Source of the DNA: Nitratireductor kimnyeongensis
Lineage (GTDB): Bacteria > Pseudomonadota > Alphaproteobacteria > Rhizobiales > Rhizobiaceae
DNA: 64,000 nt
Assembly (NCBI RefSeq): GCF_019891395.1
Contig: NZ_CP078143.1
Coordinates: forward strand, 744,001-808,000
Direction of reading: 5' to 3'
The notes beneath the pieces were generated by a model that was given only the letters and a program-made list of their open reading frames with translations, was not told where the DNA came from and searched no databases. Positions 1-64,000 of this stretch are shown here, in pieces; position 1 is the stretch's first letter, and the number at the start of each line of letters is the position of its first letter. A program made the translations under genes and the position numbers.

Positions 1-748
1 GGCCGAGCGCCATGCGCATCACCGGAATTGTCGCCTTCAGGCGCACGTTCGAACGCATGACCTCGTCGCTGAAGCGATTGTGCCAGTCCGCCGCTTTGAC
101 ACTGTTCTGGCGCGTGTCTTCTGCTTCAGGATCGCGAACCTCAAGCAGAAGTCGCTGGGGCATCCATGCGGTGAGAAAACCACTCTGGTTTTCTCCGCCA
201 ATGGCAAATCTTATGCGAACACCCGGACCGTCCCGCACCACGAAGCGTTTGAAATCAGGGCCGGCCAACACCGTCGGCATCTGCAAGCGCAATCCGAGCG
301 AACGGGCGCCCTTCCCATTCAAGGCCCTGGCAAAAATATCGAAGGCATGCGCTGCCACATCGCGTTCAATAGCCGAAGGCGGACGCTGGAGTGGAACCGC
401 AGGCAAGTCAGGATTGCCTCCGAACATTGCGCCCACGAGATGGGAGATCGCCATAGGATCAAGCCGCATGGTAAGTGCGTCACCGGATGCATCTCCAGGA
501 ACAACCACCAGCGCATCACAGCAGTCCGCTTGTGGCTTTAGATCGGCAAGCCGGACGATTTCGACGTCTACCAGATCGACCGTGATCGGCGTGGGCAACT
601 TTTCTTCCAGACTGTCCATGACACGCGGCAAGGCACGGGCTGCGCAGGAACGCGCGGCCTCAACCACCTTTCGCGGATCGCCGGTAGCGCCCACAAGTCG
701 CTCGACGACAAGGGCACGCATCAGTTCTGGGTCATCCGTCAGCGCCAT
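1..748 (-). CDS. fliM: Flagellar motor switch protein FliM (partial, C-terminus outside window)
   Basis: An open frame runs from an ATG at 748 to the left edge without a stop (about 249 residues), so the C-terminus lies outside. I call it the divergent rhizobial FliM, the C-ring protein that binds phosphorylated CheY and sets rotation together with FliG and FliN. The basis is its position directly behind motA, the order known in Sinorhizobium and Brucella clusters, and a FliM/SpoA-like composition; the binding motifs are not sharp. It starts 31 bases after the motA stop, so the two are probably cotranscribed. Two earlier ATGs (780 and 758) meet stops quickly and were rejected as starts. Confidence 0.72.
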   Translation of the reverse strand, partial: MALTDDPELMRALVVERLVGATGDPRKVVEAARSCAARALPRVMDSLEEKLPTPITVDLVDVEIVRLADLKPQADCCDALVVVPGDASGDALTMRLDPMAISHLVGAMFGGNPDLPAVPLQRPPSAIERDVAAHAFDIFARALNGKGARSLGLRLQMPTVLAGPDFKRFVVRDGPGVRIRFAIGGENQSGFLTAWMPQRLLLEVRDPEAEDTRQNSVKAADWHNRFSDEVMRSNVRLKATIPVMRMALG

Positions 749-779
749 GATCGGCCATAACTCCGTTGATCCTGCTGCA

Positions 780-1655
780 TCATGCGGCCTGTTTCTCACC
801 ACCGCCGGCATTCATGGTGCTTTGCTCGACAGCATCGATGGTCGGTCGGTCGTATGCGGAAATGGTCTTGCGACCAAACTCAAGCGCCACCTGCGGCAGC
901 GAACCGTTCATGTACGCAAGCAACGTCTGTTTCACGATCACGTAAAGCCGGTTCTTCTTCTCGCGAACAATCTTGATCTTGGTCGCGATCGGACCGACCA
1001 CCGCATAGGACATGAAGATTCCAAGGAAGGTCCCCACCAGAGCCGCGCCAACCAGACCACCAAGGATTTCAGGAGATTCGTTGATCGCCCCCATGGCCTT
1101 GATCACGCCGAGAACGGCGGCCACGATGCCCAGCGCAGGAAGTCCTTCGGAAACCGCCACGAGTGCGTTGTAGGATTTGAGTTTGTCGCGCCGGATGGTT
1201 TGGATTTCCTCATCCATCAGCGCCTCGATTTCGAAAGGACGCGCATTGCCAATGATGATGATGCGGCAATAGTCGCAAATGAAATTGGTGAGGTCCTTGT
1301 TCTTGAGGATCGTCGGATAGGTCTGGAAAATTGCGGATTCTTCGGGATTGTCGATATGCGCCTCAACCTCGCTACGCGATTTGGTGCGCAACTCCCGCAT
1401 CAGACTATGCAAAACGCCGAGTGTTTCCAGATACTCGGTCTCTTTCGGCACCGAACCCTTGAAAGCCTCGATGCAGGCCTTGCCCGCATCCTTCACGGTC
1501 GACATCGGGTTGGCGACAAGGAAGGTTCCGAACGCCGCCCCGCAGATGATCACGAATTCCCACGGCTGGAAGAGCACATCCACATGCCCACCCATCGCCA
1601 TGTAGCCGCCGATCACGCAGCCGAGCGTTACCACCAGTCCGATCAGAATACCCAT
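780..1655 (-). CDS. motA: Flagellar motor stator protein MotA
   Basis: Inner-membrane stator subunit that forms the proton channel with MotB and pushes on FliG. The 291-residue product has four hydrophobic segments, two at the N-terminus and two near residues 170-220. The cytoplasmic loop carries the family's charged stretch ([18 protein letters not shown]). The two channel prolines are seen in [13 protein letters not shown] and VVGPIATK. Length and motifs are normal. It is transcribed away from the rest of the cluster together with fliM. Its stator partner genes motB and motC lie about 15 kb away. A CACGCAAG-type box lies upstream (1714-1704 on this strand). Confidence 0.96.
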
Positions 1656-1692
1656 CTACACCGCCATCTTTTCTAGGCCTTTTCCCCTGTGT

Positions 1693-1762
1693 ATCCGCCG
1701 TGGCTTGCGTGAGGCTTGAATACCTGAAGAGGCTGCGAAAGCCTCGCGCAAGATAGGCGGAT
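1693..1762. promoter_or_regulatory. Divergent operator: large inverted repeat with two CACGCAAG boxes
   Basis: The spacer between motA (minus) and the DUF1217 gene (plus) holds an imperfect inverted repeat. The left arm is 1693-1717 and the right arm 1739-1762, with a 21-base centre. The arms share ATCCGCC, CTTGCG and GAGGCTT. Each arm contains one copy of the box seen at other flagellar promoters: CCTCACGCAAG on the minus strand (1714-1704) and CCTCGCGCAAG on the plus strand (1742-1752). These lie 48 and 46 bases before the respective start codons. The symmetry suggests one regulator controlling both directions. Binding by Rem/FtcR is inferred. Confidence 0.6.
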
Positions 1763-1798
1763 TAGGGTTGCGCAACCGAAGATGGCGGAGGGCACGCC

Positions 1799-2923
1799 TT
1801 GATCAACACCTTCACGAGCTACAACCTCATCAACCGCGACCTGTCGCGTTCGCTGGAGCGTGTGCAGTCGCAGCCGATGGTGCAGCGAGAGACCGAATAT
1901 TATCAGGAGAACATCGGTCGAGTGACCTCCATCGAGGAATTCGTCAACGATGATCGCCTCTTTCAATATGCCATGAAGGCACACGGGCTCGACGACATGG
2001 CTTATGCCAAGGCCTTCATGGTCAAAGTGCTGGAAGAAGGCATCAGCGATCCCGAAAGCTTCGCGAACAAGCTCACAGATAAGCGTTATGTCGAATTCGC
2101 CCGCACCTACAATTTTGCGGCGGGCGGCGTCGACACCACCAACTACAATCCCGCGCAAAAGGGGACGGTGGACAAATACCTCACCCGCGCACTCAAGAAC
2201 GGCGCATCTCCCAATGATCCGGCTCTCATCGGCAGCATCAACAATTACCTGGCGAAGATCCCCGACATCAAATCCGTGGATGATCTGCTGAACGATCAGG
2301 AAATTCTGTCATTCGCTTTGCTCGCGAACGACTTCGATCCGGACGAGGTGATCGACCTCAAATTTCTTCGTTCGGTCCTGGAAGGCGGCATCGACGATCC
2401 CGATAGCCCCGCGAACCAGACCGACGACAAACGTTACAAGGCACTTGCGGAAGCCTTCAATTTCGCGCGCTACGGCGAGGATGCAACGACCTACAACATC
2501 GCCAACAACCTGGCGGTTGAGCGTTATGTACGCCAGACACTTGAAGAGGATGCGGGCCAGGAGAACGAGGGGGTACGGCTCGCGCTCTACTTCCAACGCA
2601 AGGCTCCCGAATTTCAGTCCTACTACGAGCTGCTGGCCGACAAGGCGATCGCCGAGGTGGTGCGCACAGCGCTTGGTTTCCCCGCCGCACTTGCCCAGGC
2701 CGACATCGACAAGCAGGTCGAGATGATCAAGGAACGCATCGACATCGAGGACTTTCGCGATCCCGAAAAACTGGAGGACTTTCTAAAGCGCTTCACCACG
2801 ATGTGGGAACTCGAGAACCCTACCAGCTCTCAGCAGACCTCCATCGCCGCGCTGTTCAGCCAGCCCGCCGAATTCGGGATCTCCACAGATATGCTTTTCA
2901 CCATCGCGCAGTTGAAGAGGTAA
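1799..2923 (+). CDS. DUF1217 flagellar-cluster protein with three internal repeats
   Basis: A 374-residue protein starting at TTG 1799, chosen because GGAGGG at 1787-1792 sits 6 bases upstream and the product begins MINTFTSYNL, the usual start of this rhizobial family as I recall it. It belongs to the DUF1217 family found next to flgF in Hyphomicrobiales; its molecular role is not established. Three tandem repeats are visible at about residues 43-130, 158-250 and 274-335. They share a pattern of (D/N)D..(L/I)..(A/F)..A followed by DP(E/D)S or DPEK and a late (K)RY/RF. There is no signal peptide or TM segment. flgF follows after 8 bases, implying one transcript. Confidence 0.85.
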   Translation: MINTFTSYNLINRDLSRSLERVQSQPMVQRETEYYQENIGRVTSIEEFVNDDRLFQYAMKAHGLDDMAYAKAFMVKVLEEGISDPESFANKLTDKRYVEFARTYNFAAGGVDTTNYNPAQKGTVDKYLTRALKNGASPNDPALIGSINNYLAKIPDIKSVDDLLNDQEILSFALLANDFDPDEVIDLKFLRSVLEGGIDDPDSPANQTDDKRYKALAEAFNFARYGEDATTYNIANNLAVERYVRQTLEEDAGQENEGVRLALYFQRKAPEFQSYYELLADKAIAEVVRTALGFPAALAQADIDKQVEMIKERIDIEDFRDPEKLEDFLKRFTTMWELENPTSSQQTSIAALFSQPAEFGISTDMLFTIAQLKR

Positions 2924-2931
2924 GAGACCCT

Positions 2932-3648
2932 ATGCAGACCGGACTCTATGTGGCCCTGTCCTCCCAGGTGGCGCTCGAGAAGCGCCTTGGAACACTGGCC
3001 GACAACGTCGCGAATGCCGGCACTGTCGGTTTTCGTGCCACATCGGTGAATTTCCGCGACATGGTCAACGGCGACGGTCCGGATTCGGTCTCGTTTGCTG
3101 CCCCCGGCACACCCAACATTGCCACCCACGCCGGCGGATTGCGTGAGACCAAAAACCCGTTCGATTTCGCCGTACAGGGCGACGCCTGGTTCGCACTCGA
3201 TACGCCGGCCGGCACCGTCGTCACCAAGGACGGCCGCTTCACCATGCGCGACACCGGTGAGTTGGTCAGCCTCGACGGGCACCCAGTCTTGGATGCCGGC
3301 GGAGCCCCGTTGCTGCTCGATCCCCTCGGCGGCCCGCCCGAGGCAAGCGCAGACGGCACGCTTCGACAAAACGGCCAACTGGTCGGTGCTATCGGTCTCT
3401 ACGCATTCGCTCCGTCTCAGGATTACGCACGCTTCGGCAATTCGGGCTTCGTCGCCAATGATGCCCAACCTGTCATCGATCAGCCGGATGTCGGCGTCGC
3501 CCAGGGTTTCGTGGAAGAAGCCAATGTCAATCCGGTTCTTGAAATGATGAACCTTATCGAAGTGCAGCGCACCTTCGAGCATGTTTCGGCGTTGATGAGC
3601 GATAGCGATACCGCGCTCAAGGATGCCATAAAGCTTCTGGGCGCATGA
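2932..3648 (+). CDS. flgF: Flagellar basal-body rod protein FlgF
   Basis: Proximal rod protein, exported by the flagellar type III apparatus. The 238-residue product starts MQTGLYVALSSQ and has the N-terminal rod signature (LADNVANAGTVGF). The C-terminal half matches FlgF/FlgG proteins (GFVEEANVNPVLEMM). The longer frame starting at 2803 runs inside the preceding gene and was not used. The stop overlaps the fliI start (ATGA), so translation is probably coupled. Confidence 0.94.
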   Translation: MQTGLYVALSSQVALEKRLGTLADNVANAGTVGFRATSVNFRDMVNGDGPDSVSFAAPGTPNIATHAGGLRETKNPFDFAVQGDAWFALDTPAGTVVTKDGRFTMRDTGELVSLDGHPVLDAGGAPLLLDPLGGPPEASADGTLRQNGQLVGAIGLYAFAPSQDYARFGNSGFVANDAQPVIDQPDVGVAQGFVEEANVNPVLEMMNLIEVQRTFEHVSALMSDSDTALKDAIKLLGA

Positions 3649-5042
3649 GTGAAACTGTGACAGAGCCTGCAATCTCTGCTGTTCCCCCTAGAGAAACCGT
3701 GCTGACCGCGCTTGAAGAGGCTTACCGACGAATAGCGGGCGATCAGCGGTTCCTCGTCCGGCATGGCGGTCGTGTCAGCGAGGTTTCACCGACCCATTAC
3801 AGCGTGCGCGGCCTTTCGGACACGGCCAAGCTTGGTGATGTGGTTTCGAGGCAGGATCGTAGGGGTGGCATTGCCGGTGCCGGGGAGGTTGTACGCATCG
3901 CGCAGGATAGCGTGCTCGTTGCTCCCTTCGAGGCAGCAGGCGCGGTGGGGCTCGGGGAAGCCGTTTTCAATCGCGGTCAACTCGGTCTTGCGCCGTCCCC
4001 ATCATGGCGCGGTCGTGTCATCGATGCGCTTGGTCGACCCGCGGATGGAAAGCCTGCTCCCACCGGGGCACCTTCCACCACCAGTGCCGCCCCCGTCACG
4101 CCACCGGCCATGCAACGACACCGGGTCTCTGAAGCATTTCGTACAGGTGTTCGTGTCATCGACATCTTCACCCCCCTTTGCCATGGACAGAGGCTCGGCG
4201 TCTTTGCCGGTTCCGGCGTCGGCAAATCGACGCTCCTGTCCATGCTCGCCAACGCGGATGCGTTTGACACGGTGGTCATAGCACTGGTGGGTGAGCGCGG
4301 CCGCGAGGTCCGAGAGTTCCTCGAGGACACAATCGGGCCCCAAGGCATGACCAAATCGGTGGCTGTGGTCGCCACCAGCGACGAAAGCGCCATGATGCGC
4401 CGTCGCGCACCAGATACCGCCATGAGCGTCGCTGAATATTTCCGTGACCGCGGTGACAAGGTTCTTCTCATCGTGGATTCTATCACGCGCTTTGCCCATG
4501 CATTGCGCGAAGTGGCAATTGGCGCCGGAGAACCTCCCGTGGCACGCGGTTATCCTGCCTCGGTGTTCACTGAACTACCGCGCCTGCTCGAACGCGCCGG
4601 CCCCGGGGAAACCGGCCGCGGCTCCATCACAGCAATCCTGTCTGTGCTTGTGGACGGAGACGATCACAACGACCCGGTTGCCGATGCCGTGCGCGGTATT
4701 CTCGACGGCCATGTGGTACTCGACCGCGCCATTGCCGAACAGGGACGCTTTCCGCCGGTCAATCCCTTGGCCTCCATCTCACGCCTTGCCGAACGTGCGT
4801 GGAAACCCGACGAAAAGCGGTTGGTAACACGGTTGCGCGCGATGATCGCCCGCTTCGAGGACACCCGCGACATTCGTCTCCTCGGCGCCTATCAACCCGG
4901 AAACGATGCCGATCTCGATCAGGCCGTGCGCCAGATACCGCTCATCTACGATGCCCTCACACAATCGCCGAACGATCCGCGTTCAACTGATCCTTTCGCG
5001 GATCTGGCGATGAAATTGAAAGCCGGAGAACCGGTACAATGA
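3645..5042 (+). CDS. fliI: Flagellum-specific ATPase FliI
   Basis: Cytoplasmic hexameric ATPase of the flagellar type III export apparatus, related to F1-beta. The 465-residue product has the Walker A motif GSGVGKST at residues 189-196. The catalytic-glutamate loop GERGREV is at 217-223 and Walker B LLIVDS ends at about 279. A C-terminal helical domain follows. ATGA overlaps at both ends tie it to flgF and to the next gene. It would work with the FliH-like protein at 15631 and the FliJ-like protein at 29903. Confidence 0.97.
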   Translation: MSETVTEPAISAVPPRETVLTALEEAYRRIAGDQRFLVRHGGRVSEVSPTHYSVRGLSDTAKLGDVVSRQDRRGGIAGAGEVVRIAQDSVLVAPFEAAGAVGLGEAVFNRGQLGLAPSPSWRGRVIDALGRPADGKPAPTGAPSTTSAAPVTPPAMQRHRVSEAFRTGVRVIDIFTPLCHGQRLGVFAGSGVGKSTLLSMLANADAFDTVVIALVGERGREVREFLEDTIGPQGMTKSVAVVATSDESAMMRRRAPDTAMSVAEYFRDRGDKVLLIVDSITRFAHALREVAIGAGEPPVARGYPASVFTELPRLLERAGPGETGRGSITAILSVLVDGDDHNDPVADAVRGILDGHVVLDRAIAEQGRFPPVNPLASISRLAERAWKPDEKRLVTRLRAMIARFEDTRDIRLLGAYQPGNDADLDQAVRQIPLIYDALTQSPNDPRSTDPFADLAMKLKAGEPVQ

Positions 5043-5680
5043 CGTTGAAACTGGCCAGTCTCGAACTTCCGGATGGGAGGCGGACCGAACCGAACCCGAC
5101 CGCTGCGCCTGCAGTCGAGGCACCCCCGTCTTCCCGAAAATCCGCATTTCTTCCCCGCCGTCTTCAAAAGGCCGCGCCGCTCCACAAGCCAAGCAGCAGC
5201 CGCAGCGACTGGATGATCATGGTCGGGGGTATCGGGCTCGCCGCAGTTTGCGCTATGTTTCCCTGGTACATTTTTTTCAATCAGGAACAGTTCGGCGTTC
5301 GCCCCATGACCTTCGCGGGGCGCCCCTCTCCCCAGGGGCCTTCGCGCGAGGCGCTCCCCGCCTTGGTCGGTGCGCGCATTCCATCGCAGATCATTCCCTT
5401 GCCGCAGGTCGATTATACGTCCACCGGAACTGTCGACCATACGCCAACCGAAGCGTTGGAAGACCAGCCCTTTCCCGGCGATGAACCAAGCTTTCGCCTC
5501 GTGCATGTGGTGGGCGGACGCGCCATGATCGAAGACGAGGATGGATATTGGCTCGTCCAACGCGGCTCTCGTCTACCCGATGGCAGCCGCGTCTCTCAGA
5601 TTGTCTGGAAAGACGGTCACTGGGAAATGGTCACGTCGCGTGAGCTGGTGGTCAAAGTTTCTGCAGAAGACGGGACGTAA
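5039..5680 (+). CDS. Single-TM protein between fliI and flgB, function unknown
   Basis: A 213-residue protein with a basic, proline-rich N-terminal tail of about 55 residues. One TM segment follows at about residues 58-80 (WMIMVGGIGLAAVCAMFPWY), and the remaining 130 residues are probably periplasmic. There is no signal peptidase site, so it should stay anchored in the inner membrane. It overlaps the fliI stop by ATGA, so it belongs to the flgF-fliI transcript. A small membrane protein at this locus is usual in rhizobial flagellar clusters, but I know no defined role. The C-terminal third (MIEDEDGYWLVQRGSRLPDG) looks like a small beta domain. Confidence 0.8.
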   Translation: MTLKLASLELPDGRRTEPNPTAAPAVEAPPSSRKSAFLPRRLQKAAPLHKPSSSRSDWMIMVGGIGLAAVCAMFPWYIFFNQEQFGVRPMTFAGRPSPQGPSREALPALVGARIPSQIIPLPQVDYTSTGTVDHTPTEALEDQPFPGDEPSFRLVHVVGGRAMIEDEDGYWLVQRGSRLPDGSRVSQIVWKDGHWEMVTSRELVVKVSAEDGT

Positions 5681-5681
5681 G

Positions 5682-5692
5682 GCCCACACAAG
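5682..5692 (+). promoter_or_regulatory. Putative flagellar regulator box upstream of flgB (GCCCACACAAG)
   Basis: This is a divergent copy of the CACGCAAG-type box, followed by CTGCCTAA about 5 bases later. It begins just after the stop of the one-TM gene and ends 54 bases before the flgB ATG, the same distance range as the other copies. It is the weakest match of the set. Confidence 0.4.
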
Positions 5693-5746
5693 ACTGGCTG
5701 CCTAAAGTGCCATCAGGATGTTTGCATAGACCGAGAGACTTGCCTG

Positions 5747-6124
5747 ATGCAGCCCGTCAACCTGTTTGATCTTGCCACCCAGCAGGCGAAGTGGCTTTCC
5801 GTTCGCCAGACGACGGTGGCCAGCAATGTCGCCAACATCAACACGCCCGGCTACAAGGCCCTTGAGGTGGAACCTTTCGAGAATGTCTTGAATGGTTCGC
5901 GCGTGGCCTTGACCAGCACCAATCCAAACCATCTGCAATTCGGGGCGACCAACGCCTCCTTTTCGGTGGACAGCACCGACGATCCGTCCGTTCTGCCGTC
6001 TGAAAACACGGTGAAGATGGAGGATGAACTGTCCAATGCAGGTGAGGTTCGCCGCTCCTTCGAGCTGAACACGGCCATCGTCAAGGCCTTCCACCGCATG
6101 TTGATGAACACGTCGAGAGGATAA
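5747..6124 (+). CDS. flgB: Flagellar basal-body rod protein FlgB
   Basis: Proximal rod subunit at the base of the rod, secreted by the flagellar export apparatus. The 125-residue product has the rod signature VASNVANINTPGYKALEVEPF at about residues 24-44 and the C-terminal helix (VKAFHRMLMN) typical of FlgB. It begins the flgB-flgC-fliE-flgG run, separated from flgC by 3 bases. A gap of 66 bases upstream contains a putative regulator box, so this may be the head of a transcript reaching to fliP. Confidence 0.95.
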   Translation: MQPVNLFDLATQQAKWLSVRQTTVASNVANINTPGYKALEVEPFENVLNGSRVALTSTNPNHLQFGATNASFSVDSTDDPSVLPSENTVKMEDELSNAGEVRRSFELNTAIVKAFHRMLMNTSRG

Positions 6125-6127
6125 GCC

Positions 6128-6547
6128 GTGGACCCCCTTTCCGCTTCTCTGAAAGTCGCCGCATCCGGTTTGCAGGCTCAGTCCGAGCGCATGCAGGTGG
6201 TTTCCGAAAATCTGGCGAACGCCAAATCCACAAGCGACATTCCTGGCGGAGATCCCTACCGCCGCAAGACCATCAGCTTCGTTGCCGAACTGGACCGCAA
6301 TATCGGCGGCAGCGTTGTCGAGGTCGGGTCGATCGCCCGTGATCCCACCGAATTCACGCTCGAGTTCAATCCCGGCCACGAGGCAGCGGACGAGCGCGGC
6401 TACGTAAAGGTGCCGAATGTCAACGTCTTGATAGAGATGGCCGACATGCGCGAGGCCAACCGCGGCTACGAAGCGAACCTGCAAGTCATCAAACAGGCGC
6501 GCGAACTCATTTCCATGACCATTGATCTGATGCGGAGCCAGTCATGA
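6128..6547 (+). CDS. flgC: Flagellar basal-body rod protein FlgC
   Basis: Proximal rod protein of 139 residues that starts at GTG 6128. It shows the N-terminal rod motif ([10 protein letters not shown]) and the C-terminal signature [23 protein letters not shown], normal for FlgC. Its stop overlaps the fliE ATG by four bases. Confidence 0.95.
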
Positions 6548-6852
6548 TTCCTCCCGTGGGCAGCATTGCCCCTTCGACATTGACGCAAGCCACCGGTCTC
6601 CAGCCGGCTCGTCAAGCCCCCACCTCCGAAACCGGAGAGGCTTTCAGCGCGATGCTGGGGCAAGCGGCGGCGGATACGGTGGCGAAATTGAACCATGCTG
6701 AAGGCGTCTCCATCCAGGCGCTGCAAGGCGAAGCAGAAACCCGGGAAGTGGTGGATGCGGTCATGAGTGCCGAACAGGCGCTACAGGCGGCGATTGCCGT
6801 TCGTGACAAGCTTGTCACCGCCTATCTCGACATCAGCCGAATGGCCATCTGA
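6544..6852 (+). CDS. fliE: Flagellar hook-basal body complex protein FliE
   Basis: A 102-residue protein that links the MS-ring to the rod and is exported early. The conserved part is the C-terminal half ([26 protein letters not shown]), matching FliE helices. The ATGA overlap with flgC suggests coupled translation. flgG follows 12 bases later. Confidence 0.93.
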
Positions 6853-6864
6853 GGAGCCTGATTG

Positions 6865-7653
6865 ATGAAAGCCCTGTCGATTGCCGCGACCGGTATGAGC
6901 GCCCAACAGCTCAATCTCGAAGTGATTGCCAACAACATCGCCAATATCAACACGACCGGGTTCAAGCGCGCCCGGGCCGAGTTTTCTGATCTGCTCTATC
7001 AGACAGAGCGCATGCAGGGCGTGCCCAGCCGCGCCAACCAGGCCATCATTCCCGAAGGCGCAAATGTCGGTTTGGGCGTCAAGGCTGCAGCAGTACGCAA
7101 CCTGCATATCCAGGGTCCGATGAACAACACCGGCAACAAGCTGGATGTCGCGCTGGTCGGTAAAGGCTGGTTCGAGATTGAAGGCACTGACGGGGAGCCA
7201 CTCTACACCCGTGCGGGCTCGTTCAACACCAATGCCACCGGTCAGCTCGTCACCACGCAGGGCTACAATGTAAATCCGGCGATCATTATCCCCGAGGACG
7301 CGGTAGAGGTGGTGATCAACAAGACAGGACAGGTTTTTGCGAGAATTGACGGCCAGGCAGAGCTCCAGGATCTGGGGCAACTGACCCTTGCAAACTTTGC
7401 CAATGAAGCAGGCCTCGACCCGATTGGTGACAATCTCTTCCGCGAGACCCCTGCTTCTGGTGCCGCCATCCAGGGCGTTCCGGGAGATCCCGGCTTTGCC
7501 GTCATCGAACAGGGCTATCTCGAAGGTTCCAACGTCGACCCGGTGAAGGAAATCACCGAGCTCATATCCGCTCAACGCGCTTATGAGATGAATTCAAAAG
7601 TCATCCGCGCGGCTGACGAAATGGCCGCAACCGTTACCCAGTCGATCCGGTAG
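6865..7653 (+). CDS. flgG: Flagellar distal rod protein FlgG
   Basis: Distal rod protein of 262 residues, the canonical length. It has the N-terminal rod signature ([21 protein letters not shown] at about residues 19-39) and the C-terminal [21 protein letters not shown] chose ATG 6865 over the in-frame TTG at 6862 because ATG gives the family N-terminus [11 protein letters not shown] and GAGGAG lies 9 bases upstream of it. Confidence 0.96.
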
Positions 7654-7659
7654 GTTCGC

Positions 7660-8127
7660 ATGAACAGACACTCCGTCGTCTCCGCTCTTATCCTGGCCCT
7701 GGCCAGCTTCTTTGCATTCGGTTTTCCGGCTGCAGCGCAGGAGCAGGCGGTGGTGTCCACGCGTGTCATCTACCCCGGCGAAACCATCTCCATCGACGCG
7801 CTCGACGAAGTATTCCTGCGCCGCCCCCCGCGCGGCAACACGGCGATCGCTCGCATGCTGGAAGACATCGACGGGAAAGTCGCGCGGCGCACGCTCCTCC
7901 CGGGGCGCCTCATCCCCATCAGCTATCTGCGTGATGCCTATCTGGTGGAAACAGGCACCCCCGTCACTGTGACCTTCAGCGAAGGCCCCCTCGTCATTTC
8001 GCTGCGTGCCGTTCCGCTCCAGGCAGGTGCTGCCGGCGACATGATCCGGTTGCGCAACATCGAGAGCGGTCGCACGTTCACGGGCGTGGTGCTTGCGGAC
8101 GGAAGCGTCCAGGTCGGAGCCATATGA
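7660..8127 (+). CDS. flgA: Flagellar P-ring assembly chaperone FlgA
   Basis: Periplasmic chaperone that helps FlgI form the P-ring. The 155-residue product has a signal peptide ending near AAAQ (residues 1-26). A SAF-type domain follows (YPGETISIDALDEVFLRR and VARRTLLPGRLI). It is shorter than enterobacterial FlgA, as is usual in rhizobia. Its stop overlaps the flgI start by ATGA. Confidence 0.93.
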   Translation: MNRHSVVSALILALASFFAFGFPAAAQEQAVVSTRVIYPGETISIDALDEVFLRRPPRGNTAIARMLEDIDGKVARRTLLPGRLIPISYLRDAYLVETGTPVTVTFSEGPLVISLRAVPLQAGAAGDMIRLRNIESGRTFTGVVLADGSVQVGAI

Positions 8128-9227
8128 TGCGCCGTCTGTTCCTCTCCATCCTTTTGGCGATGGCGTTCAGCCTGCCGGCCGGCGCCGCATCGCGCATTAA
8201 GGATATCGCGATGCTGCAGGCGGCACGCGACAATCAGCTTGTCGGCTATGGTCTGGTCATCGGTCTTCAGGGAAGCGGCGACAGCCTGCGCAACTCGCCA
8301 TTCACCGAACAGTCCATGCGTGCAATGCTCGAGAATCTTGGCATCGCCTCGGAAGGTGGACGCGCACGTGCGAAGAATGTGGCTGCCGTTATCGTGACCG
8401 CAAACCTTCCGCCCTTCGTGCAGTCGGGCGCACGGATTGATGTCAGCGTCTCCTCGCTTGGCGATGCGACGTCGCTTGCCGGCGGTACGCTGGTGATGAC
8501 ACCCCTTCGCGCCGCCGATGGCGAGATTTACGCGGTGGCACAGGGGTCCGTGATCGTTTCCGGTTTCAGTGCCCAGGGGCAGGCAGAAACACTCACGCAG
8601 GGCGTACCCACCTCCGGACGTGTGCCTAATGGCGCTATCATCGAACGCAAGGTCGAGGCCTCCATGTCCGATAGCGCCAGCCTTGTCCTGCAGTTGCGCA
8701 ATGCGGATTTCTCAACGGCCGTGCGCGTTGCAGACGCAATCAACATGTATACCGGCTCCCGTTTCGGCGCGCGGCTCGCCAATGAAGAAGATGCCCGCAC
8801 CATTCGGATCCGCAGGCCCAAGGGTATTTCCTATGCCCGCTTCTACGCCGAGATCGAAAATCTAATGGTCGAGTCCGACGGCCCGGCCCGGGTCGTCGTC
8901 GACGAGCGCACCGGCACCGTGGTCATCGGCAATGACGTGCGTATCTCCCGGGTTGCCATCAGCCACGGTACACTCACCGTGCGCATCACAGAGACGCCAC
9001 GTGTGGTTCAGCCGGAACCGTTCTCGCGCGGAGAGACAGCGATCGAACCTTTCACCGAAATTGAGGCCGATCAGCCAGATGCCAATGTGGCCCTGCTGGA
9101 CGGCCCCAACCTGCAAACTCTTGTCTCCGGCCTCAACCGGCTGGGCGTGAAGCCCGACGGCATCATCGCCATTCTTCAGGGCATCAAGTCCGCTGGCGCG
9201 CTGCAGGCCGAACTCGTGCTGCAATAA
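8124..9227 (+). CDS. flgI: Flagellar P-ring protein FlgI
   Basis: Subunit of the periplasmic P-ring around the rod. The 367-residue product has a signal peptide (cleavage near AGAAS, residues 20-24), then the classic start RIKDIAMLQAARDNQLVGYG. The C-terminus DGIIAILQGIKSAGALQAEL is typical. Length and motifs are normal. It overlaps flgA and precedes motE. Confidence 0.97.
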   Translation: MMRRLFLSILLAMAFSLPAGAASRIKDIAMLQAARDNQLVGYGLVIGLQGSGDSLRNSPFTEQSMRAMLENLGIASEGGRARAKNVAAVIVTANLPPFVQSGARIDVSVSSLGDATSLAGGTLVMTPLRAADGEIYAVAQGSVIVSGFSAQGQAETLTQGVPTSGRVPNGAIIERKVEASMSDSASLVLQLRNADFSTAVRVADAINMYTGSRFGARLANEEDARTIRIRRPKGISYARFYAEIENLMVESDGPARVVVDERTGTVVIGNDVRISRVAISHGTLTVRITETPRVVQPEPFSRGETAIEPFTEIEADQPDANVALLDGPNLQTLVSGLNRLGVKPDGIIAILQGIKSAGALQAELVLQ

Positions 9228-9237
9228 GGTGCACCGC

Positions 9238-9750
9238 ATGTCACGCAGTATTCGATCGAGAAAAATCACAACCGCCGCATTCGCGGGGCTCGTTCTCGCC
9301 ACCCAGATTGTGCCACTCCATGCACTGGCGAACGATAATCCAACAACCATGAAGCCCGACGAAGTTGAGCGCTTCTGCGCAAACATTGCCGATGCAGCAC
9401 GCGATCGCCGCTATTCCCTTCAGGCCATGGAACTGGAGAAGCTAAAAGGCGAAGTGGACGAGCGCATCGCCGCGTTGGAGCAAAAACGTGCCGATTACGA
9501 GGGTTGGCTCCAGCGCCGCAACATCTTTCTCGCGCAGGCCGAGGCCGGCATTGTGGAGATATATGCATCCATGCGACCCGACGCAGCAGCCGAGCGGCTC
9601 GCGGAAGTCCGCGTTGAGCTTGCCGCCGCCATCCTGATGAAGCTGGAGCCGCGCACGGCCGGCATCATCCTCAACGAAATGAACAGCAAGTCCGCAGCGA
9701 CGCTGACGACCATCATCGCCAGCGCCGCGCGGCCGGAGGACCCGACATGA
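9238..9750 (+). CDS. motE: MotE, periplasmic chaperone-like protein for MotC
   Basis: Rhizobial motility protein; in Sinorhizobium MotE is known as a periplasmic chaperone for MotC folding. The 170-residue product has a signal peptide ending near LHALA, a coiled-coil segment (about residues 55-95) and a C-terminal MgtE-N-like helical region (ILMKLEPRTAGIILNEM). I chose ATG 9238, with AAGG at 9226-9229 as ribosome site, over the GTG at 9229. The last codons overlap flgH by ATGA. Confidence 0.88.
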   Translation: MSRSIRSRKITTAAFAGLVLATQIVPLHALANDNPTTMKPDEVERFCANIADAARDRRYSLQAMELEKLKGEVDERIAALEQKRADYEGWLQRRNIFLAQAEAGIVEIYASMRPDAAAERLAEVRVELAAAILMKLEPRTAGIILNEMNSKSAATLTTIIASAARPEDPT

Positions 9751-10451
9751 CGTTCCGGCCCGTATTTCTCCTGCCGCTGGCGTTTGTTGCCGGTTGCTCT
9801 CAATCGCTCAAGGAGATCGGCAAAGAACCCGCCATGACCCAGGTGGGGGCGTCCATCGACCCGGAGGTGATGGCCGCTTACAACTACCCGAAGCGCCCGG
9901 CACCTGCGCTCACCCGTTACTCCCTCTGGGACGACAAGCAAAGCCGGCTCTTCACCGATCCGCGCGCGCTCAATGTCGGCGACATCCTGACAGTCGAAAT
10001 ATCGATCAACGACAAGGCCCGTTTCAAGAACGAATCCGAGCGTTCGCGCGATGTGGACCGCAGCCTGGGCCTTTCAGGCTCGTATTCTATCGGCGGCGCA
10101 GGCTCATCGGCCGCGCTCGACGGCAAGATCGGTTCCGGGACGTCGACAGCGGGCGGCGGCCAAACAGAGCGCTCGGAAAACATACGTCTCCTCGTAGCGG
10201 CGGTGGTTACACAGGTGATGTCCAACGGCAATCTGCGCATCCGTGGAACCCAGGAGGTAAGGGTCAACGCAGAGCTGCGTATCCTCACCATCGAGGGAAT
10301 CGTGCGGCCAAGCGATATCGATCCGCAAAACATGATTTCCTACGAACGCATCGCCGAAGCGCGTATCTCCTACGGGGGCCGCGGTCGGATCAGCGAGGTA
10401 CAGCAGCCACCCTACGGCCAGCAATTCCTCGATCAAGTGCTTCCATTCTAA
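9747..10451 (+). CDS. flgH: Flagellar L-ring lipoprotein FlgH
   Basis: Outer-membrane lipoprotein that forms the L-ring. The 234-residue product has a lipobox VAGC with lipid-bearing Cys17. The family motifs SLWDDKQSRLFTDPRALNVGD and the C-terminal EARISYGGRGRISEVQQPP are clear. It is ATGA-coupled to motE. Confidence 0.96.
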   Translation: MTFRPVFLLPLAFVAGCSQSLKEIGKEPAMTQVGASIDPEVMAAYNYPKRPAPALTRYSLWDDKQSRLFTDPRALNVGDILTVEISINDKARFKNESERSRDVDRSLGLSGSYSIGGAGSSAALDGKIGSGTSTAGGGQTERSENIRLLVAAVVTQVMSNGNLRIRGTQEVRVNAELRILTIEGIVRPSDIDPQNMISYERIAEARISYGGRGRISEVQQPPYGQQFLDQVLPF

Positions 10452-10476
10452 CCTCGGCGACGGAGCCTGAAGACGC

Positions 10477-10980
10477 ATGGCGCTGCTTGAACAGCAACCT
10501 ACCGAGAAAAAGGGACCGTCCCTCGTTGTCCAATTGGCGATGCTTTTGGTCATGTCGGCCCTTGCCGCCGGAACTGCTTGGTTTGCTGGCAGCTACTTGC
10601 AAAGCAGATCGGGCAGCGTCGAGGAACCCGCTGCAACGGCAGAGGAAAGCGTTGCCTCCGACCACGCTAATGACGAGGATGGCGCTGGCAAATCCCAGCC
10701 CGGCATCTTCATGATGGAACCCATCACCACCAACCTGGCTGAACCAAGTGAAGTCTGGGTGCGTGCAGAACTTTCTCTCGTGTTCGATGGCGAACCCGAT
10801 CCGGTGATGGCCGCCGCCATTCATCAGGATCTCTTTGCCTATCTGCGGACGGTGAAGCTGCGCCAGGTGGAAACCGCCAGTGGCCTCCAGCATTTGCGCT
10901 CCGATCTTGCAGAACGCGCCAGCATTCGCAGCGAGGGTGCGGTCAAGCAAATCCTCTTCAGGGCCCTGTTGTTCGAATGA
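10477..10980 (+). CDS. fliL: Flagellar basal-body protein FliL
   Basis: Inner-membrane protein that surrounds the stator and supports torque. The 167-residue product has a short cytoplasmic N-terminus, one TM segment (about residues 18-41) and a periplasmic FliL domain (EVWVRAELSLVFDG; C-terminal AVKQILFRALLFE). Its stop overlaps the fliP ATG. A second, more divergent FliL-like protein is encoded at 31328. Confidence 0.92.
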   Translation: MALLEQQPTEKKGPSLVVQLAMLLVMSALAAGTAWFAGSYLQSRSGSVEEPAATAEESVASDHANDEDGAGKSQPGIFMMEPITTNLAEPSEVWVRAELSLVFDGEPDPVMAAAIHQDLFAYLRTVKLRQVETASGLQHLRSDLAERASIRSEGAVKQILFRALLFE

Positions 10981-11714
10981 GACGTCTCGCTCTTCTGACC
11001 GCCGCTTCTCTTGTACCAACTGTTGCGGCGGCGCAATCCATCGATCTTGGTGCACTGACAGGCGCCGACGGCTCCACCATCGGCACGATCATTCAACTTT
11101 TCGGCCTTTTGACGATTTTGTCCGTTGCGCCGGGAATCCTGATCATGGTCACAAGCTTCACCCGCTTCGTGATCGCCTTTTCCATCCTACGCGCCGGCAT
11201 GGGGTTGCCCACCACACCTGCGAACCTGATCCTGATCAGCCTATCCTTGTTCATGACCTTCTATGTCATGGCTCCAACCTTCGACAGAGCCTGGGCGGAA
11301 GGCATGCGTCCGCTCATGAACAACGAGATCAGCGAAGAAGTTGCGGTCCAGCGTATCGCCGAACCCTTCCGCGGCTTCATGGTCAACAATGTTCGCGAGA
11401 AAGATTTCGCGCTCTTCGCCGATCTGGCCGCGGAACGCGGCAATATAGACATCGACGTAACCGTAGAAACTGCAGATTTGCGGGTTCTTGTGCCCGCTTT
11501 CATGATCTCAGAGATACGTCGCGGTTTCGAGATCGGTTTTCTCATCGTGCTGCCCTTCCTCGTTATCGATCTGATCGTGGCGACCATCACCATGTCCATG
11601 GGCATGATGATGTTGCCACCGACGGTCGTCTCCCTGCCGTTCAAGATATTGTTCTTCGTCCTGATCGACGGCTGGAACCTGCTCGTCGGCAGCCTCGTCC
11701 GCTCTTTCGTTTAA
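10977..11714 (+). CDS. fliP: Flagellar export gate protein FliP
   Basis: Core membrane protein of the flagellar type III export gate, acting with FliQ and FliR. The 245-residue product has a cleavable N-terminal signal (AAAQS) and the signature LLTILSVAPGILIMVTSFTR. The C-terminal helices GMMMLPPTVVSLPFKILFFV are diagnostic. It ends the flgB-fliP run; a 216-base spacer then precedes the flagellin gene. Confidence 0.97.
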   Translation: MRRLALLTAASLVPTVAAAQSIDLGALTGADGSTIGTIIQLFGLLTILSVAPGILIMVTSFTRFVIAFSILRAGMGLPTTPANLILISLSLFMTFYVMAPTFDRAWAEGMRPLMNNEISEEVAVQRIAEPFRGFMVNNVREKDFALFADLAAERGNIDIDVTVETADLRVLVPAFMISEIRRGFEIGFLIVLPFLVIDLIVATITMSMGMMMLPPTVVSLPFKILFFVLIDGWNLLVGSLVRSFV

Positions 11715-11872
11715 AGGGCTTCGCGGCCCTACAATTCGTTTCTTCAGAAAAAACGCCACCCGACGAAATTCAGCCCGTCCATTATCCTTTTGGTAGGACT
11801 TTCCCGCGATAAATGCCTTCAAGCATGGCGGACAGATCTTACAACGGGATCAAGGGCATGAAGCCGCTCCGT

Positions 11873-11893
11873 CATACCGGTGAGCCCGGTATG
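11873..11893 (+). promoter_or_regulatory. Stem-loop in the leader of the first flagellin gene
   Basis: An 8-bp perfect inverted repeat, CATACCGG (11873-11880) and CCGGTATG (11886-11893), with a 5-base loop TGAGC. It ends 37 bases before the flagellin ATG and has no T-run, so it is not a terminator. In Caulobacter and Brucella/Sinorhizobium FlbT and FlaF control flagellin at the mRNA leader, which makes this hairpin a candidate target. That link is inference. Confidence 0.5.
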
Positions 11894-11930
11894 TCCCTCG
11901 TTTGTTTTGTATTTCAGGGGCGTTTATCCC

Positions 11931-12800
11931 ATGGCAAGTCTTATGACCAACGCGTCGGCAATGACGGCGCTGCAGACCCTCAACACCATCTCCAAAAACA
12001 TGGCGACCACCCAGTCCCGCATCTCGACGGGCCTGCGCGTGAGCGAAGCTTCCGACAACGCTGCTTACTGGTCCATCGCGACTTCGATGAAGTCCGACAA
12101 CAAGGCCCTTTCCAGCGTTCAGGATGCTCTGGGTCTCGGTGCCGGTAAAGTCGACACGGCCTACACGGGTATCAACGAAGTCATCGACACCGTCGACAAG
12201 ATCAAGCAGAAGCTTGTCACGGCACGCGGTGCTTCGCAGGAAGACCAGCAGAAGATCCAGGGCGAAATCAACGCCCTCCAGGATCACATCACGTCGGTCG
12301 TCGGCAACTCCAACTACGCCGGCTCCAACATCATCCAGGACAACACCGATGTGAACATCGTAGCGTCCTACAACCGCAGCGGCGCGACCGTCACCATTGA
12401 CGAAATCACGCTGACGGGTGCCAACGTTCTGGTGCTCGACGCGGCTGGCACGGCTGGTAGTGCAGCAAGCGTCGTTGCAGCGGCCCTGTTCGATGCTTCG
12501 GGCAGCCAGGTTGCCGACGGTGCAATCGATACCGCACTCGGCACCGTCGAAACCGCTCTCGCCTCGCTCGCCGACCAGGCAGCAGAACTTGGTGCGGCCA
12601 AATCGCGCGTCGATCTTCAGAAAGATTTCGTTGGCAAGCTTTCCGACGCAATCGAACGCGGTGTTGGCCAGCTGGTCGATGCGGACATGAACGAAGAGTC
12701 GGCTCGTCTGTCGGCCCTGCAGGTTCAGCAGCAGCTGGGCATTCAGGCGCTTTCGATCGCCAACTCCAATTCGCAGAACATCCTGTCGCTGTTCCGCTAA
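11931..12800 (+). CDS. Flagellin, first copy
   Basis: Filament subunit of 289 residues. I chose ATG 11931 (MASLMTNASAMTALQTL) with AGGGG 11 bases upstream; the longer frame from 11880 crosses a leader hairpin. Conserved D0/D1 termini (RISTGLRVSEASDNAAYWSI at the N-terminus, GVGQLVDADMNEESARLSAL and QALSIANSNSQNILSLFR at the C-terminus) flank a small central domain, typical of rhizobial flagellins. It is followed by a strong terminator and a second flagellin of exactly the same length. Confidence 0.96.
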   Translation: MASLMTNASAMTALQTLNTISKNMATTQSRISTGLRVSEASDNAAYWSIATSMKSDNKALSSVQDALGLGAGKVDTAYTGINEVIDTVDKIKQKLVTARGASQEDQQKIQGEINALQDHITSVVGNSNYAGSNIIQDNTDVNIVASYNRSGATVTIDEITLTGANVLVLDAAGTAGSAASVVAAALFDASGSQVADGAIDTALGTVETALASLADQAAELGAAKSRVDLQKDFVGKLSDAIERGVGQLVDADMNEESARLSALQVQQQLGIQALSIANSNSQNILSLFR

Positions 12801-12843
12801 TCGATGGATCCCGGCGCAAAAGCGCCGGTATCAATCCTTGACG

Positions 12844-12879
12844 GACGGGCCGCTCATACGAGCGGCCCGTCTTTTTTTT
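12844..12879 (+). terminator. Strong Rho-independent terminator after the first flagellin
   Basis: A perfect 12-bp stem (12844-12855 with 12860-12871), loop ATAC, followed by eight Ts. It lies 44 bases after the flagellin stop, so the first flagellin is probably monocistronic. Confidence 0.93.
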
Positions 12880-12895
12880 GATATTTGGAGCAACT

Positions 12896-12949
12896 GTTAA
12901 CATCCATTAATCGCCTGTTAACCATGTGCATCTACCTATCGTTAACCAT
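12896..12949 (+). promoter_or_regulatory. Three GTTAAC repeats, CtrA-like half-sites, upstream of the second flagellin
   Basis: GTTAAC occurs at 12896-12901, 12917-12922 and 12941-12946. The second and third copies extend to TTAACCAT (12918-12925 and 12942-12949), a known CtrA half-site in alphaproteobacteria, spaced 24 bases apart. They lie 55-108 bases before the flagellin start. CtrA control is inferred from the motif only. The first flagellin lacks these repeats. Confidence 0.45.
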
Positions 12950-13003
12950 ACCCGGCGCGAAAACGCGGTGCCACCGGGGGTGATTGAACAAAGAGGTGAT
13001 CAC

Positions 13004-13873
13004 GTGGCCAGCATAATGACCAACACTTCTGCGATGGTTGCATTGCAGAGCCTCAAGGCGACCAACAAGGCCATGGACGTGGTCCAGGGCCGCATCTCCA
13101 CGGGCTACCGCGTTGCCGAAGCGAGCGACAACGCTGCCTATTGGTCCATCGCGACGACAATGCGTTCCGACAACAAGGCCTTATCGGCGGTGCAGGATGC
13201 GCTGGGCCTTGGGGCGGGCAAGATCGATACATCCTACACAGCCATGAACAATGTGCTTGAAGCCGTGGATGCGATCAAATCCAAACTTGTGACAGCACGC
13301 GGCGCCAGCGCGGAAAACCAAGGCAAAATCCAGGCCGAGATTGACATTCTGCTTGACCATATCAAGAGCGCCGCCACCGGTGCGAGCTATGCCGGGACCA
13401 ACATACTGGCGACCGACGACACCGGAAATATTGAGGTGGTATCCTCCTACAACCGCTCGTCAGCCGGCACTGTCACCGTTGACACGATTAAGATCGACAT
13501 TGCCAGTGTGAAGCTCTTTGCTGCGGGCGGACTTCCCGGCGGTCTCGCCGATGACATCATGCTCATCGACATCGTGACCAATGGAACAGATGCTGACATC
13601 GACGGTTATCTGACGGATGTCGAGACTGCACTCTCTAACATGTCCAACGCCGCCGCCGATCTCGGCGCAGCAAAGACCCGCCTCGATCTGCAGAAGGATT
13701 TCGTTTCCAATCTGATGGACTCCATCGAGCGCGGGGTCGGCCAGCTTGTCGACGCCGACATGAACGAAGAATCGACGCGGCTTCAAGCCCTACAAGTTCA
13801 GCAGCAGCTCGGCATCCAGGCGCTTGCCATCGCCAATCAAAACGCACAGAGCATCCTCTCTCTCTTTCAATAA
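13004..13873 (+). CDS. Flagellin, second copy (GTG start)
   Basis: Filament subunit of 289 residues starting at GTG 13004 (MASIMTNTSAMVALQSL), with GAGG 7 bases upstream. Both termini match the first flagellin closely (RISTGYRVAEASDNAAYWSI; GVGQLVDADMNEESTRLQAL), while the central variable part differs. The two are a tandem duplication that has diverged. The longer frame from 12926 lies in the promoter region and was rejected. A terminator follows 30 bases after the stop. Confidence 0.96.
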   Translation: MASIMTNTSAMVALQSLKATNKAMDVVQGRISTGYRVAEASDNAAYWSIATTMRSDNKALSAVQDALGLGAGKIDTSYTAMNNVLEAVDAIKSKLVTARGASAENQGKIQAEIDILLDHIKSAATGASYAGTNILATDDTGNIEVVSSYNRSSAGTVTVDTIKIDIASVKLFAAGGLPGGLADDIMLIDIVTNGTDADIDGYLTDVETALSNMSNAAADLGAAKTRLDLQKDFVSNLMDSIERGVGQLVDADMNEESTRLQALQVQQQLGIQALAIANQNAQSILSLFQ

Positions 13874-13903
13874 CTCGCAGTCTTAAATCCAGGCAGCTTT
13901 CCC

Positions 13904-13926
13904 ATGGGGTCGCATCGCGACCCCAT
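13904..13926 (+). terminator. Terminator-like hairpin after the second flagellin
   Basis: A perfect 10-bp stem, ATGGGGTCGC (13904-13913) and GCGACCCCAT (13917-13926), loop ATC, followed by TTCATTTTCG. The ATG of the longest fliF frame is part of this stem, which argues against it as the fliF start. Confidence 0.75.
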
Positions 13927-13931
13927 TTCAT

Positions 13932-13942
13932 TTTCGCACAAG
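13932..13942 (+). promoter_or_regulatory. Putative flagellar regulator box upstream of fliF (TTTCGCACAAG)
   Basis: Close variant of the flgE and flhA box TTTCACGCAAG, followed by CGTCTAG about 6 bases on, similar to ACGCTAG after the flhA copy. It ends 48 bases before the TTG start. Brucella FtcR is known to act on the fliF promoter, which fits the assignment to the Rem/FtcR homologue encoded here. Confidence 0.5.
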
Positions 13943-13990
13943 CTTCGGCGTCTAGTCTCCCGGACACAACTCGTATGGGAGCATTGGGCG

Positions 13991-15631
13991 TTGCCTGAGC
14001 AGATTCAGACCGTCGTTGAAAACCTGAAAAGCCTCGGGCCTCGCCGGCTTGCCCTTCTGGGAGGCATGCTGGCCCTGGTCATGGCCGTCATCGTTGCCGG
14101 TGCGGCCTATCTCAACAGGCCCGCCTACGAAACTCTGTATGTCGGGCTCGATCGGTCCGATGTGAACCAGATTGGGCTGGTGCTGGGCGAAGCAGGCATC
14201 GGATTTGATGTCGTTTCGGACGGCACGGCCGTCCTGGTACCTGCCGGAAAAACTGCACAAGCGCGCATGTTGCTGGCTGAGAAAGGGCTGCCAAGCAGCA
14301 CCAATGCCGGCTACGAGCTCTTTGACAATGTCGGCTCTCTGGGGCTCACGACCTTCATGCAGCAGGTGACTCGCGTTCGAGCTCTTGAAGGCGAAATCGC
14401 CCGCACCATCCAATCGCTTGCCGGCATTAAGGCTGCACGGGTTCACATCGTAATGCAGGAACGCGGCACATTCCGTACGGAAGAACGCCAGCCCTCGGCA
14501 TCCGTCGTCATTCGGGCATCCAGCCTTGATGCAACAAACGCAGCCTCGTCGATCCGCTATCTCGTCGCAGCCGCCGTCCCCGGTCTGGATGCAGAAAAAG
14601 TGACCGTTCTCGATTCGACCGGCACGCTCCTGGCCGCTGGCGACGATCCGTCCAACAGTACAGCGCAACGCTCCATAGGCGTGGAACGCACGGTAGAGAA
14701 CCAAATCGAGCAGAACATTCGCCGCGCTCTTGCACCCTATCTGGGCCCTGACAATTTTCGTGCCAGCGTCAAGGCAGATGTGAACACCGACGCCCGTCAG
14801 ATCGAAGAGGTCATTTACGACCCGAACTCGCGCGTCGAACGATCGGTTCAGGTGGTCCGTTCCAGCGACAGCGCCAATCGCGAAACAGCCGTTCAGCCGA
14901 CTTCTGTAGCACAAAACCTTCCCGAGGATGACACTGCAGCCACAGCAGGCCCAAAATCCTCCGAGGAAAGTGAGCGCCGGGAGGAAACCACCAATTACGA
15001 ACTGAACACCAAACGCATCGCCACCACGAGCAACGGTTTCAGCGTCGACAAGATGTCGATTGCCGTGGTGGTGAATCAGGCAAGGATCCTGGAGATCCTC
15101 GGCCCCAACGCCACCCCCGAGCAGATCAATGCACGGATCGCCGAGATTCAAAGTGTCGTCGCCTCAGCTACCGGCTTTAACGAAACCCGCGGTGACGTGA
15201 TCAATGTTTCATCAGTCGAGTTCATCGACGGCCTTGACGGAACACCCATGCCCGAAACCGGCATTCTCGATGCCGTCGGGCAGCATACTGGAACTCTCAT
15301 CAACGCAGCCGCCTTCATCCTCGTCGCGTTTCTCGTCACCTGGTTCGGCCTCAAGCCCATCGGGGCCAACCTCATGCGGCCGGCGATCGCTTCAGGGGCC
15401 GCTTCCGACGACATGCAACGGGCACTGCCCAATCCTGCAGAAGAGCAGGCACGCCTCACCGACGGCGGGTACTCCGATCCAGCGTTCGAGGAAGACGATA
15501 CATATGGAACGCATCGGCTTAAGATTCGTCCCGCTCCACAAGAACGCTTGGCTCGGATGGTCGACCTCAACGAGGAGCGCACCGCCCACATTCTTCGCAA
15601 ATGGGCGCGCGCCGAGGCGGAGGCCGGTTGA
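13991..15631 (+). CDS. fliF: Flagellar MS-ring protein FliF
   Basis: Inner-membrane MS-ring subunit on which the flagellum is built. I chose TTG 13991 because GGGAG (13977-13981) lies 9 bases upstream and the upstream in-frame ATG (13904) is inside a terminator. This gives 546 residues. TM segments are at about residues 20-42 and 440-460. The ring-building motifs (YETLYVGLDRSDVNQIG and SVDKMSIAVVVN) are clear, and the acidic C-terminal tail that binds FliG is present. It is separated from the usual fliG neighbour, as in other rhizobia. Its stop shares one base with the next gene (TGATG). Confidence 0.93.
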   Translation: MPEQIQTVVENLKSLGPRRLALLGGMLALVMAVIVAGAAYLNRPAYETLYVGLDRSDVNQIGLVLGEAGIGFDVVSDGTAVLVPAGKTAQARMLLAEKGLPSSTNAGYELFDNVGSLGLTTFMQQVTRVRALEGEIARTIQSLAGIKAARVHIVMQERGTFRTEERQPSASVVIRASSLDATNAASSIRYLVAAAVPGLDAEKVTVLDSTGTLLAAGDDPSNSTAQRSIGVERTVENQIEQNIRRALAPYLGPDNFRASVKADVNTDARQIEEVIYDPNSRVERSVQVVRSSDSANRETAVQPTSVAQNLPEDDTAATAGPKSSEESERREETTNYELNTKRIATTSNGFSVDKMSIAVVVNQARILEILGPNATPEQINARIAEIQSVVASATGFNETRGDVINVSSVEFIDGLDGTPMPETGILDAVGQHTGTLINAAAFILVAFLVTWFGLKPIGANLMRPAIASGAASDDMQRALPNPAEEQARLTDGGYSDPAFEEDDTYGTHRLKIRPAPQERLARMVDLNEERTAHILRKWARAEAEAG

Positions 15632-16278
15632 TGTCTCCCTCCCTTTCGCTCTTCGACGCCTTGCCAGACTTCGGCACCCCGATCCCGCCCGTCTCACCAC
15701 CCAAGGCGGAGAGCAAACGGTTCAATTCCCTCTCTGAACGCCTGGAGCCCCCTGCGAAGGATGCTGTCCCTCCATTGCAGACTCAGCTTGACGAGATGAT
15801 CACGGCAGCGGAAGCGGCCCTGGCAGAGAAGCTCGCGCAAGAACATGCTGTGGCTCTCCAACAGGAACGTGAACGGCACGCTGAAGAGCTCGAGGCACTG
15901 CGCAATCAACTGGGTGACACAGTGGGTCAGGCGATCAACAACCGTTTTGCTGCGCTGGAAGATGATCTGGTGACACTGACCTCGCAAGCCACAACACGGA
16001 TTCTCGGCGGTGTTCTGACGGAGGATCTGCAGAAGCGATCGATCGTGGAGCTGGAGCGCGTGATACGCAATGCGATCGATGATCGGGAAACCTTGCGCAT
16101 CCGGGTCAGCGGTTCGCCCGCTCTGTGGGAAAGTCTGAAAGCGGGGCTCGGCGAGAAGGCGCGCCATGTCGATTTTGCGGAGGCACCCGGCTTCGACCTC
16201 AGCATCTCGGTCGATGAGGAACTCTTTGAAACCCGGCTCACGGAGTGGTCGGAAACACTTGCAGGATTGATCTCATGA
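15631..16278 (+). CDS. FliH-like flagellar export protein (inferred)
   Basis: A 215-residue soluble protein between fliF and motB. The N-terminal 45 residues are proline-rich. Residues about 60-110 form a charged coiled coil (ALAEKLAQEHAVALQQERER). The C-terminal half follows the FliH pattern: a helix ending LGGVLTEDL, then ELERVIRNAIDDRETLRIRV and a final (D)LSISVDEELFETRLTEW. FliH dimers hold the FliI ATPase in check. FliH is poorly conserved and often unannotated in rhizobia, so the name rests on layout and position. ATG 15631 overlaps the fliF stop, and the end overlaps motB by ATGA. Confidence 0.65.
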   Translation: MSPSLSLFDALPDFGTPIPPVSPPKAESKRFNSLSERLEPPAKDAVPPLQTQLDEMITAAEAALAEKLAQEHAVALQQERERHAEELEALRNQLGDTVGQAINNRFAALEDDLVTLTSQATTRILGGVLTEDLQKRSIVELERVIRNAIDDRETLRIRVSGSPALWESLKAGLGEKARHVDFAEAPGFDLSISVDEELFETRLTEWSETLAGLIS

Positions 16279-17615
16279 GCGTTGCGGAAGACGAGGATCG
16301 CGCCTCGGAGATCATTATCGTTCGTCGCGGCGGCGGCGACGAAGACGAGGGCCATCATGGTGGGGCATGGAAGATCGCTTTTGCGGATTTCATGACCGCC
16401 ATGATGTGCTTTTTCCTGGTGATGTGGCTTATCAACGCGACCGACGAAGATACCAAAACCGCGCTTGCAAGTTACTTCAACCCCGTGCAGCTCATTGATC
16501 GCAACACGAGCAGCAAGGGTCTTGAGGACGTCGACGGTGATCCGGTCGACAGCGCGCCCAACGATGTAGAGGATGATGCACCAGGTGCACCATCGGAGAA
16601 CAAGGATCAGACATCCGGCCCGATGAGTTTTGAAAATTCGGTTGGCCAGTCGGACATCCAGAAACTGTCTGACGAGAACCTGTTCTCTGATCCGTATGCC
16701 GTGCTTGCCGAAATCGCATCCAACACCGACACGATGCAGAACATTTCTCAAAAAGGGGATGGAGGCGCACAGATTGCGGGCCCCTCCTCCGGCGCATCCG
16801 GAGGAGAATCCTACCGCGATCCATTCGCACCCGATTTCTGGTCGCAGCAGGTCGCGCGACCGCAGATAGGTGTTCAGGGGGATCCCGACAATGCACGTGA
16901 AAACCCTGCTGGAACCGATGCCGATCTCCCGAGCAATGGCACCAATCCGCCACCAGCCGCGGCTCGGGAAATAGCCGAGGCAGAGGCCGGAACCGAAATC
17001 GCTCTGGAGCCGGTTCGCGAGGTCCAGCCCCTCAAACCTCTGGAGCGGGAAGACGTTGCCACACAGGCAACCACTCCTCCTGAAACATCACAGAGTAGCG
17101 AGAGCGATGCCGCGGAAGCGTCCGCCGAGCCTCCTGCACAAGATGCGTTGGAAAGAGGTGAGCAGCTGGCCGAAAAGATCCGATCCCAGCTTGCTGCACA
17201 ATTTGCCGGAACACCGCTTGAGAGCTCCATATCCGTCGTAGCAACCGACGAGGGCGTGCTTGTTTCGATCACCGACGATCTTGAAAACGGCATGTTCCCG
17301 GTAGGGTCCGCGGTACCGCAGCGCGAGCTCGTTCTCGCCATGGACAAGATCGGTCAGACCTTGAGCGAGCAGTCGGGCAGGGTGAGTGTGCGCGGCCACA
17401 CGGACGGGCGCCCCTTCCGCAGCGAGACTTACGACAACTGGCGTCTGTCCAGCGCGCGCGCTCAGGCGGCTTACTACATGCTCGTGCGGGGTGGGCTGGA
17501 TGAGTTGCGCATTCAGCAAGTGGCAGGCTTCGCCGACCGCAAGCTGAAGGTGCCGGAAGATCCCTACGCCAGCGCCAACCGTCGCATCGAAATCCTTCTG
17601 GAAGTGCCGCGATGA
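16275..17615 (+). CDS. motB: Flagellar motor stator protein MotB
   Basis: Stator subunit that anchors MotA to peptidoglycan. The 446-residue product starts at ATG 16275 (ATGA overlap). It has one TM segment with the proton-carrying aspartate Asp38 in FADFMTAMMCFFLVMWL. A long acidic, low-complexity periplasmic linker (about residues 60-290) follows, then an OmpA-type peptidoglycan-binding domain (GHTDGRPF, SSARAQAAYYML, NRRIEILLEVP). The linker is much longer than in E. coli (whole protein 308 residues there), consistent with the rhizobial MotC partner in the periplasm. Confidence 0.95.
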   Translation: MSVAEDEDRASEIIIVRRGGGDEDEGHHGGAWKIAFADFMTAMMCFFLVMWLINATDEDTKTALASYFNPVQLIDRNTSSKGLEDVDGDPVDSAPNDVEDDAPGAPSENKDQTSGPMSFENSVGQSDIQKLSDENLFSDPYAVLAEIASNTDTMQNISQKGDGGAQIAGPSSGASGGESYRDPFAPDFWSQQVARPQIGVQGDPDNARENPAGTDADLPSNGTNPPPAAAREIAEAEAGTEIALEPVREVQPLKPLEREDVATQATTPPETSQSSESDAAEASAEPPAQDALERGEQLAEKIRSQLAAQFAGTPLESSISVVATDEGVLVSITDDLENGMFPVGSAVPQRELVLAMDKIGQTLSEQSGRVSVRGHTDGRPFRSETYDNWRLSSARAQAAYYMLVRGGLDELRIQQVAGFADRKLKVPEDPYASANRRIEILLEVPR

Positions 17616-18895
17616 GGGCAGTTGCACGTTTCGCCGCCATTCTGTTCACTGGTCTTGTCTTCGAGACTGGTGCCCAGGCGGCTTCCATGCAGCCCTATCA
17701 AATGGTCCGCTCGCTTCAGCGGGTTCAAGACCGCATAGCAGGTGGCGATCATGCGGCCCTGCCCATGCAGCAGAAACTCCTCGGCATCATAGACAACCGC
17801 ATACGCAAAGCCGACCCTGAGGATTTCTCGGATCCGCGGAACCTTCAGGCCCTGCTGATATACGGATTAAGCGGCGGCAATCCCAAAACGCTCGAACTGC
17901 TCTTCTCCAAACTCACTTTGGGTGCCCAAGAGACCCGGCTCGGCGAAGCAATAGTTCGCTACGCGCATGGGGATTTCACCGCTGCACGGTCAATGCTGCA
18001 GGAGATCGACCCCAAGTCTCTCCCCCCGGAAGTAGGGCCGCCCGTCGCTCTCGTCAGCGCCACAGTGACAGCGCGGGACAACCCGCTTTTTGCGATTCGC
18101 ATGCTCGATGAGGCCCGTCTTCTCAGTCCAGGGACCCTCATAGAGGAGGCGGCCCTACGGCGAAGCATCCCGCTCGCCGCCGCCCTCAAGGACACCCAAC
18201 GGCTTGCCCGGGCATCGGAACAATATGTCCGGCGCTTTCTGCGCTCGCCCTACGCCACGCAGTTTGTCGACACATTCGTGGCCGCTGTCGTGGAATTGCA
18301 CGACACTGTCGATCCTTCCATGGTCGACGAAGTCACCGCACAGATGTCGGACGAACAGGCGAGGATCGTGTATCTGCGGCTTGCCCGCAAAAGCGCCATC
18401 GAGGGCTATGAGCGGCTCCTCGCCTTCGCTTCTCAAAAGGCCATGGCTTATGGTCGTAACGCAGACGGTGGCAACGATCCACGAGCCGTTCTCTACGCCA
18501 ACATGGCTTCTGTCAGTTCGGACAATGTGAACGAGGTCCTTGTTGCCCTAACCGGCATTGATCGCCATCGGCTCTCAAAAGCGGATCAGGAATTGCTCGA
18601 TGCGTCCGTCGCCATAGCCAAGGCAGTTCTTGACGAACCCCGACACACCTCAGCTGTCGCCATGGACTCCGAACCGGAACTCGTGGATGCGCGCCTCCCG
18701 GACGAAGAATTTTCCGAACATGACAACAAGAGTGCTGAGATCGCCGATAGCTCAACCTCACTTATCGCTCAGGAGGCCGCTATGCCTGTCGTTTCCGGCG
18801 AAACCGTGCATGACGAGGCCGATAGCTATCTGAAGGAAATGCGCAGCAAACTCGACGACATTGATGCACTGCTTGGAAAGGAACCCGGACAATGA
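17612..18895 (+). CDS. motC: Periplasmic motility protein MotC
   Basis: A 427-residue exported protein known only from rhizobia and relatives, where it binds MotB in the periplasm and is needed for swimming. The signal peptide covers residues 1-24 (GAQAAS). The rest is mostly alpha-helical with no named domain, and the C-terminal 90 residues are acidic. ATGA overlaps join it to motB and fliK, and MotE (9238) would assist its folding. Confidence 0.92.
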   Translation: MRAVARFAAILFTGLVFETGAQAASMQPYQMVRSLQRVQDRIAGGDHAALPMQQKLLGIIDNRIRKADPEDFSDPRNLQALLIYGLSGGNPKTLELLFSKLTLGAQETRLGEAIVRYAHGDFTAARSMLQEIDPKSLPPEVGPPVALVSATVTARDNPLFAIRMLDEARLLSPGTLIEEAALRRSIPLAAALKDTQRLARASEQYVRRFLRSPYATQFVDTFVAAVVELHDTVDPSMVDEVTAQMSDEQARIVYLRLARKSAIEGYERLLAFASQKAMAYGRNADGGNDPRAVLYANMASVSSDNVNEVLVALTGIDRHRLSKADQELLDASVAIAKAVLDEPRHTSAVAMDSEPELVDARLPDEEFSEHDNKSAEIADSSTSLIAQEAAMPVVSGETVHDEADSYLKEMRSKLDDIDALLGKEPGQ

Positions 18896-20169
18896 ATCCT
18901 GCCATCAGCCGGAGTTTGCCGACCAGCCTGCAGCCGCTGGACAAAGGGCCCCAGAAACGGACGGGCGGAGAGCCATTATCGTCCGCCTTCGAGGAGGCGC
19001 TGTCGGAAACTCCAAACACCAAGGGCGACAGCGAGAAGAAATCCAGCGAGGAAGCCACAGACTGGAAGCCGATACGTTGGACGCTCGCCGAAGGATTGGG
19101 TGCCCGAAAAGAGCCCTCCGGCGATGAAGAACCGCCAAATGAAGGCAGCGAACCGACGCTGCTCCCCGAGGCGCTTTTTTCCCGGCAAGGTCCATCCGTG
19201 TCCAATGACATGAGCGGAGAGACAGGCTTTGTCGACGGTGACGAAAGAACGGCTGATACGGCGCGCGAACTTCTGAGCGACGAGGACGGCCGTGCAGTGG
19301 ACTCCGGTGGGAAACCGGAGGCCGCGCCCCTGGTTTCCGAAGACGCCCCTGTTGCGCCACAAATGGCTTCAGCCCAACCTCTTGTTCAGGCGAATGAACG
19401 GACCCGGGAACGCATGGTGCCAGCCAGACCGTCAGACAAGGCCGAGCAATCTCTACCTGGGCTGGCTAAGGCATCCGAGAAAACCGCTTTGTCTGTCGGT
19501 GACAAGCCGTCCACACCGGCAGCCATCGAGCAGGCAACCAAACAACTGGGCAAGCCCGATGCGGCACTCCGAGGCCTTGGCGGCAACGAGGGGCCTGGGC
19601 GTGAGAATGGCCACCAGCAACAACAGGAAATCCGCGTTGTCTCCATCCAGCGTGCGCCTGCCCCTGCCCCCACTGTTGGCGGCGACCCGAACCCTCTGAC
19701 CTCGCGCGCCGGAACGAGTGAAGCAGCACAGTTGCAGGCCAGCCAGCAGGGCGAAGCCGGAAAGATGGTGCAGACCCTGAAGATCCAGCTTCAACCGGCC
19801 GAGCTCGGAACGGTGACGGCCAAGCTGCGTCTCGTGGGCGAACAATTGATGGTTGATCTGCAGGTCGAAAGCACCGAGGCGCGCCACCGGCTCAGCACCG
19901 ACAGCGAGTCCATCGTGAAAGCGCTGCGCTCACTCGGCTACGACATTGACCGGGTGACCGTTCAACAATCCGCTCCCGGAGGTCAAAGCAACACCGCGAC
20001 CGGCGGCAACACGCGCGATGGAGCATTCCAGTCTATGAGCGACAGCCGTGGCGAAGGTGATCCTTCGCGAGGAGCCGGCGGCGACCGCTCCACCCGCGAG
20101 GAGGCCCGCAATGGCGGCCGGCAGGCACAGGACACCGCCGATGCGTCTCATAACGGCCTTTATATTTAG
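18892..20169 (+). CDS. fliK: Flagellar hook-length control protein FliK (MotD)
   Basis: Secreted ruler protein that switches export from hook to filament; first named MotD in Sinorhizobium. Of 425 residues, the first 290 are low-complexity and rich in Gly, Ser, Glu and Pro. A C-terminal hook-length domain at about residues 290-360 is recognisable (LKIQLQPAELGTVTAKLRL, SLGYDIDRVTV). It overlaps motC by ATGA and overlaps the next gene by 29 bases. Confidence 0.88.
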   Translation: MNPAISRSLPTSLQPLDKGPQKRTGGEPLSSAFEEALSETPNTKGDSEKKSSEEATDWKPIRWTLAEGLGARKEPSGDEEPPNEGSEPTLLPEALFSRQGPSVSNDMSGETGFVDGDERTADTARELLSDEDGRAVDSGGKPEAAPLVSEDAPVAPQMASAQPLVQANERTRERMVPARPSDKAEQSLPGLAKASEKTALSVGDKPSTPAAIEQATKQLGKPDAALRGLGGNEGPGRENGHQQQQEIRVVSIQRAPAPAPTVGGDPNPLTSRAGTSEAAQLQASQQGEAGKMVQTLKIQLQPAELGTVTAKLRLVGEQLMVDLQVESTEARHRLSTDSESIVKALRSLGYDIDRVTVQQSAPGGQSNTATGGNTRDGAFQSMSDSRGEGDPSRGAGGDRSTREEARNGGRQAQDTADASHNGLYI

Positions 20170-20695
20170 CTTTTCTGCGTTGGCTGGCAGCGCCCAGGCT
20201 GCCGGGAATGCCTGCGAGGGTGAAATCCTCCGCGCGGCAGAACGTTACCAGGTCCCCCCCGGCATTCTTTATGCCGTTGGATTGACGGAAACCGGGGTGA
20301 AGGGAAGCTTGCAGCCTTATGCGCTGAACATCGAAGGCAAGGCCGTCTTCGCCCGCAACGCGACGGATGCAATACGCACCTACGAGCGCGCCCGAAGCGA
20401 AGGCAAGAAACTGATCGATCTGGGCTGCATGCAAATCAATCATCACTACCATGGAGAGCAATTCAAAAACTTGCGCTCCATGCTGGATCCGCGTCAGAAT
20501 GTCGATTATGCCGCCCGGTTTTTGGTTCAGCTCAAGCAACGCCACGGCTCCTGGTCGATGGCCGTCGCACGCTATCATGCGGGCCCCAACAACGATCCCG
20601 CACAAAAACGGTACGTTTGCCGAGTGATAGCCAACATGGTCGCCACAGGCTTTGGAGCCTGGACACCGGAAGCACGACAATTTTGCAATCAGTGA
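20141..20695 (+). CDS. Flagellar-cluster lytic transglycosylase
   Basis: Periplasmic SLT-domain enzyme that probably opens the cell wall for the rod. I chose ATG 20141 because it gives a signal peptide (MRLITAFIFSFSALAGSAQA); an ATG at 20111 is possible. The mature part (about 165 residues) shows the SLT layout: catalytic Glu in GLTETG, LGCMQIN, and VARYHAGPNN. The FlgJ homologue of this cluster (30353) lacks a muramidase domain, so this separate enzyme would supply that activity. It overlaps fliK. Confidence 0.88.
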   Translation: MRLITAFIFSFSALAGSAQAAGNACEGEILRAAERYQVPPGILYAVGLTETGVKGSLQPYALNIEGKAVFARNATDAIRTYERARSEGKKLIDLGCMQINHHYHGEQFKNLRSMLDPRQNVDYAARFLVQLKQRHGSWSMAVARYHAGPNNDPAQKRYVCRVIANMVATGFGAWTPEARQFCNQ

Positions 20696-20833
20696 TTGAA
20701 CTCTCGCTTTCAACGAGGCTCAGCAAGCCTGCCCGACAGACTCCCCAATATTGACTCCTGAGATTTCACAGTTGTGCGTGATTCGCCCGACCAGTTACCA
20801 CTTGATACATAAGTTGATTCGGAGGGCGGACCG

Positions 20834-21508
20834 GTGATTGTCGTGATAGACGAGCGTGAGTTGGTGACTGAAGGTTATCACTCACTTTTCAATCGTGAAG
20901 GAGTTGCGAGCGCGGGGTTCGCACCGGACGAATTCGGAGAATGGGTCGAGACTGTCCCTGACGATGAACTCAAGGCGGTCAGTGCATTCCTGCTCGGCCA
21001 GTGTGATGGCGGCAACATCCGGGCCCAGCGCATTCGCGAGCGCTCCACCGCCCCCTTGATTGCTCTCAGTGAACGCAATTCGCTTGATGACACATTGCGC
21101 ATGTTCGAGTGGGGCGTCGACGATGTCGTCCGCAAGCCGGTTCACATCCGCGAAATCCTGGCACGCATCACGGCGATTCGTCGTCGCGCCCAACAGGAGA
21201 CGGAGACGTTCACGGAAATTGGCGCCATGCGGATTTACTTCGACGGGCGCGACCCGGAAATCGAGGGGCAACCGCTTCCCCTGCCACGCCGTGAACGCCG
21301 GATCTTGGAATATCTGGCGAGCAACCCCACGCGCCGGGTGACCAAAACGCAGATATTCAACGCCATCTATGGCATCTTCGATGAGGATGTCGAAGAGAAC
21401 GTGGTCGAGAGCCACATAAGCAAATTGCGCAAGAAGCTTCGCGAGAAGCTCGGGTTCGATCCCATCGATTCCAAGCGCTACCTTGGCTACCGGCTGGCGG
21501 ACACCTGA
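20834..21508 (+). CDS. rem: Rem/FtcR-type flagellar transcriptional regulator, atypical receiver
   Basis: OmpR-family regulator of 224 residues, matching Rem of Sinorhizobium and FtcR of Brucella, activators of the flagellar genes. It starts at GTG 20834 with GGAGGG 7 bases upstream. A receiver-like domain (residues 1-115) is followed by a winged-helix domain (about 125-222; [43 protein letters not shown]). The receiver keeps the Ser in LIALSER and Lys in RKPV. The usual phospho-accepting Asp after strand 3 is absent (VSAFLLGQC), so phosphorylation control is unlikely. No sensor kinase is nearby. Confidence 0.9.
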
Positions 21509-21525
21509 TCCGCCAGGTTTTTTTT
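21494..21525 (+). terminator. Rho-independent terminator at the end of rem
   Basis: An 8-bp stem, CTGGCGGA (21494-21501) and TCCGCCAG (21509-21516), followed by G and eight Ts (21518-21525). The stem overlaps the last codons and stop of rem, which isolates rem from the flgE unit. Confidence 0.88.
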
Positions 21526-21548
21526 CCTTCAGAAAGCACTACCACCAG

Positions 21549-21560
21549 TTTCACGCAAGT
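21549..21560 (+). promoter_or_regulatory. Flagellar regulator box upstream of flgE (TTTCACGCAAGT)
   Basis: A 12-base match, identical to the one upstream of flhA (26943-26954), ending 50 bases before the flgE ATG. Variants lie at matching distance before motA, the DUF1217 gene, fliF and flgB. It follows the rem terminator directly, so it should serve the flgE-fliQ transcript. Regulator identity (Rem) is inferred. Confidence 0.6.
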
Positions 21561-21610
21561 CACGCCTCCTACCTTGTCCGTGATCGGCGTAGACTATGAG
21601 GAGACTTCCG

Positions 21611-22867
21611 ATGGGCCTTTACGGCATGATGCGTACCGGTGTTTCCGGCATGGCGGCACAATCCAACCGGTTGTCCACCGTCGCCGACAACATCGCCAAT
21701 TCCAGCACCAATGGTTACAAGCGCGCGAAAGCGGAGTTTTCCTCGCTTGTCCTGCCGTCCTCTGGCGGCTCTTACAACTCCGGCGGTGTCACGACTTCGA
21801 TCCGCTATGAAATTTCCAAATCCGGTCCACTGCAGTACACCACATCCGGAACGGACCTTGCTATCGAGGGCAACGGCTTCTTTGTCGTTCAGGGCACCAA
21901 TGGCCAGCCCTTTCTCACGCGGGCCGGCTCATTTGTCCCCAATGCAGATGGCGAACTCGTCAACGCCGCGGGCTATAAGCTCATGGGTTACAGCTATGCC
22001 AACGGTGTCCCAGCGGTCACCGCAAACGGATATGCCGGGCTCGAAGCCGTAACAATCGCGCAGTCGGAACTGGTGGCAACTCCATCGCGCAACGGCACCC
22101 TCACGGCCAACCTTCCCTCAAGTTCAGATGTGGTTGCGGCGGCAGACCTGCCTTCAGCCAACGCGGCCACCGCCCAATACACGCACAAGACCTCGCTCGT
22201 GGCCTACGACAATCTCGGCGGCAAGCAATTGCTCGACGTGTACATGACAAAGACAGGCGCGGACACTTGGGAAGTTGCGGTATACGACCGCGCAGATGCG
22301 GCACCCAACACGTCGTTCCCATACGCAAATCCGGCATTGGCGACCACGACGCTCACGTTCGATCCGACCAATGGTAAACTCGATGGCGCGAGCCCCACAG
22401 ATATCGCTCTGACCGTGCCTGGCGGCGACACGCTGACCATCGATCTTTCCGACATGACTCAGCTCGATACCGGCTTTTCGGTAACCGGCGAAGTGGACGG
22501 AAGCGCCCCCTATGCGATTGACAGTGTCGAAATCTCCGAAGACGGCACAATCTTCGCGCAATACGCAGATGGCTCCAGGCGAGCTCTGTACCGTATCCCA
22601 CTTGCCAATGTGCAGAGCCCCGATCAGTTGAAGGTCATCACCGGCAACGTTTTCTCCGAAAGCGCCGATTCAGGCGGCGTGCAGCTCGGCTTCTCCGGGA
22701 CCGGGGGGCTCGGCAAGGTGACACCAGGAGCTGTCGAGCGTTCGAACGTCGACATCGCCACCGAGTTGACAGACATGATCGAAGCTCAGCGCAACTACAC
22801 AGCCAATTCGAAATCGTTTCAGACAGGTTCCGAACTAATGGAACTTCTGGTCAATCTGAAGCGCTAA
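21611..22867 (+). CDS. flgE: Flagellar hook protein FlgE
   Basis: Hook subunit of 418 residues. ATG 21611 (MGLYGMMRTGVSGM) has GAGGAG 7 bases upstream. The N-terminal rod-type motif (TVADNIANSSTNGYKRAKAEF) and the C-terminal ERSNVDIATELTDMIEAQRN are diagnostic, and the middle holds the variable hook domain. It heads the flgE-flgK-flgL-flaF-flbT-flgD-fliQ run. Confidence 0.96.
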   Translation: MGLYGMMRTGVSGMAAQSNRLSTVADNIANSSTNGYKRAKAEFSSLVLPSSGGSYNSGGVTTSIRYEISKSGPLQYTTSGTDLAIEGNGFFVVQGTNGQPFLTRAGSFVPNADGELVNAAGYKLMGYSYANGVPAVTANGYAGLEAVTIAQSELVATPSRNGTLTANLPSSSDVVAAADLPSANAATAQYTHKTSLVAYDNLGGKQLLDVYMTKTGADTWEVAVYDRADAAPNTSFPYANPALATTTLTFDPTNGKLDGASPTDIALTVPGGDTLTIDLSDMTQLDTGFSVTGEVDGSAPYAIDSVEISEDGTIFAQYADGSRRALYRIPLANVQSPDQLKVITGNVFSESADSGGVQLGFSGTGGLGKVTPGAVERSNVDIATELTDMIEAQRNYTANSKSFQTGSELMELLVNLKR

Positions 22868-22904
22868 GCGTGGGTTTCCGGAACCGGGGAGTGGAAGAAC
22901 GTAA

Positions 22905-24365
22905 ATGTCCCTGACATCTGCACTGAACATTGCGCAGACTGCGCTTTTCAACACCTCGCGCCAGACCACCGTTGTGTCTCGCAACGTTTCGGAAGCCAGC
23001 AATCCGGACTACGCGCATCGCAGCGCGCTTCTGTCCAGCATGGCCCCAGGCGCGCGCGTCGTTCAGATCCGACGCGCGGCCGACGAAGTTCTCTTCAGAC
23101 AAAATCTCTTCGCGATCTCTGCCTGGCAGGGACAAAAAGCGATGTCTGGCGGTCTCGACACCATGCGTCTCACCGTCAATGGCGTTGACGATGCAAACGC
23201 ACCGGCGACCGCGATCAGCAAATTGCAGGAAGCCCTGCAACTCTATGCGGCCACGCCGTCCAACACCACGCTCGCAGAGAGCGCGATGCAGGCGGCAAAT
23301 CAGGTGGTGCGGTCGCTCAATGACGGTGCCAGATCCGTACAGAACTTCCGGGCCGATGCAGATCGGGATATCGCAACTGCGGTTGACGATCTCAATTATC
23401 TTCTGGGCGAATTCGAAACCGTCAACACAGAGATCGTGAACGGAACGCGAAGCGGCCGCGACGTGTCGGACGCTCTGGATCGTCGAGATGCGCTTCTTAA
23501 GAAGATTTCCGAATATGTCGCCGTATCGACAACAACGCGCTCAGGCAACGACATGGTCATCGTTACCGCCGATGGCGCCACCTTGTTCGAGACCATACCC
23601 CGGCCTGTTACGTTCACTCCGAACACGAGTTACGGGCCGGGTACGACCGGGAATTCGGTCTATGTAGATGGTGTGCCGTTGGTGCCCGGCGTGGGTGGCA
23701 ACACGAGCGCCAAGGGTTCGATAGCAGCAGCACTGCAGTTGCGCGACGAGACCGCGCTACAGATGCAGCGCCAACTCGACGAGGTCGCACGCGGTCTGAT
23801 CACGGCCTTTGCCGAGACCGATCCCAGCGGCACTCAGCCCGACATGGCAGGACTATTTACATGGGCGGGGGGACCGGGAATTCCGCCCGCGGGCACGCTC
23901 ATCGATGGGTTGGCCGGTGCGATCCGCATCAACGCTGCATTCGATAAGAGCGCCGGCGGAGACCCGTCGCTCCTGCGTGATGGCGGTGCCAACGGCGCAG
24001 CCTATCTGCATAATACAAGCGGCGCGGCATCCTATTCGGATCTGCTCCTTAGCTACTCCCAACGCCTCGACGAGCCAATGGCATTTGACCCTTTGGCAGG
24101 TCTCGACACAAACCGCAGCGTGACAGCCTTCTCGTTCGATTCCGTAGGCTGGCTGGAAGCGAGCCGCAAAGAGGCGGCCAGCGGAGCTGAAGGCAAGGAA
24201 GCATTGGTGGTACGCACGGCCACCGCACTTTCGAATGCAACTGGCGTCAATGTCGACAATGAAATGGCGTTGCTGCTCGATCTCGAAAATGCCTACGAAG
24301 CTTCAGCACGGCTCATCGCCGTGATTGACGAAATGCTCTCCACGCTGATGCAGGCTACAGGGTAG
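22905..24365 (+). CDS. flgK: Hook-filament junction protein FlgK (HAP1)
   Basis: Junction protein of 486 residues between hook and filament. The N-terminus (SLTSALNIAQTALFNTSRQT) and the C-terminus (VDNEMALLLDLENAYEASAR) match FlgK. It is a short version compared with enterobacteria (about 545), normal for rhizobia. It lies 37 bases after flgE. Confidence 0.93.
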   Translation: MSLTSALNIAQTALFNTSRQTTVVSRNVSEASNPDYAHRSALLSSMAPGARVVQIRRAADEVLFRQNLFAISAWQGQKAMSGGLDTMRLTVNGVDDANAPATAISKLQEALQLYAATPSNTTLAESAMQAANQVVRSLNDGARSVQNFRADADRDIATAVDDLNYLLGEFETVNTEIVNGTRSGRDVSDALDRRDALLKKISEYVAVSTTTRSGNDMVIVTADGATLFETIPRPVTFTPNTSYGPGTTGNSVYVDGVPLVPGVGGNTSAKGSIAAALQLRDETALQMQRQLDEVARGLITAFAETDPSGTQPDMAGLFTWAGGPGIPPAGTLIDGLAGAIRINAAFDKSAGGDPSLLRDGGANGAAYLHNTSGAASYSDLLLSYSQRLDEPMAFDPLAGLDTNRSVTAFSFDSVGWLEASRKEAASGAEGKEALVVRTATALSNATGVNVDNEMALLLDLENAYEASARLIAVIDEMLSTLMQATG

Positions 24366-24376
24366 AAAGACCGACC

Positions 24377-25426
24377 ATGAAAACCTCCTTCATCTCATCG
24401 CTGGCCATGTCGCAGTCGCTGCGGTACCAGACCATGCGCATGCAGGCTGAATTGGCCGAAAGACTGAAGGAGTCGCAAACCGGACGACATGCTGATGTCG
24501 GCGTCGCACTCGGCGCCCATGCAGGTCGCAACCTTTCAATGACCCGCAGCATCGATCGTCTGAACGGCCTCGTCGACGCCAATGCGATCGCCGCCAACCG
24601 ACTTTCAGCAACGCAGAACGCGATGACGCAAATCGGCGATCTCGGACAGAGCCTACTTGCATCGCTGACCGCAGCGAAATCCGATATCGATCAGGTCTCT
24701 GTGTCTCAGGCGGAAGCCGAACGCGTATTGAAATCGATGACTGGCATACTCAACACCAATCTGAATGGTGAGTATCTGTTCGCTGGCATCAACACCGACG
24801 TCAAGCCGATGTCCGATTTCCACGATCCGGCCTCGCCAGCCAAAGCTGCATTCGATGCAGCCTTTGTGGCGAAGTTCGGCTTTGCTCAAAATGATCCTGC
24901 AGCGGCAAGCATCACGGCGGCCGACATGGACGACTTTCTCACCAATTTTGTGGAACCCCAATTCCTCGGCGCAGGCTGGGAAACCGATTGGTCGAGCGCA
25001 TCCAGCCAGAAAATTACAAGCCGCATCACCCTGAATGAGACCGCGGAAACGTCGCTGACTGCCAACGAGACCGGCATACGCAAGTTGGCCATGGTTGCAG
25101 CCACGATCTCCGACCTTCTCAATGGCTCTCTGGGCGAGGAAGCGCGCGATGTACTTTATGACCGGTCGCTCACGCTCGTTGGTGAAGCCGTCGCCGAGAT
25201 CGCGAATGCACAAGCTCAGGCGGGAATTGTCGAGAATCGCGTCTCCGCGGCTAGCGAGCGGCTTTCCGCGCAGGTTGATCTCTTCACGACACTCATCAAG
25301 GACAGCGAAGGCGTGGATCCCTACGAGGCAGCGACACGGGTAAATGACCTGAGAGCGCAACTAGACGCATCATACGCGCTAACTGCGCGCCTTCAGCAGC
25401 TCAGCATCTTGAACTATCTGCGATAA
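24377..25426 (+). CDS. flgL: Hook-filament junction protein FlgL (HAP3)
   Basis: Junction protein of 349 residues, related to flagellin. It carries flagellin-like termini (N-terminal MKTSFISSLAMSQSLRYQTM; C-terminal DPYEAATRVNDLRAQLDASY followed by LQQLSILNYLR). It lies 11 bases after flgK and 35 bases before flaF. Confidence 0.92.
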   Translation: MKTSFISSLAMSQSLRYQTMRMQAELAERLKESQTGRHADVGVALGAHAGRNLSMTRSIDRLNGLVDANAIAANRLSATQNAMTQIGDLGQSLLASLTAAKSDIDQVSVSQAEAERVLKSMTGILNTNLNGEYLFAGINTDVKPMSDFHDPASPAKAAFDAAFVAKFGFAQNDPAAASITAADMDDFLTNFVEPQFLGAGWETDWSSASSQKITSRITLNETAETSLTANETGIRKLAMVAATISDLLNGSLGEEARDVLYDRSLTLVGEAVAEIANAQAQAGIVENRVSAASERLSAQVDLFTTLIKDSEGVDPYEAATRVNDLRAQLDASYALTARLQQLSILNYLR

Positions 25427-25461
25427 CCAACAGACAGCCGAACCAAACGAACGGGAAGCAC

Positions 25462-25812
25462 ATGTACCAGTTTTCCTACAGCGAAGTTCAGACAGACTCG
25501 CTTGCCGACGCCCGAGATCGGGAGGAACAGGTTCTGAGCCGTTCGATCGATCTTCTTCAGGCCGCGCGCGAAAAGGGCCCGAACTCGCAGGAAACAGTGG
25601 AAGCGATCCACTTTATGATCCGCGTCTGGACTGCCTTTATCGATGATCTTGGCAACCCGGACAACGAGCTACCCAAGGAACTCAGGGCCAATCTGATTTC
25701 CATCGGCTTATGGCTGTTGCGGGAAGGGGAAGAAGTGCGTCAGGGACGGTCGCAGAACCTTGATGGCCTTATCGAGGTGTCGCAGATCATCCGCGACGGC
25801 ATTCAGCAATGA
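25462..25812 (+). CDS. flaF: Flagellin biosynthesis regulator FlaF
   Basis: Small alphaproteobacterial protein (116 residues) needed for flagellin synthesis or secretion; it acts opposite to FlbT in Caulobacter and Brucella. The sequence has the family features YSEVQTDSLADARDREEQVL and LRANLISIGLWLLREGEEVR. Its stop overlaps the flbT start by ATGA, so the pair is made together. Confidence 0.94.
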   Translation: MYQFSYSEVQTDSLADARDREEQVLSRSIDLLQAAREKGPNSQETVEAIHFMIRVWTAFIDDLGNPDNELPKELRANLISIGLWLLREGEEVRQGRSQNLDGLIEVSQIIRDGIQQ

Positions 25813-26246
25813 CCACTTTAAAAATATCGCTCAAAGCCAACGAGAAGATCTACGTCAACGGCGCCGTCATCAAGACCGACCGGAAAGTGACGCTCGAATT
25901 CCTCAACAACGTTCAGTTCTTGCTTGAGAACCACGTCCTTCAGGCGGAAGATGCCCACACACCCCTGCGCCAACTGTATTTCACGGTTCAGATAATGTTG
26001 ATCACGCCGGACAATGCAAATGACGCGCGCCAACTCTTTGGCCAGCTCCTCCCCAAACTCCTAAACAGCTTCACAAGCGAGCGAATTCGTGCCGGCTTGA
26101 AGCATGTGGAAGAGCTCGTAACAAACGGTCAAGTTTATGACGCCCTGAAGGAAATCCGTGCGCTCTATCCCGTCGAAGACGAGATCATGACCCAGAATAA
26201 TCAACTGGCCCGCAGCGAGCCCGTCACTGCCATTGCAGGAGAGTAA
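25809..26246 (+). CDS. flbT: Flagellin mRNA regulator FlbT
   Basis: A 145-residue post-transcriptional regulator that binds flagellin mRNA leaders in Caulobacter. The N-terminus LKISLKANEKIYVNGAVIK and the segment HTPLRQLYFTVQIMLI are typical. It is ATGA-coupled to flaF. The leader hairpin of the first flagellin (11873-11893) is a plausible target. Confidence 0.94.
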   Translation: MTTLKISLKANEKIYVNGAVIKTDRKVTLEFLNNVQFLLENHVLQAEDAHTPLRQLYFTVQIMLITPDNANDARQLFGQLLPKLLNSFTSERIRAGLKHVEELVTNGQVYDALKEIRALYPVEDEIMTQNNQLARSEPVTAIAGE

Positions 26247-26249
26247 GCC

Positions 26250-26648
26250 ATGAACGTGGAAGCAGCATCAGCCACGCAGACCTACAGCAACGGCACTCAG
26301 CAGACGGCAGCACCGCAGACCGTCGATTACCAGGCATTCCTACGCCTTCTGGTCGCTGAGATGAAAAACCAGGACCCTACGAGCCCGATGGAGTCTACCG
26401 ATTATGTGGCCCAGCTCGCCACATTTTCCCAGGTCGAGCAGTCAGTCCAGGCGAACGCCAAGCTGGATCAGATTTTGCAGGCCTCTGCGCTTGCCCAGGC
26501 CGGCAGCCTCGTGGGCCGGGAAATCACCTCCGCCGACGGGGAAATCACCGGCAAGGTGGCCGAGGTGCGCCTCTATAGCGATGGCGTGATGGCCGTTCTC
26601 GAAAGCGGCGACAAGATTCCCGTCGGACCCGGTGTCGTGATCCGCTGA
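26250..26648 (+). CDS. flgD: Flagellar hook assembly protein FlgD
   Basis: Hook cap/scaffold protein needed to assemble FlgE. The 132-residue product is the short rhizobial form and keeps the conserved N-terminal half (YQAFLRLLVAEMKNQDPTSP, VAQLATFSQVEQSVQ). The C-terminal tudor-like and Fn3-like domains of enterobacterial FlgD are largely missing. It lies 3 bases from both flbT and fliQ. Confidence 0.93.
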   Translation: MNVEAASATQTYSNGTQQTAAPQTVDYQAFLRLLVAEMKNQDPTSPMESTDYVAQLATFSQVEQSVQANAKLDQILQASALAQAGSLVGREITSADGEITGKVAEVRLYSDGVMAVLESGDKIPVGPGVVIR

Positions 26649-26651
26649 ACA

Positions 26652-26918
26652 ATGAATGAAGCTGACGCTCTCGACATTGTCCAATACGCGATCTGGACGG
26701 TTCTGGTCGCCTCCAGCCCGGCAGTGATCGTTGCCATGGTGGTCGGCGTCGGCATCGCGCTTGTACAGGCTCTAACGCAGGTGCAGGAAATCACCCTCAC
26801 TTTCGTTCCCAAGATCGTGGCAATCCTCGTCGCTGTCGCCTTCTCCGCCCCCTTTGTCGCGTCGCAGATTTCCGGATTCAGCAACGTCATTTTCCAGCGG
26901 ATCGAAGGCGGCTTCTAG
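26652..26918 (+). CDS. fliQ: Flagellar export gate protein FliQ
   Basis: An 88-residue membrane protein with two TM helices, part of the FliPQR export gate. Motifs (VVGVGIALVQALTQVQEITL, FVPKIVAILVAV) and length are canonical. It is the last gene of the flgE run before a 99-base spacer with a regulator box. Confidence 0.95.
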   Translation: MNEADALDIVQYAIWTVLVASSPAVIVAMVVGVGIALVQALTQVQEITLTFVPKIVAILVAVAFSAPFVASQISGFSNVIFQRIEGGF

Positions 26919-26942
26919 TCCCTTCCCTGTCCCCCTCTCCTC

Positions 26943-26954
26943 TTTCACGCAAGT
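26943..26954 (+). promoter_or_regulatory. Flagellar regulator box upstream of flhA (TTTCACGCAAGT)
   Basis: Identical over 12 bases to the box before flgE (21549-21560), followed by ACGCTAG. It ends 63 bases before the ATG chosen for flhA, which supports a separate flhA-fliR transcript. Confidence 0.6.
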
Positions 26955-27017
26955 TTGAGACGCTAGCTTCCACGCACGGACGTGCAAACGCGTCCTGAAT
27001 CGAGCGGGAAGACCGGC

Positions 27018-29105
27018 ATGGCGTTGAGCGAAGCAATTACAGGCACAGAGACCCGGAAGCACGGCCGCGACGTGGGCTTTGCTATCGGCATCGTCATCAT
27101 TCTGGCGGTGCTCTTCCTGCCCATCCCGGCGTTTTTGATCGATGTCGGCCTCGCTTTCTCCATCGCGCTTTCTGTGCTGATCTTGATGGTCGCACTGTGG
27201 ATTCAGAGGCCACTGGATTTTTCCTCCTTCCCCACCATCCTGTTGATCGCGACGATGCTGCGGCTTTCGCTCAACATCGCCACGACCCGCGTGATCCTGT
27301 CCGAAGGTCATGAAGGAGCGAATGCGGCCGGCTATGTGATCGGCGGCTTCTCGCGCATGGTTATGAGCGGCGATTTTGTCATCGGCCTCATCGTCTTCAT
27401 GATCCTGGTGGTGGTCAACTTCGTTGTCATCACCAAGGGTTCGACGCGTATTGCCGAGGTCGGCGCACGTTTCACCCTAGACGCCATACCCGGCAAGCAG
27501 ATGTCTATCGACGCCGATCTATCTGCCGGCACGATTGACGACAAGGAAGCGCAGCGCCGCCGTGCCGAACTTGAGGAGGAAAGCTCCTTTTTCGGCGCGA
27601 TGGACGGTGCCTCGAAATTCGTGCGCGGCGATGCGATAGCCGGTCTCATCATCACCGCCATCAACATCGTGGGTGGCATCGCAATCGGCTATGCACGCCA
27701 CGATATGAGCATCGGCGAAGCCGCAGACGTCTTCACAAAGCTCTCTGTTGGCGACGGCCTGGTCTCGCAGATCCCCGCACTCATTGTCTCTCTGGCGGCC
27801 GGTCTGCTCGTGTCCAAAGGCGGCACACGTGGCTCCGCGGATCAGGCGGTGTTCGGACAGCTCAGCGCCTATCCACGCGCACTTTTCGTGGCGGCGATGC
27901 TTCTGACCGTGCTCGGCCTTGTCCCAGGCCTTCCCCTTGTTCCCTTCGTGGCACTGGCAGGCATCCTGGGCGGTATCGGATATGCCTTGCCTCGCCGGGC
28001 TCGCCAACGACGTGAAAAGGAGAACGAGGCGCAACGACAGGAACAGCTCTCCCAGGAAGAGGAAGAGCGCAACTCCGTCAGATCCTCGCTGAAGACCGCA
28101 GAGATTGAACTCCTAATCGGCAAACAGCTTTCGACGCGGCTTCTGGCATCGCATCAGGAGCTCGCCTACCGCATGGGCAAGATGCGCAAGAAGTTCGCCG
28201 CTCAGTACGGTTTCGTGGTGCCCGAGGTGCGTTTGACCGATGACTACTCGATCCCCCCGAAGAGCTACCGCATCAAGATCCACGGCACTGTGGTGACGGA
28301 ATATCAGATGCGCGTGGGAGAGCTTCTCGTGCTCGTCGGCAACAACCGGATGCCAGATATGCCTGGTGAAGAAGTCAAAGAACCCGCCTTTGGAATGCGG
28401 GCATTTTCAGTGCCGGAAATGTTTGCCGACGACCTGAAGCGCGAGCGATTTGCCTTCGCCGACAACATGTCGGTACTGCTCACGCATTTAAGCGAAGTGA
28501 TACGCAACAATCTGCCGCAGCTCCTATCGTACAAGGATATGAAGGCGCTGATCGAGCGGCTCGATCCCGAATACCGCAAACTGGCCGATGAAATATGCTC
28601 TTCGCACATCACCTATCCCGGCCTGCAGGCGGTGCTGAAACTCCTTCTGGCCGAGCGTGTGTCGATCCGCAACCTACACCTGATCATTGAGGCCATCGCT
28701 GAGATAGCGCCGCATATCCGCCGCACTGAGCAGATCGTGGAGCATGTGCGGATCCGCATGGCACAACAGATTTGCGGAGACCTGACTGAAGGCAACACGC
28801 TCAAGGTCCTGAGACTCGGCGGACGCTGGGACCTCGCCTTCCACCAGGCGCTCAAGCGCGATGCCAAGGGCGAGATCCGTGAGTTCGACATCGATCCGCG
28901 GCAACTTGAGGAGTTCGGGCAAGAAGCGAGCACCGCCATTCGCAAGCATCTCGATGCCGGCGAACGTTTCGTTCTCGTCACTGCGCCCGAGGCGCGTCCC
29001 TATGTTCGCATGATCACCGAGCGCCTGTTCCCCACCCTTCCCGTGCTCAGCCATGTGGAGATGGCAAAAGGGGTCGAGCTCAGCGTGTTGGGTTCAATCT
29101 CCTGA
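27018..29105 (+). CDS. flhA: Flagellar biosynthesis protein FlhA
   Basis: Large component of the flagellar type III export gate. With ATG 27018 it has 695 residues, the usual rhizobial length; an in-frame GTG at 26982 lies close to the regulator box and is less likely. There are eight TM segments in the first 330 residues. The FHIPEP-type conserved loop ([25 protein letters not shown]) is present. The cytoplasmic C-terminal domain that docks substrates follows. A GGGAAGA ribosome site lies about 5 bases before the start. Confidence 0.96.
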
Positions 29106-29153
29106 TGCCCGGGACCCACCTTCCCCGGCTGACTGCACCGGCGACCTGAGGTC

Positions 29154-29900
29154 ATGCTGGAGACCCCGCTTCTGGCCGCCTTTCTTGCTTTCTGTCGCAT
29201 TGGCGGCTGTTTCCTGTTCATGCCAGGCCTTTCTAGTGTCCGCGTGCCGATGCAGGTGCGGCTGTTTGCGGCCGTGGCGGCCACGCTCGCCTTGCTGGCG
29301 CATCTGTGGGATCTCATCACGCCACATGTTTCCGATGAACCTGGCCCCCTCTTCCTGCTGATTGCCTCCGAACTGGCCATCGGTGCGTTGATCGGCCTTA
29401 TCGCCCGCTTCTACGTGCTTTCGCTTCAATTCATCGGCACTTCCATGGCGATGTTTTCGGGCTTCGGCATGGCCGCCGGTGGTACAGCCATCGAAGAAGC
29501 GGAGGCCCAACCGCCCCTGACGGCCCTTATCTCCCTATCTGCTCTGATGTTGCTTTTCGTTCTCGATTTCCATCATCAGATTATTCGCGCACTCGTTATT
29601 TCTTATGAGCTTGCACCGATTGAGGCTCTGTTCGACCCGCAATCGGCCCTGACCGACATAACCGATACGCTTTCGGATGCCTTTTTCGTGATGGTCCGGC
29701 TCGGCAGCCCTTTTCTCGCCTATGCGATATTGGTGAACCTTGCGATTGGTTTCATCAACAAGCTCACACCGCAGATCCCGATCTATTTTATCTCCCTCCC
29801 CTTCGTGATCACGGGGGGCATCATTCTTCTCTACTTCGCCATACCCTCACTGCTCAGCCTTTTTGCCGAGGGATTCTTCCCGATCTTCGAAGGACGCTAG
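29154..29900 (+). CDS. fliR: Flagellar export gate protein FliR
   Basis: A 248-residue membrane protein with about six TM segments, partner of FliP and FliQ. Typical segments are CRIGGCFLFMPGLSSVRVP and LVNLAIGFINKLTPQIPIYF. It lies 48 bases after flhA and 2 bases before the next gene. Confidence 0.95.
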   Translation: MLETPLLAAFLAFCRIGGCFLFMPGLSSVRVPMQVRLFAAVAATLALLAHLWDLITPHVSDEPGPLFLLIASELAIGALIGLIARFYVLSLQFIGTSMAMFSGFGMAAGGTAIEEAEAQPPLTALISLSALMLLFVLDFHHQIIRALVISYELAPIEALFDPQSALTDITDTLSDAFFVMVRLGSPFLAYAILVNLAIGFINKLTPQIPIYFISLPFVITGGIILLYFAIPSLLSLFAEGFFPIFEGR

Positions 29901-29902
29901 CG

Positions 29903-30292
29903 ATGCCGACACCCCGCCAGAAGCGTCTGCAGAAACTGGTTCTGGTCATGCAGCGTCTCAAGGATTTTCACCAAGCCCAGCACGCCGCGCACATGGCCGA
30001 CGCCGCCGTGGCACAGGAAGAGGCAAAAGCCATAACCGAAACGCTCGATGCCGGAACGGACATGACAGCGCTGTTTCCGGAGCTTTATCATCGTCGCGTC
30101 GCCAATGCGCTTGAACGCAGCCGTGCAAGCGCCGAACGCGCCCGGCAGGAAGCGGAGCGCCTGTTGCAGGCCGATGCACGCGGAAACGCACTGGCCCGAG
30201 CCTATCGCGAGGCCAGTGATCTATCCGAACGCAATGCTGCGGACAAGGAACGTCTGGAGTTCATCGAGCGCCGGAAAACAAGCGGGGCTTAA
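29903..30292 (+). CDS. Small coiled-coil protein, candidate FliJ
   Basis: A 129-residue soluble protein predicted to be almost entirely helical coiled coil, rich in Ala, Arg and Glu (ALERSRASAERARQEAERLL), without signal or TM. It starts 2 bases after fliR. Size, coiled-coil character and position suggest a FliJ-type export chaperone, for which no other gene is seen in this cluster. FliJ has little sequence conservation, so this remains a guess. Confidence 0.55.
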   Translation: MPTPRQKRLQKLVLVMQRLKDFHQAQHAAHMADAAVAQEEAKAITETLDAGTDMTALFPELYHRRVANALERSRASAERARQEAERLLQADARGNALARAYREASDLSERNAADKERLEFIERRKTSGA

Positions 30293-30352
30293 GCCTCCCA
30301 CAAGCTTGCTCTGAGAAGATGCTGCCTACGAAAACGAATGATGGAGGACGCC

Positions 30353-30895
30353 TTGGCGATATCGCCTCCAGGCGACATTGTCCTGAACGTTGCGCGCGCC
30401 GCCGACCCCACCAAAGCTGCAGCCGCAAAAGAGCGGCTCCAAGCGCAATCGGGCGTGACCGCAAGCTTCTCGGCAGTGTTCGACGAAAACCCCGTCCAGG
30501 CTTCGAAGGCCAACGCAAACGCTCCTTCCGATGTCGAGAGGAAGTTCGAGGCGATGGTGCTGCAGAACTTCATGCAATCCCTACTGCCTGAGGAGACGTC
30601 TGCCGTCTATGGCGAAGGTCTCGCGGGTGAAATGTGGCGGTCCATGTTGGCCCAGCAACTGAGCGAGACGCTGGCAGAAAAGGGCGGCATAGGCATCGCA
30701 CGCAGTGTGTTGCGCGACTACACGGTGGAGAACGAAAAGCCCGTGCCGATCGGCGCGGTCTCTCAAACACCTGAGCAGGAAGAGGTCGGCAAACGTGCGC
30801 TTCTTTCCACTGCCATGGTCGAGGAAATCCAACGAGAAACAGCCAAAACACTCGGCGTGAACACGGCCTCGGCCAGCCGCGACAAAGACAGCTGA
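30353..30895 (+). CDS. flgJ: Rod-binding protein FlgJ (single-domain, CheL type)
   Basis: Scaffold for rod assembly. I chose TTG 30353 because a GGAGG (30343-30347) sits 5 bases upstream and the product then begins MAISPPGDIVLNVARAADP, as in relatives I recall. The upstream ATG at 30338 would place the ribosome site inside the gene. The 180-residue product has the rod-binding motif (KFEAMVLQNFMQSLLPEE, WRSMLAQQLSETLAEKGGIG) and no muramidase domain; a separate transglycosylase is encoded at 20141. Confidence 0.88.
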   Translation: MAISPPGDIVLNVARAADPTKAAAAKERLQAQSGVTASFSAVFDENPVQASKANANAPSDVERKFEAMVLQNFMQSLLPEETSAVYGEGLAGEMWRSMLAQQLSETLAEKGGIGIARSVLRDYTVENEKPVPIGAVSQTPEQEEVGKRALLSTAMVEEIQRETAKTLGVNTASASRDKDS

Positions 30896-30917
30896 AGTTC
30901 AGGAACGGAACAACACC

Positions 30918-31331
30918 ATGTATGATATGACCTCCGCATCAAACTCTAAGAATGCCACCCACAAGCTGAACCAGCATGGTGGCGCAAGTGCCCTGGCGAT
31001 CATGCGGCGCATTGAGGAAACCATCGACGCGGAAACCGCCGCAATTCGCGAAGACCCAGCTTTTGACCTCAAAGCGTCCAACGCGCGCAAAAGCCGGCAC
31101 CTTTACGAACTCACCCGTGCGCTCAAAGGAGCCAATGAGGCTGGGCTGGCCAATGCGCATCGTGACGCTCTGATCCGCCTGCGCGATAAACTCGCTGACA
31201 ACGAGGCCACCATTCGGGCGCACATGGGTGCGGTAAACGAAGTCGCCGATCTTCTGCAGGACGCCATCCAGCGTGCACAGACAGACGGCACCTATTCTCA
31301 GCAAGAATTCGGACAGGCCGCATCGGCATGA
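30918..31331 (+). CDS. FlgN-like export chaperone candidate
   Basis: A 137-residue helical, soluble protein located between flgJ and the last gene of the cluster. The C-terminal half resembles FlgN chaperones in pattern (LRDKLADNEATIRAHMGAVN followed by VADLLQDAIQRAQTDGTYSQ), where FlgN binds FlgK and FlgL before export. The identification rests on pattern and context only. Its stop overlaps the following ATG (ATGA). Confidence 0.55.
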   Translation: MYDMTSASNSKNATHKLNQHGGASALAIMRRIEETIDAETAAIREDPAFDLKASNARKSRHLYELTRALKGANEAGLANAHRDALIRLRDKLADNEATIRAHMGAVNEVADLLQDAIQRAQTDGTYSQQEFGQAASA

Positions 31332-31843
31332 TCAAATTCGCCTTTGCCGCTCTCTGGATCTGCGCCGTGACGGTCGGAACGATGCTCTACTCGTTTCAGA
31401 TTTCACAGGCCGAGAACAACGTGGAACCACCACCTGCCTTTTTTGGCGGCCTTGATTATGTGAGCACCGATGTCATCTCGGTACCAGTGATCAAGGCGGG
31501 GGCGGTGAACGGCTATTTTTTGACTCGCCTTTCCTACTCCGTGGATTCAAAAAAACTGCCTGCGCTCAGCATTCCTGTCCAAACGATGCTGGTCGATGAG
31601 ATCTACTCCCACCTCTATGCAAACCCTGCGATCGACTACGCGAACAAGGAAGGTTTCGATGTCGCCGCCTTCCGGGACGGGCTTCGCGACAGCATCAACA
31701 AGCGGGTCGGCGAAAAGCTCATTCATGAGGTCTTCATCGAGCAGGCCGACTACCTGTCAAAGGCCGAGATCCGCGACAACACTGCACGCAGCAGACTCGG
31801 ACCGGGAGAGCCTGAATCCACACCCACCAAGGGCGCGCACTAG
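31328..31843 (+). CDS. Single-TM periplasmic protein, FliL-like layout, end of flagellar cluster
   Basis: A 171-residue protein with an N-terminal TM or uncleaved signal (residues 4-24) and a periplasmic domain. The part GYFLTRLSYSVDSKKLPALS followed by FRDGLRDSINKRVGEKLIHE and VFIEQ resembles the beta-helix-beta plan of FliL/stomatin-like domains, but with low similarity. It is ATGA-coupled to the FlgN-like gene. It is the last gene before an AT-rich spacer. Function is unknown; an accessory basal-body role is inferred. Confidence 0.65.
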   Translation: MIKFAFAALWICAVTVGTMLYSFQISQAENNVEPPPAFFGGLDYVSTDVISVPVIKAGAVNGYFLTRLSYSVDSKKLPALSIPVQTMLVDEIYSHLYANPAIDYANKEGFDVAAFRDGLRDSINKRVGEKLIHEVFIEQADYLSKAEIRDNTARSRLGPGEPESTPTKGAH

Positions 31844-32269
31844 CACGGTAGGAGGGAGGTCAGGCCTTCACCCGCTGCTCACCATGCGATCCACGGACGC
31901 CAAATCCGACTGATCATTGAAGATGCCCGCTGCCTAAAGCGAGAATGAATATTATAGTTTTAATTCGAAATAATTATAAAATCGTACCCGCTTAAACTAC
32001 AATTATTAAATAGAATTATTTATAAAATTTATAGACCCAAACATAATACATAAAAAAAGACTCTCTAAGCGAACTTTTGTATCCTACGCCTCATTCTTGT
32101 CCAAAATTAATCTATTTAATGCTGATATAGGGCGTTGCCTTATACGGCCATCGTATGCAAACAGTCTTTTGCTACTTCGGTAATCCCACCAATTTTCGGC
32201 AGGGATGCGAGGCACTGTTTCGACGAAGCGGATTATGCAGGCCGAAAGAGTATAGTTTGGAGATTTACA
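31844..32269. other. Gene-free AT-rich spacer at the right end of the flagellar cluster
   Basis: This 426-base stretch has no supportable gene. Its core (about 31943-32125) is sharply AT-rich: I count 19 G/C bases in the 100 bases 31951-32050, while the surroundings are about 60 percent GC. It has short A and T tracts and imperfect inverted repeats of TTATAAAAT type, but no transposase, tRNA or clear att site. It may mark an insertion boundary, or serve as an upstream region of the MarR gene. Confidence 0.7.
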
Positions 32270-32740
32270 GTGAAGACGACCCAGTCCTCGGTCAATATAT
32301 CCACCGGATCACCCGGCAATGAATATCTTGATGTTTTTGACAGCACTGCACAGAGCCCCTGTTTACCGCTTCTGGCAACCGCCATTGGCTACAAGCTGCG
32401 CCGCGCGCAACTTGCCGTGTTTCAGGATTTTCAAAGATCGTTCGCCTGCGTCAAACTTCGACCAACAGAGTTTGCGGTCCTGTCTCTGATTGCAACCAAT
32501 CCAGGCCAGAAGCAAACCGAAGTGGCCGAGCAACTGGGCATCAAACGTGCCAATTTCGTTGCACTCATGGATTGTCTAGAAACCCGTGGTCTAGCTGAGC
32601 GTCGGAAAGGCGATATCGATCGCCGTTCCCACTCTCTGCATCTTACGGCGAAAGGCTCCGATTTCATCGCTGAGATTTCAAAACTCTGGGCTCAGCATGA
32701 GAAGCGGATCATTGAGCGATTGGGGGGGAGAAGACAATAG
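32270..32740 (+). CDS. MarR-family regulator, C-terminus altered by a G7 frameshift
   Basis: Winged-helix repressor of 156 residues from GTG 32270, with TTGGAG 8 bases upstream. The MarR core is intact: LRPTEFAVLSLIATNPGQ, EVAEQLGIKRANFVALMDCL and the wing RRKGDIDRRSHSLHLTAKG. The frame ends at TAG after RLGGRRQ. Reading six instead of seven Gs at 32722-32728 would continue as LGGEDNRDTLITLLDRLLSG and stop at 32808-32810 (179 residues), a typical MarR dimerisation helix. Either a real frameshift or a sequence error in the homopolymer is present. It precedes an SCP2 gene. Confidence 0.85.
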   Translation: MKTTQSSVNISTGSPGNEYLDVFDSTAQSPCLPLLATAIGYKLRRAQLAVFQDFQRSFACVKLRPTEFAVLSLIATNPGQKQTEVAEQLGIKRANFVALMDCLETRGLAERRKGDIDRRSHSLHLTAKGSDFIAEISKLWAQHEKRIIERLGGRRQ

Positions 32741-32824
32741 GGACACTCTGATCACACTTCTGGACCGCCTGCTTTCCGGCAAGAAACGGACGCCGATGCC
32801 CCGTCGCTGAGACGAACAAAAACA

Positions 32825-32840
32825 TTGACGTATACGTCAA
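32825..32840. promoter_or_regulatory. 16-base perfect palindrome TTGACGTATACGTCAA
   Basis: Perfect dyad between the MarR gene and the SCP2 gene, 98 bases before the SCP2 ATG. Its size fits a MarR or TetR dimer site, and the adjacent MarR regulator is the obvious candidate. The target assignment is inferred. Confidence 0.55.
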
Positions 32841-32938
32841 ATTCAGCCTACGCTCCGGCATTGGCATATGTCACACCTGAAACGACTATCGCCAACGCAA
32901 TGACAACACGGCGCAGACGCGCTTACAGGAGAGCTTAG

Positions 32939-33220
32939 ATGGGGATGGACGCAATTGCCGAGAAGGTGAAGGCACGCGTGGCAGATTCGGATTTCGGCCG
33001 ATCGGTGAAATTCGACTGTGGAGATGACGGAGTTATCGTTATCGACGGAAGCGCCGTTTCAACCGACGACGGCCAAGCAGATTGCGTCATCAGCTTGTCC
33101 AAGGACGATCTTGAAGCAATGATCGCAGGCGATCTGGATCCGACAGCAGCATTCATGCAGGGCAAGCTCAAGGTCGACGGCGACATGTCTGTCGCCATGC
33201 AGTTGAGTCAGATACTGTAG
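32939..33220 (+). CDS. SCP2 sterol-binding-domain protein
   Basis: A 93-residue protein made only of an SCP2-like domain (lipid or acyl-CoA binding). Visible features are VSTDDGQADCVISLSKDDLE followed by the DLDPTAAFMQGKLKVDGDMS motif near the C-terminus. AGGAGAG lies 6 bases before the ATG. Such stand-alone domains often accompany fatty-acid metabolism genes, but no such enzyme is adjacent here. The nearby MarR gene and palindrome suggest regulated expression. Confidence 0.85.
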   Translation: MGMDAIAEKVKARVADSDFGRSVKFDCGDDGVIVIDGSAVSTDDGQADCVISLSKDDLEAMIAGDLDPTAAFMQGKLKVDGDMSVAMQLSQIL

Positions 33221-33245
33221 CAAGCCTCTCTTCGAGAGGAATTGC
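33220..33245 (+). terminator. Stem-loop after the SCP2 gene
   Basis: GCAA plus CCTCTC (33225-33230) pairs with GAGAGG (33234-33239) plus TTGC, loop TTC. It begins at the SCP2 stop. No T-run follows, so termination may be weak or Rho-assisted. Confidence 0.4.
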
Positions 33246-33267
33246 TGCAGCTTTGACAAAGGCACCC

Positions 33268-33301
33268 TGGGGCGGACCCAACACGAGTTCGGTCTGCCCC
33301 A
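33268..33301. terminator. Stem-loop between the convergent SCP2 and GNAT genes
   Basis: An 11-bp arm pair, TGGGGCGGACC (33268-33278) and GGTCTGCCCCA (33291-33301), with a single G-T mismatch. It sits just past the GNAT stop, between convergent genes, which suggests a two-way terminator. There is no clear T-run on either strand. Confidence 0.4.
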
Positions 33302-33307
33302 ACAAAA

Positions 33308-33871
33308 TCAGGCAACTCGGCTCCGCACAACCGCTTTACGACCGGAGGGATAAAGTACTCCCGACGCGTGCGACAGTGCACCCGGGACAAGCTCGAGCGC
33401 CAGAAATCTGTTTGTCTCATACGGACCAGGCATGGAAAGCGCCGCTGTCAGATCGGCCGAAAAACCAAACCGTCCATAGTATCCGGCATCTCCGACGAGG
33501 AGAATCGCCAGGTGCTCTAATCGACGCGCTTCCGCAATGGCATGAAGCATCAAAGCAGCGCCAACACCCTGTCCGGCACATTCTTCCACCACCGCCAGCG
33601 GCCCAAGAAGCAGGGCGTTGACGTCAGTGTTACCCAAACTGACATTCCAGAGGCGGACAGTGCCAATCATACGACCTTCCGGTTCGCGCGCAATGAACGC
33701 CAAACCGTCCGCCGGTAAACGGCCGCGGCGCAGCTTCTCCGAGGATTTCGACTTGCGCCTGGGCCCCATGACGCGATCCAGCAGAGTTTCCCGCTCGGCC
33801 GCATCCCGGTCATTCTCGCAAAGAATCGAGTAGGCAGGCGCAAACGCGCTGCCGAGAACAGCCTGTTTCAT
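33308..33871 (-). CDS. GNAT N-acetyltransferase next to ornithine decarboxylase
   Basis: Acetyl-CoA-dependent acetyltransferase of 187 residues (ATG 33871; a TTG at 33925 is possible). The acetyl-CoA loop is seen as VEECAGQGVGAALMLHAIAE, with the preceding strand ALLLGPLAV and the downstream GDAGYYGRFGFSADL typical of the YhbS-like subgroup. It follows odc by 67 bases on the same strand. Adjacent odc and GNAT genes are common in Hyphomicrobiales, so a polyamine or related amine substrate is plausible but unproven. Confidence 0.85.
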   Translation of the reverse strand: MKQAVLGSAFAPAYSILCENDRDAAERETLLDRVMGPRRKSKSSEKLRRGRLPADGLAFIAREPEGRMIGTVRLWNVSLGNTDVNALLLGPLAVVEECAGQGVGAALMLHAIAEARRLEHLAILLVGDAGYYGRFGFSADLTAALSMPGPYETNRFLALELVPGALSHASGVLYPSGRKAVVRSRVA

Positions 33872-33938
33872 TCCTCTAAATCCCGAAGTCCGGAAAATCC
33901 TGCCCGCGCTATCGTGCGCAGGCAATGCAATCTATCTG

Positions 33939-35072
33939 TCAGATCACATAGGATCGTAGCGGCTCGAAACCGTTGAATGCCACCGATGCGTAGGTCGTGG
34001 TGTATGCGCCCGTGCCCTCGATCAGCACCTCATCGCCAATTGTCAGCGAAACCGGCAGCGGGTACGGGGTCTTCTCATACATCACGTCGGCAGAATCGCA
34101 GGTCGGCCCGGCCAGTACGCAAGGTGCCGTTTCGCTGCCGTCGTGACGCGTTACGAGCGGATAGCGAATCGCCTCGTCCATGGTCTCGGCCAAACCGCCG
34201 AACTTGCCGATGTCGAGATAGACCCAGCGCACATTGTCGTTGTCAGCCTTCTTGGAGATGAGGACAACTTCCGACTTGATGACGCCGGCATTGCCCACCA
34301 TGCCACGCCCCGGCTCGATGATCGTCTCGGGAATGCGGTTGCCGAAATGCTTGCGCAGCGCCGAGAAGATCGCCTGGCCGTAAGCCTGTGCGGCGGGCAC
34401 GTCACGCAGGTAACGTGTCGGAAATCCGCCACCCATATTGACCATGCGCAACACGATGCCTTCGTCCGCAAGTGCACCAAAAACGCCGCGGGCGTCGGCC
34501 AGTGCACGATCCCAGGCGTCGAGATCTGTCTGCTGCGAGCCAACGTGAAAGGAAACGCCATAGGGGTCCAGACCGAGAGCACGGGCATGACGCAGAACGT
34601 CGACGGCCATGGCCGGTACGCAGCCGAACTTGCGCGACAGCGGCCACTCGGCCCCCGCACCATCCGTCAGGACACGGCAGAACACGCGTGAGCCGGGAGC
34701 AACACGCGCGATTTTCTCCACCTCTTCCTCGCAATCGACCGCAAACAGACGAATGCCCAGTTCATAGGCACGCGCAATGTCGCGCTCTTTCTTGATCGTG
34801 TTGCCATAGGAGATGCGGTCCGCAGTCGCGCCGGCATTCATCGCCATTTCGATTTCGGCCACCGAGGCCGTGTCGAAGCTGGAGCCCAACTGAGAAAGCA
34901 AACGCAGGATTTCCGGCGCCGGGTTGGCCTTCACCGCGTAGTAGATCCGGGAATCGGGCAGCGCCTTTTCAAAGGCGCAGAAATTGTCGCGCACCACATC
35001 GAGATCAACGACGAGGCAGGGGCCCTCGGGACGTCGGGTGGCGAGGAAGTCGAGAATGCGCTGGGTGGCCAT
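33939..35072 (-). CDS. odc: Ornithine/lysine decarboxylase (alanine-racemase-fold, PLP)
   Basis: Decarboxylates ornithine (possibly also lysine) to putrescine (cadaverine). The 377-residue product starts at ATG 35072 with GGAGAG 6 bases upstream. PLP lysine is Lys48 in YYAVKANP. HVGSQQTD and the glycine loop MGGGFPTRY bind PLP. The dimer-donated substrate cysteine lies in GPTCDSADVMYEK. Homospermidine synthase at 46344 would use the putrescine. A long leader lies upstream. Confidence 0.93.
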   Translation of the reverse strand: MATQRILDFLATRRPEGPCLVVDLDVVRDNFCAFEKALPDSRIYYAVKANPAPEILRLLSQLGSSFDTASVAEIEMAMNAGATADRISYGNTIKKERDIARAYELGIRLFAVDCEEEVEKIARVAPGSRVFCRVLTDGAGAEWPLSRKFGCVPAMAVDVLRHARALGLDPYGVSFHVGSQQTDLDAWDRALADARGVFGALADEGIVLRMVNMGGGFPTRYLRDVPAAQAYGQAIFSALRKHFGNRIPETIIEPGRGMVGNAGVIKSEVVLISKKADNDNVRWVYLDIGKFGGLAETMDEAIRYPLVTRHDGSETAPCVLAGPTCDSADVMYEKTPYPLPVSLTIGDEVLIEGTGAYTTTYASVAFNGFEPLRSYVI

Positions 35073-35505
35073 GTGTCTCTCCAATCGCGGCTTTCAGACC
35101 GCGTTACCGAAGCTTCGAAATTGCGAAAGCGAACTCGCCTCCGCGGTGGACAAAGGGCGCGGCATACGCACACGGGATCCGGCAGGTGGAGAGCACCGGA
35201 ACCAGGTCATGCGATAACGCGCTTCGATGCATTCCCGCCTCGCGGCGAAGATGCGCTTTGTCTGCCTCAGCTTTGGATGGGAGACCCCAACCGCACTGCC
35301 GGCAATGAAGGTGTGCCTCTTCAGTAACCCCGGCTTTTGGACAGCCGGCAGACACCAGAAAGGCCCGCACCGTCGTTGCTTCAAGATGTCCTCGGTTTGA
35401 TGGTTGGCCATCAGACCGACTGGAGCGGTTAGGTCCAGGTACCGTACCGGTTTCCTCGCCATTTTCGAGGTCCGGCGGACACCCACAGGCACGTGCGACT
35501 TTGGG
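35073..35505 (-). promoter_or_regulatory. Long structured leader of odc, speF-RNA candidate
   Basis: About 430 bases separate the odc ATG from its predicted promoter, far more than usual, and no supportable gene lies there on either strand. Several G/C-rich hairpins are visible, for example CGCC-GCGA-GGCG near 35237-35248 and a CGCGG/CCGCG pair just before the ribosome site. The speF RNA family is known upstream of ornithine decarboxylase genes in alphaproteobacteria, so this leader probably is a member. I could not test the fold. Confidence 0.6.
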
Positions 35506-35512
35506 CAGCGCG

Positions 35513-35541
35513 GATATAGGCGCAACGGCTGTCACAATCAA
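35513..35541 (-). promoter_or_regulatory. Predicted sigma-70-type promoter of odc
   Basis: On the minus strand TTGATT (35541-35536) and TATATC (35518-35513) are spaced by exactly 17 bases. Transcription would start near 35505, leaving the long leader. It lies divergent to the amidase gene. Confidence 0.55.
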
Positions 35542-35617
35542 TGAAAAATTTTATGTCCTTGAAAAAAAGGGCGTGAATGCCGACCTTTGGCGCTCTGGGA
35601 CGTTGAGGAAGACGAAG

Positions 35618-36805
35618 ATGATCAAGATGCGCGATACGCTAAACGCTTTCCTCGACTACCCAGATGCTTCTCTACCTGCCAGTGGCGAGGGACCGTTGGT
35701 GGGCCTGACACTTGGTGTGAAAGATATTTTCGACGTGGCGGGATATCCGACCGGTGGCGGCAATCCGCGCCGTGCTGAACACTTTCCCCCTGCCCTCAGT
35801 ACAGCACCAGCGATCCAGCGTCTCCTCGATGCGGGCGCGCGCTTCATTGGCAAAACGCAAACCGACGAACTGACCTTCTCTATGATCGGGCAGAACGCTC
35901 ACTATCCGGCTCCGGTCAATCGCGCCGCGCCACAGCGTTTCACTGGCGGCTCTTCCTCCGGTTCGGCCGCAGCGGTAGCTGGCGGGCTAGCCGACATTGC
36001 CGCCGGATCCGACACCAATGGCTCAATCCGCGCGCCCGCTTCCTATTGTGGCCTGATTGGTCTGCGCGCGACCCATGGGCGCATCCCGCTCGAAGGAGCC
36101 ATGCCGCTTGCCCCTTCCTTCGATACGTTCGGCTGGTTTGCCCGCGATGCAATTATCTATTCCCGGGTCGGCGAAGTGCTGCTTGAGAGCGATCCGCACA
36201 GGGATCGTCTCGTGCGCCCAGTTCGCATCTCCGATTTCGATGCCCTTCTTTTCGCAGATCAGGAGCGCACGGTTTACAGCACGATGCTTGCCTCAGTCAT
36301 GCATCATTTCGACCGGGATGCTGCCTTCCTTGCGCTGCCCGGCTCCATGGACGCTTTGTTCGAATGCTTTCGTGTCATTCAGGCTTTCGAGGCCTGGGAG
36401 GTTCATGGCGAATTTATCCGGACCGCAAACCCGCAGCTCGGTCCCGGCGTTCAGGAACGGTTCGAGTTTGGCAGCCGTCTGAGCGCGGCGGCGGTGGCCG
36501 AGGCGCGTGCTGAGCGCCAGCGCTTCCAGCAGGAATTCGCCGCGCTGTTCGATCACGATATGGTGCTGGTCATGCCAACCCAGCCGACCGTGGCCCCGAT
36601 GAAGAATGCAACGCAGGAAGAGCTCGACCGCTACCGAAGCCTTGCGCTCAAGCTTACCTCCATCGCCGGCCTTCTGGGCTGGCCTCAGATCACGATCCCA
36701 CTCGGTAAGGTGCATGATGCCCCCTTCGGCATCTCACTTCTCGGGCCCGCCGGAAGTGACCGGCAGCTCATCCGCATCGCCGCCGACATTCTCTCCGGAA
36801 GCTGA
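35618..36805 (+). CDS. Amidase (amidase-signature family)
   Basis: Ser-Ser-Lys hydrolase of 395 residues; it cleaves carboxamides, substrate unknown. It starts at ATG 35618, with GAGGA 8 bases upstream. Lys35 is in LGVKDIFD, the serine-rich loop GGSSSGSA is at 110-117, and the nucleophile Ser136 is in SDTNGSIRAPAS. It is shorter than GatA (about 490) and lacks gatB/gatC neighbours, so it is not the tRNA amidotransferase. A LysR gene follows 11 bases later. Confidence 0.9.
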   Translation: MIKMRDTLNAFLDYPDASLPASGEGPLVGLTLGVKDIFDVAGYPTGGGNPRRAEHFPPALSTAPAIQRLLDAGARFIGKTQTDELTFSMIGQNAHYPAPVNRAAPQRFTGGSSSGSAAAVAGGLADIAAGSDTNGSIRAPASYCGLIGLRATHGRIPLEGAMPLAPSFDTFGWFARDAIIYSRVGEVLLESDPHRDRLVRPVRISDFDALLFADQERTVYSTMLASVMHHFDRDAAFLALPGSMDALFECFRVIQAFEAWEVHGEFIRTANPQLGPGVQERFEFGSRLSAAAVAEARAERQRFQQEFAALFDHDMVLVMPTQPTVAPMKNATQEELDRYRSLALKLTSIAGLLGWPQITIPLGKVHDAPFGISLLGPAGSDRQLIRIAADILSGS

Positions 36806-36816
36806 AGGAAACTATC

Positions 36817-37719
36817 GTGGACACACTCAGCCGCATGCGCGCATTCGTCGATGTCGTCGAAGCCGAAGGCTTTTCAGCCGCCGCCCGAAAAGTAGGGAAA
36901 TCAAAGGCGCTTCTATCAAAATATGTCCGCGAGCTGGAAGACGAACTGGGCGCCCTTCTGCTCAATCGCACCACCAGGCAATTGTCGCTGACGGAAGCAG
37001 GTCACACCTATTTCGCCCGGGCAGTAGAACTGTTGCGCGACGTTGAGGATCTTGCCGAGGCAGTGCGCGATTCCTCAGGGGATGTACGCGGTAGGATCAA
37101 ACTTTCGGCACCGCGCACATTTGCTGATGCCCCCATCGGTCAGTCGCTCATCGATTTCGCCAGTGCGCATCCGGACGTCACGCTTGAAATCAGTCTCGAT
37201 GACCGTTTCGTGGACCTGGTCGAGGAGGGTTTCGATCTCGCCATTCGCATCACCAAGCTCGCCGACTCCTCTCTGATCGCCAAGCGGCTGGCTCCATTCC
37301 GCGTAATGCTTTGCGCTTCTCCAGAGCTGATCTCCCGTCATGGCGAACCGATCACGCCCCAGGAGCTCACCCATTTACCCTGCATTGTGGACACCAACAG
37401 CCGCTACCGCCAGAACTGGCCGTTCAGGCTGGAAGATGGCACAACCGTCAATGTGCCGGTCACGGGTCGTCTGGAGGTGAACAGCCCCATGGCGGCCAGG
37501 GCAGCGGCTTTGTCCGGCCTGGGGTTCGCCATTCTGCCGGATTTTATCGCAGACCCGGAGATCAGCGCCGGCCGTCTTGTCCCTCTGCTCGAGCAAAACA
37601 GTTTCGACGGCGCCGGGATTTATGCCATCTACCCGCATCGTCGCTACCTGCCCGCTAAGGTTCGTGCCTTTGTCGATTTTCTCGCGCAGTGGCTGAAAGA
37701 AAATTATCCCAACAAGTAA
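36817..37719 (+). CDS. LysR-family transcriptional regulator
   Basis: A 300-residue regulator starting at GTG 36817, with AAGGAA upstream. The N-terminal helix-turn-helix (FSAAARKVGKSKALLSKYVR, residues 20-39) is followed by a substrate-binding domain (GRIKLSAPRTFADAPIGQSL). It is of the CrgA/AaeR-like group. It is cotranscribed with the amidase rather than divergent, unusual for LysR but not rare. Its effector is unknown. Confidence 0.92.
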   Translation: MDTLSRMRAFVDVVEAEGFSAAARKVGKSKALLSKYVRELEDELGALLLNRTTRQLSLTEAGHTYFARAVELLRDVEDLAEAVRDSSGDVRGRIKLSAPRTFADAPIGQSLIDFASAHPDVTLEISLDDRFVDLVEEGFDLAIRITKLADSSLIAKRLAPFRVMLCASPELISRHGEPITPQELTHLPCIVDTNSRYRQNWPFRLEDGTTVNVPVTGRLEVNSPMAARAAALSGLGFAILPDFIADPEISAGRLVPLLEQNSFDGAGIYAIYPHRRYLPAKVRAFVDFLAQWLKENYPNK

Positions 37720-37789
37720 CACAACGTCCAAATTCTGCCCGGTTCATGTAGAAAGCAGTATGAGCCAGACGGGAGCGGGACGATTGCAC

Positions 37790-38455
37790 ATGGTGATTCG
37801 GACGAAATTCATGTTCAGAGCCGGGGTAACCGTCCTCGCCCTGTCTTTTTCGGCACCTGCCCTCACGCATCCCCACGTCTTCGCAGAAGCCCGGCTCGAC
37901 GTGAACACGGACAGCAACGGAAACGTTGCCTCCCTGCATCATGTCTGGCGCTTCGACGACCTTTTCTCCAGCACGGTTCTAGTCGAATTCGACAAAAACC
38001 AGGATCTCGCGCTTGATCAATCGGAGCTGGAAGAGGTCGGAAACGTGGTTCATGCTTCTCTCGCCGATTTCAATTATTTCCAGCTCGTCACGCATGACGG
38101 CAAAGATGTGCCGATGCAGGCGCCCGAGAGATTGATTGCCGACTTCGTCGACAACCAGCTGATCATTCTGTTTGAATCCGCCCCGGATTCGCCCCTGCCC
38201 CTTTCGGGCAAGGTGGAGTTTGGTGTCTACGATCCGACCTTCTACACAGCCATCGATTTCGTCGAAGACAGCTATATGACGGTCAACAATCTCCCGGCCG
38301 GCTGCAGCAGCAGTGTCGTTCGCCCGGATCCCGATGAAGCGCTCGCCCAGAATCAGCAGAGCCTGACGGACGCTTTCTTCAATGATCCAACCGGCAATGA
38401 CATGAGCAAGATCTTTGCGACCCGCCTGGAGTTGACCTGCAGCAAGGATAGCTGA
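37790..38455 (+). CDS. DUF1007 periplasmic protein, partner of the NicO exporter
   Basis: About 221 residues from ATG 37790 (an in-frame ATG at 37760 would add 10). The signal peptide ends near PALTHPH, directly followed by the family's HPHVFAEARLD motif. It has an EF-hand-like acidic stretch (DKNQDLALDQSELEE) and two late cysteines. DUF1007 proteins are typically encoded beside nickel/cobalt exporters, as here (3 bases before the next gene). A metal-binding role is inferred. Confidence 0.85.
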   Translation: MVIRTKFMFRAGVTVLALSFSAPALTHPHVFAEARLDVNTDSNGNVASLHHVWRFDDLFSSTVLVEFDKNQDLALDQSELEEVGNVVHASLADFNYFQLVTHDGKDVPMQAPERLIADFVDNQLIILFESAPDSPLPLSGKVEFGVYDPTFYTAIDFVEDSYMTVNNLPAGCSSSVVRPDPDEALAQNQQSLTDAFFNDPTGNDMSKIFATRLELTCSKDS

Positions 38456-38458
38456 ACC

Positions 38459-39622
38459 ATGTCCTCATCCCGCCGTGTCGTCATCGCTACCGCAGCGATC
38501 ATTCTATTGGCCGCAGGTACCGCGATGGCGCAAAGCTCGCTTGGTATCGGCGCTGCCGAACCAGCCATTACCCCGACCGGCCCTTTTGCGAGCACGTTGC
38601 AATGGATCAACACACAGCAGCAGGCATTTTATCGCACCTTGACCGGTGCGTTGAAGGCAATGCGCGAGGATGGCAGCAAGCTCTGGGTCTTGATCGGCCT
38701 TTCCTTCGCCTATGGCGTTTTCCACGCAGCCGGACCGGGGCATGGCAAAGCGGTCATTTCCTCCTACATGCTCGCCAATGAGGTGGCGCTACGCCGCGGC
38801 GTCATTCTCTCTTTCGCGTCGGCTCTGCTCCAGGGCGCAACCGCCATTATTCTGATGGGTGTGGTTTTCCTTGCATTGCGTGGAACATCGATCTCCATGA
38901 CCGATGCAGCATGGTTTCTTGAAACCGTCAGCTTCGGCCTCATCGCCGGTTTCGGCGCCTGGCTCCTGTGGCGCAAAACTTCGAGCCTGAGGCGCGCCAG
39001 CGTCCCCGCACCGCAACCCATGCACAGCCTGTCCGCAGCGCACGTCCATGAGCACACTCCCCATCATGTTCATGTGCATGATTGTGATCATCACCACCAC
39101 TCCACCTGCGGTCACGAGCATCACCACCGATCCGCTATCGATCATCATCATCACCATCATGTGCATGAACACGCATGTGGACATGACCATGATCACGGGC
39201 ACGGGCACGGGCACGAAGCTGCACATGATCACGGCTCTGATGCGGTCTGCCCCAGTTGTGGCCATTCGCACGCTCCGGACCCGAGCCTGCTGACTGGCGA
39301 GCGTTTTGACTGGAAAACCGCAGGCTCTGCCATCGCCGCCGTGGGCATACGCCCCTGCTCCGGTGCACTGATCGTGCTCACCTTTGCTTTTCTGAACAGC
39401 CTCTGGCTTGGCGGCATTTTATCGGTGATTGCTATGTCGATCGGAACGGCGATCACTGTTTCGGTGCTGGCCACCCTCGCTGTAACCGCAAAGAACTGGG
39501 CGGTAGCATTGTCGGGTGGGAATCGTGCCAGCAACCGTGTTCACAACGTTATCGAAATCGGTGGCGCTGCCCTGGTACTGGTTCTGGGTCTGACCCTCTT
39601 GGCAGCAAGCCTTGCCGCCTGA
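38459..39622 (+). CDS. NicO-family nickel/cobalt exporter with a His-rich loop
   Basis: Inner-membrane metal efflux protein, RcnA/NicO type, 387 residues. It has a signal-like N-terminus (AMAQSS) and about six TM segments. The family motif HAAGPGHGKAVISSYML lies near residues 83-99, and a second conserved site is IRPCSGALIVL. Between TM segments lies a loop of about 80 residues (roughly 195-280) with about 33 histidines and 5 cysteines, presumably a metal-capturing segment. It pairs with the DUF1007 gene. Confidence 0.9.
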   Translation: MSSSRRVVIATAAIILLAAGTAMAQSSLGIGAAEPAITPTGPFASTLQWINTQQQAFYRTLTGALKAMREDGSKLWVLIGLSFAYGVFHAAGPGHGKAVISSYMLANEVALRRGVILSFASALLQGATAIILMGVVFLALRGTSISMTDAAWFLETVSFGLIAGFGAWLLWRKTSSLRRASVPAPQPMHSLSAAHVHEHTPHHVHVHDCDHHHHSTCGHEHHHRSAIDHHHHHHVHEHACGHDHDHGHGHGHEAAHDHGSDAVCPSCGHSHAPDPSLLTGERFDWKTAGSAIAAVGIRPCSGALIVLTFAFLNSLWLGGILSVIAMSIGTAITVSVLATLAVTAKNWAVALSGGNRASNRVHNVIEIGGAALVLVLGLTLLAASLAA

Positions 39623-39635
39623 GAGGTAAGCCGGA

Positions 39636-39836
39636 TCAGCTGCGCTTCCGCTGCGCGCGGGCGCGCAACCAGAAGACCATGAAGAATGCCAGCACGAAAA
39701 GAACCGCGACGACCCCTGCAATCCAGGGTGAATAGGCACCGATGGCGAGCATGATGCGCGGCATCAGATAGGCCACGACACCAAAACCGATGAGGATGAA
39801 CGCGGCTGCGATCGCCGCCTTGCGATTTTCCGACAA
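39636..39836 (-). CDS. Small two-TM membrane protein, function unknown
   Basis: I place the start at TTG 39836, preceded by a GCAGGGA ribosome-site-like sequence, giving 66 residues (MSENRKAAIAAAFILIG). Two hydrophobic helices (about 8-28 and 36-57) and a basic C-terminal tail (RARAQRKRS) are seen. The longer frame to 39953 overlaps the upstream GNAT gene. It lies 34 bases after that gene and may be cotranscribed. Confidence 0.6.
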   Translation of the reverse strand: MSENRKAAIAAAFILIGFGVVAYLMPRIMLAIGAYSPWIAGVVAVLFVLAFFMVFWLRARAQRKRS

Positions 39837-39870
39837 AGGTCCCTGCCCGTCCGTTCGCCGTGCCCCAGGC

Positions 39871-40545
39871 TCAGACCCTGAAAGCTTCCAGCCGTTTCTT
39901 CTGACGGCCTTCCTTATCGAAATTGGCTGGATCAAGCCATGCGTCAAATGCACCTTTTAGCGCAGCCCACTCGCTGTCGAGTATCGAATACCAGGCCGTG
40001 TCCCTGTTTTCGCCCTTCACGATCATATGCTGACGGAAGACCCCCTCAAACTTAAAACCGAACCGCTCTGCAGCGCGGCGCGAGGGCAGATTGGCATTGT
40101 TGCACTTCCATTCGAAGCGCCTGTACCCCAGATCATCAAAGACGTAGCTGGCAAAAAGATAGAGCGCCTCGGTCGCCCGCACGCTACGCGATATCCCCGG
40201 TCCCCAATAAATGTTTCCAGCCTCTATAACACCATTGGCCTGGTCAATACGCATCAGCGCCTGCCGACCGCCGACATGTCCCGTCTCCCTGTCGATCACC
40301 GCATAGAAAAACGGATCGGCGCTTTTGGCCGCCTTTTCAAGCCAGGGTCTGAACGCCTCCTCGCTTTCGGGCGGATATTCCGCCAGCCAGCGAAACCGCT
40401 CATCCGCGTCGGCAACCGTGGATACGGTATAAAGGCCGTCGCCATGGAGCACCGGATCAAGGGGCTCTAGCCTGACGAAACGCCCCTCGAGCACCTCGCG
40501 TTCCGGGCGCGGTCTGGTGCTCCAGTTGATGAGACCTGTCTGCAT
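39871..40545 (-). CDS. GNAT acetyltransferase, RimJ/RimL-like
   Basis: A 224-residue acetyltransferase of the RimJ type (Acetyltransf_3-like). The start ATG 40545 has GGAGAA upstream, and the longer frame to 40698 has no support. Motifs are the N-terminal VLEGRFVRLEPL, the acetyl-CoA region ISRSVRATEALYLFASYVFD and NLPSRRAAERFGFKFEGVFR. The substrate, a protein N-terminus or small amine, is unknown. Confidence 0.9.
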   Translation of the reverse strand: MQTGLINWSTRPRPEREVLEGRFVRLEPLDPVLHGDGLYTVSTVADADERFRWLAEYPPESEEAFRPWLEKAAKSADPFFYAVIDRETGHVGGRQALMRIDQANGVIEAGNIYWGPGISRSVRATEALYLFASYVFDDLGYRRFEWKCNNANLPSRRAAERFGFKFEGVFRQHMIVKGENRDTAWYSILDSEWAALKGAFDAWLDPANFDKEGRQKKRLEAFRV

Positions 40546-40689
40546 ACGGATGTTCTCCAGCCTTGCATGTGCTCTGCCAGCCTTGTCATCGTTCTGCAAA
40601 GCACGGTGGCGCGGCGGACGAAAGGCCCAGCAGGACATGCAGACCTGCGCCAGGAAACGGATGGAGAAGCATAAATTGGAAACGGACGA

Positions 40690-40710
40690 GGCGGCCACTG
40701 GTCGGCCGCC
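40690..40710. terminator. GC-rich stem-loop downstream of the TRAP genes
   Basis: GGCGGCC (40690-40696) and GGCCGCC (40704-40710), with flanking AAACGG/CCGTTT on the minus strand able to extend the stem. It lies about 100 bases past the dctM stop, so it may end the TRAP transcript. It lacks a long T-run. Confidence 0.4.
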
Positions 40711-40776
40711 CCGTTTCGAACCGTGCTTGGGAGGAGGAAAGCCGATCCGACAGTCAGAATCCTAACTGCCCAATCG

Positions 40777-40791
40777 TTAACGTTTACTTAA
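40777..40791. promoter_or_regulatory. CtrA-type full site TTAA-N7-TTAA
   Basis: TTAA (40777-40780), seven bases, TTAA (40788-40791), matching the CtrA consensus TTAA-N7-TTAA. It is about 230 bases upstream of the GNAT start and 20 bases past the dctM stop. The target is unclear. Confidence 0.4.
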
Positions 40792-40811
40792 CGGTGATCC
40801 TCAAATTGCAG

Positions 40812-42428
40812 CTATCTTGTAACAATCTCCGGGCCCATAAGGCTGTATGGCAGCCATGTTGACATAACCGGGATATAGGTAACCAGTATCAGGAAGATAA
40901 ACAGGACCAACACAAAGGGCGCCGCTGCACGCACCACCTGGATCAGGCTCATGCCGGTTATGCCGCTCGTCACAAACAGATTGAGCCCGATTGGCGGCGT
41001 GATCATGCCGATTTCCATGTTCACCACCATGATGATGCCAAGATGGACCGGGTCGACACCCAGTTCCATCGCGATGGGAAACACCACGGGAGCGACGATC
41101 AGGAGGAGACCCGAAGGCTCCATGAACTGCCCGCCCAGGAGCAGAAGAAGGTTCACTGCAATCAGGAAGGTAAACCAGGTGAATCCGGCATCGACCATGA
41201 GACCGGTGATCGCCTGAGGTATGCGCTCGGCCGTCAACACATGGGCAAACAGCAGTGCATTGACGATGATGAACATCAGCATGACCGTGGTGCGCGCTGC
41301 ATCCACCGTCACTTTGCGCGTTTCTTCATTGAAAAAGGCGCGCAGAAAGTTCCTCCCCATCAGGCTGAGATTCCGCCGCCAGATCGGCAGGCTTGCCACC
41401 AACAGCCCCGGCAGCGCTGCTACCCCGCCCCCGCCGCGCCACAGCGCGTAAGCCACCATGGCAACCACGGAGAGGATGAGCCCCGTAAACGTGCGCCCCT
41501 GGAGGGTCACCCCTTCCCAGTCGGCGGTCAGGAAGAAGCTCAGGATCATCCAGACAAAGAAGAACGCAAGTGCATAGACGGTGGCGGAAAACCCGACGCG
41601 CGAGCGCTTGCCGTCCTCCTCCTTCATCCATCGCTCGTTCTTCATCGGTCCCATGTCGCGGTAGACGAACAGCGCCACCGCAAAGGAGTAGACAGCGGCA
41701 ACGGCCGCCGCCTCCGTGGGTGTGAACACTCCGCCATAGATCCCGCCAAGAATGATGATAATGAGGAACAGCCCCCAGCCTGCCTCCTTGCCCCCCGCGA
41801 CAATCTCGTGAACCCCTTTCCACTCTTCTGCTGGCAGGTTGCGCACCCGCGCCATCACATAGATGGCAACCATCAGCATCAGCCCGGCGACGATCCCGGG
41901 CACCACACCGGCCAGAAACATGCGTCCGACCGAAACGTCCGTCGCCGCCGAATAGACAACCATCACGATGGAAGGCGGTATCAGAATGCCGAGCGTACCG
42001 GCATTGGCGATGATGCCGGCCGCAAATTCCTTTGAGTAGCCCACCTGCCGCATGCCCGCGATGGCGATGGTGCCGATGGCAACGACCGTTGCCGGTGAAG
42101 AGCCGGAAAGAGCTGCGAACATCATGCACGCCAGCACCGACGCCATCGCGAGGCCCCCGCGAAAATGACCTACCGATGCAATGGCAAACCGGATGATGCG
42201 CCGAGCCACGCCACCCGTCGACATGAAGGCCGATGCCAGAATGAAGAACGGGATCGCCAGAAGCGTGTAATTCTGCGACGCGGTGAAAAGCTGCAGGGCC
42301 ACCGATGAAATGGAATCGCTTGAAAAGAACGCGATAATGATGAGTGACGAGAGCCCGAGGGCCACCGCTACCGGAACCCCCAGGAACAACAGGAGTAGCA
42401 CGAGAACGAAAAGAATGGCTGGTTCCAT
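40812..42428 (-). CDS. dctM: TRAP transporter large permease (DctM), extended form
   Basis: Membrane permease of a TRAP transporter with the usual segments (ALSGSSPATVVAIGTIAIAG, GTLGILIPPSIVMVVYSA). At 538 residues it is about 110 longer than the classic form (about 427). The excess is an insertion at roughly residues 255-370 containing extra hydrophobic segments and a charged KNERWMKEEDGKRSR stretch. A GAAGGAG ribosome site precedes ATG 42428. It is the last gene of dctP-dctQ-dctM. Confidence 0.93.
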   Translation of the reverse strand: MEPAILFVLVLLLLFLGVPVAVALGLSSLIIIAFFSSDSISSVALQLFTASQNYTLLAIPFFILASAFMSTGGVARRIIRFAIASVGHFRGGLAMASVLACMMFAALSGSSPATVVAIGTIAIAGMRQVGYSKEFAAGIIANAGTLGILIPPSIVMVVYSAATDVSVGRMFLAGVVPGIVAGLMLMVAIYVMARVRNLPAEEWKGVHEIVAGGKEAGWGLFLIIIILGGIYGGVFTPTEAAAVAAVYSFAVALFVYRDMGPMKNERWMKEEDGKRSRVGFSATVYALAFFFVWMILSFFLTADWEGVTLQGRTFTGLILSVVAMVAYALWRGGGGVAALPGLLVASLPIWRRNLSLMGRNFLRAFFNEETRKVTVDAARTTVMLMFIIVNALLFAHVLTAERIPQAITGLMVDAGFTWFTFLIAVNLLLLLGGQFMEPSGLLLIVAPVVFPIAMELGVDPVHLGIIMVVNMEIGMITPPIGLNLFVTSGITGMSLIQVVRAAAPFVLVLFIFLILVTYIPVMSTWLPYSLMGPEIVTR

Positions 42429-42433
42429 CGCCG

Positions 42434-43129
42434 CTACTCCTTCAAGGCATCTTTATTTTCAGCGACGAGATCTTCCGCCTCGTGGCCGGCAATGATCAGA
42501 TCGCGCTCCCCTCTGGCGACACCCACAACACCCTCAAGCGCACGAAATGCAAGCAGAGCAAGACCAACAGGAAGCATGAGATAGGCCACCCAGCGCTGCA
42601 CTCGATCCTGTAACCCGAACGCCTCCTGCATCCAGAGTGGATAGCGAAGATCATCGAGCCCGGTCCCCCGATCGAACATGAAAGTCCAGTAGCCGATGGC
42701 ACCGGTCTGGCGCCAGTTGGTCGACACATCGGCGCCTACCAGCGTCAACCAACCGGCATAGAGAAGAATGAAAGCGTAGAGGAAAACACAGACCGCCCCG
42801 AAAATCGCAACAGCCTTGAAAAGCCTGGAAGGAAGCAATCGAATGAAGGCATCAACCCCCAGATGAATGCCGTTCTTCACGCCATAGCTCATGCCGAAAA
42901 GGATCATCCACGCAAACAGGATGCGCGTGAACTCCAGCGCACCGCCCCAACCGCTGTTGAAACCGTATCTGGCAATGACCTGGGTGAAGGAGACAAACGT
43001 GATCGCTGCCAAAAGTATGGCAAGCACGTTTTCTTCAAATCGCGCGACCGCATTGGGAAATCGCCGTTCCAGGAAAAACAAGACGGCGACGATTGCGACA
43101 AGCCCGAGCGCCGGCCATAACAGAACCAT
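42434..43129 (-). CDS. dctQ: TRAP transporter small permease (DctQ)
   Basis: Small permease subunit of 231 residues with about four main TM segments, joining DctM. Conserved features are ARYGFNSGWGGALEFTRILF and GMSYGVKNGIHLGVDAFI. It is longer than usual (about 170-220) because of an extra TM region (WPALGLVAIVAVLFFLERRF) at the N-terminus. It lies 5 bases before dctM. Confidence 0.92.
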   Translation of the reverse strand: MVLLWPALGLVAIVAVLFFLERRFPNAVARFEENVLAILLAAITFVSFTQVIARYGFNSGWGGALEFTRILFAWMILFGMSYGVKNGIHLGVDAFIRLLPSRLFKAVAIFGAVCVFLYAFILLYAGWLTLVGADVSTNWRQTGAIGYWTFMFDRGTGLDDLRYPLWMQEAFGLQDRVQRWVAYLMLPVGLALLAFRALEGVVGVARGERDLIIAGHEAEDLVAENKDALKE

Positions 43130-43161
43130 GATTTCACTCCCGGGAGCTACCTGTCACAAGA

Positions 43162-43182
43162 CCGCCCGCACACGGCGGACGG
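43162..43182 (-). other. Stem-loop between dctP and dctQ
   Basis: CCGTCCGC and GCGGGCGG on the minus strand (one G-T pair), loop CGTGT, with no T-run. Hairpins here are common in TRAP operons and may protect or attenuate the transcript so that dctP is made in excess. Confidence 0.45.
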
Positions 43183-43232
43183 CCCTGCATGATGCGACGA
43201 GGGGAACGCCGCGTCGGGAAAGACCGAAAACC

Positions 43233-44228
43233 TCAGGAGCCGCTGGCGGCAGCTGAATCGATCAATTCCTTGCCGATATCACCTTCGAATTTCGCCCAGA
43301 CAGGCTTCATGGTTTCGACCCATGCCGCGCGCTGCTCAGGGCTCAGTTCACGGATCGTACCATTGGCATCCAGGATGTTCTGGCGGCAGGTTGCTTCCTG
43401 ATCGGCAACATTGGCGTTGGCTGTCTCCGTCACTTCCTGGACTATGGTGACGAACTGGTCGCGCACAGCGGGATCAAGACTCTCCAGCCACTCCGTCGAC
43501 GTCACGAGGAGATAGGCAAGAAGCTGATGATTGGTCTCCGTGATGCCATCCTGCACTTCGAAGAATTTCTGCGTGTAGATGTTGCACCAGCTGTTTTCCT
43601 GGCCATCCACGACACCTGTCTGAAGCGCGCCATAAACTTCCTTGAACGCAAGTTTCTGTGCCGAAGCACCCATGGCCTCGATCATGGCGACAGCCACGTC
43701 GGAGGTCTGAACGCGGAACTTGAGTCCCGCCGCATCCTGCGGCTCCAGAAGCGGCTTGCCGGCAGAAAACTGCTTGAGACCAGAAGACCAGAAACCAAGG
43801 CCCGTATAGCCTTCGTCTTCCATCACGGTCAGGAGGCCTTGTCCGTCATCTGACGTGGTGAATTTGTTCACCGCGTCAAGTGTTGGAAACAGGAATGGAA
43901 GATCGAACAGGCGATATTTGAGGGTGTAGGCCTCAAACTTCGCAAGCGACGGAGCAGCCAGCTGAACATCGCCCAGAAGCAGCGCCTCCATCACTTTGTC
44001 GTCGTCATAAAGTGTCGAATTCGGAAACACCTCCATACAGGCGGTTCCGTTCATTTCCTCGTTCACCCGGTTTGCCAGAAGCGTCGCCGCATCCCCTTTG
44101 GGATGACCCTTTTCGGCAACGACGTGGCTGAATTTGATAACCATTTCGCCATCGTCGCACTGGGCTTGAGCCTGCCCTGCAAACATGGTCAGGGAAAGCG
44201 CCGAGACGGCACCGATCAGAAGTCGCAT
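43233..44228 (-). CDS. dctP: TRAP transporter periplasmic binding protein (DctP)
   Basis: Solute-binding protein of 331 residues, starting at ATG 44228 with GGAGGA upstream. The signal peptide ends near AQAQC (residue 23). The C4-dicarboxylate-type features IKFSHVVAEKGHPKG, VFPNSTLYDDDK and AAPSLAKF are present. The carboxylate-binding arginine lies in LKFRVQTSDV. Dicarboxylates or related organic acids are the likely ligand. A dyad site lies about 120 bases upstream. Confidence 0.93.
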   Translation of the reverse strand: MRLLIGAVSALSLTMFAGQAQAQCDDGEMVIKFSHVVAEKGHPKGDAATLLANRVNEEMNGTACMEVFPNSTLYDDDKVMEALLLGDVQLAAPSLAKFEAYTLKYRLFDLPFLFPTLDAVNKFTTSDDGQGLLTVMEDEGYTGLGFWSSGLKQFSAGKPLLEPQDAAGLKFRVQTSDVAVAMIEAMGASAQKLAFKEVYGALQTGVVDGQENSWCNIYTQKFFEVQDGITETNHQLLAYLLVTSTEWLESLDPAVRDQFVTIVQEVTETANANVADQEATCRQNILDANGTIRELSPEQRAAWVETMKPVWAKFEGDIGKELIDSAAASGS

Positions 44229-44347
44229 GAGGTTTCCTCCACTCCGCGGTCCACAGAATGCTGCGGCCGAAAAATCGCGGTCTGTCACCGCCTGTTTCTT
44301 TTCTGGCAAGGCATGGGCGATCCTCCGCACCCACGCGCCATTGCAAA

Positions 44348-44363
44348 TGTATCCTGTGATACA
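44348..44363. promoter_or_regulatory. Dyad TGTATC-N4-GATACA upstream of dctP
   Basis: A perfect 6-base inverted repeat spaced by CTGT, 120 bases before the dctP start. It overlaps a possible promoter region with TTGATT just upstream on the minus strand. The size fits a GntR- or TetR-type operator for the TRAP operon; no such regulator gene is adjacent. Confidence 0.45.
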
Positions 44364-44418
44364 GGCAGAGTGAAATCAAGCGAGACGGGAACTCCCGCCC
44401 CCTTTTCTCCCTTATGCT

Positions 44419-45672
44419 TTAGTCTGAGTATTCCCGTTCATCGGCAATCACCTTGCCATCGCGCGGCAGGCTACCGGGCTCCACAAGCACCACGCCTCCA
44501 CCGATCTTGGTAACATCGCGCAGCGTCGTTTTGATGGCCTCAGTATCGGGCACGGCGTCGGCAAGTATTTCCACATTCAAGGTCATGGCATCGCTCGCGC
44601 CTACCCGTGTGACAACGAGCCGGGCCCGCTCGATCTCAGCATGCCTTCGGGTAATTTCGGCTATCTGTTTGGGATCGACAAACATCCCCTTGATCTTCGT
44701 GCGTTGGTCGGCGCGCCCCATCCAGCCTTTGATCCGCACATTGGTACGTCCGCACGGACTGGTTCCCGGTAGAAAGGCAGAAAGGTCGCCGGTGCCAAGC
44801 CGAACCAGCGGATAGGATGGATTGAGCGAGGTCACTACCACCTCGCCCACCTCGCCTTCCGGCACCGGATCATCCGTCCCAGGACGAACGATCTCCACGA
44901 TCAGGTTTTCGTTCACCACCATGCCTGGCAGCGGTAGCCCGTCAGCCCCGGAGGTCTCAAAGGCGATCACGCCGAATTCCGCCGTCGCATAGCACTGCAG
45001 TATATGGATTCCCCGCGCTCGATACGCTTCGCGCATGGCAGGAAACAGTGCTCCCCCGGACACCAGACCGGTCCGGAACGAGGATAGATCCCTACCATCC
45101 CGATCTGCGCGATCAAGCATGATCTGCAGAAAATCCGGTGTCCCGGCATAGACATCCGGCCGAAAGGCCTCGGCCGCCTCCACCTGCATGTCGGTGTTCC
45201 CGGTGCCGGCCGGAAAAACACTGCACCCCAGCGCTCGGGCGCCCGTGTCGAGCACGAAACCGCCCGGTGTCATATGATAGGCGAATGCATTGTGAACGCG
45301 CGCCCCCGGCCGCACGCCGGCGGCGAAAAAGGCACGCGCGGCCTGCCAGGGATCGGCCCCCGCGCCTTGAATTTCCCAGATCGGGCCCGGGGACATGAAA
45401 ACCCGCGCGCCCTCCAGCGCGTCGGGATCGACAAAACCGCCGAACGGCGGAGACGCCCTTTGAAGGTCCAGAAGTTCCGCTTTGCGCAGGACCGGCAGGC
45501 GCGCAAGGGCTGCGCGATCCACGATGCCGGAGAGATCATGCCCTGAAAGCCAGTTCGCAAGCCCATCTGCCCTGGCCACGGCACCGCTCAGAAAATCCGG
45601 CAATCTTGAAAACAGATCACGTTCACGCTCGGCTGGATCACGAATTTCCAGCGCGTCGAAATGCGGGGACAT
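44419..45672 (-). CDS. PaaK-like CoA ligase (phenylacetate-CoA ligase family)
   Basis: AMP-forming acyl-CoA ligase of 417 residues; GGGAGGAG precedes ATG 45672. The family layout is visible: FVDPDALEGARVFMSPGPIW, YAGTPDFLQIMLDRA, LVSGGALFPAM, YATAEFGVIAFE, and the C-terminal hinge RADQRTKIKGMFVDP. The substrate acid is not predictable from sequence. It is upstream of and parallel to the TRAP genes, so it may activate the acid taken up, but a 190-base gap separates them. Confidence 0.85.
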   Translation of the reverse strand: MSPHFDALEIRDPAERERDLFSRLPDFLSGAVARADGLANWLSGHDLSGIVDRAALARLPVLRKAELLDLQRASPPFGGFVDPDALEGARVFMSPGPIWEIQGAGADPWQAARAFFAAGVRPGARVHNAFAYHMTPGGFVLDTGARALGCSVFPAGTGNTDMQVEAAEAFRPDVYAGTPDFLQIMLDRADRDGRDLSSFRTGLVSGGALFPAMREAYRARGIHILQCYATAEFGVIAFETSGADGLPLPGMVVNENLIVEIVRPGTDDPVPEGEVGEVVVTSLNPSYPLVRLGTGDLSAFLPGTSPCGRTNVRIKGWMGRADQRTKIKGMFVDPKQIAEITRRHAEIERARLVVTRVGASDAMTLNVEILADAVPDTEAIKTTLRDVTKIGGGVVLVEPGSLPRDGKVIADEREYSD

Positions 45673-45817
45673 GGCTCCTCCCGAAGGGTTTTGAGCATGT
45701 TATCGCAACAATGCCCCCCTGCGGGCAAGACCGACCAAGGTCATGCAGCGCACCCGGTCAAAAACCAAGCAAAGAAGACAAGCCGCATTCTGCGGCCTGC
45801 CCTCCTCGTATTCTCAA

Positions 45818-46201
45818 TCAGGAAACGCCCGAAGCGCGGTTCAGGACGAAATTCGTACCGTTTGCCAGGGTACAATTCATCCTATCGCTCGATGCCAGAA
45901 GGCACGTCGCTGAGGTCTGCCGCTGGCTCTTCAACGAATAGAAGGAAAGATCGATGGTCTGCGCGCCACGATGCGAGTAAGACCCTTCCGTCAAGACCTC
46001 GCCGGTCTCCACGGCCCGGGAGCTGAAGCGGCCGCCCTGAAGGGTCGACATGGCCACACCATCCGTGCCCATCCACTGCCCTTCAACACCGGTCTGGCGC
46101 GCGGCGCGCTGCCCGCCGCCGTCTGGCATACCCGTCTGGCAACCGGCCAGCGCAAGTGCTGAAACGACCGTGGCAAGCGTCAGAATATTGCTTGTCTTCA
46201 T
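45818..46201 (-). CDS. Omp10-like outer-membrane lipoprotein
   Basis: A 127-residue lipoprotein starting at ATG 46201 with AGGAGG upstream. The lipobox LAGC has Cys21. The mature part ends in a small beta domain with paired cysteines (TSATCLLASSDRMNCTLANG), resembling Brucella Omp10. It has no partner in the neighbourhood. Function is unknown; it probably faces the periplasm or cell surface from the outer membrane. Confidence 0.78.
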   Translation of the reverse strand: MKTSNILTLATVVSALALAGCQTGMPDGGGQRAARQTGVEGQWMGTDGVAMSTLQGGRFSSRAVETGEVLTEGSYSHRGAQTIDLSFYSLKSQRQTSATCLLASSDRMNCTLANGTNFVLNRASGVS

Positions 46202-46343
46202 GATTCTGGCCTCCTGTCGCGCTGCTGGAATACAGCCGGCAGCGCCCGCCTTGAATTGGGCCCAGCCCCTTTCAGAGCCCGGCAATACCCAATCCAATTG
46301 CCCGATTTTGTCATCAATGCAAGCACAGCACACACTTCATCGA

Positions 46344-47789
46344 TCAACGCACGAGAATGTTGCGGAACTGCCACGGATCGGATTCGTCGATATCCTCGGG
46401 GAAAAGGCCGGGTCTGCCCTCAAGCGGGGTCCAGTCGGTATAATAGCCCTTCACGGGTCCCAGATACGGCAATTGCACCTCAAGACAGCGGCGATAATCC
46501 ACTTCGTCCGCCTCAACGATACCCGCTTCAGGGTTTTCCAATGCCCATACCATGCCCGCGAGCACCGCGGATGTCACCTGCAGTCCGGTCGCATTCTGAT
46601 AAGGCGCGAGTTTGCGTGCCTCTTCGAGCGAAAGCTGTGATCCGAACCAGTAGGCATTCTTCTTGTGGCCATAGAGCAGGACGCCGAGCTCATCGATGCC
46701 ATCAACCAGCTCGGTTTCATCAAGCACATGCTGCTCCGGCTGCGCCTTCCCTTCGGCACCGAACATCTCGTGCAGGGAAAGGACCGCATCATTGCAGGGG
46801 TGATAAGCGTAGTGGCAGGTCGGCCGATAGACGACTTTGCCCTTCTTGTCGCGAACGGTGTAGAAGTCGGCGATCGAGATCGACTCGTTGTGGGTGACGA
46901 GAAATCCGTATTGCGGACCCGGTGTCGGACACCAGCTGCGCACCCGCGTATTGGCGCCCGGCTGCTCAAGAAAGATTGCAGCCTTGTTGCCTCTTTTCTG
47001 CTTGCGCGCGTTCTTCGGTTTCCATTTTTCATGCGTGCCCCAACCCAGTTCCGCCGGCTGCAAGCCTTCCGCAATGAAGCCCTCGACCGACCAGGTGTTC
47101 CAGAAAACGTTCATGGGCTTGGGTTTTTTGGTGCGTTGCGTGTCGCGTTCGGCGATGTGTATGCCCTTCACACCGCAGGTCTTCATCAATTTCGCCCAGC
47201 CTTCACGGTCATCCACGCCAGGCTCCGCGAACTCGAGCCCGAGATCGACAGCAAGATTCACCAGAGCCTGTTTGACAAACCACGAAACCATGCCCGGATT
47301 CGCACCGCAGGTGGAAACGGCAGTGGTGCCACCGGGGTTTTTCGCTTTTTCGCTGCGGACTGTCTCGCGCAAGGCATAATTGGTGCGCGAGGCATTGTCG
47401 GCGTTGCCATCGAAATAGAAACCGAGCCATGGCTCCACCACCGTGTCAACATAGAGCACGCCAAGCTTGCGGCACAGCTTCATCAGATCAAGTGAAGACG
47501 TGTCCACAGAGAGGTTCACGCAAAAACCCTGCCCTTCACCTTCGGTCAGCAGCGGCTTGAGCAGTTCCTTGTAGTTATCCTTCGTGACATGTGCCTGCAC
47601 GAAACGGATGCCGCGCTCATCCAGAAGCTTGCGATCCGCGTCGTTCGGGTCCACCACGACCATGCGCGACTTGTTGAACTCGAAATGGCGCTCGATCAAC
47701 GGCAGCGTACCGCGCCCGATAGAGCCAAAGCCGATCATGACGACCGGGCCGGTGATTTCTCCATGGACGGGCCATTTCCTGTCAGCCAT
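46344..47789 (-). CDS. hss: Homospermidine synthase
   Basis: NAD-dependent enzyme that joins two putrescines to sym-homospermidine, the main polyamine of many rhizobia. The 481-residue product has an N-terminal Rossmann motif GFGSIGRG (residues 20-27) and conserved blocks YVDTVVEPWLGFY, STCGANPGMVSWFVKQAL and YHPCNDAVLSLHEMFG. Length is canonical. TTTAGGAGAGG precedes the ATG. Its substrate would come from Odc (33939-35072). Confidence 0.96.
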   Translation of the reverse strand: MADRKWPVHGEITGPVVMIGFGSIGRGTLPLIERHFEFNKSRMVVVDPNDADRKLLDERGIRFVQAHVTKDNYKELLKPLLTEGEGQGFCVNLSVDTSSLDLMKLCRKLGVLYVDTVVEPWLGFYFDGNADNASRTNYALRETVRSEKAKNPGGTTAVSTCGANPGMVSWFVKQALVNLAVDLGLEFAEPGVDDREGWAKLMKTCGVKGIHIAERDTQRTKKPKPMNVFWNTWSVEGFIAEGLQPAELGWGTHEKWKPKNARKQKRGNKAAIFLEQPGANTRVRSWCPTPGPQYGFLVTHNESISIADFYTVRDKKGKVVYRPTCHYAYHPCNDAVLSLHEMFGAEGKAQPEQHVLDETELVDGIDELGVLLYGHKKNAYWFGSQLSLEEARKLAPYQNATGLQVTSAVLAGMVWALENPEAGIVEADEVDYRRCLEVQLPYLGPVKGYYTDWTPLEGRPGLFPEDIDESDPWQFRNILVR

Positions 47790-47883
47790 TGCGCGCCTCT
47801 CCTAAACAATACGATTGAGCTTCCAAAACACAGAAGCGTGTCACAATAAAGCGCAAATGCTGATCCGGTGCGTCCAAGCTTCG

Positions 47884-48168
47884 CTAATCCTGAAGCGCAT
47901 CAAGGCCTTCGACAGCGCGTGAAATGGCGCATTCGATGATCTCTGCATCTGCCACGCCATTCACCACAAACGGGTCCTGGGCGACACAGGCTTCAATGCC
48001 CTCGCGCACGCCGCGCGCCAGGATAATGCCGCCGGTTCTCGGCACCTTGCGTCCCGAAGCAATGAATGTCCCACTTGCATAATGTTTCTCGAGCCAGGCC
48101 AGATGCCCTTCCATATGCGCCTCCACCTGCTCCACCGGCACAACGTAGCGCAACGATATGATAAACAT
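47884..48168 (-). CDS. YciI-like protein
   Basis: A 94-residue protein of the YciI/ferredoxin-like fold family (EQVEAHMEGHLAWLEKHYAS, GGIILARGV, DPFVVNGVADAEII). The His and Asp residues of the family's presumed active site are present. Biochemical role is unknown. Its ATG shares one base with the pabB stop (TGATG), so it is in the pepF-pabB transcript. Confidence 0.88.
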   Translation of the reverse strand: MFIISLRYVVPVEQVEAHMEGHLAWLEKHYASGTFIASGRKVPRTGGIILARGVREGIEACVAQDPFVVNGVADAEIIECAISRAVEGLDALQD

Positions 48169-49313
48169 CACCTCTCCCCTTTTCCGGTTGTTGCGAAGCG
48201 CGCTTTGAGCATCGCTTCTTCATATTCTCCTTCGGCAGTGGAATCGAACACGACCCCACCGCCCACATTGTAGATGGCCTCCCCACCGACAAAGAGCGAA
48301 ACCGTGCGGATCGCCACGTTGAAACGCATGGTGCCGTCGGGTGCGGCCCAGCCGATCGCCCCGCAATAGGCCTCGCGTGGCGCTGCTTCCAACCCGTGAA
48401 GAATCTCCATGGCGCGGATTTTCGGCGCCCCTGTAATCGAACCGCAGGGAAAGAGCGCAGCGAAAATGTCACGAAAATCGACATCCGGCCGTAGCTTCGC
48501 GCGGACGCGGCTGACCATCTGATGAACGGTGGGATAGCTTTCCACCCGAAAGAGCTCGGGAACCTCCAGGGTTCCTACCTCGCTGATGCGGGAGATATCG
48601 TTGCGCAGGAGATCGACAATCATCCGATTCTCCGCCTGGTTTTTCGGATCGTTGCGCAAGAAATGTTTTTGCGCCGCATCTTCCTTTGGCGTCGCCCCTC
48701 GTGGCGCCGTCCCTTTCATGGGCAAGGTCTCGATCCAGCCATCCCGCGAAACCTGAAAGAACAATTCAGGCGAACGGGAAATGATCACCGGCCAGCCAAG
48801 CTCTACCAGCGCCCCGTATCGCACCGGCTGGCGTGCACCGAGCGCATCGAAGAGCCCGGCAGGCTTCCCAATCCAGCGCGCCTTGATGGGAAAGGTCAGG
48901 TTCGCCTGATAGCAGTCACCCGCCCGCAAATGCGCGTGTAGGCGTTCAAAACGGCTCCTGTAATCCGTACTGCTCCAGCTCGGCCTGACGTCGGAAAGCG
49001 CGCCATCTCCCACGACCGGCACGCCAATCGGCCGATCCTCGGGCGGATCGAAAACGCCAAAGCATAGAAGCGGCCCACGCCGCCCTTCTGGCAGGAGTGG
49101 TCTCAATTTCGGCTCCAGCAGGTATCCGGCCTCATAGGCCATGTATCCTGCCAGCCAGAAGCCCTCTCGCCGGGCCAACTCAGCCCGTTCGAGCATGATG
49201 TCGAATGTCTCGGCATCCAATGCGGATAGAACAGCGCGAGGCCGGGAGAAATACATCTCCCGGCCAGCCGCGTCATCGCGAATGAGGACCCGCCCCCGAT
49301 TTTGTCCGGGCAT
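48168..49313 (-). CDS. pabB: Aminodeoxychorismate synthase component I (PabB)
   Basis: Converts chorismate plus ammonia to 4-amino-4-deoxychorismate for folate synthesis. The 381-residue product starts at ATG 49313; an in-frame TTG at 49352 overlaps pepF. Chorismate-enzyme motifs are DCYQANLTFPI, MKGTAPRG, NRMIVDLLRNDISRI, FPCGSITGAPKIRAMEI and YCGAIGW. The residue order PIKARW keeps the PabB lysine region. No pabC domain is fused. pabA is not in the window. Confidence 0.92.
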   Translation of the reverse strand: MPGQNRGRVLIRDDAAGREMYFSRPRAVLSALDAETFDIMLERAELARREGFWLAGYMAYEAGYLLEPKLRPLLPEGRRGPLLCFGVFDPPEDRPIGVPVVGDGALSDVRPSWSSTDYRSRFERLHAHLRAGDCYQANLTFPIKARWIGKPAGLFDALGARQPVRYGALVELGWPVIISRSPELFFQVSRDGWIETLPMKGTAPRGATPKEDAAQKHFLRNDPKNQAENRMIVDLLRNDISRISEVGTLEVPELFRVESYPTVHQMVSRVRAKLRPDVDFRDIFAALFPCGSITGAPKIRAMEILHGLEAAPREAYCGAIGWAAPDGTMRFNVAIRTVSLFVGGEAIYNVGGGVVFDSTAEGEYEEAMLKARFATTGKGER

Positions 49314-49332
49314 TGTGTCTGAGAAACCTGCC

Positions 49333-51192
49333 CTAACCGTCGAGCGATTCAAGCTCGTCGATGAGACCCTCGATCACCGACAACCCCTTGCTCCAAAAAT
49401 CAGGATCACTGGCATCAAGCCCGAAAGGTTTCAGAAGCTCGGAATGGTGTTCCGTACCGCCCGCTTGGAGCATGGCGAAATATTTGTCCTGAAACCCTTC
49501 CGGAGCCTGTTGATAGACCGCAAAGAGTGAATTCACCAGGCAATCGCCGAAGGCATAGGCATAGACGTAGAAGGGCGAATGGATGAAGTGGGGAATGTAG
49601 GTCCAGAACGTCTCATACCCCTCCCGCAGCTTGACGGATGGTCCGAGGCACTCTTTCTGGACATCGAGCCACAATTCACCGATCTGGTCAGAGGTCAGTT
49701 CCCCGTCACTACGGCGCTTTGCATGGACCTTTCGCTCAAACTCGTAGAAAGCGATTTGGCGGACAACCGTGTTCAGCATGTCCTCCACCTTCTGCGCCAG
49801 CATCGCCTTGCGCTCTCGCTTCTGGGTCGTCCGGTCGAGCAGGGAGCGGAAAGTCAGCATTTCGCCAAACACCGACGCCGTCTCGGCCAGTGTCAGGGGC
49901 GTTGGCGCCATCAAGGCCCCCTGCTTGCCAGCCAGCACCTGATGGATGCCGTGCCCCATCTCGTGAGCAAGCGTCATGACATCGCGCGGCTTGCCGAGGT
50001 AGTTGAGCAGCAGATATGGGTGGGCAGAAGGAACCGTGGGATGAGCAAAAGCGCCCGGTGACTTGCCCGGACGCACAGGCGCATCGATCCAGTTGCGATC
50101 GAAAAACCGGCTTGCAATCTCAGCCATGCGCGGATCGAAAGCCTGATAGGCATCAAGCACCGTTTTCCTGGCCTCGTCCCATCCGATCACTGCCTGCGGC
50201 GTCTCCGGCAAGGGGGCATTGCGATCCCAATGGCTCAAAACATCCATTCCAAGCCATTTGGCTTTCAGGGCGTAGTAGCGATGCGAAAGCTTCGGATAGG
50301 CGTTTCGGACCGCTTCGGCCAACGCATCCACCACCGGTCGCTCGACCCGGTTCGCCAGATGGCGTGAATCAGCGATGTCCTCAAACCCACGCCACCGGTC
50401 GGATATTTCCTTGTCTTTGGCCAGGGTGTTGGTGATCAGCGTAAACGTGCGCAAATTCCTGGAAAACGTGTCAGCCAAAGCCTCGGCGGCGCTACGGCGT
50501 GTCTCACCATTCGCGTCCTGCAACAGGTTGAGCGTCTGCTCCAGCGCCAGCTCGTCCCCGTCCACGGTGAACCGAAGACTGGTCATGGTCTCATCGAACA
50601 GCCGGTTCCAGGCCCCTCGGCCGGTTACCGACTTTTCGTGAAAGAGTTGTTCGACCCTGTCTTCCAGCTCATAGGGCTTGTCACGACGAATATCGAGCAC
50701 CCAGGGCCTGTAGCGCGCAAGCCTGGCATCCGCTTCCAGCGCCGCGTCGATCACGGCATCGTCGATCTTGTTTAGCTCCAGCGTAAAGAAAATGAGATGC
50801 GCGCTCGCATCGGTCAGCTTCTCCTGCACATCTCCATATAGCTTTGCACGTTTGGGATCGGAAGTGTCGCCGGCATAGAGAAGTCCGGCATAGGAAACGA
50901 TGCGGCCCATCAATTCTTCAATGGTTTCATAAGCTTCGACGGCTTCGCCGAGCCTGCCTTCATTTCCTCTCGCGGCCTCATCTGCAAGCTTGCCTTTCCA
51001 TGCGGTCTCGAAACCGGCAGCTTCCGCTGCAGCGCGATCAAGGTCGCGCTTCAATTCGGGCGACTCGATCGCGGGATAAAGGTCAGCCAGATTCCACTCG
51101 GGCAAATTGCCGAGTTCAGAAACTGCGTTTTCAGCCGCTAGCGCCGCATCCGTTGCCGCAGGACGTGAAGCCCTGTCAGTGTTGTTGGCCAT
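49333..51192 (-). CDS. pepF: Oligoendopeptidase F (M3 metallopeptidase)
   Basis: Cytoplasmic zinc peptidase degrading short peptides. The 619-residue product has the zinc motif HEMGHGIHQ near residue 406, with the third ligand Glu in LAETASVFGEM, and the late substrate-binding motif YVYAYAFGDCLVNSLF. Length is normal. GAGGA precedes the ATG. pabB starts 19 bases after its stop. Confidence 0.95.
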   Translation of the reverse strand: MANNTDRASRPAATDAALAAENAVSELGNLPEWNLADLYPAIESPELKRDLDRAAAEAAGFETAWKGKLADEAARGNEGRLGEAVEAYETIEELMGRIVSYAGLLYAGDTSDPKRAKLYGDVQEKLTDASAHLIFFTLELNKIDDAVIDAALEADARLARYRPWVLDIRRDKPYELEDRVEQLFHEKSVTGRGAWNRLFDETMTSLRFTVDGDELALEQTLNLLQDANGETRRSAAEALADTFSRNLRTFTLITNTLAKDKEISDRWRGFEDIADSRHLANRVERPVVDALAEAVRNAYPKLSHRYYALKAKWLGMDVLSHWDRNAPLPETPQAVIGWDEARKTVLDAYQAFDPRMAEIASRFFDRNWIDAPVRPGKSPGAFAHPTVPSAHPYLLLNYLGKPRDVMTLAHEMGHGIHQVLAGKQGALMAPTPLTLAETASVFGEMLTFRSLLDRTTQKRERKAMLAQKVEDMLNTVVRQIAFYEFERKVHAKRRSDGELTSDQIGELWLDVQKECLGPSVKLREGYETFWTYIPHFIHSPFYVYAYAFGDCLVNSLFAVYQQAPEGFQDKYFAMLQAGGTEHHSELLKPFGLDASDPDFWSKGLSVIEGLIDELESLDG

Positions 51193-51349
51193 GTAATCCT
51201 CGTTGAGCCGAAATCGCTGTCCGTCCGCGGTGCCGAAAGGTTTCGTTCACCGGGATTCTTGAGCCCTTGTTTAGAAGCCTATGCCATTTTGATAAAGCCC
51301 GCGCCGAAAAACTGCGTGCGATATCGTAACGCCATTGCATAATTGCGAC

Positions 51350-52855
51350 ATGTCCGAAGCCGTTCTCATAGTGGATGATGACCCAGTTCAGCGGCGCCTT
51401 CTTCAGGCGGCGGTCGAAAAATTGGGGCATACGCCGCTCTTCGCAGAAAACGGTCAAGAAGCATTGGACGTGCTGGAACGGGCGGAAAAGCCACCGTCCA
51501 CGATCGTGCTTGACCTGATGATGCCGCAGATGAGCGGGCTTGAGATGCTTGACCGTCTTCGGGGGGATGGAACCGAAATCCCGGTTATCGTGCAGACAGC
51601 TCGCGGCAGCATCGACACGGCCGTCGAAGCCATGCGCGCCGGAGCCTTCGATTTCATTGTAAAGCCCGTAGCACCTGCTCGGCTCGGTGCAGCCATAAGC
51701 AATGCCCTCAAAGTCAGCGCTATGGAAACCCGCCAACGCCAGGGCAAAAGCGCGGCGGAGGCGTCATCACTCAACCAATTGATCACCAACAGCCCATCCA
51801 TGGCGCGAGTCATCTCACTGGGCCAGAAGGCAGCCGCCAGCGACATTCCCATTCTTATTGAAGGCGAATCCGGCGTTGGCAAGGAAATCCTCGCCCGTGC
51901 AATTCAGAGCGAAAGCCGGCGTCGGCGAAAGCCCTTCGTCACCGTCAATTGCGGGGCGATTCCCGACACGCTGGTGGAGAGCATACTCTTCGGCCATGAA
52001 AAAGGAGCTTTCACGGGGGCCACGGAAAAGCGAGAGGGCAAATTCACCGAGGCCGACACGGGAACGCTTTTCCTGGACGAGATCGGTGACCTCCCACTCG
52101 ACGTACAGGTAAAGCTCCTGCGGGCTGTGCAGCAGGGTGAGGTGGACACGGTCGGCGGGCGCGGCACGCGGAAAGTGGACATTCGCCTGATCTCGGCTAC
52201 CAATCAGAACCTGATCGAGCGCGTCAAGGAGGGACGGTTTCGCGAGGACCTCTTCTATCGCCTCAATGTCTTTCCGATCATGGTGCCCCCGCTGCGCGAC
52301 AGAAAGGATGACATCCCCCTCCTGGTGCAAACCTTCATCGCCCGCTTCGGCAACAATGCACCACGCCGCGTCACCGGGATTTCACGAAGAGCCCTTGAAC
52401 TGCTTGATCGTTACGATTGGCCTGGCAACATTCGGCAGTTGGAGAATGCGGTGTTTCGGGCGGTGGTGCTGTGCGAAACCGGCGTCCTTGATGTTACGGA
52501 CTTTCCGCAGATCTTTGCCCAGGTCGAAGGACTTGATCCCTACGAATTTCTCAACAGTGGCAGTGAAGACAAGAACCGCGCGGGCGCCGCAGAGCCGGCG
52601 ACGGAAGACGGTTTGAAACAGACGCCCTCTATTGCCCGGGATTTGCCGGGACAAATTACTATCGTGGACGAAAACGACAATCTGCGTCCATTGGAGGAAA
52701 TCGAAGGCGAGATTATTCGATTTGCTCTTGAACACTACAGCGGTCAGATGAGCGAGATCGCCCGTCGGTTAGGAATCGGGCGTTCGACCGTGTACCGGAA
52801 GCTCAAAGACATGGGCATCGATCCGACCGATCGCACGCGTGCGAAAGACGATTGA
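51350..52855 (+). CDS. Sigma-54-dependent response regulator (orphan)
   Basis: NtrC-family activator of 501 residues from ATG 51350. The receiver domain has phospho-acceptor Asp55 (IVLDLMMP) and Lys in IVKPV. The AAA+ domain has Walker A GESGVGKE, the sigma-54 contact loop GAFTGA, and FLDEIGDLPL. The C-terminal Fis-type helix-turn-helix is MSEIARRLGIGRSTVYRKLK. No sensor kinase is adjacent. The next gene (DUF882) is 200 bases downstream on the same strand. No good ribosome site is seen before the start. Confidence 0.93.
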   Translation: MSEAVLIVDDDPVQRRLLQAAVEKLGHTPLFAENGQEALDVLERAEKPPSTIVLDLMMPQMSGLEMLDRLRGDGTEIPVIVQTARGSIDTAVEAMRAGAFDFIVKPVAPARLGAAISNALKVSAMETRQRQGKSAAEASSLNQLITNSPSMARVISLGQKAAASDIPILIEGESGVGKEILARAIQSESRRRRKPFVTVNCGAIPDTLVESILFGHEKGAFTGATEKREGKFTEADTGTLFLDEIGDLPLDVQVKLLRAVQQGEVDTVGGRGTRKVDIRLISATNQNLIERVKEGRFREDLFYRLNVFPIMVPPLRDRKDDIPLLVQTFIARFGNNAPRRVTGISRRALELLDRYDWPGNIRQLENAVFRAVVLCETGVLDVTDFPQIFAQVEGLDPYEFLNSGSEDKNRAGAAEPATEDGLKQTPSIARDLPGQITIVDENDNLRPLEEIEGEIIRFALEHYSGQMSEIARRLGIGRSTVYRKLKDMGIDPTDRTRAKDD

Positions 52856-52968
52856 GGCTTCAAAGCCACAGTCCAGAGCTTAACACCTTGTTTACCCTGC
52901 AACGGCTTGTCTCATTTTGCCACGATATCGCCATCCTCTTCACGCATTCCTTCTTTAATAAGATCGAA

Positions 52969-52979
52969 TTAACCATTAA
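52969..52979 (+). promoter_or_regulatory. CtrA-like half-site TTAACCAT upstream of the DUF882 gene
   Basis: TTAACCAT (52969-52976) runs into a second TTAA (52976-52979), about 85 bases before the DUF882 start. The same 8-mer occurs twice before the second flagellin. Cell-cycle control is a possibility only. Confidence 0.35.
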
Positions 52980-53011
52980 ACAGAATAATCGGAAGGTGGG
53001 AACCACACAGT

Positions 53012-53028
53012 CCGAGCCTTGGGCTCGG
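53012..53028 (+). other. Short perfect hairpin in the DUF882 leader
   Basis: CCGAGCC (53012-53018), loop TTG, GGCTCGG (53022-53028), followed by GGGACAAA and no T-run. The loop is the first in-frame TTG of the DUF882 frame, which makes that TTG an unlikely start. Confidence 0.45.
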
Positions 53029-53060
53029 GGGACAAACACCAGCCTGTAAGGCCACGGATC

Positions 53061-54848
53061 TTGAAACAAAACGACGTTCACGTTCTTGGGTGGCGTTTGC
53101 CTGCGCTCATACGCGTGAGGCTTCTCGCCGGTTTGATGCTAGCAGTTGGCGCGCTTGTCGCAGCAGCGCCCGCCGCCCACGCTGAAACACGCACTCTGAA
53201 GCTCTATTTCATCCACACGAAAGAGCGAGCGGAGATCACCTACAAGAAGAACGGCCGCTATATTCAGAGCGGCCTGAAGCAGGTGAATCGCTTCCTGCGC
53301 GATTGGCGCCAGAACGAACCCACCAATATGGATCCGCAGGTCCTCGACCTGTTGTGGGAAGTGTATCGCGCCGCCGGCGCGCGCGATTACATCCACGTCG
53401 TCTCGGCCTATCGTTCGCCCAAAACGAATGCCATGCTGCGTAGCCGTTCCAGCGGCGTCGCCAAGAAGAGCCAGCACATGCTCGGCAAGGCGATTGATTT
53501 TTACATTCCAGGCGTAAAGCTTTCCAATCTGCGGAATGCCGCCCTCAAATTCCAAGCCGGCGGTGTTGGATATTATCCGCGTTCAGGATCTCCTTTCATT
53601 CACATCGATGTCGGTGGTGTACGCCATTGGCCCCGCATGAGCCGCAAACAGCTTCTGGCCGTCTTCCCGGATGGAAAGACCATGCACGTTCCTACCGACG
53701 GCAAACCCCTGCCCGGATACAAGCAGGCACTCGCTGCCTATGAATCGCGAAAGCGCAACGGAAGCTCGATCCAGGTCGCGCGCGACAGTGGCGGCGGAAA
53801 TGGCCGCGGTCTCTTGGCAGCACTCTTTGGTGGCGGCGCCGACGAGGAAGAGGATACCGCCGAGACCACAACGGTCGTTGCACGGCAGCAGCCTGCCGCC
53901 CGCCAGCCTGAGGCACCTGCCGCAGCTCCTGCACCACAACCCGAGCCCGAATCGGAGACCCCGAGCACGATTTTGGCCGCCCTTCCGCAACGCAGCCTAC
54001 CGACGCCAAGGGCTGCCCCGCGGCCGGATGTTGCTGTCGGCCAGCCGCTACCCTTTGAAGTCAAGCCGGCGGAGGAAACTCCTGTCATTGAGGAGGCAAC
54101 GCCGCAAAACGCAGGAACCGCGGTGCTGGTCGCCGCCAACATACCGATCCCGACACGTCGTCCGGAATATGTGCCGGATGCAGCCACGCAGGAAGCGCTT
54201 GTCCAAATGGCATCGGCACAGACTGATGCTCCGGACGCTATTGCGGGCGTTTTGGCCCAAGACACGGAAACCGAGCAACCGATCACTACAGCTGCCTATC
54301 TCCCGATGCCTTCCGAACGTCCCGAGCGCGCAACATCCGACGAGTTCACGCTCGCCGCACTTCCCGAACCGCGTCCACAGGCTGAAGCGGAACCCGTGAA
54401 GAGCGATTTCGCTCTTGCAGGCGACGCGGAAATGGAAACATCAGCCAGCGCTTCTTCCCTCCAGGAAGAACTCGGCCAGCCCGTTTCCGCCTCCCCCCGC
54501 AAAGCGCTTCTCGCACGAGCGGAACAACTCCCCCAGAGCCGCCAGGAGAGCCGGGCGCGCAGCACACGTAAATCGGCGAAACCGGGCCCGAGCGATGTGG
54601 CCAGAGGCGCCCAGCCCGTGGTCGTCGCCACCTTGGGCGAGGCACCGACCCGCGCGCTTAGCCAGAATTCGATGCTGACAGAAGCCACTCCCCCAGCCCA
54701 CCCGCCGGCATTCGACAGCGAGTTCGTCCGTTCGCCCGAAACCGTCTACACGACTGGTTTTCAGCAAGACATTACCGTGGCGGATGCCACGCGCTTTTCC
54801 GGCAAGGCCGTCAACTTCATCTCGATGGCCCGTTTCCGTACCAACTGA
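53061..54848 (+). CDS. DUF882 (YcbK/M15-like) protein with long proline-rich tail
   Basis: About 595 residues from TTG 53061 (GTG 53115 is possible). A signal peptide ends near AAHAET, then a DUF882 domain follows (about residues 40-205): LKLYFIHTKERAEITYKKNG, VVSAYRSPKTNAML, SQHMLGKAIDFYIP and PFIHIDVGGVRHW. The Ser/His/Asp/His pattern matches M15-type zinc peptidases acting on peptidoglycan. The remaining 370 residues are Pro/Ala/Glu-rich with recurrent P-x-P-x-x-R-P motifs (IPIPTRRPEY, LPMPSERPER), seemingly disordered. A terminator follows. Confidence 0.86.
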   Translation: MKQNDVHVLGWRLPALIRVRLLAGLMLAVGALVAAAPAAHAETRTLKLYFIHTKERAEITYKKNGRYIQSGLKQVNRFLRDWRQNEPTNMDPQVLDLLWEVYRAAGARDYIHVVSAYRSPKTNAMLRSRSSGVAKKSQHMLGKAIDFYIPGVKLSNLRNAALKFQAGGVGYYPRSGSPFIHIDVGGVRHWPRMSRKQLLAVFPDGKTMHVPTDGKPLPGYKQALAAYESRKRNGSSIQVARDSGGGNGRGLLAALFGGGADEEEDTAETTTVVARQQPAARQPEAPAAAPAPQPEPESETPSTILAALPQRSLPTPRAAPRPDVAVGQPLPFEVKPAEETPVIEEATPQNAGTAVLVAANIPIPTRRPEYVPDAATQEALVQMASAQTDAPDAIAGVLAQDTETEQPITTAAYLPMPSERPERATSDEFTLAALPEPRPQAEAEPVKSDFALAGDAEMETSASASSLQEELGQPVSASPRKALLARAEQLPQSRQESRARSTRKSAKPGPSDVARGAQPVVVATLGEAPTRALSQNSMLTEATPPAHPPAFDSEFVRSPETVYTTGFQQDITVADATRFSGKAVNFISMARFRTN

Positions 54849-54867
54849 GAGACGACAAGCATAAAAA

Positions 54868-54897
54868 ATGTGGGGCCTCACGGCCCCGCATTTTTTT
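54868..54897. terminator. Bidirectional terminator between the DUF882 gene and eda
   Basis: Stem ATGTGGGGCC (54868-54877) and GGCCCCGCAT (54882-54891) with one G-T pair, loop TCAC. Seven Ts follow on the plus strand and a run of As precedes it, which reads as Ts on the minus strand. It fits the convergent gene pair. Confidence 0.9.
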
Positions 54898-54917
54898 GCA
54901 TCTTGCTCGGGAGATAA

Positions 54918-55568
54918 TCAGCCCTTGAGGCCGCTCGCCGTCCGCGCCAAAGCCTCGATTGCGGCCCAATCGCCGGCTTCGATCGATGCGTCAGGCGCCA
55001 CCCAGGAGCCGCCCACGCAGATCACATTCGGCAGTGAAAGGTAATCTCCCACATTCTTCGGCGATATGCCGCCTGTTGGGCAAAAACGGATAGAGGCGAG
55101 CGGCGAAGAAAGAGCCTTGAGGAAGGGGGCTCCACCCGACTGCTCGGCAGGAAAAAATTTGAGGAGGCTGTACCCTTCTTCCCGCGCCGCCATCACCTCG
55201 CTTGGTGTCGCTGCACCTGGAAGAAACGGCACCTCCGACATCGAGGCCGCATCGAGCAGTTCCTGCGTGATACCGGGACTGACGATGAATCGCGCGCCGG
55301 CCGCCACCGCATAGGAAAAATCCTTCGAGGTCAGGATCGTGCCTGCACCAACAATCGCTTCTGGCACCTCCTCGCTGACGAGACGGATGGCGTCAATCGC
55401 ATCGGGTGTGCGCAGCGTGATCTCGATCGCCGGCAATCCACCCTTCACCAACGCTCGCGCAAGCGGGACGGCGTCTGCCAGCCGCTCGATCTTGAGAACC
55501 GGTATCACCGGCTGACCCTGCAAGATAGCCAGCAGCACCTCGTTCTTCTTCTGCATGGCAGCGTTCAT
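54918..55568 (-). CDS. eda: KDPG aldolase (2-keto-3-deoxy-6-phosphogluconate aldolase)
   Basis: Entner-Doudoroff aldolase that splits KDPG to pyruvate and glyceraldehyde-3-phosphate. The 216-residue product starts at ATG 55568 with GAGGAG upstream. The catalytic Glu lies in AIEITLRT and the Schiff-base Lys in SLLKFFPAE; GGISPKNVGDYL binds phosphate. edd and zwf are not in the window. Confidence 0.94.
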   Translation of the reverse strand: MNAAMQKKNEVLLAILQGQPVIPVLKIERLADAVPLARALVKGGLPAIEITLRTPDAIDAIRLVSEEVPEAIVGAGTILTSKDFSYAVAAGARFIVSPGITQELLDAASMSEVPFLPGAATPSEVMAAREEGYSLLKFFPAEQSGGAPFLKALSSPLASIRFCPTGGISPKNVGDYLSLPNVICVGGSWVAPDASIEAGDWAAIEALARTASGLKG

Positions 55569-55687
55569 GTGCAAACGTCTCCTCAAAATTTTCTATCTCC
55601 GAGCGAAATCGCAACGTTAAAACGGTTCAAGACACGGATTTCGCAGTCCATGAACACTTTTCTCCCGAATCTGGCAAGTTGCAAAAC

Positions 55688-56569
55688 TCAAAACACCGCT
55701 TCCAAAAACCCCCTGAGCCGAAGGAAGTACGCCCACAAACGCAAACCTAAGGCGCGGTACGGCAAACGGCGTGTGAGCGCTTCACGGGTCACGGGCCCCA
55801 CAACGCCATCCGAAATCAGGCCGGCTTCTTTTTGAATGCGTTGCACGGCAAGGTCGGTCTGCGGGCCGAAAACGCCATCCACCGCCACCCGTTGTCCAAG
55901 TGCGCAGAGCAATACCTGCAGGCTCTCGACTGCCGCGCCCCGCGTGCCGATCCGCAACACCGCTTCCGTAACGGGCGGCCCTCCGCCTGCCGAATAAGCT
56001 CGGTAAGCCCGAGCGAGCTTTCGGTCATACTGGTTGCGCCTATAGCCCGGGCCGTTATAGCCGCGCGCAAATCGCACCCAGTCCCGCGACATCAGAGCAT
56101 CTTTCAACCCTGCTTTCCCGATATACCGCAACATCAGCCCAACCTGCCCGGCGATGCCGCATCTGGCCTCTGCGACCAGCGCTTCCACATCGGCAAAGCC
56201 AAGCCAGCTCCAGTGCGCGCCCATCACCTGCCCAACCCCCCAGGAGACAGATTCGCAGGCTGCCTTCCGATCGATACGCGCGGCCTGTTCAAACATCAGC
56301 CAGCGCTCCACCTGCCCGCGCGGATTGGCAATCTTCCCGACTTCCGGCGAAGACAATCCCGCCGCTCTCGCTTCCCAACGTTTTGCGTCGGCGAGCCTCC
56401 GATCAAAATAGTGGCCCTCAAACCGGATAATCGGCTCCTCCCGTCCACGCAGCATCACGTGCGACCTCCCACCGCTTTCCACCTGTGCAACCGCCAGAAT
56501 AAGGGCAGGGTCGACTCCCGCCTTCGAGGCCGCTCTGCTGATTTCTCTGATTGCTGCTTTTGAAAACAT
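55688..56569 (-). CDS. N-acetylmuramidase-domain protein with peptidoglycan-binding domain
   Basis: About 293 residues from ATG 56569 (ATG 56605 is possible). The N-terminal muramidase-type domain shows LILAVAQVESGGRS with a probable catalytic Glu, IIRFEGHYFDRRL and ESVSWGVGQVMGAHW. The C-terminal PG_binding_1 domain is RIGTRGAAVESLQVLL with VDGVFGPQTDLAVQRIQ. There is no signal peptide, as in phage endolysins and their bacterial relatives, so export would need another route. No phage genes surround it. Confidence 0.85.
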   Translation of the reverse strand: MFSKAAIREISRAASKAGVDPALILAVAQVESGGRSHVMLRGREEPIIRFEGHYFDRRLADAKRWEARAAGLSSPEVGKIANPRGQVERWLMFEQAARIDRKAACESVSWGVGQVMGAHWSWLGFADVEALVAEARCGIAGQVGLMLRYIGKAGLKDALMSRDWVRFARGYNGPGYRRNQYDRKLARAYRAYSAGGGPPVTEAVLRIGTRGAAVESLQVLLCALGQRVAVDGVFGPQTDLAVQRIQKEAGLISDGVVGPVTREALTRRLPYRALGLRLWAYFLRLRGFLEAVF

Positions 56570-56731
56570 CGCTCTCGCCCATGGTTGCGCTGGACGATTA
56601 TCCATCAATACAACCTTGAGGGGATAAAGAAAGAATATCGCAACCGCTGAGGAAGCCGTCACATCTCGTGCAAAGCTTTGAAACGCTGCTTTTTCTTGCA
56701 TGCGGTTCAGGAGAGGCGTAGGAGACCGCGC

Positions 56732-57682
56732 ATGATTTCTTCCTCACCCGCACAGACGTTTCGCGTTGCCGCGCTCTATCGCTTTGCCTCTCTCCCCGAG
56801 CACGAGGCATTGCGTACCGAGCTTGCCACCTTCTGCTGCAAGCGGGGCATTCGCGGCACGCTCCTTCTCGCAGCCGAAGGCATTAATGGCACTGTGGCCG
56901 GAACACCGGAGGCTATCGAAGCGCTCATTGAACATCTTGAAAAGATGCCCGCGCTTAAAGGTTTGGAGGTGAAGTACAGCACGGCCTCCGAAATGCCCTT
57001 TCACCGCATGAAAGTCCGGTTGAAAAAAGAGATCGTCACAATGGGCGTGCCCGAGGTCGATCCAGTCAATCAAGCTGGGACCTATGTGGAACCAGCCGAG
57101 TGGAATACCTTGATCTCCGATCCCGAGACGGTGGTCGTCGACACTCGCAATGCCTATGAGACGGCCATTGGTACCTTTTCCCGGGCGATGGATCCAGAGA
57201 CTGAAACCTTCCGCGATTTTCCCGCCTGGGCCGAGCGTAATCTCAACCGCCTGAAAGGCCGCAAGATCGCCATGTTCTGCACCGGCGGGATCCGTTGCGA
57301 AAAGGCAACCGCCTACATGAAGCTGATTGGCGTCGATGACGTCTATCACCTGAAAGGCGGCATCCTGAAATACCTTGAGGAAGTGCCTGCAGAAGAGAGC
57401 CTTTGGGAAGGGGAGTGTTTCGTCTTCGACGAACGCGTCTCTGTTCGCCATGGGCTCGAGAAGGGCGAAGCGACGCTTTGCCGGGCCTGTCGGCATCCGC
57501 TGACACCCCAGGATCGTGCCTCACCCCTGTTCCAGGAAGGTATTGCTTGCCCCCACTGCGCCGAAAGTCGGAGCGAAGCGGACCGCGCCCGCTATGCCGA
57601 GCGCCAGCGTCAGATCGAGCTGGCCGAAAAACGCGGCGACCGCTTCCCCATCGGAACACCGGTAGGGAAGCAAGACGCCTGA
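56732..57682 (+). CDS. trhO: tRNA uridine(34) hydroxylase TrhO (rhodanese family)
   Basis: A 316-residue protein of the YceA/TrhO family, which hydroxylates uridine 34 of some tRNAs with oxygen. ATG 56732 has AGGAG 7 bases upstream. The N-terminal acylphosphatase-like part ([16 protein letters not shown]) is followed by a rhodanese domain with active Cys in [14 protein letters not shown]-terminal zinc-like CxxC pair is present ([15 protein letters not shown]). It converges on the hydrolase gene with 4 bases between the stops. Confidence 0.93.
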
Positions 57683-57686
57683 GCGT

Positions 57687-58553
57687 TCATCCCATACCGG
57701 CGAGGTCCTCAAGGATCGCCTCGGCATGGGTCCACAAAATCGCGCTTCCCTCACCTTCGAGCCGCATAAGCTTGCTGTTCGGCAAACGCTTGTTGAGAGT
57801 CTCTCCGAAATCCGGCGCATGCACCGGGCTTGTGTCGGCCAGGCCAAACCACAGCCGCACCGGGCAAACGATGTCCTCGAGCCGGAAGGGCCATGGCGCC
57901 ATGGCAAGACGCGTGTCGCGAGCGTATCCTGCGACGCCCTGACTGAAACCTTCATCGAGTGCTCTGCGATAAAGAGGCGCGAAGGTCTCGGCTGCGTAAA
58001 ACGCCCGATCCTGCGGCCCGCTCATTGTCTCGATCATTTGCCAGAGCCAGTCGGCGCTTGCCATCGCAGCGATATCAGCCTCCAGCCGTTCAGGATCATC
58101 CTTGGCAATCTGCACCATGCTTGCCACAGGCTCAGGCAGTCGCGAAAACATCTCGGGCGCGGCGAGCTCATCCTGCCCTGACACCACTGACACAGCCTTG
58201 ACCAAACCGACATCCGCCAGTGCCAGGGCAAAGGGCGCTCCTTGCGAAAAGCCTATGGCAAAAGCTGCATCGTCCTCAAGGTGCTGAAGCAGGGAAGCGA
58301 TGTCGCCACTCCAACTCGCAAAGCTCTTCTCCGTATTTGCGTCCGAGGCACCAAGACCCGCTCGGTCTACGGAAAGAATGCGCAAGCCCATTCGCCGGGC
58401 AGCATCCTCACCAAACGGGATAGCCCCAGCCATGCCGGCCCCAGGGCAAAAAATTACCGCCTTGCCATTCTCTGCACCCCATTCGTGCCAGCCAAGACGC
58501 CGACCATCGGGGAGATTCAGTCGGTGGGAAACAACGTCGTTCACGGTCAACAC
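57687..58553 (-). CDS. Alpha/beta hydrolase
   Basis: A 288-residue hydrolase starting at GTG 58553 (other GTG/TTG codons are close by and no strong ribosome site is seen). Nucleophile Ser lies in GFSQGAP, and the oxyanion region is CPGAGMAGAIPFG. An Asp in GLADTSPVHAPDF and a late His (WTHAEAI) complete the triad. Substrate is unknown. It lies 60 bases after the TetR gene on the same strand, so it is likely in one transcript with it and under its control. Confidence 0.88.
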   Translation of the reverse strand: MLTVNDVVSHRLNLPDGRRLGWHEWGAENGKAVIFCPGAGMAGAIPFGEDAARRMGLRILSVDRAGLGASDANTEKSFASWSGDIASLLQHLEDDAAFAIGFSQGAPFALALADVGLVKAVSVVSGQDELAAPEMFSRLPEPVASMVQIAKDDPERLEADIAAMASADWLWQMIETMSGPQDRAFYAAETFAPLYRRALDEGFSQGVAGYARDTRLAMAPWPFRLEDIVCPVRLWFGLADTSPVHAPDFGETLNKRLPNSKLMRLEGEGSAILWTHAEAILEDLAGMG

Positions 58554-58613
58554 CTACAGCAATAAGGGGGGCGAGAGCGATTGCCACCGGACGTGCAAAA
58601 TGTCAAAGCTAAA

Positions 58614-59207
58614 TTATCCAGTGCCGGTTGCCACCGCGACGGTAGCACGCGCAAAATGCTCCAGGTCCGCTCGCATGACACCGGCACGCGCCTGGATCGC
58701 GATGCTGGCCAGCGTCGCTGACATCAACTGTGCGAGACCTGCCACATCTTTGACGTCCTGGCCCTCGACAGCGGCACGGAGGATCCTCCCTTTGAGGTCC
58801 TTCTCGATCTCCTTGAGCGCATCCGCAAGCACCGCACTGATTTCCTTATCCGCAGGCGCTTCTGCTGGAGCCGTACACAGCACAAGACAGCCCGGAGCAA
58901 TGCCTTCATGATAAAAGGCGATAACTGCATCAAAGAAACGCACCAGAACCTCTGATAGCGCTCCATCACTTTCCAGAGCCGGGGAAACCGCTACCCGCAT
59001 CCGCCTGCGGTAATCTTCAACGGCCGCCAGAAACATAGATTTCTTGTTACCAAAGGCTGCAAAAAGACTGGGCCGGTTCATCCCGGCCGCACGCGCGATC
59101 TCATCCAGAGAGGCACCAGCGTAGCCCCGCATCCGAAACGTTTCCGCAATCGCGAGGAGAGCCGCATCGCGATCATAGGCAGGCGGTCGGCCTCGACGAG
59201 CGTTCAT
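58614..59207 (-). CDS. TetR-family regulator
   Basis: A 197-residue repressor. ATG 59207 gives the typical start NARRGRPPAYDRDAALLAIA; the longer frame to 59498 is not supported. The helix-turn-helix is ASLDEIARAAGMNRPSLFAA (about residues 34-53). The C-terminal ligand domain is of the TetR_C AefR-like type. No ribosome site is visible, because a large operator abuts the start codon, which suggests strong autoregulation. The hydrolase downstream is a likely target. Confidence 0.93.
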   Translation of the reverse strand: MNARRGRPPAYDRDAALLAIAETFRMRGYAGASLDEIARAAGMNRPSLFAAFGNKKSMFLAAVEDYRRRMRVAVSPALESDGALSEVLVRFFDAVIAFYHEGIAPGCLVLCTAPAEAPADKEISAVLADALKEIEKDLKGRILRAAVEGQDVKDVAGLAQLMSATLASIAIQARAGVMRADLEHFARATVAVATGTG

Positions 59208-59264
59208 TTTGTACCATCTTGCATAAAAATTACCTCTGTGTATTTTTATGCGAAACAGTACAAA
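59208..59264. promoter_or_regulatory. Large symmetric operator beside the TetR gene
   Basis: Two nested inverted repeats share one axis: outer TTTGTAC (59208-59214) with GTACAAA (59258-59264), inner GCATAAAAAT (59221-59230) with ATTTTTATGC (59242-59251). Each arm is 23 bases long, with an 11-base centre. It begins at the base next to the TetR start codon and reaches to 14 bases before the plus-strand ATG, so binding would shut both directions. Confidence 0.75.
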
Positions 59265-59278
59265 TATCAAGACGTGCC

Positions 59279-59560
59279 ATGATGACCAGTAAATTTCATC
59301 CCGGACACGCGGCCATGGGGTCCCTTGCCTGGGGGCACGGCAGAGATGGGAGTTTGACCAGAACCGAGAAAATTCGCCTCTTGAGCAATCTTGCCTTTGT
59401 GCAGGTGCGTGAGGGGCTCGATACTCTGCGAAGCAGGCTTGGCCTTCTGAAGCCAGCGCAGCTGGAGCTCGATGTGGTCTTACCTTCGAATACCGCATTG
59501 GTCGAGGCGCTCAATTCGAAAACGCCAGGCATAGAAAAGCCACGCGCCCCGCCGTCATGA
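59279..59560 (+). pseudogene. Short ORF divergent from TetR, possible truncated HD-domain gene
   Basis: A 93-residue frame starting at ATG 59279 (MMTSKFHPGH). Its middle (SLTRTEKIRLLSNLAFVQVR and ELDVVLPSNTALVEAL) recalls, from memory, the N-terminal 80 residues of rhizobial HD-domain hydrolases, in which a longer catalytic domain should follow. Here the frame ends with KTPGIEKPRAPPS, and no continuation is seen in any frame up to 59731. I regard it as a probable 5-prime remnant under the TetR operator. It could instead be a small intact gene. Confidence 0.4.
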
Positions 59561-59731
59561 CCAGTCTTTCAGGAGGCAAGACACCCAAAGAGCCGTTTAG
59601 ATGACCGTCGATCATCTGTGATCACCGGCGTTGTCACGGCGATGCCCAGCGTTTTCATTGCAATGGGATAAATGCATCCCTACTTTTCTGCCAACCCTAG
59701 GGTGTATGCTGCGCGAAACGAGGAGATGCGG

Positions 59732-60427
59732 ATGTTCGACCCCAAGAAACTGCTGAACGACCTTTTGGGCTCACAAGTGCCCGGAACTGAAGGCACAGTG
59801 CGTGACAAGGCAGGCCAGGCCGTTCAGCTGGCCAAGGACAATCCGCTTGCGACCGGCGCGATCGCCGCCGTTCTTTTGGGCACCAGCACAGGACGTTCGG
59901 TTACCGGCAGCGCGCTCAAGTTCGGCGGCATCGCTGCCGTGGCCGGTTTGGCCTACAAGGCCTATCAGAATTATCAGGCGGGCAAGGAGCCTGCCGCAGC
60001 AGCACAGGAAGGTGAACTCCTCCCCCCGCCGGAGGATACCAGTTTCAACCCCGCGCAGGCACCGCAGGGTGAAAGTGAATTCGCCCTTGCGCTCGTACGC
60101 GCCATGATTGCCGCTGCCCGTGCCGACGGGCACATTGATGAGGCCGAGCGCGGGAAGATCGCCGACAAACTCAGGCTGGCCGGCATAGATGGAGAAGCGG
60201 AAGCCTTCCTTCTAGAGGAACTGGAGCGCCCGGTGGATCTGGACGCTTTGGTCGAAGCTGCCCAAACCGATGCCCAGAAGATCGAGCTATACACGGCTTC
60301 ACGGCTCACCATCGAACCCAAAACCCGCGCTGAGCGCGGCTACCTCGACATGCTCGCCGGCCGTCTGCGCCTCCCCGACCCGCTTGTCGAGCATATCGAG
60401 GCAACCGTCTCCGAAGCCACGGCCTGA
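59732..60427 (+). CDS. DUF533 (TerB-like) membrane-associated protein
   Basis: A 231-residue protein starting at ATG 59732 with GAGGAG 6 bases upstream. The N-terminus MFDPKKLLNDLLG is followed by a hydrophobic or Gly/Ala-rich segment (about residues 50-80) that may insert in the membrane. The C-terminal TerB-like helical domain follows (LVRAMIAAARADGHIDEAER; SRLTIEPKTRAERGYLDMLA). Function is unknown. A GC-rich stem-loop follows the stop. Confidence 0.88.
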   Translation: MFDPKKLLNDLLGSQVPGTEGTVRDKAGQAVQLAKDNPLATGAIAAVLLGTSTGRSVTGSALKFGGIAAVAGLAYKAYQNYQAGKEPAAAAQEGELLPPPEDTSFNPAQAPQGESEFALALVRAMIAAARADGHIDEAERGKIADKLRLAGIDGEAEAFLLEELERPVDLDALVEAAQTDAQKIELYTASRLTIEPKTRAERGYLDMLAGRLRLPDPLVEHIEATVSEATA

Positions 60428-60435
60428 GGTTCGTA

Positions 60436-60463
60436 TTGGCCGGGGCTGTTCACCCCCGGCCAA
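60436..60463 (+). terminator. Stem-loop after the DUF533 gene
   Basis: A perfect 10-bp stem, TTGGCCGGGG (60436-60445) and CCCCGGCCAA (60454-60463), loop of 8, starting 8 bases after the stop. It has no T-run, so it may need Rho or act as a stability element. Confidence 0.5.
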
Positions 60464-60494
60464 GCTCACGAAGATCGGACACAGGGTCGAAACC

Positions 60495-60520
60495 CCTTCT
60501 CCCCACTGGCGGGGAGAAGG
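60495..60520. repeat. REP-like palindrome in the DUF533-modA spacer
   Basis: CCTTCTCCCC (60495-60504) and GGGGAGAAGG (60511-60520), a perfect 10-bp inverted repeat with loop ACTGGC. Elements of this CTTCTCCCC/GGGGAGAAG type are frequent between genes in rhizobial genomes. The rest of the 360-base spacer (60428-60787) contains no gene that I can support. Confidence 0.55.
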
Positions 60521-60654
60521 TGAGGATGCTCAAAGGCTGGCACCACCATTCCCGAAAGGTCTTCCTTCGACACAGCCGCCCCTTCACACCCCGCCCGGCG
60601 CTCAACTTCATCCTCCCTTGACCCCGCCACAACGCCCCCCCTAATATCCCTGCC

Positions 60655-60676
60655 AGGCAGCGTGTGATGGCTGCCT
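60655..60676. other. Inverted repeat upstream of modA
   Basis: AGGCAGC (60655-60661) and GCTGCCT (60670-60676), extendable by CCAG/CTGG with a one-base bulge, 112 bases before the modA ATG. No ModE-type TATA palindrome is seen. A role in modABC control is only a possibility. Confidence 0.3.
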
Positions 60677-60787
60677 CTGGCCCAAGGTTCGGGCGGCATT
60701 CGGGGCGCGAATGTTCAGACCTGACCACCATGCATTCTTGCTGAACGGGCGCGACATCTGTCCGCGCCATTGATCTATGGTGGTTCC

Positions 60788-61525
60788 ATGTTTCCACGCA
60801 CTCTTGTGAGCTTCGCTTTCCTCGCGGCTCTTTCTACTGCGGCTTTCGCCGAAAAGCTCACCGTCTTCGCTGCCGCCAGCATGAAAGACGCCATTGAGCG
60901 CGCCGCGAGCGAGTATCAGACATCCGGCGGCAATGAAGTCGTCGTCTCGTTTGCCTCCAGTTCTGTTCTCGCCCGCCAGATCGAGGCTGGTGCGCCGGCG
61001 GATGTGTTCATCTCCGCAAACATCGACTGGATGGCGTATTTGGTCGAACGTGATCTGGTCCGCACCGACAGCGAGACCATCATCGCCGGCAACAATCTCG
61101 TCATCGCAGGTCCGGCAGGAACAGAGCCGGTGGAAAATCCTAGCGCCATGCTCAATGGGCGCTTCGCCATGGGGGACCCCACCCATGTGCCCGCTGGCAA
61201 ATATGCTCGCACGGCGCTCGAAAACCTCGGCCTCTGGAAAAACGTCGAGAAGAACGCCGTGTTCGGCGAAAACGTCCGCGTGGCGCTGGAGCTCGCCAGC
61301 CGTGGTGAGGTGAAAGCCGTGATCGTCTACGGATCGGATCAGAAAGCCGCCGGCGAGTTGGTGCGCGCCTATGTCTTCCCGGCAGACAGCCATGCGCCGA
61401 TCCTCTACCCCGCCGCCGCTACGAGGGATGGAGCCGAAAGCGCTGAAACCTTCCTCGCCTTCCTGAAAAGCGAGGCCGGTCGAGCGATCTTCACCGATCT
61501 CGGTTTTTCGAAAGCCACGGAATAG
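60788..61525 (+). CDS. modA: Molybdate-binding periplasmic protein ModA
   Basis: Solute-binding protein of the molybdate ABC importer, 245 residues from ATG 60788. The signal peptide ends near AAFAEK. The anion-binding start LTVFAAASMKDAIE, SSSVLARQIEAGAPADVFIS and DPTHVPAGKYARTAL are diagnostic. It heads modABC, with 9 bases to modB. Confidence 0.95.
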   Translation: MFPRTLVSFAFLAALSTAAFAEKLTVFAAASMKDAIERAASEYQTSGGNEVVVSFASSSVLARQIEAGAPADVFISANIDWMAYLVERDLVRTDSETIIAGNNLVIAGPAGTEPVENPSAMLNGRFAMGDPTHVPAGKYARTALENLGLWKNVEKNAVFGENVRVALELASRGEVKAVIVYGSDQKAAGELVRAYVFPADSHAPILYPAAATRDGAESAETFLAFLKSEAGRAIFTDLGFSKATE

Positions 61526-61534
61526 ATTGCCGAC

Positions 61535-62218
61535 ATGGGTGAGACCGAACTTTCGATCATACTTCTTTCCGCGAAGGTGGCGTTCGCCGCAATCCTCTGC
61601 GCGCTCGTCCCGGCCTTTGCGGTCGCCTGGCTCCTTGCCCGCAAGGAGTTTGCCGGCAAAAGCATCGTTCAGGCGCTGGTCACCCTGCCGCTCGTGTTGC
61701 CGCCGGTCGTCACCGGCTATGGCCTGTTGATCCTGTTCGGCTCCAAAGGGACCGTCGGCCTGCTTTTTGAAAACCTGTTCGGCATCAGCTTCGCCTTCCG
61801 CTGGACGGGTGCAGCACTCGCCGCCGGCGTCATGGCGTTTCCGCTCCTGGTGCGGCCCATCCGCCTGTCGCTCGAAGCCATGGATCAGGGCTTTGGCGAG
61901 GCCGCGCGCACGCTCGGCGCATCGCGTCTCACCGTGTTCTTCACCGTCACCCTGCCGCTCGCCCTTCCAGGCGTCATTGCCGGGGCGGTGCTTGGCTTTG
62001 CCAAGGCGCTTGGCGAGTTCGGGGCGACGATCACCTTCGTCTCCAACATTCCCGGCGAAACACAGACCCTGTCGCTCGCCATCTATGCCCTACTGCAATC
62101 GCCATCGGGCGATGCGGCCGCCCTTCGCCTGATCGCAATCGCCATCGCCCTGGCGCTCGCCGCCATTGTCGCGTCGGAATATCTGGGCCGAAAACTCACC
62201 GCGGGAGCGCGCGCATGA
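61535..62218 (+). CDS. modB: Molybdate ABC transporter permease ModB
   Basis: Inner-membrane permease of 227 residues with about five TM segments. The ATPase-coupling EAA loop is EAARTLGASRLTVFFTVTLP, followed by KALGEFGATITFVSNIPGET, highly typical of ModB. Its stop overlaps the modC start by ATGA. Confidence 0.96.
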   Translation: MGETELSIILLSAKVAFAAILCALVPAFAVAWLLARKEFAGKSIVQALVTLPLVLPPVVTGYGLLILFGSKGTVGLLFENLFGISFAFRWTGAALAAGVMAFPLLVRPIRLSLEAMDQGFGEAARTLGASRLTVFFTVTLPLALPGVIAGAVLGFAKALGEFGATITFVSNIPGETQTLSLAIYALLQSPSGDAAALRLIAIAIALALAAIVASEYLGRKLTAGARA

Positions 62219-63336
62219 CTATGCTCGACGTCGATATCAGGGGCTGCGCCGGCAGGTTCGAGATCGAAACCGCCTTCCAGGCGGGCGCAGGCGTCACAGC
62301 TCTCTTCGGGCCATCAGGTGCCGGCAAATCCACGCTCCTGAAGATGATCGCCGGCACGGCACGTCCGCAGTCGGGGCGCATCATGGCTGGCGGGCGTACA
62401 CTGTTCGATGCGGCCACAGGCACGAACCTCCCGCCGGAAAAACGCGGCATCGGTTTCGTCTTTCAAGACGCGCGCCTCTTCCCGCACCTCTCGGTGCTCA
62501 AAAACCTCACCTATGCCCGCTGGGCCGGTCGCCGACCGGCATCCCGCGCCTTCGATGAAGTGGTGGCCCTGCTTGGCCTTGAACAACGTCTCGACGCCGC
62601 ACCCGCCACGCTTTCAGGCGGCGAGCGCCAGCGCGTCGCCATCGGCCGAGCGCTGCTTGCCGACCCCGCTCTGCTCCTCATGGATGAGCCGCTGTCCTCG
62701 CTCGACAAGGCGCGGCGCGCCGAGATCCTACCCTATCTGGAAGCAATCCGCACCGAAGCCGGTATTCCCATCCTCTATGTAAGCCATGAAACTTCCGAGG
62801 TCGCCCGTCTGGCCGATACAGTTGTTCTCATTGAAAACGGACGTGTTGCGGACAGCGGCCCCGCAGCAGCGATGCTCGCCCGCCTAGGCCTTGCCGCGGG
62901 CGGCGATCCCGATGAGGCCGGAGTGATCCTGGAAGGCTGCATCACCGCAATTGACCCCGCATACCAAACGGCCGTCATTGCGCTGGGAAATGATCGCATC
63001 GAGCTGACCGGAAACGGTTTCGCACCCGGGATGACGGTGCGGCTGCGTGTGCGGGCGGGCGATGTCGCCATTGCCAATGCGCCCCATGACGGCCTGTCGA
63101 TCCGCAACCAGCTTCCCGTAACGGTCGAGAAAATTCGCCGCGAGGGCGCATTCGCCATCATTGCGCTCGGCTTTGGCGGACAGCAGCTTCTGGCCCGCAT
63201 CACGGCGAAATCGGCGGATGCGCTCGACCTTCAGCCGGGCAGCCGGGTCCACGCCCTTCTCAAGGCCGTTTCCGTCGAGATGGCCCGCATCGAAAAGCCG
63301 CGCCCCGCGCTTACATCCGGGTCATCGCCACGCTGA
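62215..63336 (+). CDS. modC: Molybdate ABC transporter ATPase ModC
   Basis: Cytoplasmic ATPase driving molybdate import, 373 residues. Walker A is GPSGAGKST (about residues 37-45). The signature is LSGGERQRVAIGRALL, and Walker B LLLMDEPLSSLD. A C-terminal Mop/TOBE domain follows (about 290-360; RVRAGDVAIA). Its 3-prime end overlaps the convergent OsmC gene by 26 bases. Confidence 0.96.
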   Translation: MTMLDVDIRGCAGRFEIETAFQAGAGVTALFGPSGAGKSTLLKMIAGTARPQSGRIMAGGRTLFDAATGTNLPPEKRGIGFVFQDARLFPHLSVLKNLTYARWAGRRPASRAFDEVVALLGLEQRLDAAPATLSGGERQRVAIGRALLADPALLLMDEPLSSLDKARRAEILPYLEAIRTEAGIPILYVSHETSEVARLADTVVLIENGRVADSGPAAAMLARLGLAAGGDPDEAGVILEGCITAIDPAYQTAVIALGNDRIELTGNGFAPGMTVRLRVRAGDVAIANAPHDGLSIRNQLPVTVEKIRREGAFAIIALGFGGQQLLARITAKSADALDLQPGSRVHALLKAVSVEMARIEKPRPALTSGSSPR

Positions 63337-63820
63337 GCGGAGGGCCATTCGCAATCGTCCGGTAGACCACGCAGTAGCGTTCGGTGAGCTTCAACAGCTG
63401 ATCGAGTTGCTCCTGCGATGGATCCGTGTCGAGAGCAAACAAAAGCCGGATTTCCGTAAAACCCACTGGCGCATCCTTCACCACCCCCAGCGTCCCGCGA
63501 AAGTCGAGATCGCCCTCCGCCGAGACGGTGCCAGCCCGGAGCGGTATCTCCAGCGCCGTGGCCACTGCCTTCAGCGTCACGCCCGCGCAGGCGATCAGCG
63601 CCTCAAGAAGCATATCGCCGGAGCACAGCTCCAGCCCCGTTCCCCCCGTCGCCGGATGCAGCCCGGCAACGGCGATCGCACGACCGGTCTCCACCTTGCA
63701 GGCAATGTTATGATCGTCGAGCGCGCCCCTGGCGCGAAGTGTGATAAGAGCAGCACCCGGTTCTCCGCGATAGCGGTCCTTGATCGGCGCCTGAATGGCG
63801 CGCAGTTCTGCAGCGTCCAT
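63311..63820 (-). CDS. OsmC-family protein
   Basis: Thiol-dependent peroxidase-like protein of 169 residues. ATG 63820 has GGGAGG about 7 bases upstream. The two redox cysteines of the family are seen in LIACAGVTLKAVA and YCVVYRT; an additional Cys lies in LELCSGDMLLEA. It acts on organic hydroperoxides in known members. It is convergent with modC and its end lies within modC. Confidence 0.88.
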   Translation of the reverse strand: MDAAELRAIQAPIKDRYRGEPGAALITLRARGALDDHNIACKVETGRAIAVAGLHPATGGTGLELCSGDMLLEALIACAGVTLKAVATALEIPLRAGTVSAEGDLDFRGTLGVVKDAPVGFTEIRLLFALDTDPSQEQLDQLLKLTERYCVVYRTIANGPPLSVAMTRM

Positions 63821-64000
63821 GGCATTCACCTCCCTGGAGCCCATTGGGCTCGTCAGCATCGCCCAGAATAGCACTTTGAGCGACCTTCAGCGAACTTTCG
63901 GTTCGCGACCCAACTTTCTCTTGCATCGCCATCTGCCCGGTGAAAACATGCTGGTCGAAGCCTTTAACAGGGCGTCACAATGCGGCGGTAGAGACCGCAA
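63821..64000. other. Right end of window, no supportable gene
   Basis: This 180-base stretch upstream of the OsmC gene holds its ribosome site (63826-63832 on the minus strand) and presumably its promoter. I see no coding frame, repeat or RNA that I can support. Confidence 0.6.

Follow-up and report, generated by a model that had tools for sequence, protein, structure and literature searches.

In rhizobia, agrobacteria and related bacteria, motility is under the master control of regulators of the Rem family. A relative, PhoB, recognises the half-site TGTCA; at the pho box and at class II promoters, its 11-bp tandem repeat ends about 10 nt before the -10 and replaces the -35. Tandem direct repeats are common among the operators of the OmpR family (PMC9275681). 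Rem itself is reported to belong to an aspartate-less class that acts without phosphorylation, and direct activation of class II genes is ascribed to it (PMC9812332). In Bradyrhizobium, the lateral flagella are reported to be under its homologue LafR, whereas the polar ones are not (PMC8429497), and the FtcR motif obtained by ChIP in Brucella is TGTGGGCA (PMC9456535).

The window analysed here is a stretch of 64,000 nucleotides from the 4.05-Mb genome (2 contigs) of Nitratireductor kimnyeongensis; window positions equal genome coordinates minus 744000. Positions 1-32000 hold the flagellar cluster: motA, a DUF1217 gene, flgF, fliI, flgB to fliP, flagellin, fliF, motB and fliK, followed by a lytic transglycosylase gene, rem, the flgE group, flaF, flhA and fliR. 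Pfam gave a family for 16 of the 19 cluster ORFs queried, one of the 16 below cut-off; the remaining gene names are those we presume from position. Beyond the cluster, a speF leader (RF00518) adjoins an ar45 sRNA (RF02347) on the minus strand at 35224-35506.

A first-pass annotation had pointed to six related strings at the heads of flagellar units, the same before flgE and flhA. All six are present where it placed them and on the strands it gave (Table 1), and TTTCACGCAAGT is indeed identical at 21549 and 26943, with no further exact copy in the genome. The longest ORF called there, starting at 13904, contains the fliF box, but the FliF of relatives aligns to it only from about residue 29.

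Table 1. Boxes, the proposed regulator and candidate target genes; plain numbers are window positions, and C1 and L numbers are our handles for a contig and for loci.
Feature	Position	Strand	Sequence or remark
Box and -10-like hexamer before flgE	21544..21575	+	ACCAG TTTCACGCAAG N10 TACCTT
Box and -10-like hexamer before flhA	26938..26969	+	TCCTC TTTCACGCAAG N10 TAGCTT
Box and -10-like hexamer before fliF	13927..13958	+	TTCAT TTTCGCACAAG N10 TAGTCT
Box and -10-like hexamer before flgB	5677..5708	+	GTAAG GCCCACACAAG N10 TAAAGT; both tandem half-sites visible
Box and -10-like hexamer before DUF1217 gene	1737..1768	+	GAAAG CCTCGCGCAAG N10 TAGGGT
Box and -10-like hexamer before motA	1688..1719	-	TCAAG CCTCACGCAAG N10 TACACA; both tandem half-sites visible
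Weaker seventh box before flgJ-like gene	30289..30320	+	TTAAG CCTCCCACAAG N10 GAAGAT
flgJ-like rod-binding gene	30338-30895		downstream of seventh box
rem/ftcR, OmpR/PhoB-type regulator, proposed binder	20834..21508	+	
Orphan gene, own genome	C1:740765-741172	-	outside window; 14.9-bit box on same strand about 83 nt upstream
Orphan gene, S. meliloti	L286:17399-17845	-	box 81 nt upstream
Orphan gene, Tianweitania	L038, L039, near 9.3-9.7 kb	-	box 77-79 nt upstream

In full, the element consists of two half-sites in direct tandem order, RCAAN-N6-RCAAG, with a period of 11 bp; 10 nt separate its end from a -10-like hexamer. The first-pass reading as a shared flagellar promoter box stands; the word it noted is the better-kept, downstream half of this tandem direct repeat, because the offset scan peaks at 11 bp, and the sites are more than six. 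Compared with the five letters 11 bp upstream, the RCAAG pentamer agrees in 96% of positions at flgB, 79% at motA, 70% at flgE and 65% at fliF of other families, and by 0.49 at DUF1217; other offsets give 0-39% in the flgB, motA, flgE and distant fliF groups. A 10-bp period appears weakly at Rhizobiaceae flhA (0.32 at 11 bp vs 0.35 at 10 bp) and fliF (0.31 vs 0.40), both with a degenerate upstream half-site. The sequence is GCAAG-N6-RCAAG at most flgB sites, TCAAG-N6-RCAAG at most motA sites and GCAAY-N6-RCAAG at many distant fliF sites.

The CTA-like element that had been noted at a similar offset exists, and its offset is exact: TA starts 10 nt past AAG in 6/6 sites. It is better described as a hexamer that resembles a -10 and keeps a constant distance, TANNNT in 5/6 (motA has TACACA). 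Among the 192 sites of named relatives, TA stands at N10 in 191 and TANNNT in 188, and nothing like TTGACA appears in their column table where a -35 with a 17-nt spacer would lie. The box thus has the fixed place by the -10, without a consensus -35, of an OmpR/PhoB-type class II operator. We infer that the TANNNT hexamer is the working -10. As judged from the sequence, the layout of the element is that of OmpR/PhoB-type activator promoters.

When up to three mismatches are allowed, the plain 12-mer occurs 47 times in the window against a mean of 48.9 in shuffles; there is no enrichment, and plain-word enrichment was dropped as evidence with the window count at chance level. The pattern YCRCRCAAG-N10-TA has 9 matches in the genome, of which 6 are the noted sites and 3 overlap coding sequence, and YCRCRCAAG-N10-TANNNT has 6, of which 5 are noted sites. 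These numbers are not raised relative to the backward pattern (9 vs 35 and 6 vs 5, respectively): the placement of the matches, not their number, is the striking feature. The three YCRCRCAAG-N10-TA matches that overlap coding sequence were rejected as sites; by eye, they lie in an ornithine-decarboxylase-like gene (window 34617-34637), in a kinase-like gene and in the last codons of rpsK, about 100 nt before rpoA, this last rejection being the least firm. Three tandem-pattern matches outside the cluster overlap open frames and were set aside as well. Over 249 genomes, the strict pattern gave few matches in most of those listed and was not used as a count.

The YCRCRCAAG-N10 pattern was shaped partly on the six sites themselves; the independent test is a matrix of 126 distinct sites from other genera, from which nine Nitratireductor loci, the closest named loci (Rem identity 88-98%), were left out. 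In the window, the six sites take the first six ranks with this matrix (43.0, 30.8, 28.2, 23.9, 17.5 and 13.9 bits), the next match scoring 8.4 bits and the reversed window at most 2.5. One of 20 Markov-shuffled windows reached 17.8 bits and another 10.0, so that motA and flgB, the two weakest sites, lie within chance by the shuffled-window test alone; relatives back both.

In the best 30 of the matching genomes (99 and 97 in all), a sample of near relatives, motA upstreams exceed 10 bits in 26/30 Rhizobiaceae and flgB upstreams in 26/30, with 0/30 in each reversed control. The corresponding count for DUF1217 in this sample is 17/29 (control 0/29); our own genome is included in all three. For the other heads, the core YYCRCRCAAG was sought within 300 nt upstream of placeable flgE, flhA and fliF in 80 named loci, and was found in 78/78, 42/42 and 72/72 loci, respectively. 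The gene starts of relatives were extrapolated from alignments and some recorded distances are unusual; locus L042 has a better flgE match than the recorded one. The box is confirmed as real at all six places.

The matrix scan of relatives that the first-pass annotation called for gave a strong enrichment at flagellar heads: in 1.59 Mb of named loci, 202 matches exceed 12 bits (reversed control: 3) and 191 of them lie at the heads of flgE, flhA and fliF, the three from which the matrix was built. Sorted partly by inspection, the 11 matches elsewhere include three that look like true head sites (L023 and L072, flhA-like and near the locus end, and L042 flgE), four variants in Mesorhizobium that precede a second gene for flagellin, two before an orphan gene in Tianweitania, and two without explanation (L035 and L069). 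In Mesorhizobium L050, L075, L080 and L083, near 1350-1530, a degenerate box (CAAC/CAAT) stands about 170-190 nt before the second flagellin gene.

The boxes are confined to unit heads, as had been claimed; the list of six was short by the weaker site before the flgJ-like gene. This seventh box ranks 8th in the window at 7.5 bits and coincides with a tandem pattern match at C1:774290. Upstreams of the flgJ-like gene score above 0 bits in 15/33 relatives, against 0/33 in the reversed control, and the flgJ-headed unit is probably under the same regulator.

S. meliloti, a species with published control by Rem, holds in strain Ak57 eight sites of 14.9-39.1 bits, the next best match scoring 3.2 and the reversed control at most 5.5. 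The matrix gives 30.9 bits for fliF, 29.8 for flhA (placed in the gap between fliQ and fliR, as it has no annotation row), 25.4 for an orphan gene, 19.6 for flgE, 17.6 for motA, 17.2 for flgB and 14.9 for DUF1217. The top site, 39.1 bits, stands upstream of the motB unit, 287 nt from its annotated head, and is nearly identical to the Nitratireductor fliF box. S. meliloti fliF, which has its own box, is next to che and to two genes of LuxR type, visNR to judge by their position. The flgB box is intact, 24 nt before flgB; an ISRm16 transposase gene (L284:826-2221) ends about 200 nt before it. The main text of the S. meliloti start-site paper (PMC3616915) does not contain the string 'flagell'. 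Phyllobacterium zundukense has sites before flgB, fliF, flgE, flhA, the rod-binding gene and motA (12.3-27.3 bits; control at most 2.6), and only a poor one, at -1.6, before DUF1217.

The orphan gene encodes a protein of about 150 aa with no Pfam or NCBIfam match. Its neighbours are flagellar genes or rem, and it is likely a new Rem target.

The only DNA-binding regulator that the first-pass annotation saw in the cluster, Rem, has the Pfam domains Trans_reg_C (2.5e-17) and Response_reg (1.9e-7). Its best NCBIfam match is PhoB, at 82.9 bits far below the cut-off of 296.2. At what we judge to be the phospho-acceptor position, 123/123 aligned sequences have Gly, although Asp follows directly in 70; the receiver appears to lack the phospho-acceptor Asp. 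Autoregulation of rem through the box was rejected: 0/122 rem upstreams score above 0 bits.

We surveyed 249 genomes of an order taken as Hyphomicrobiales, as inferred from the named loci; family codes such as f16 are arbitrary labels. By best E-value, type I FliF (at most 4.4e-105) separates from type II (5.8e-71 and weaker). Rem, called at E of at most 1e-50 with one partial match (G063, 3.4e-43) left out, occurs in 71 genomes and type I FliF in 66; 66 have both, none has type I without Rem, and 5 have Rem without type I. Fisher's test gives 6.6e-55 for this association, with shared ancestry ignored. The co-occurrence of Rem and the box is partly shared ancestry of one flagellar gene set.

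A leave-one-family-out matrix was used outside the Rhizobiaceae because the Rhizobiaceae matrix by itself overlooks many of the distant sites. We examined 49 of 55 type I fliF upstreams there, covering 12 of the 13 families (f27 falls wholly within the six remaining genomes), together with 40 type II regions; Rem-negative genomes contributed 30 of these and two-flagella genomes 10. Of the type I upstreams, 39/49 beat all 40 type II upstreams, with at least one in each of the 12 families, and 39/49 reach p at most 0.01 against 200 shuffles each; the ten misses fall in f16 (six of seven), f21 (three of six) and f2 (one of six). No type II fliF region (0/40, 792 kb) exceeds 16 bits, the maximum being 5.8. 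Within the ten two-flagella genomes, the box is present at type I fliF in 10/10, and 20 kb round type II fliF hold nothing above 16 bits in 10/10.

Around rem itself, 40 neighbourhoods (37 genomes, 3 of them Rhizobiaceae) contain 21 matches above 16 bits in 17 stretches (reversed control: 0), 12 of which stand before a recognised flagellar gene; with the Rhizobiaceae matrix, 23/40 have nothing above 16 bits. By eye, other boxes in these neighbourhoods precede a CheY-like gene, a sensor-kinase-like gene and a gene before motB. A strong box (32.3 bits) lies near rem at L134:14428, in genome G015, where no FliF was found.

The enrichment at flagellar heads, the tandem-repeat architecture and the associations of Rem with the box and with the flagellum all point to Rem (20834-21508), the binder that the first-pass annotation had favoured. 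We consider it highly probable that Rem/FtcR/LafR, the flagellar activator, has the box as its operator; it would recruit the housekeeping polymerase and switch the units together. In the mechanism we propose, a pair of Rem subunits would occupy RCAAN-N6-RCAAG, with its 11-bp period, in head-to-tail order. The occupied repeat would cover the place of the missing -35, ending 10 nt before the degenerate TANNNT, and from there Rem would bring in the housekeeping RNA polymerase in the manner of PhoB. Transcripts are predicted to start 6-9 nt after TANNNT and roughly 20-45 nt before the first gene. One regulator could so switch on the motA-, DUF1217/flgF-, flgB-, fliF-, flgE-, flhA- and probably flgJ-headed units together, and the amount of Rem would set flagellar transcription.

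It is very unlikely that the box and TANNNT are instead the promoter of a dedicated sigma factor, with the box as its -35 and Rem acting elsewhere. Rigid spacing between two elements would be expected there too, but a sigma-70-type -35 lies farther from the -10 than 10 nt, and the box ends only 10 nt away, too close for such a -35. The upstream tandem repeat would have no role in such a promoter, nor would the association of the box with Rem follow from it. FliA (sigma-28) in particular was rejected, as no match in the genome exceeds the TIGR02479 cut-off; there are four weaker sigma-family matches. Less credible still is a post-transcriptional or structural reason for keeping the box, such as a leader RNA or a terminator remnant. 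A GC-rich, terminator-like inverted repeat does directly precede the fliF boxes of many relatives, by eye. The flagellar cluster has no Rfam match at the gathering threshold, however; the distance of the box is constant to TANNNT and variable to the start codon, and if TANNNT is the -10, the box would lie outside the transcript.

About as improbable as a dedicated sigma factor is that CtrA, ChvI, CenR, FeuP or VisNR binds the box and Rem stands upstream of that regulator. The CtrA site, TTAA-N7-TTAA, repeats at about 11 bp as well, but it occurs in 0/192 box regions, and CtrA was rejected. The CenR motif, TGA-N8-TGA, also differs from the box. Repeats of about 11 bp are likewise found for S. 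meliloti ChvI and for FeuP, but the ChvI motif differs by description (GCC-N8-GCC in S. meliloti, TTGC-N3-GCAA in Caulobacter; PMC9731502), as does the candidate FeuP motif TTCA-N7-TTCA (PMC3616915). VisNR stands above Rem in rhizobia, but it is reported missing in B. diazoefficiens and A. caulinodans, both of which have Rem homologues (PMC8429497). The box as the published FtcR site was rejected too: TGTGGGCA occurs in 0/192 box promoter regions of named relatives and once in the window, at 25952 on the minus strand, away from all sites.

The Rem operator proposed above thus conflicts with TGTGGGCA, the sole published motif of the Rem family that we found. On balance, we favour the wider view that RCAAN-N6-RCAAG-N10-TANNNT is the true and ancestral operator of the aspartate-less Rem/FtcR/LafR family, that it accompanied one whole flagellum type through at least 13 families of the order and defines a direct regulon with uncharacterised genes such as the orphan, and that TGTGGGCA would not be the flagellar operator. 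A precise consensus allows candidate direct targets to be listed from sequence and new genes to be assigned to the regulon, and it predicts start points and spacing rules. In the open literature searched, we found no consensus of the RCAAN-N6-RCAAG form, in line with the first-pass annotation; earlier publication is possible.

Among described systems, the candidate FeuP motif of S. meliloti, TTCA-N7-TTCA, resembles the element in being an 11-bp tandem repeat upstream of transcription starts with a response regulator proposed for it, but both the half-site and the genes are other (PMC3616915). The Rem/FtcR/LafR regulon of S. meliloti, Brucella and Bradyrhizobium shares the regulator family, the gene cluster and the kind of target operons with this locus, whereas the published Brucella motif differs from the box. 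The pho box of PhoB has the same 11-bp tandem repeat about 10 nt before the -10, at the place of the -35, with a different half-site: TGTCA there, RCAAG here. Rem also departs from PhoB in belonging to the aspartate-less class (PMC9812332). Finally, the absence of the box from the 40 type II fliF regions agrees with the report that LafR does not control polar flagella (PMC8429497).
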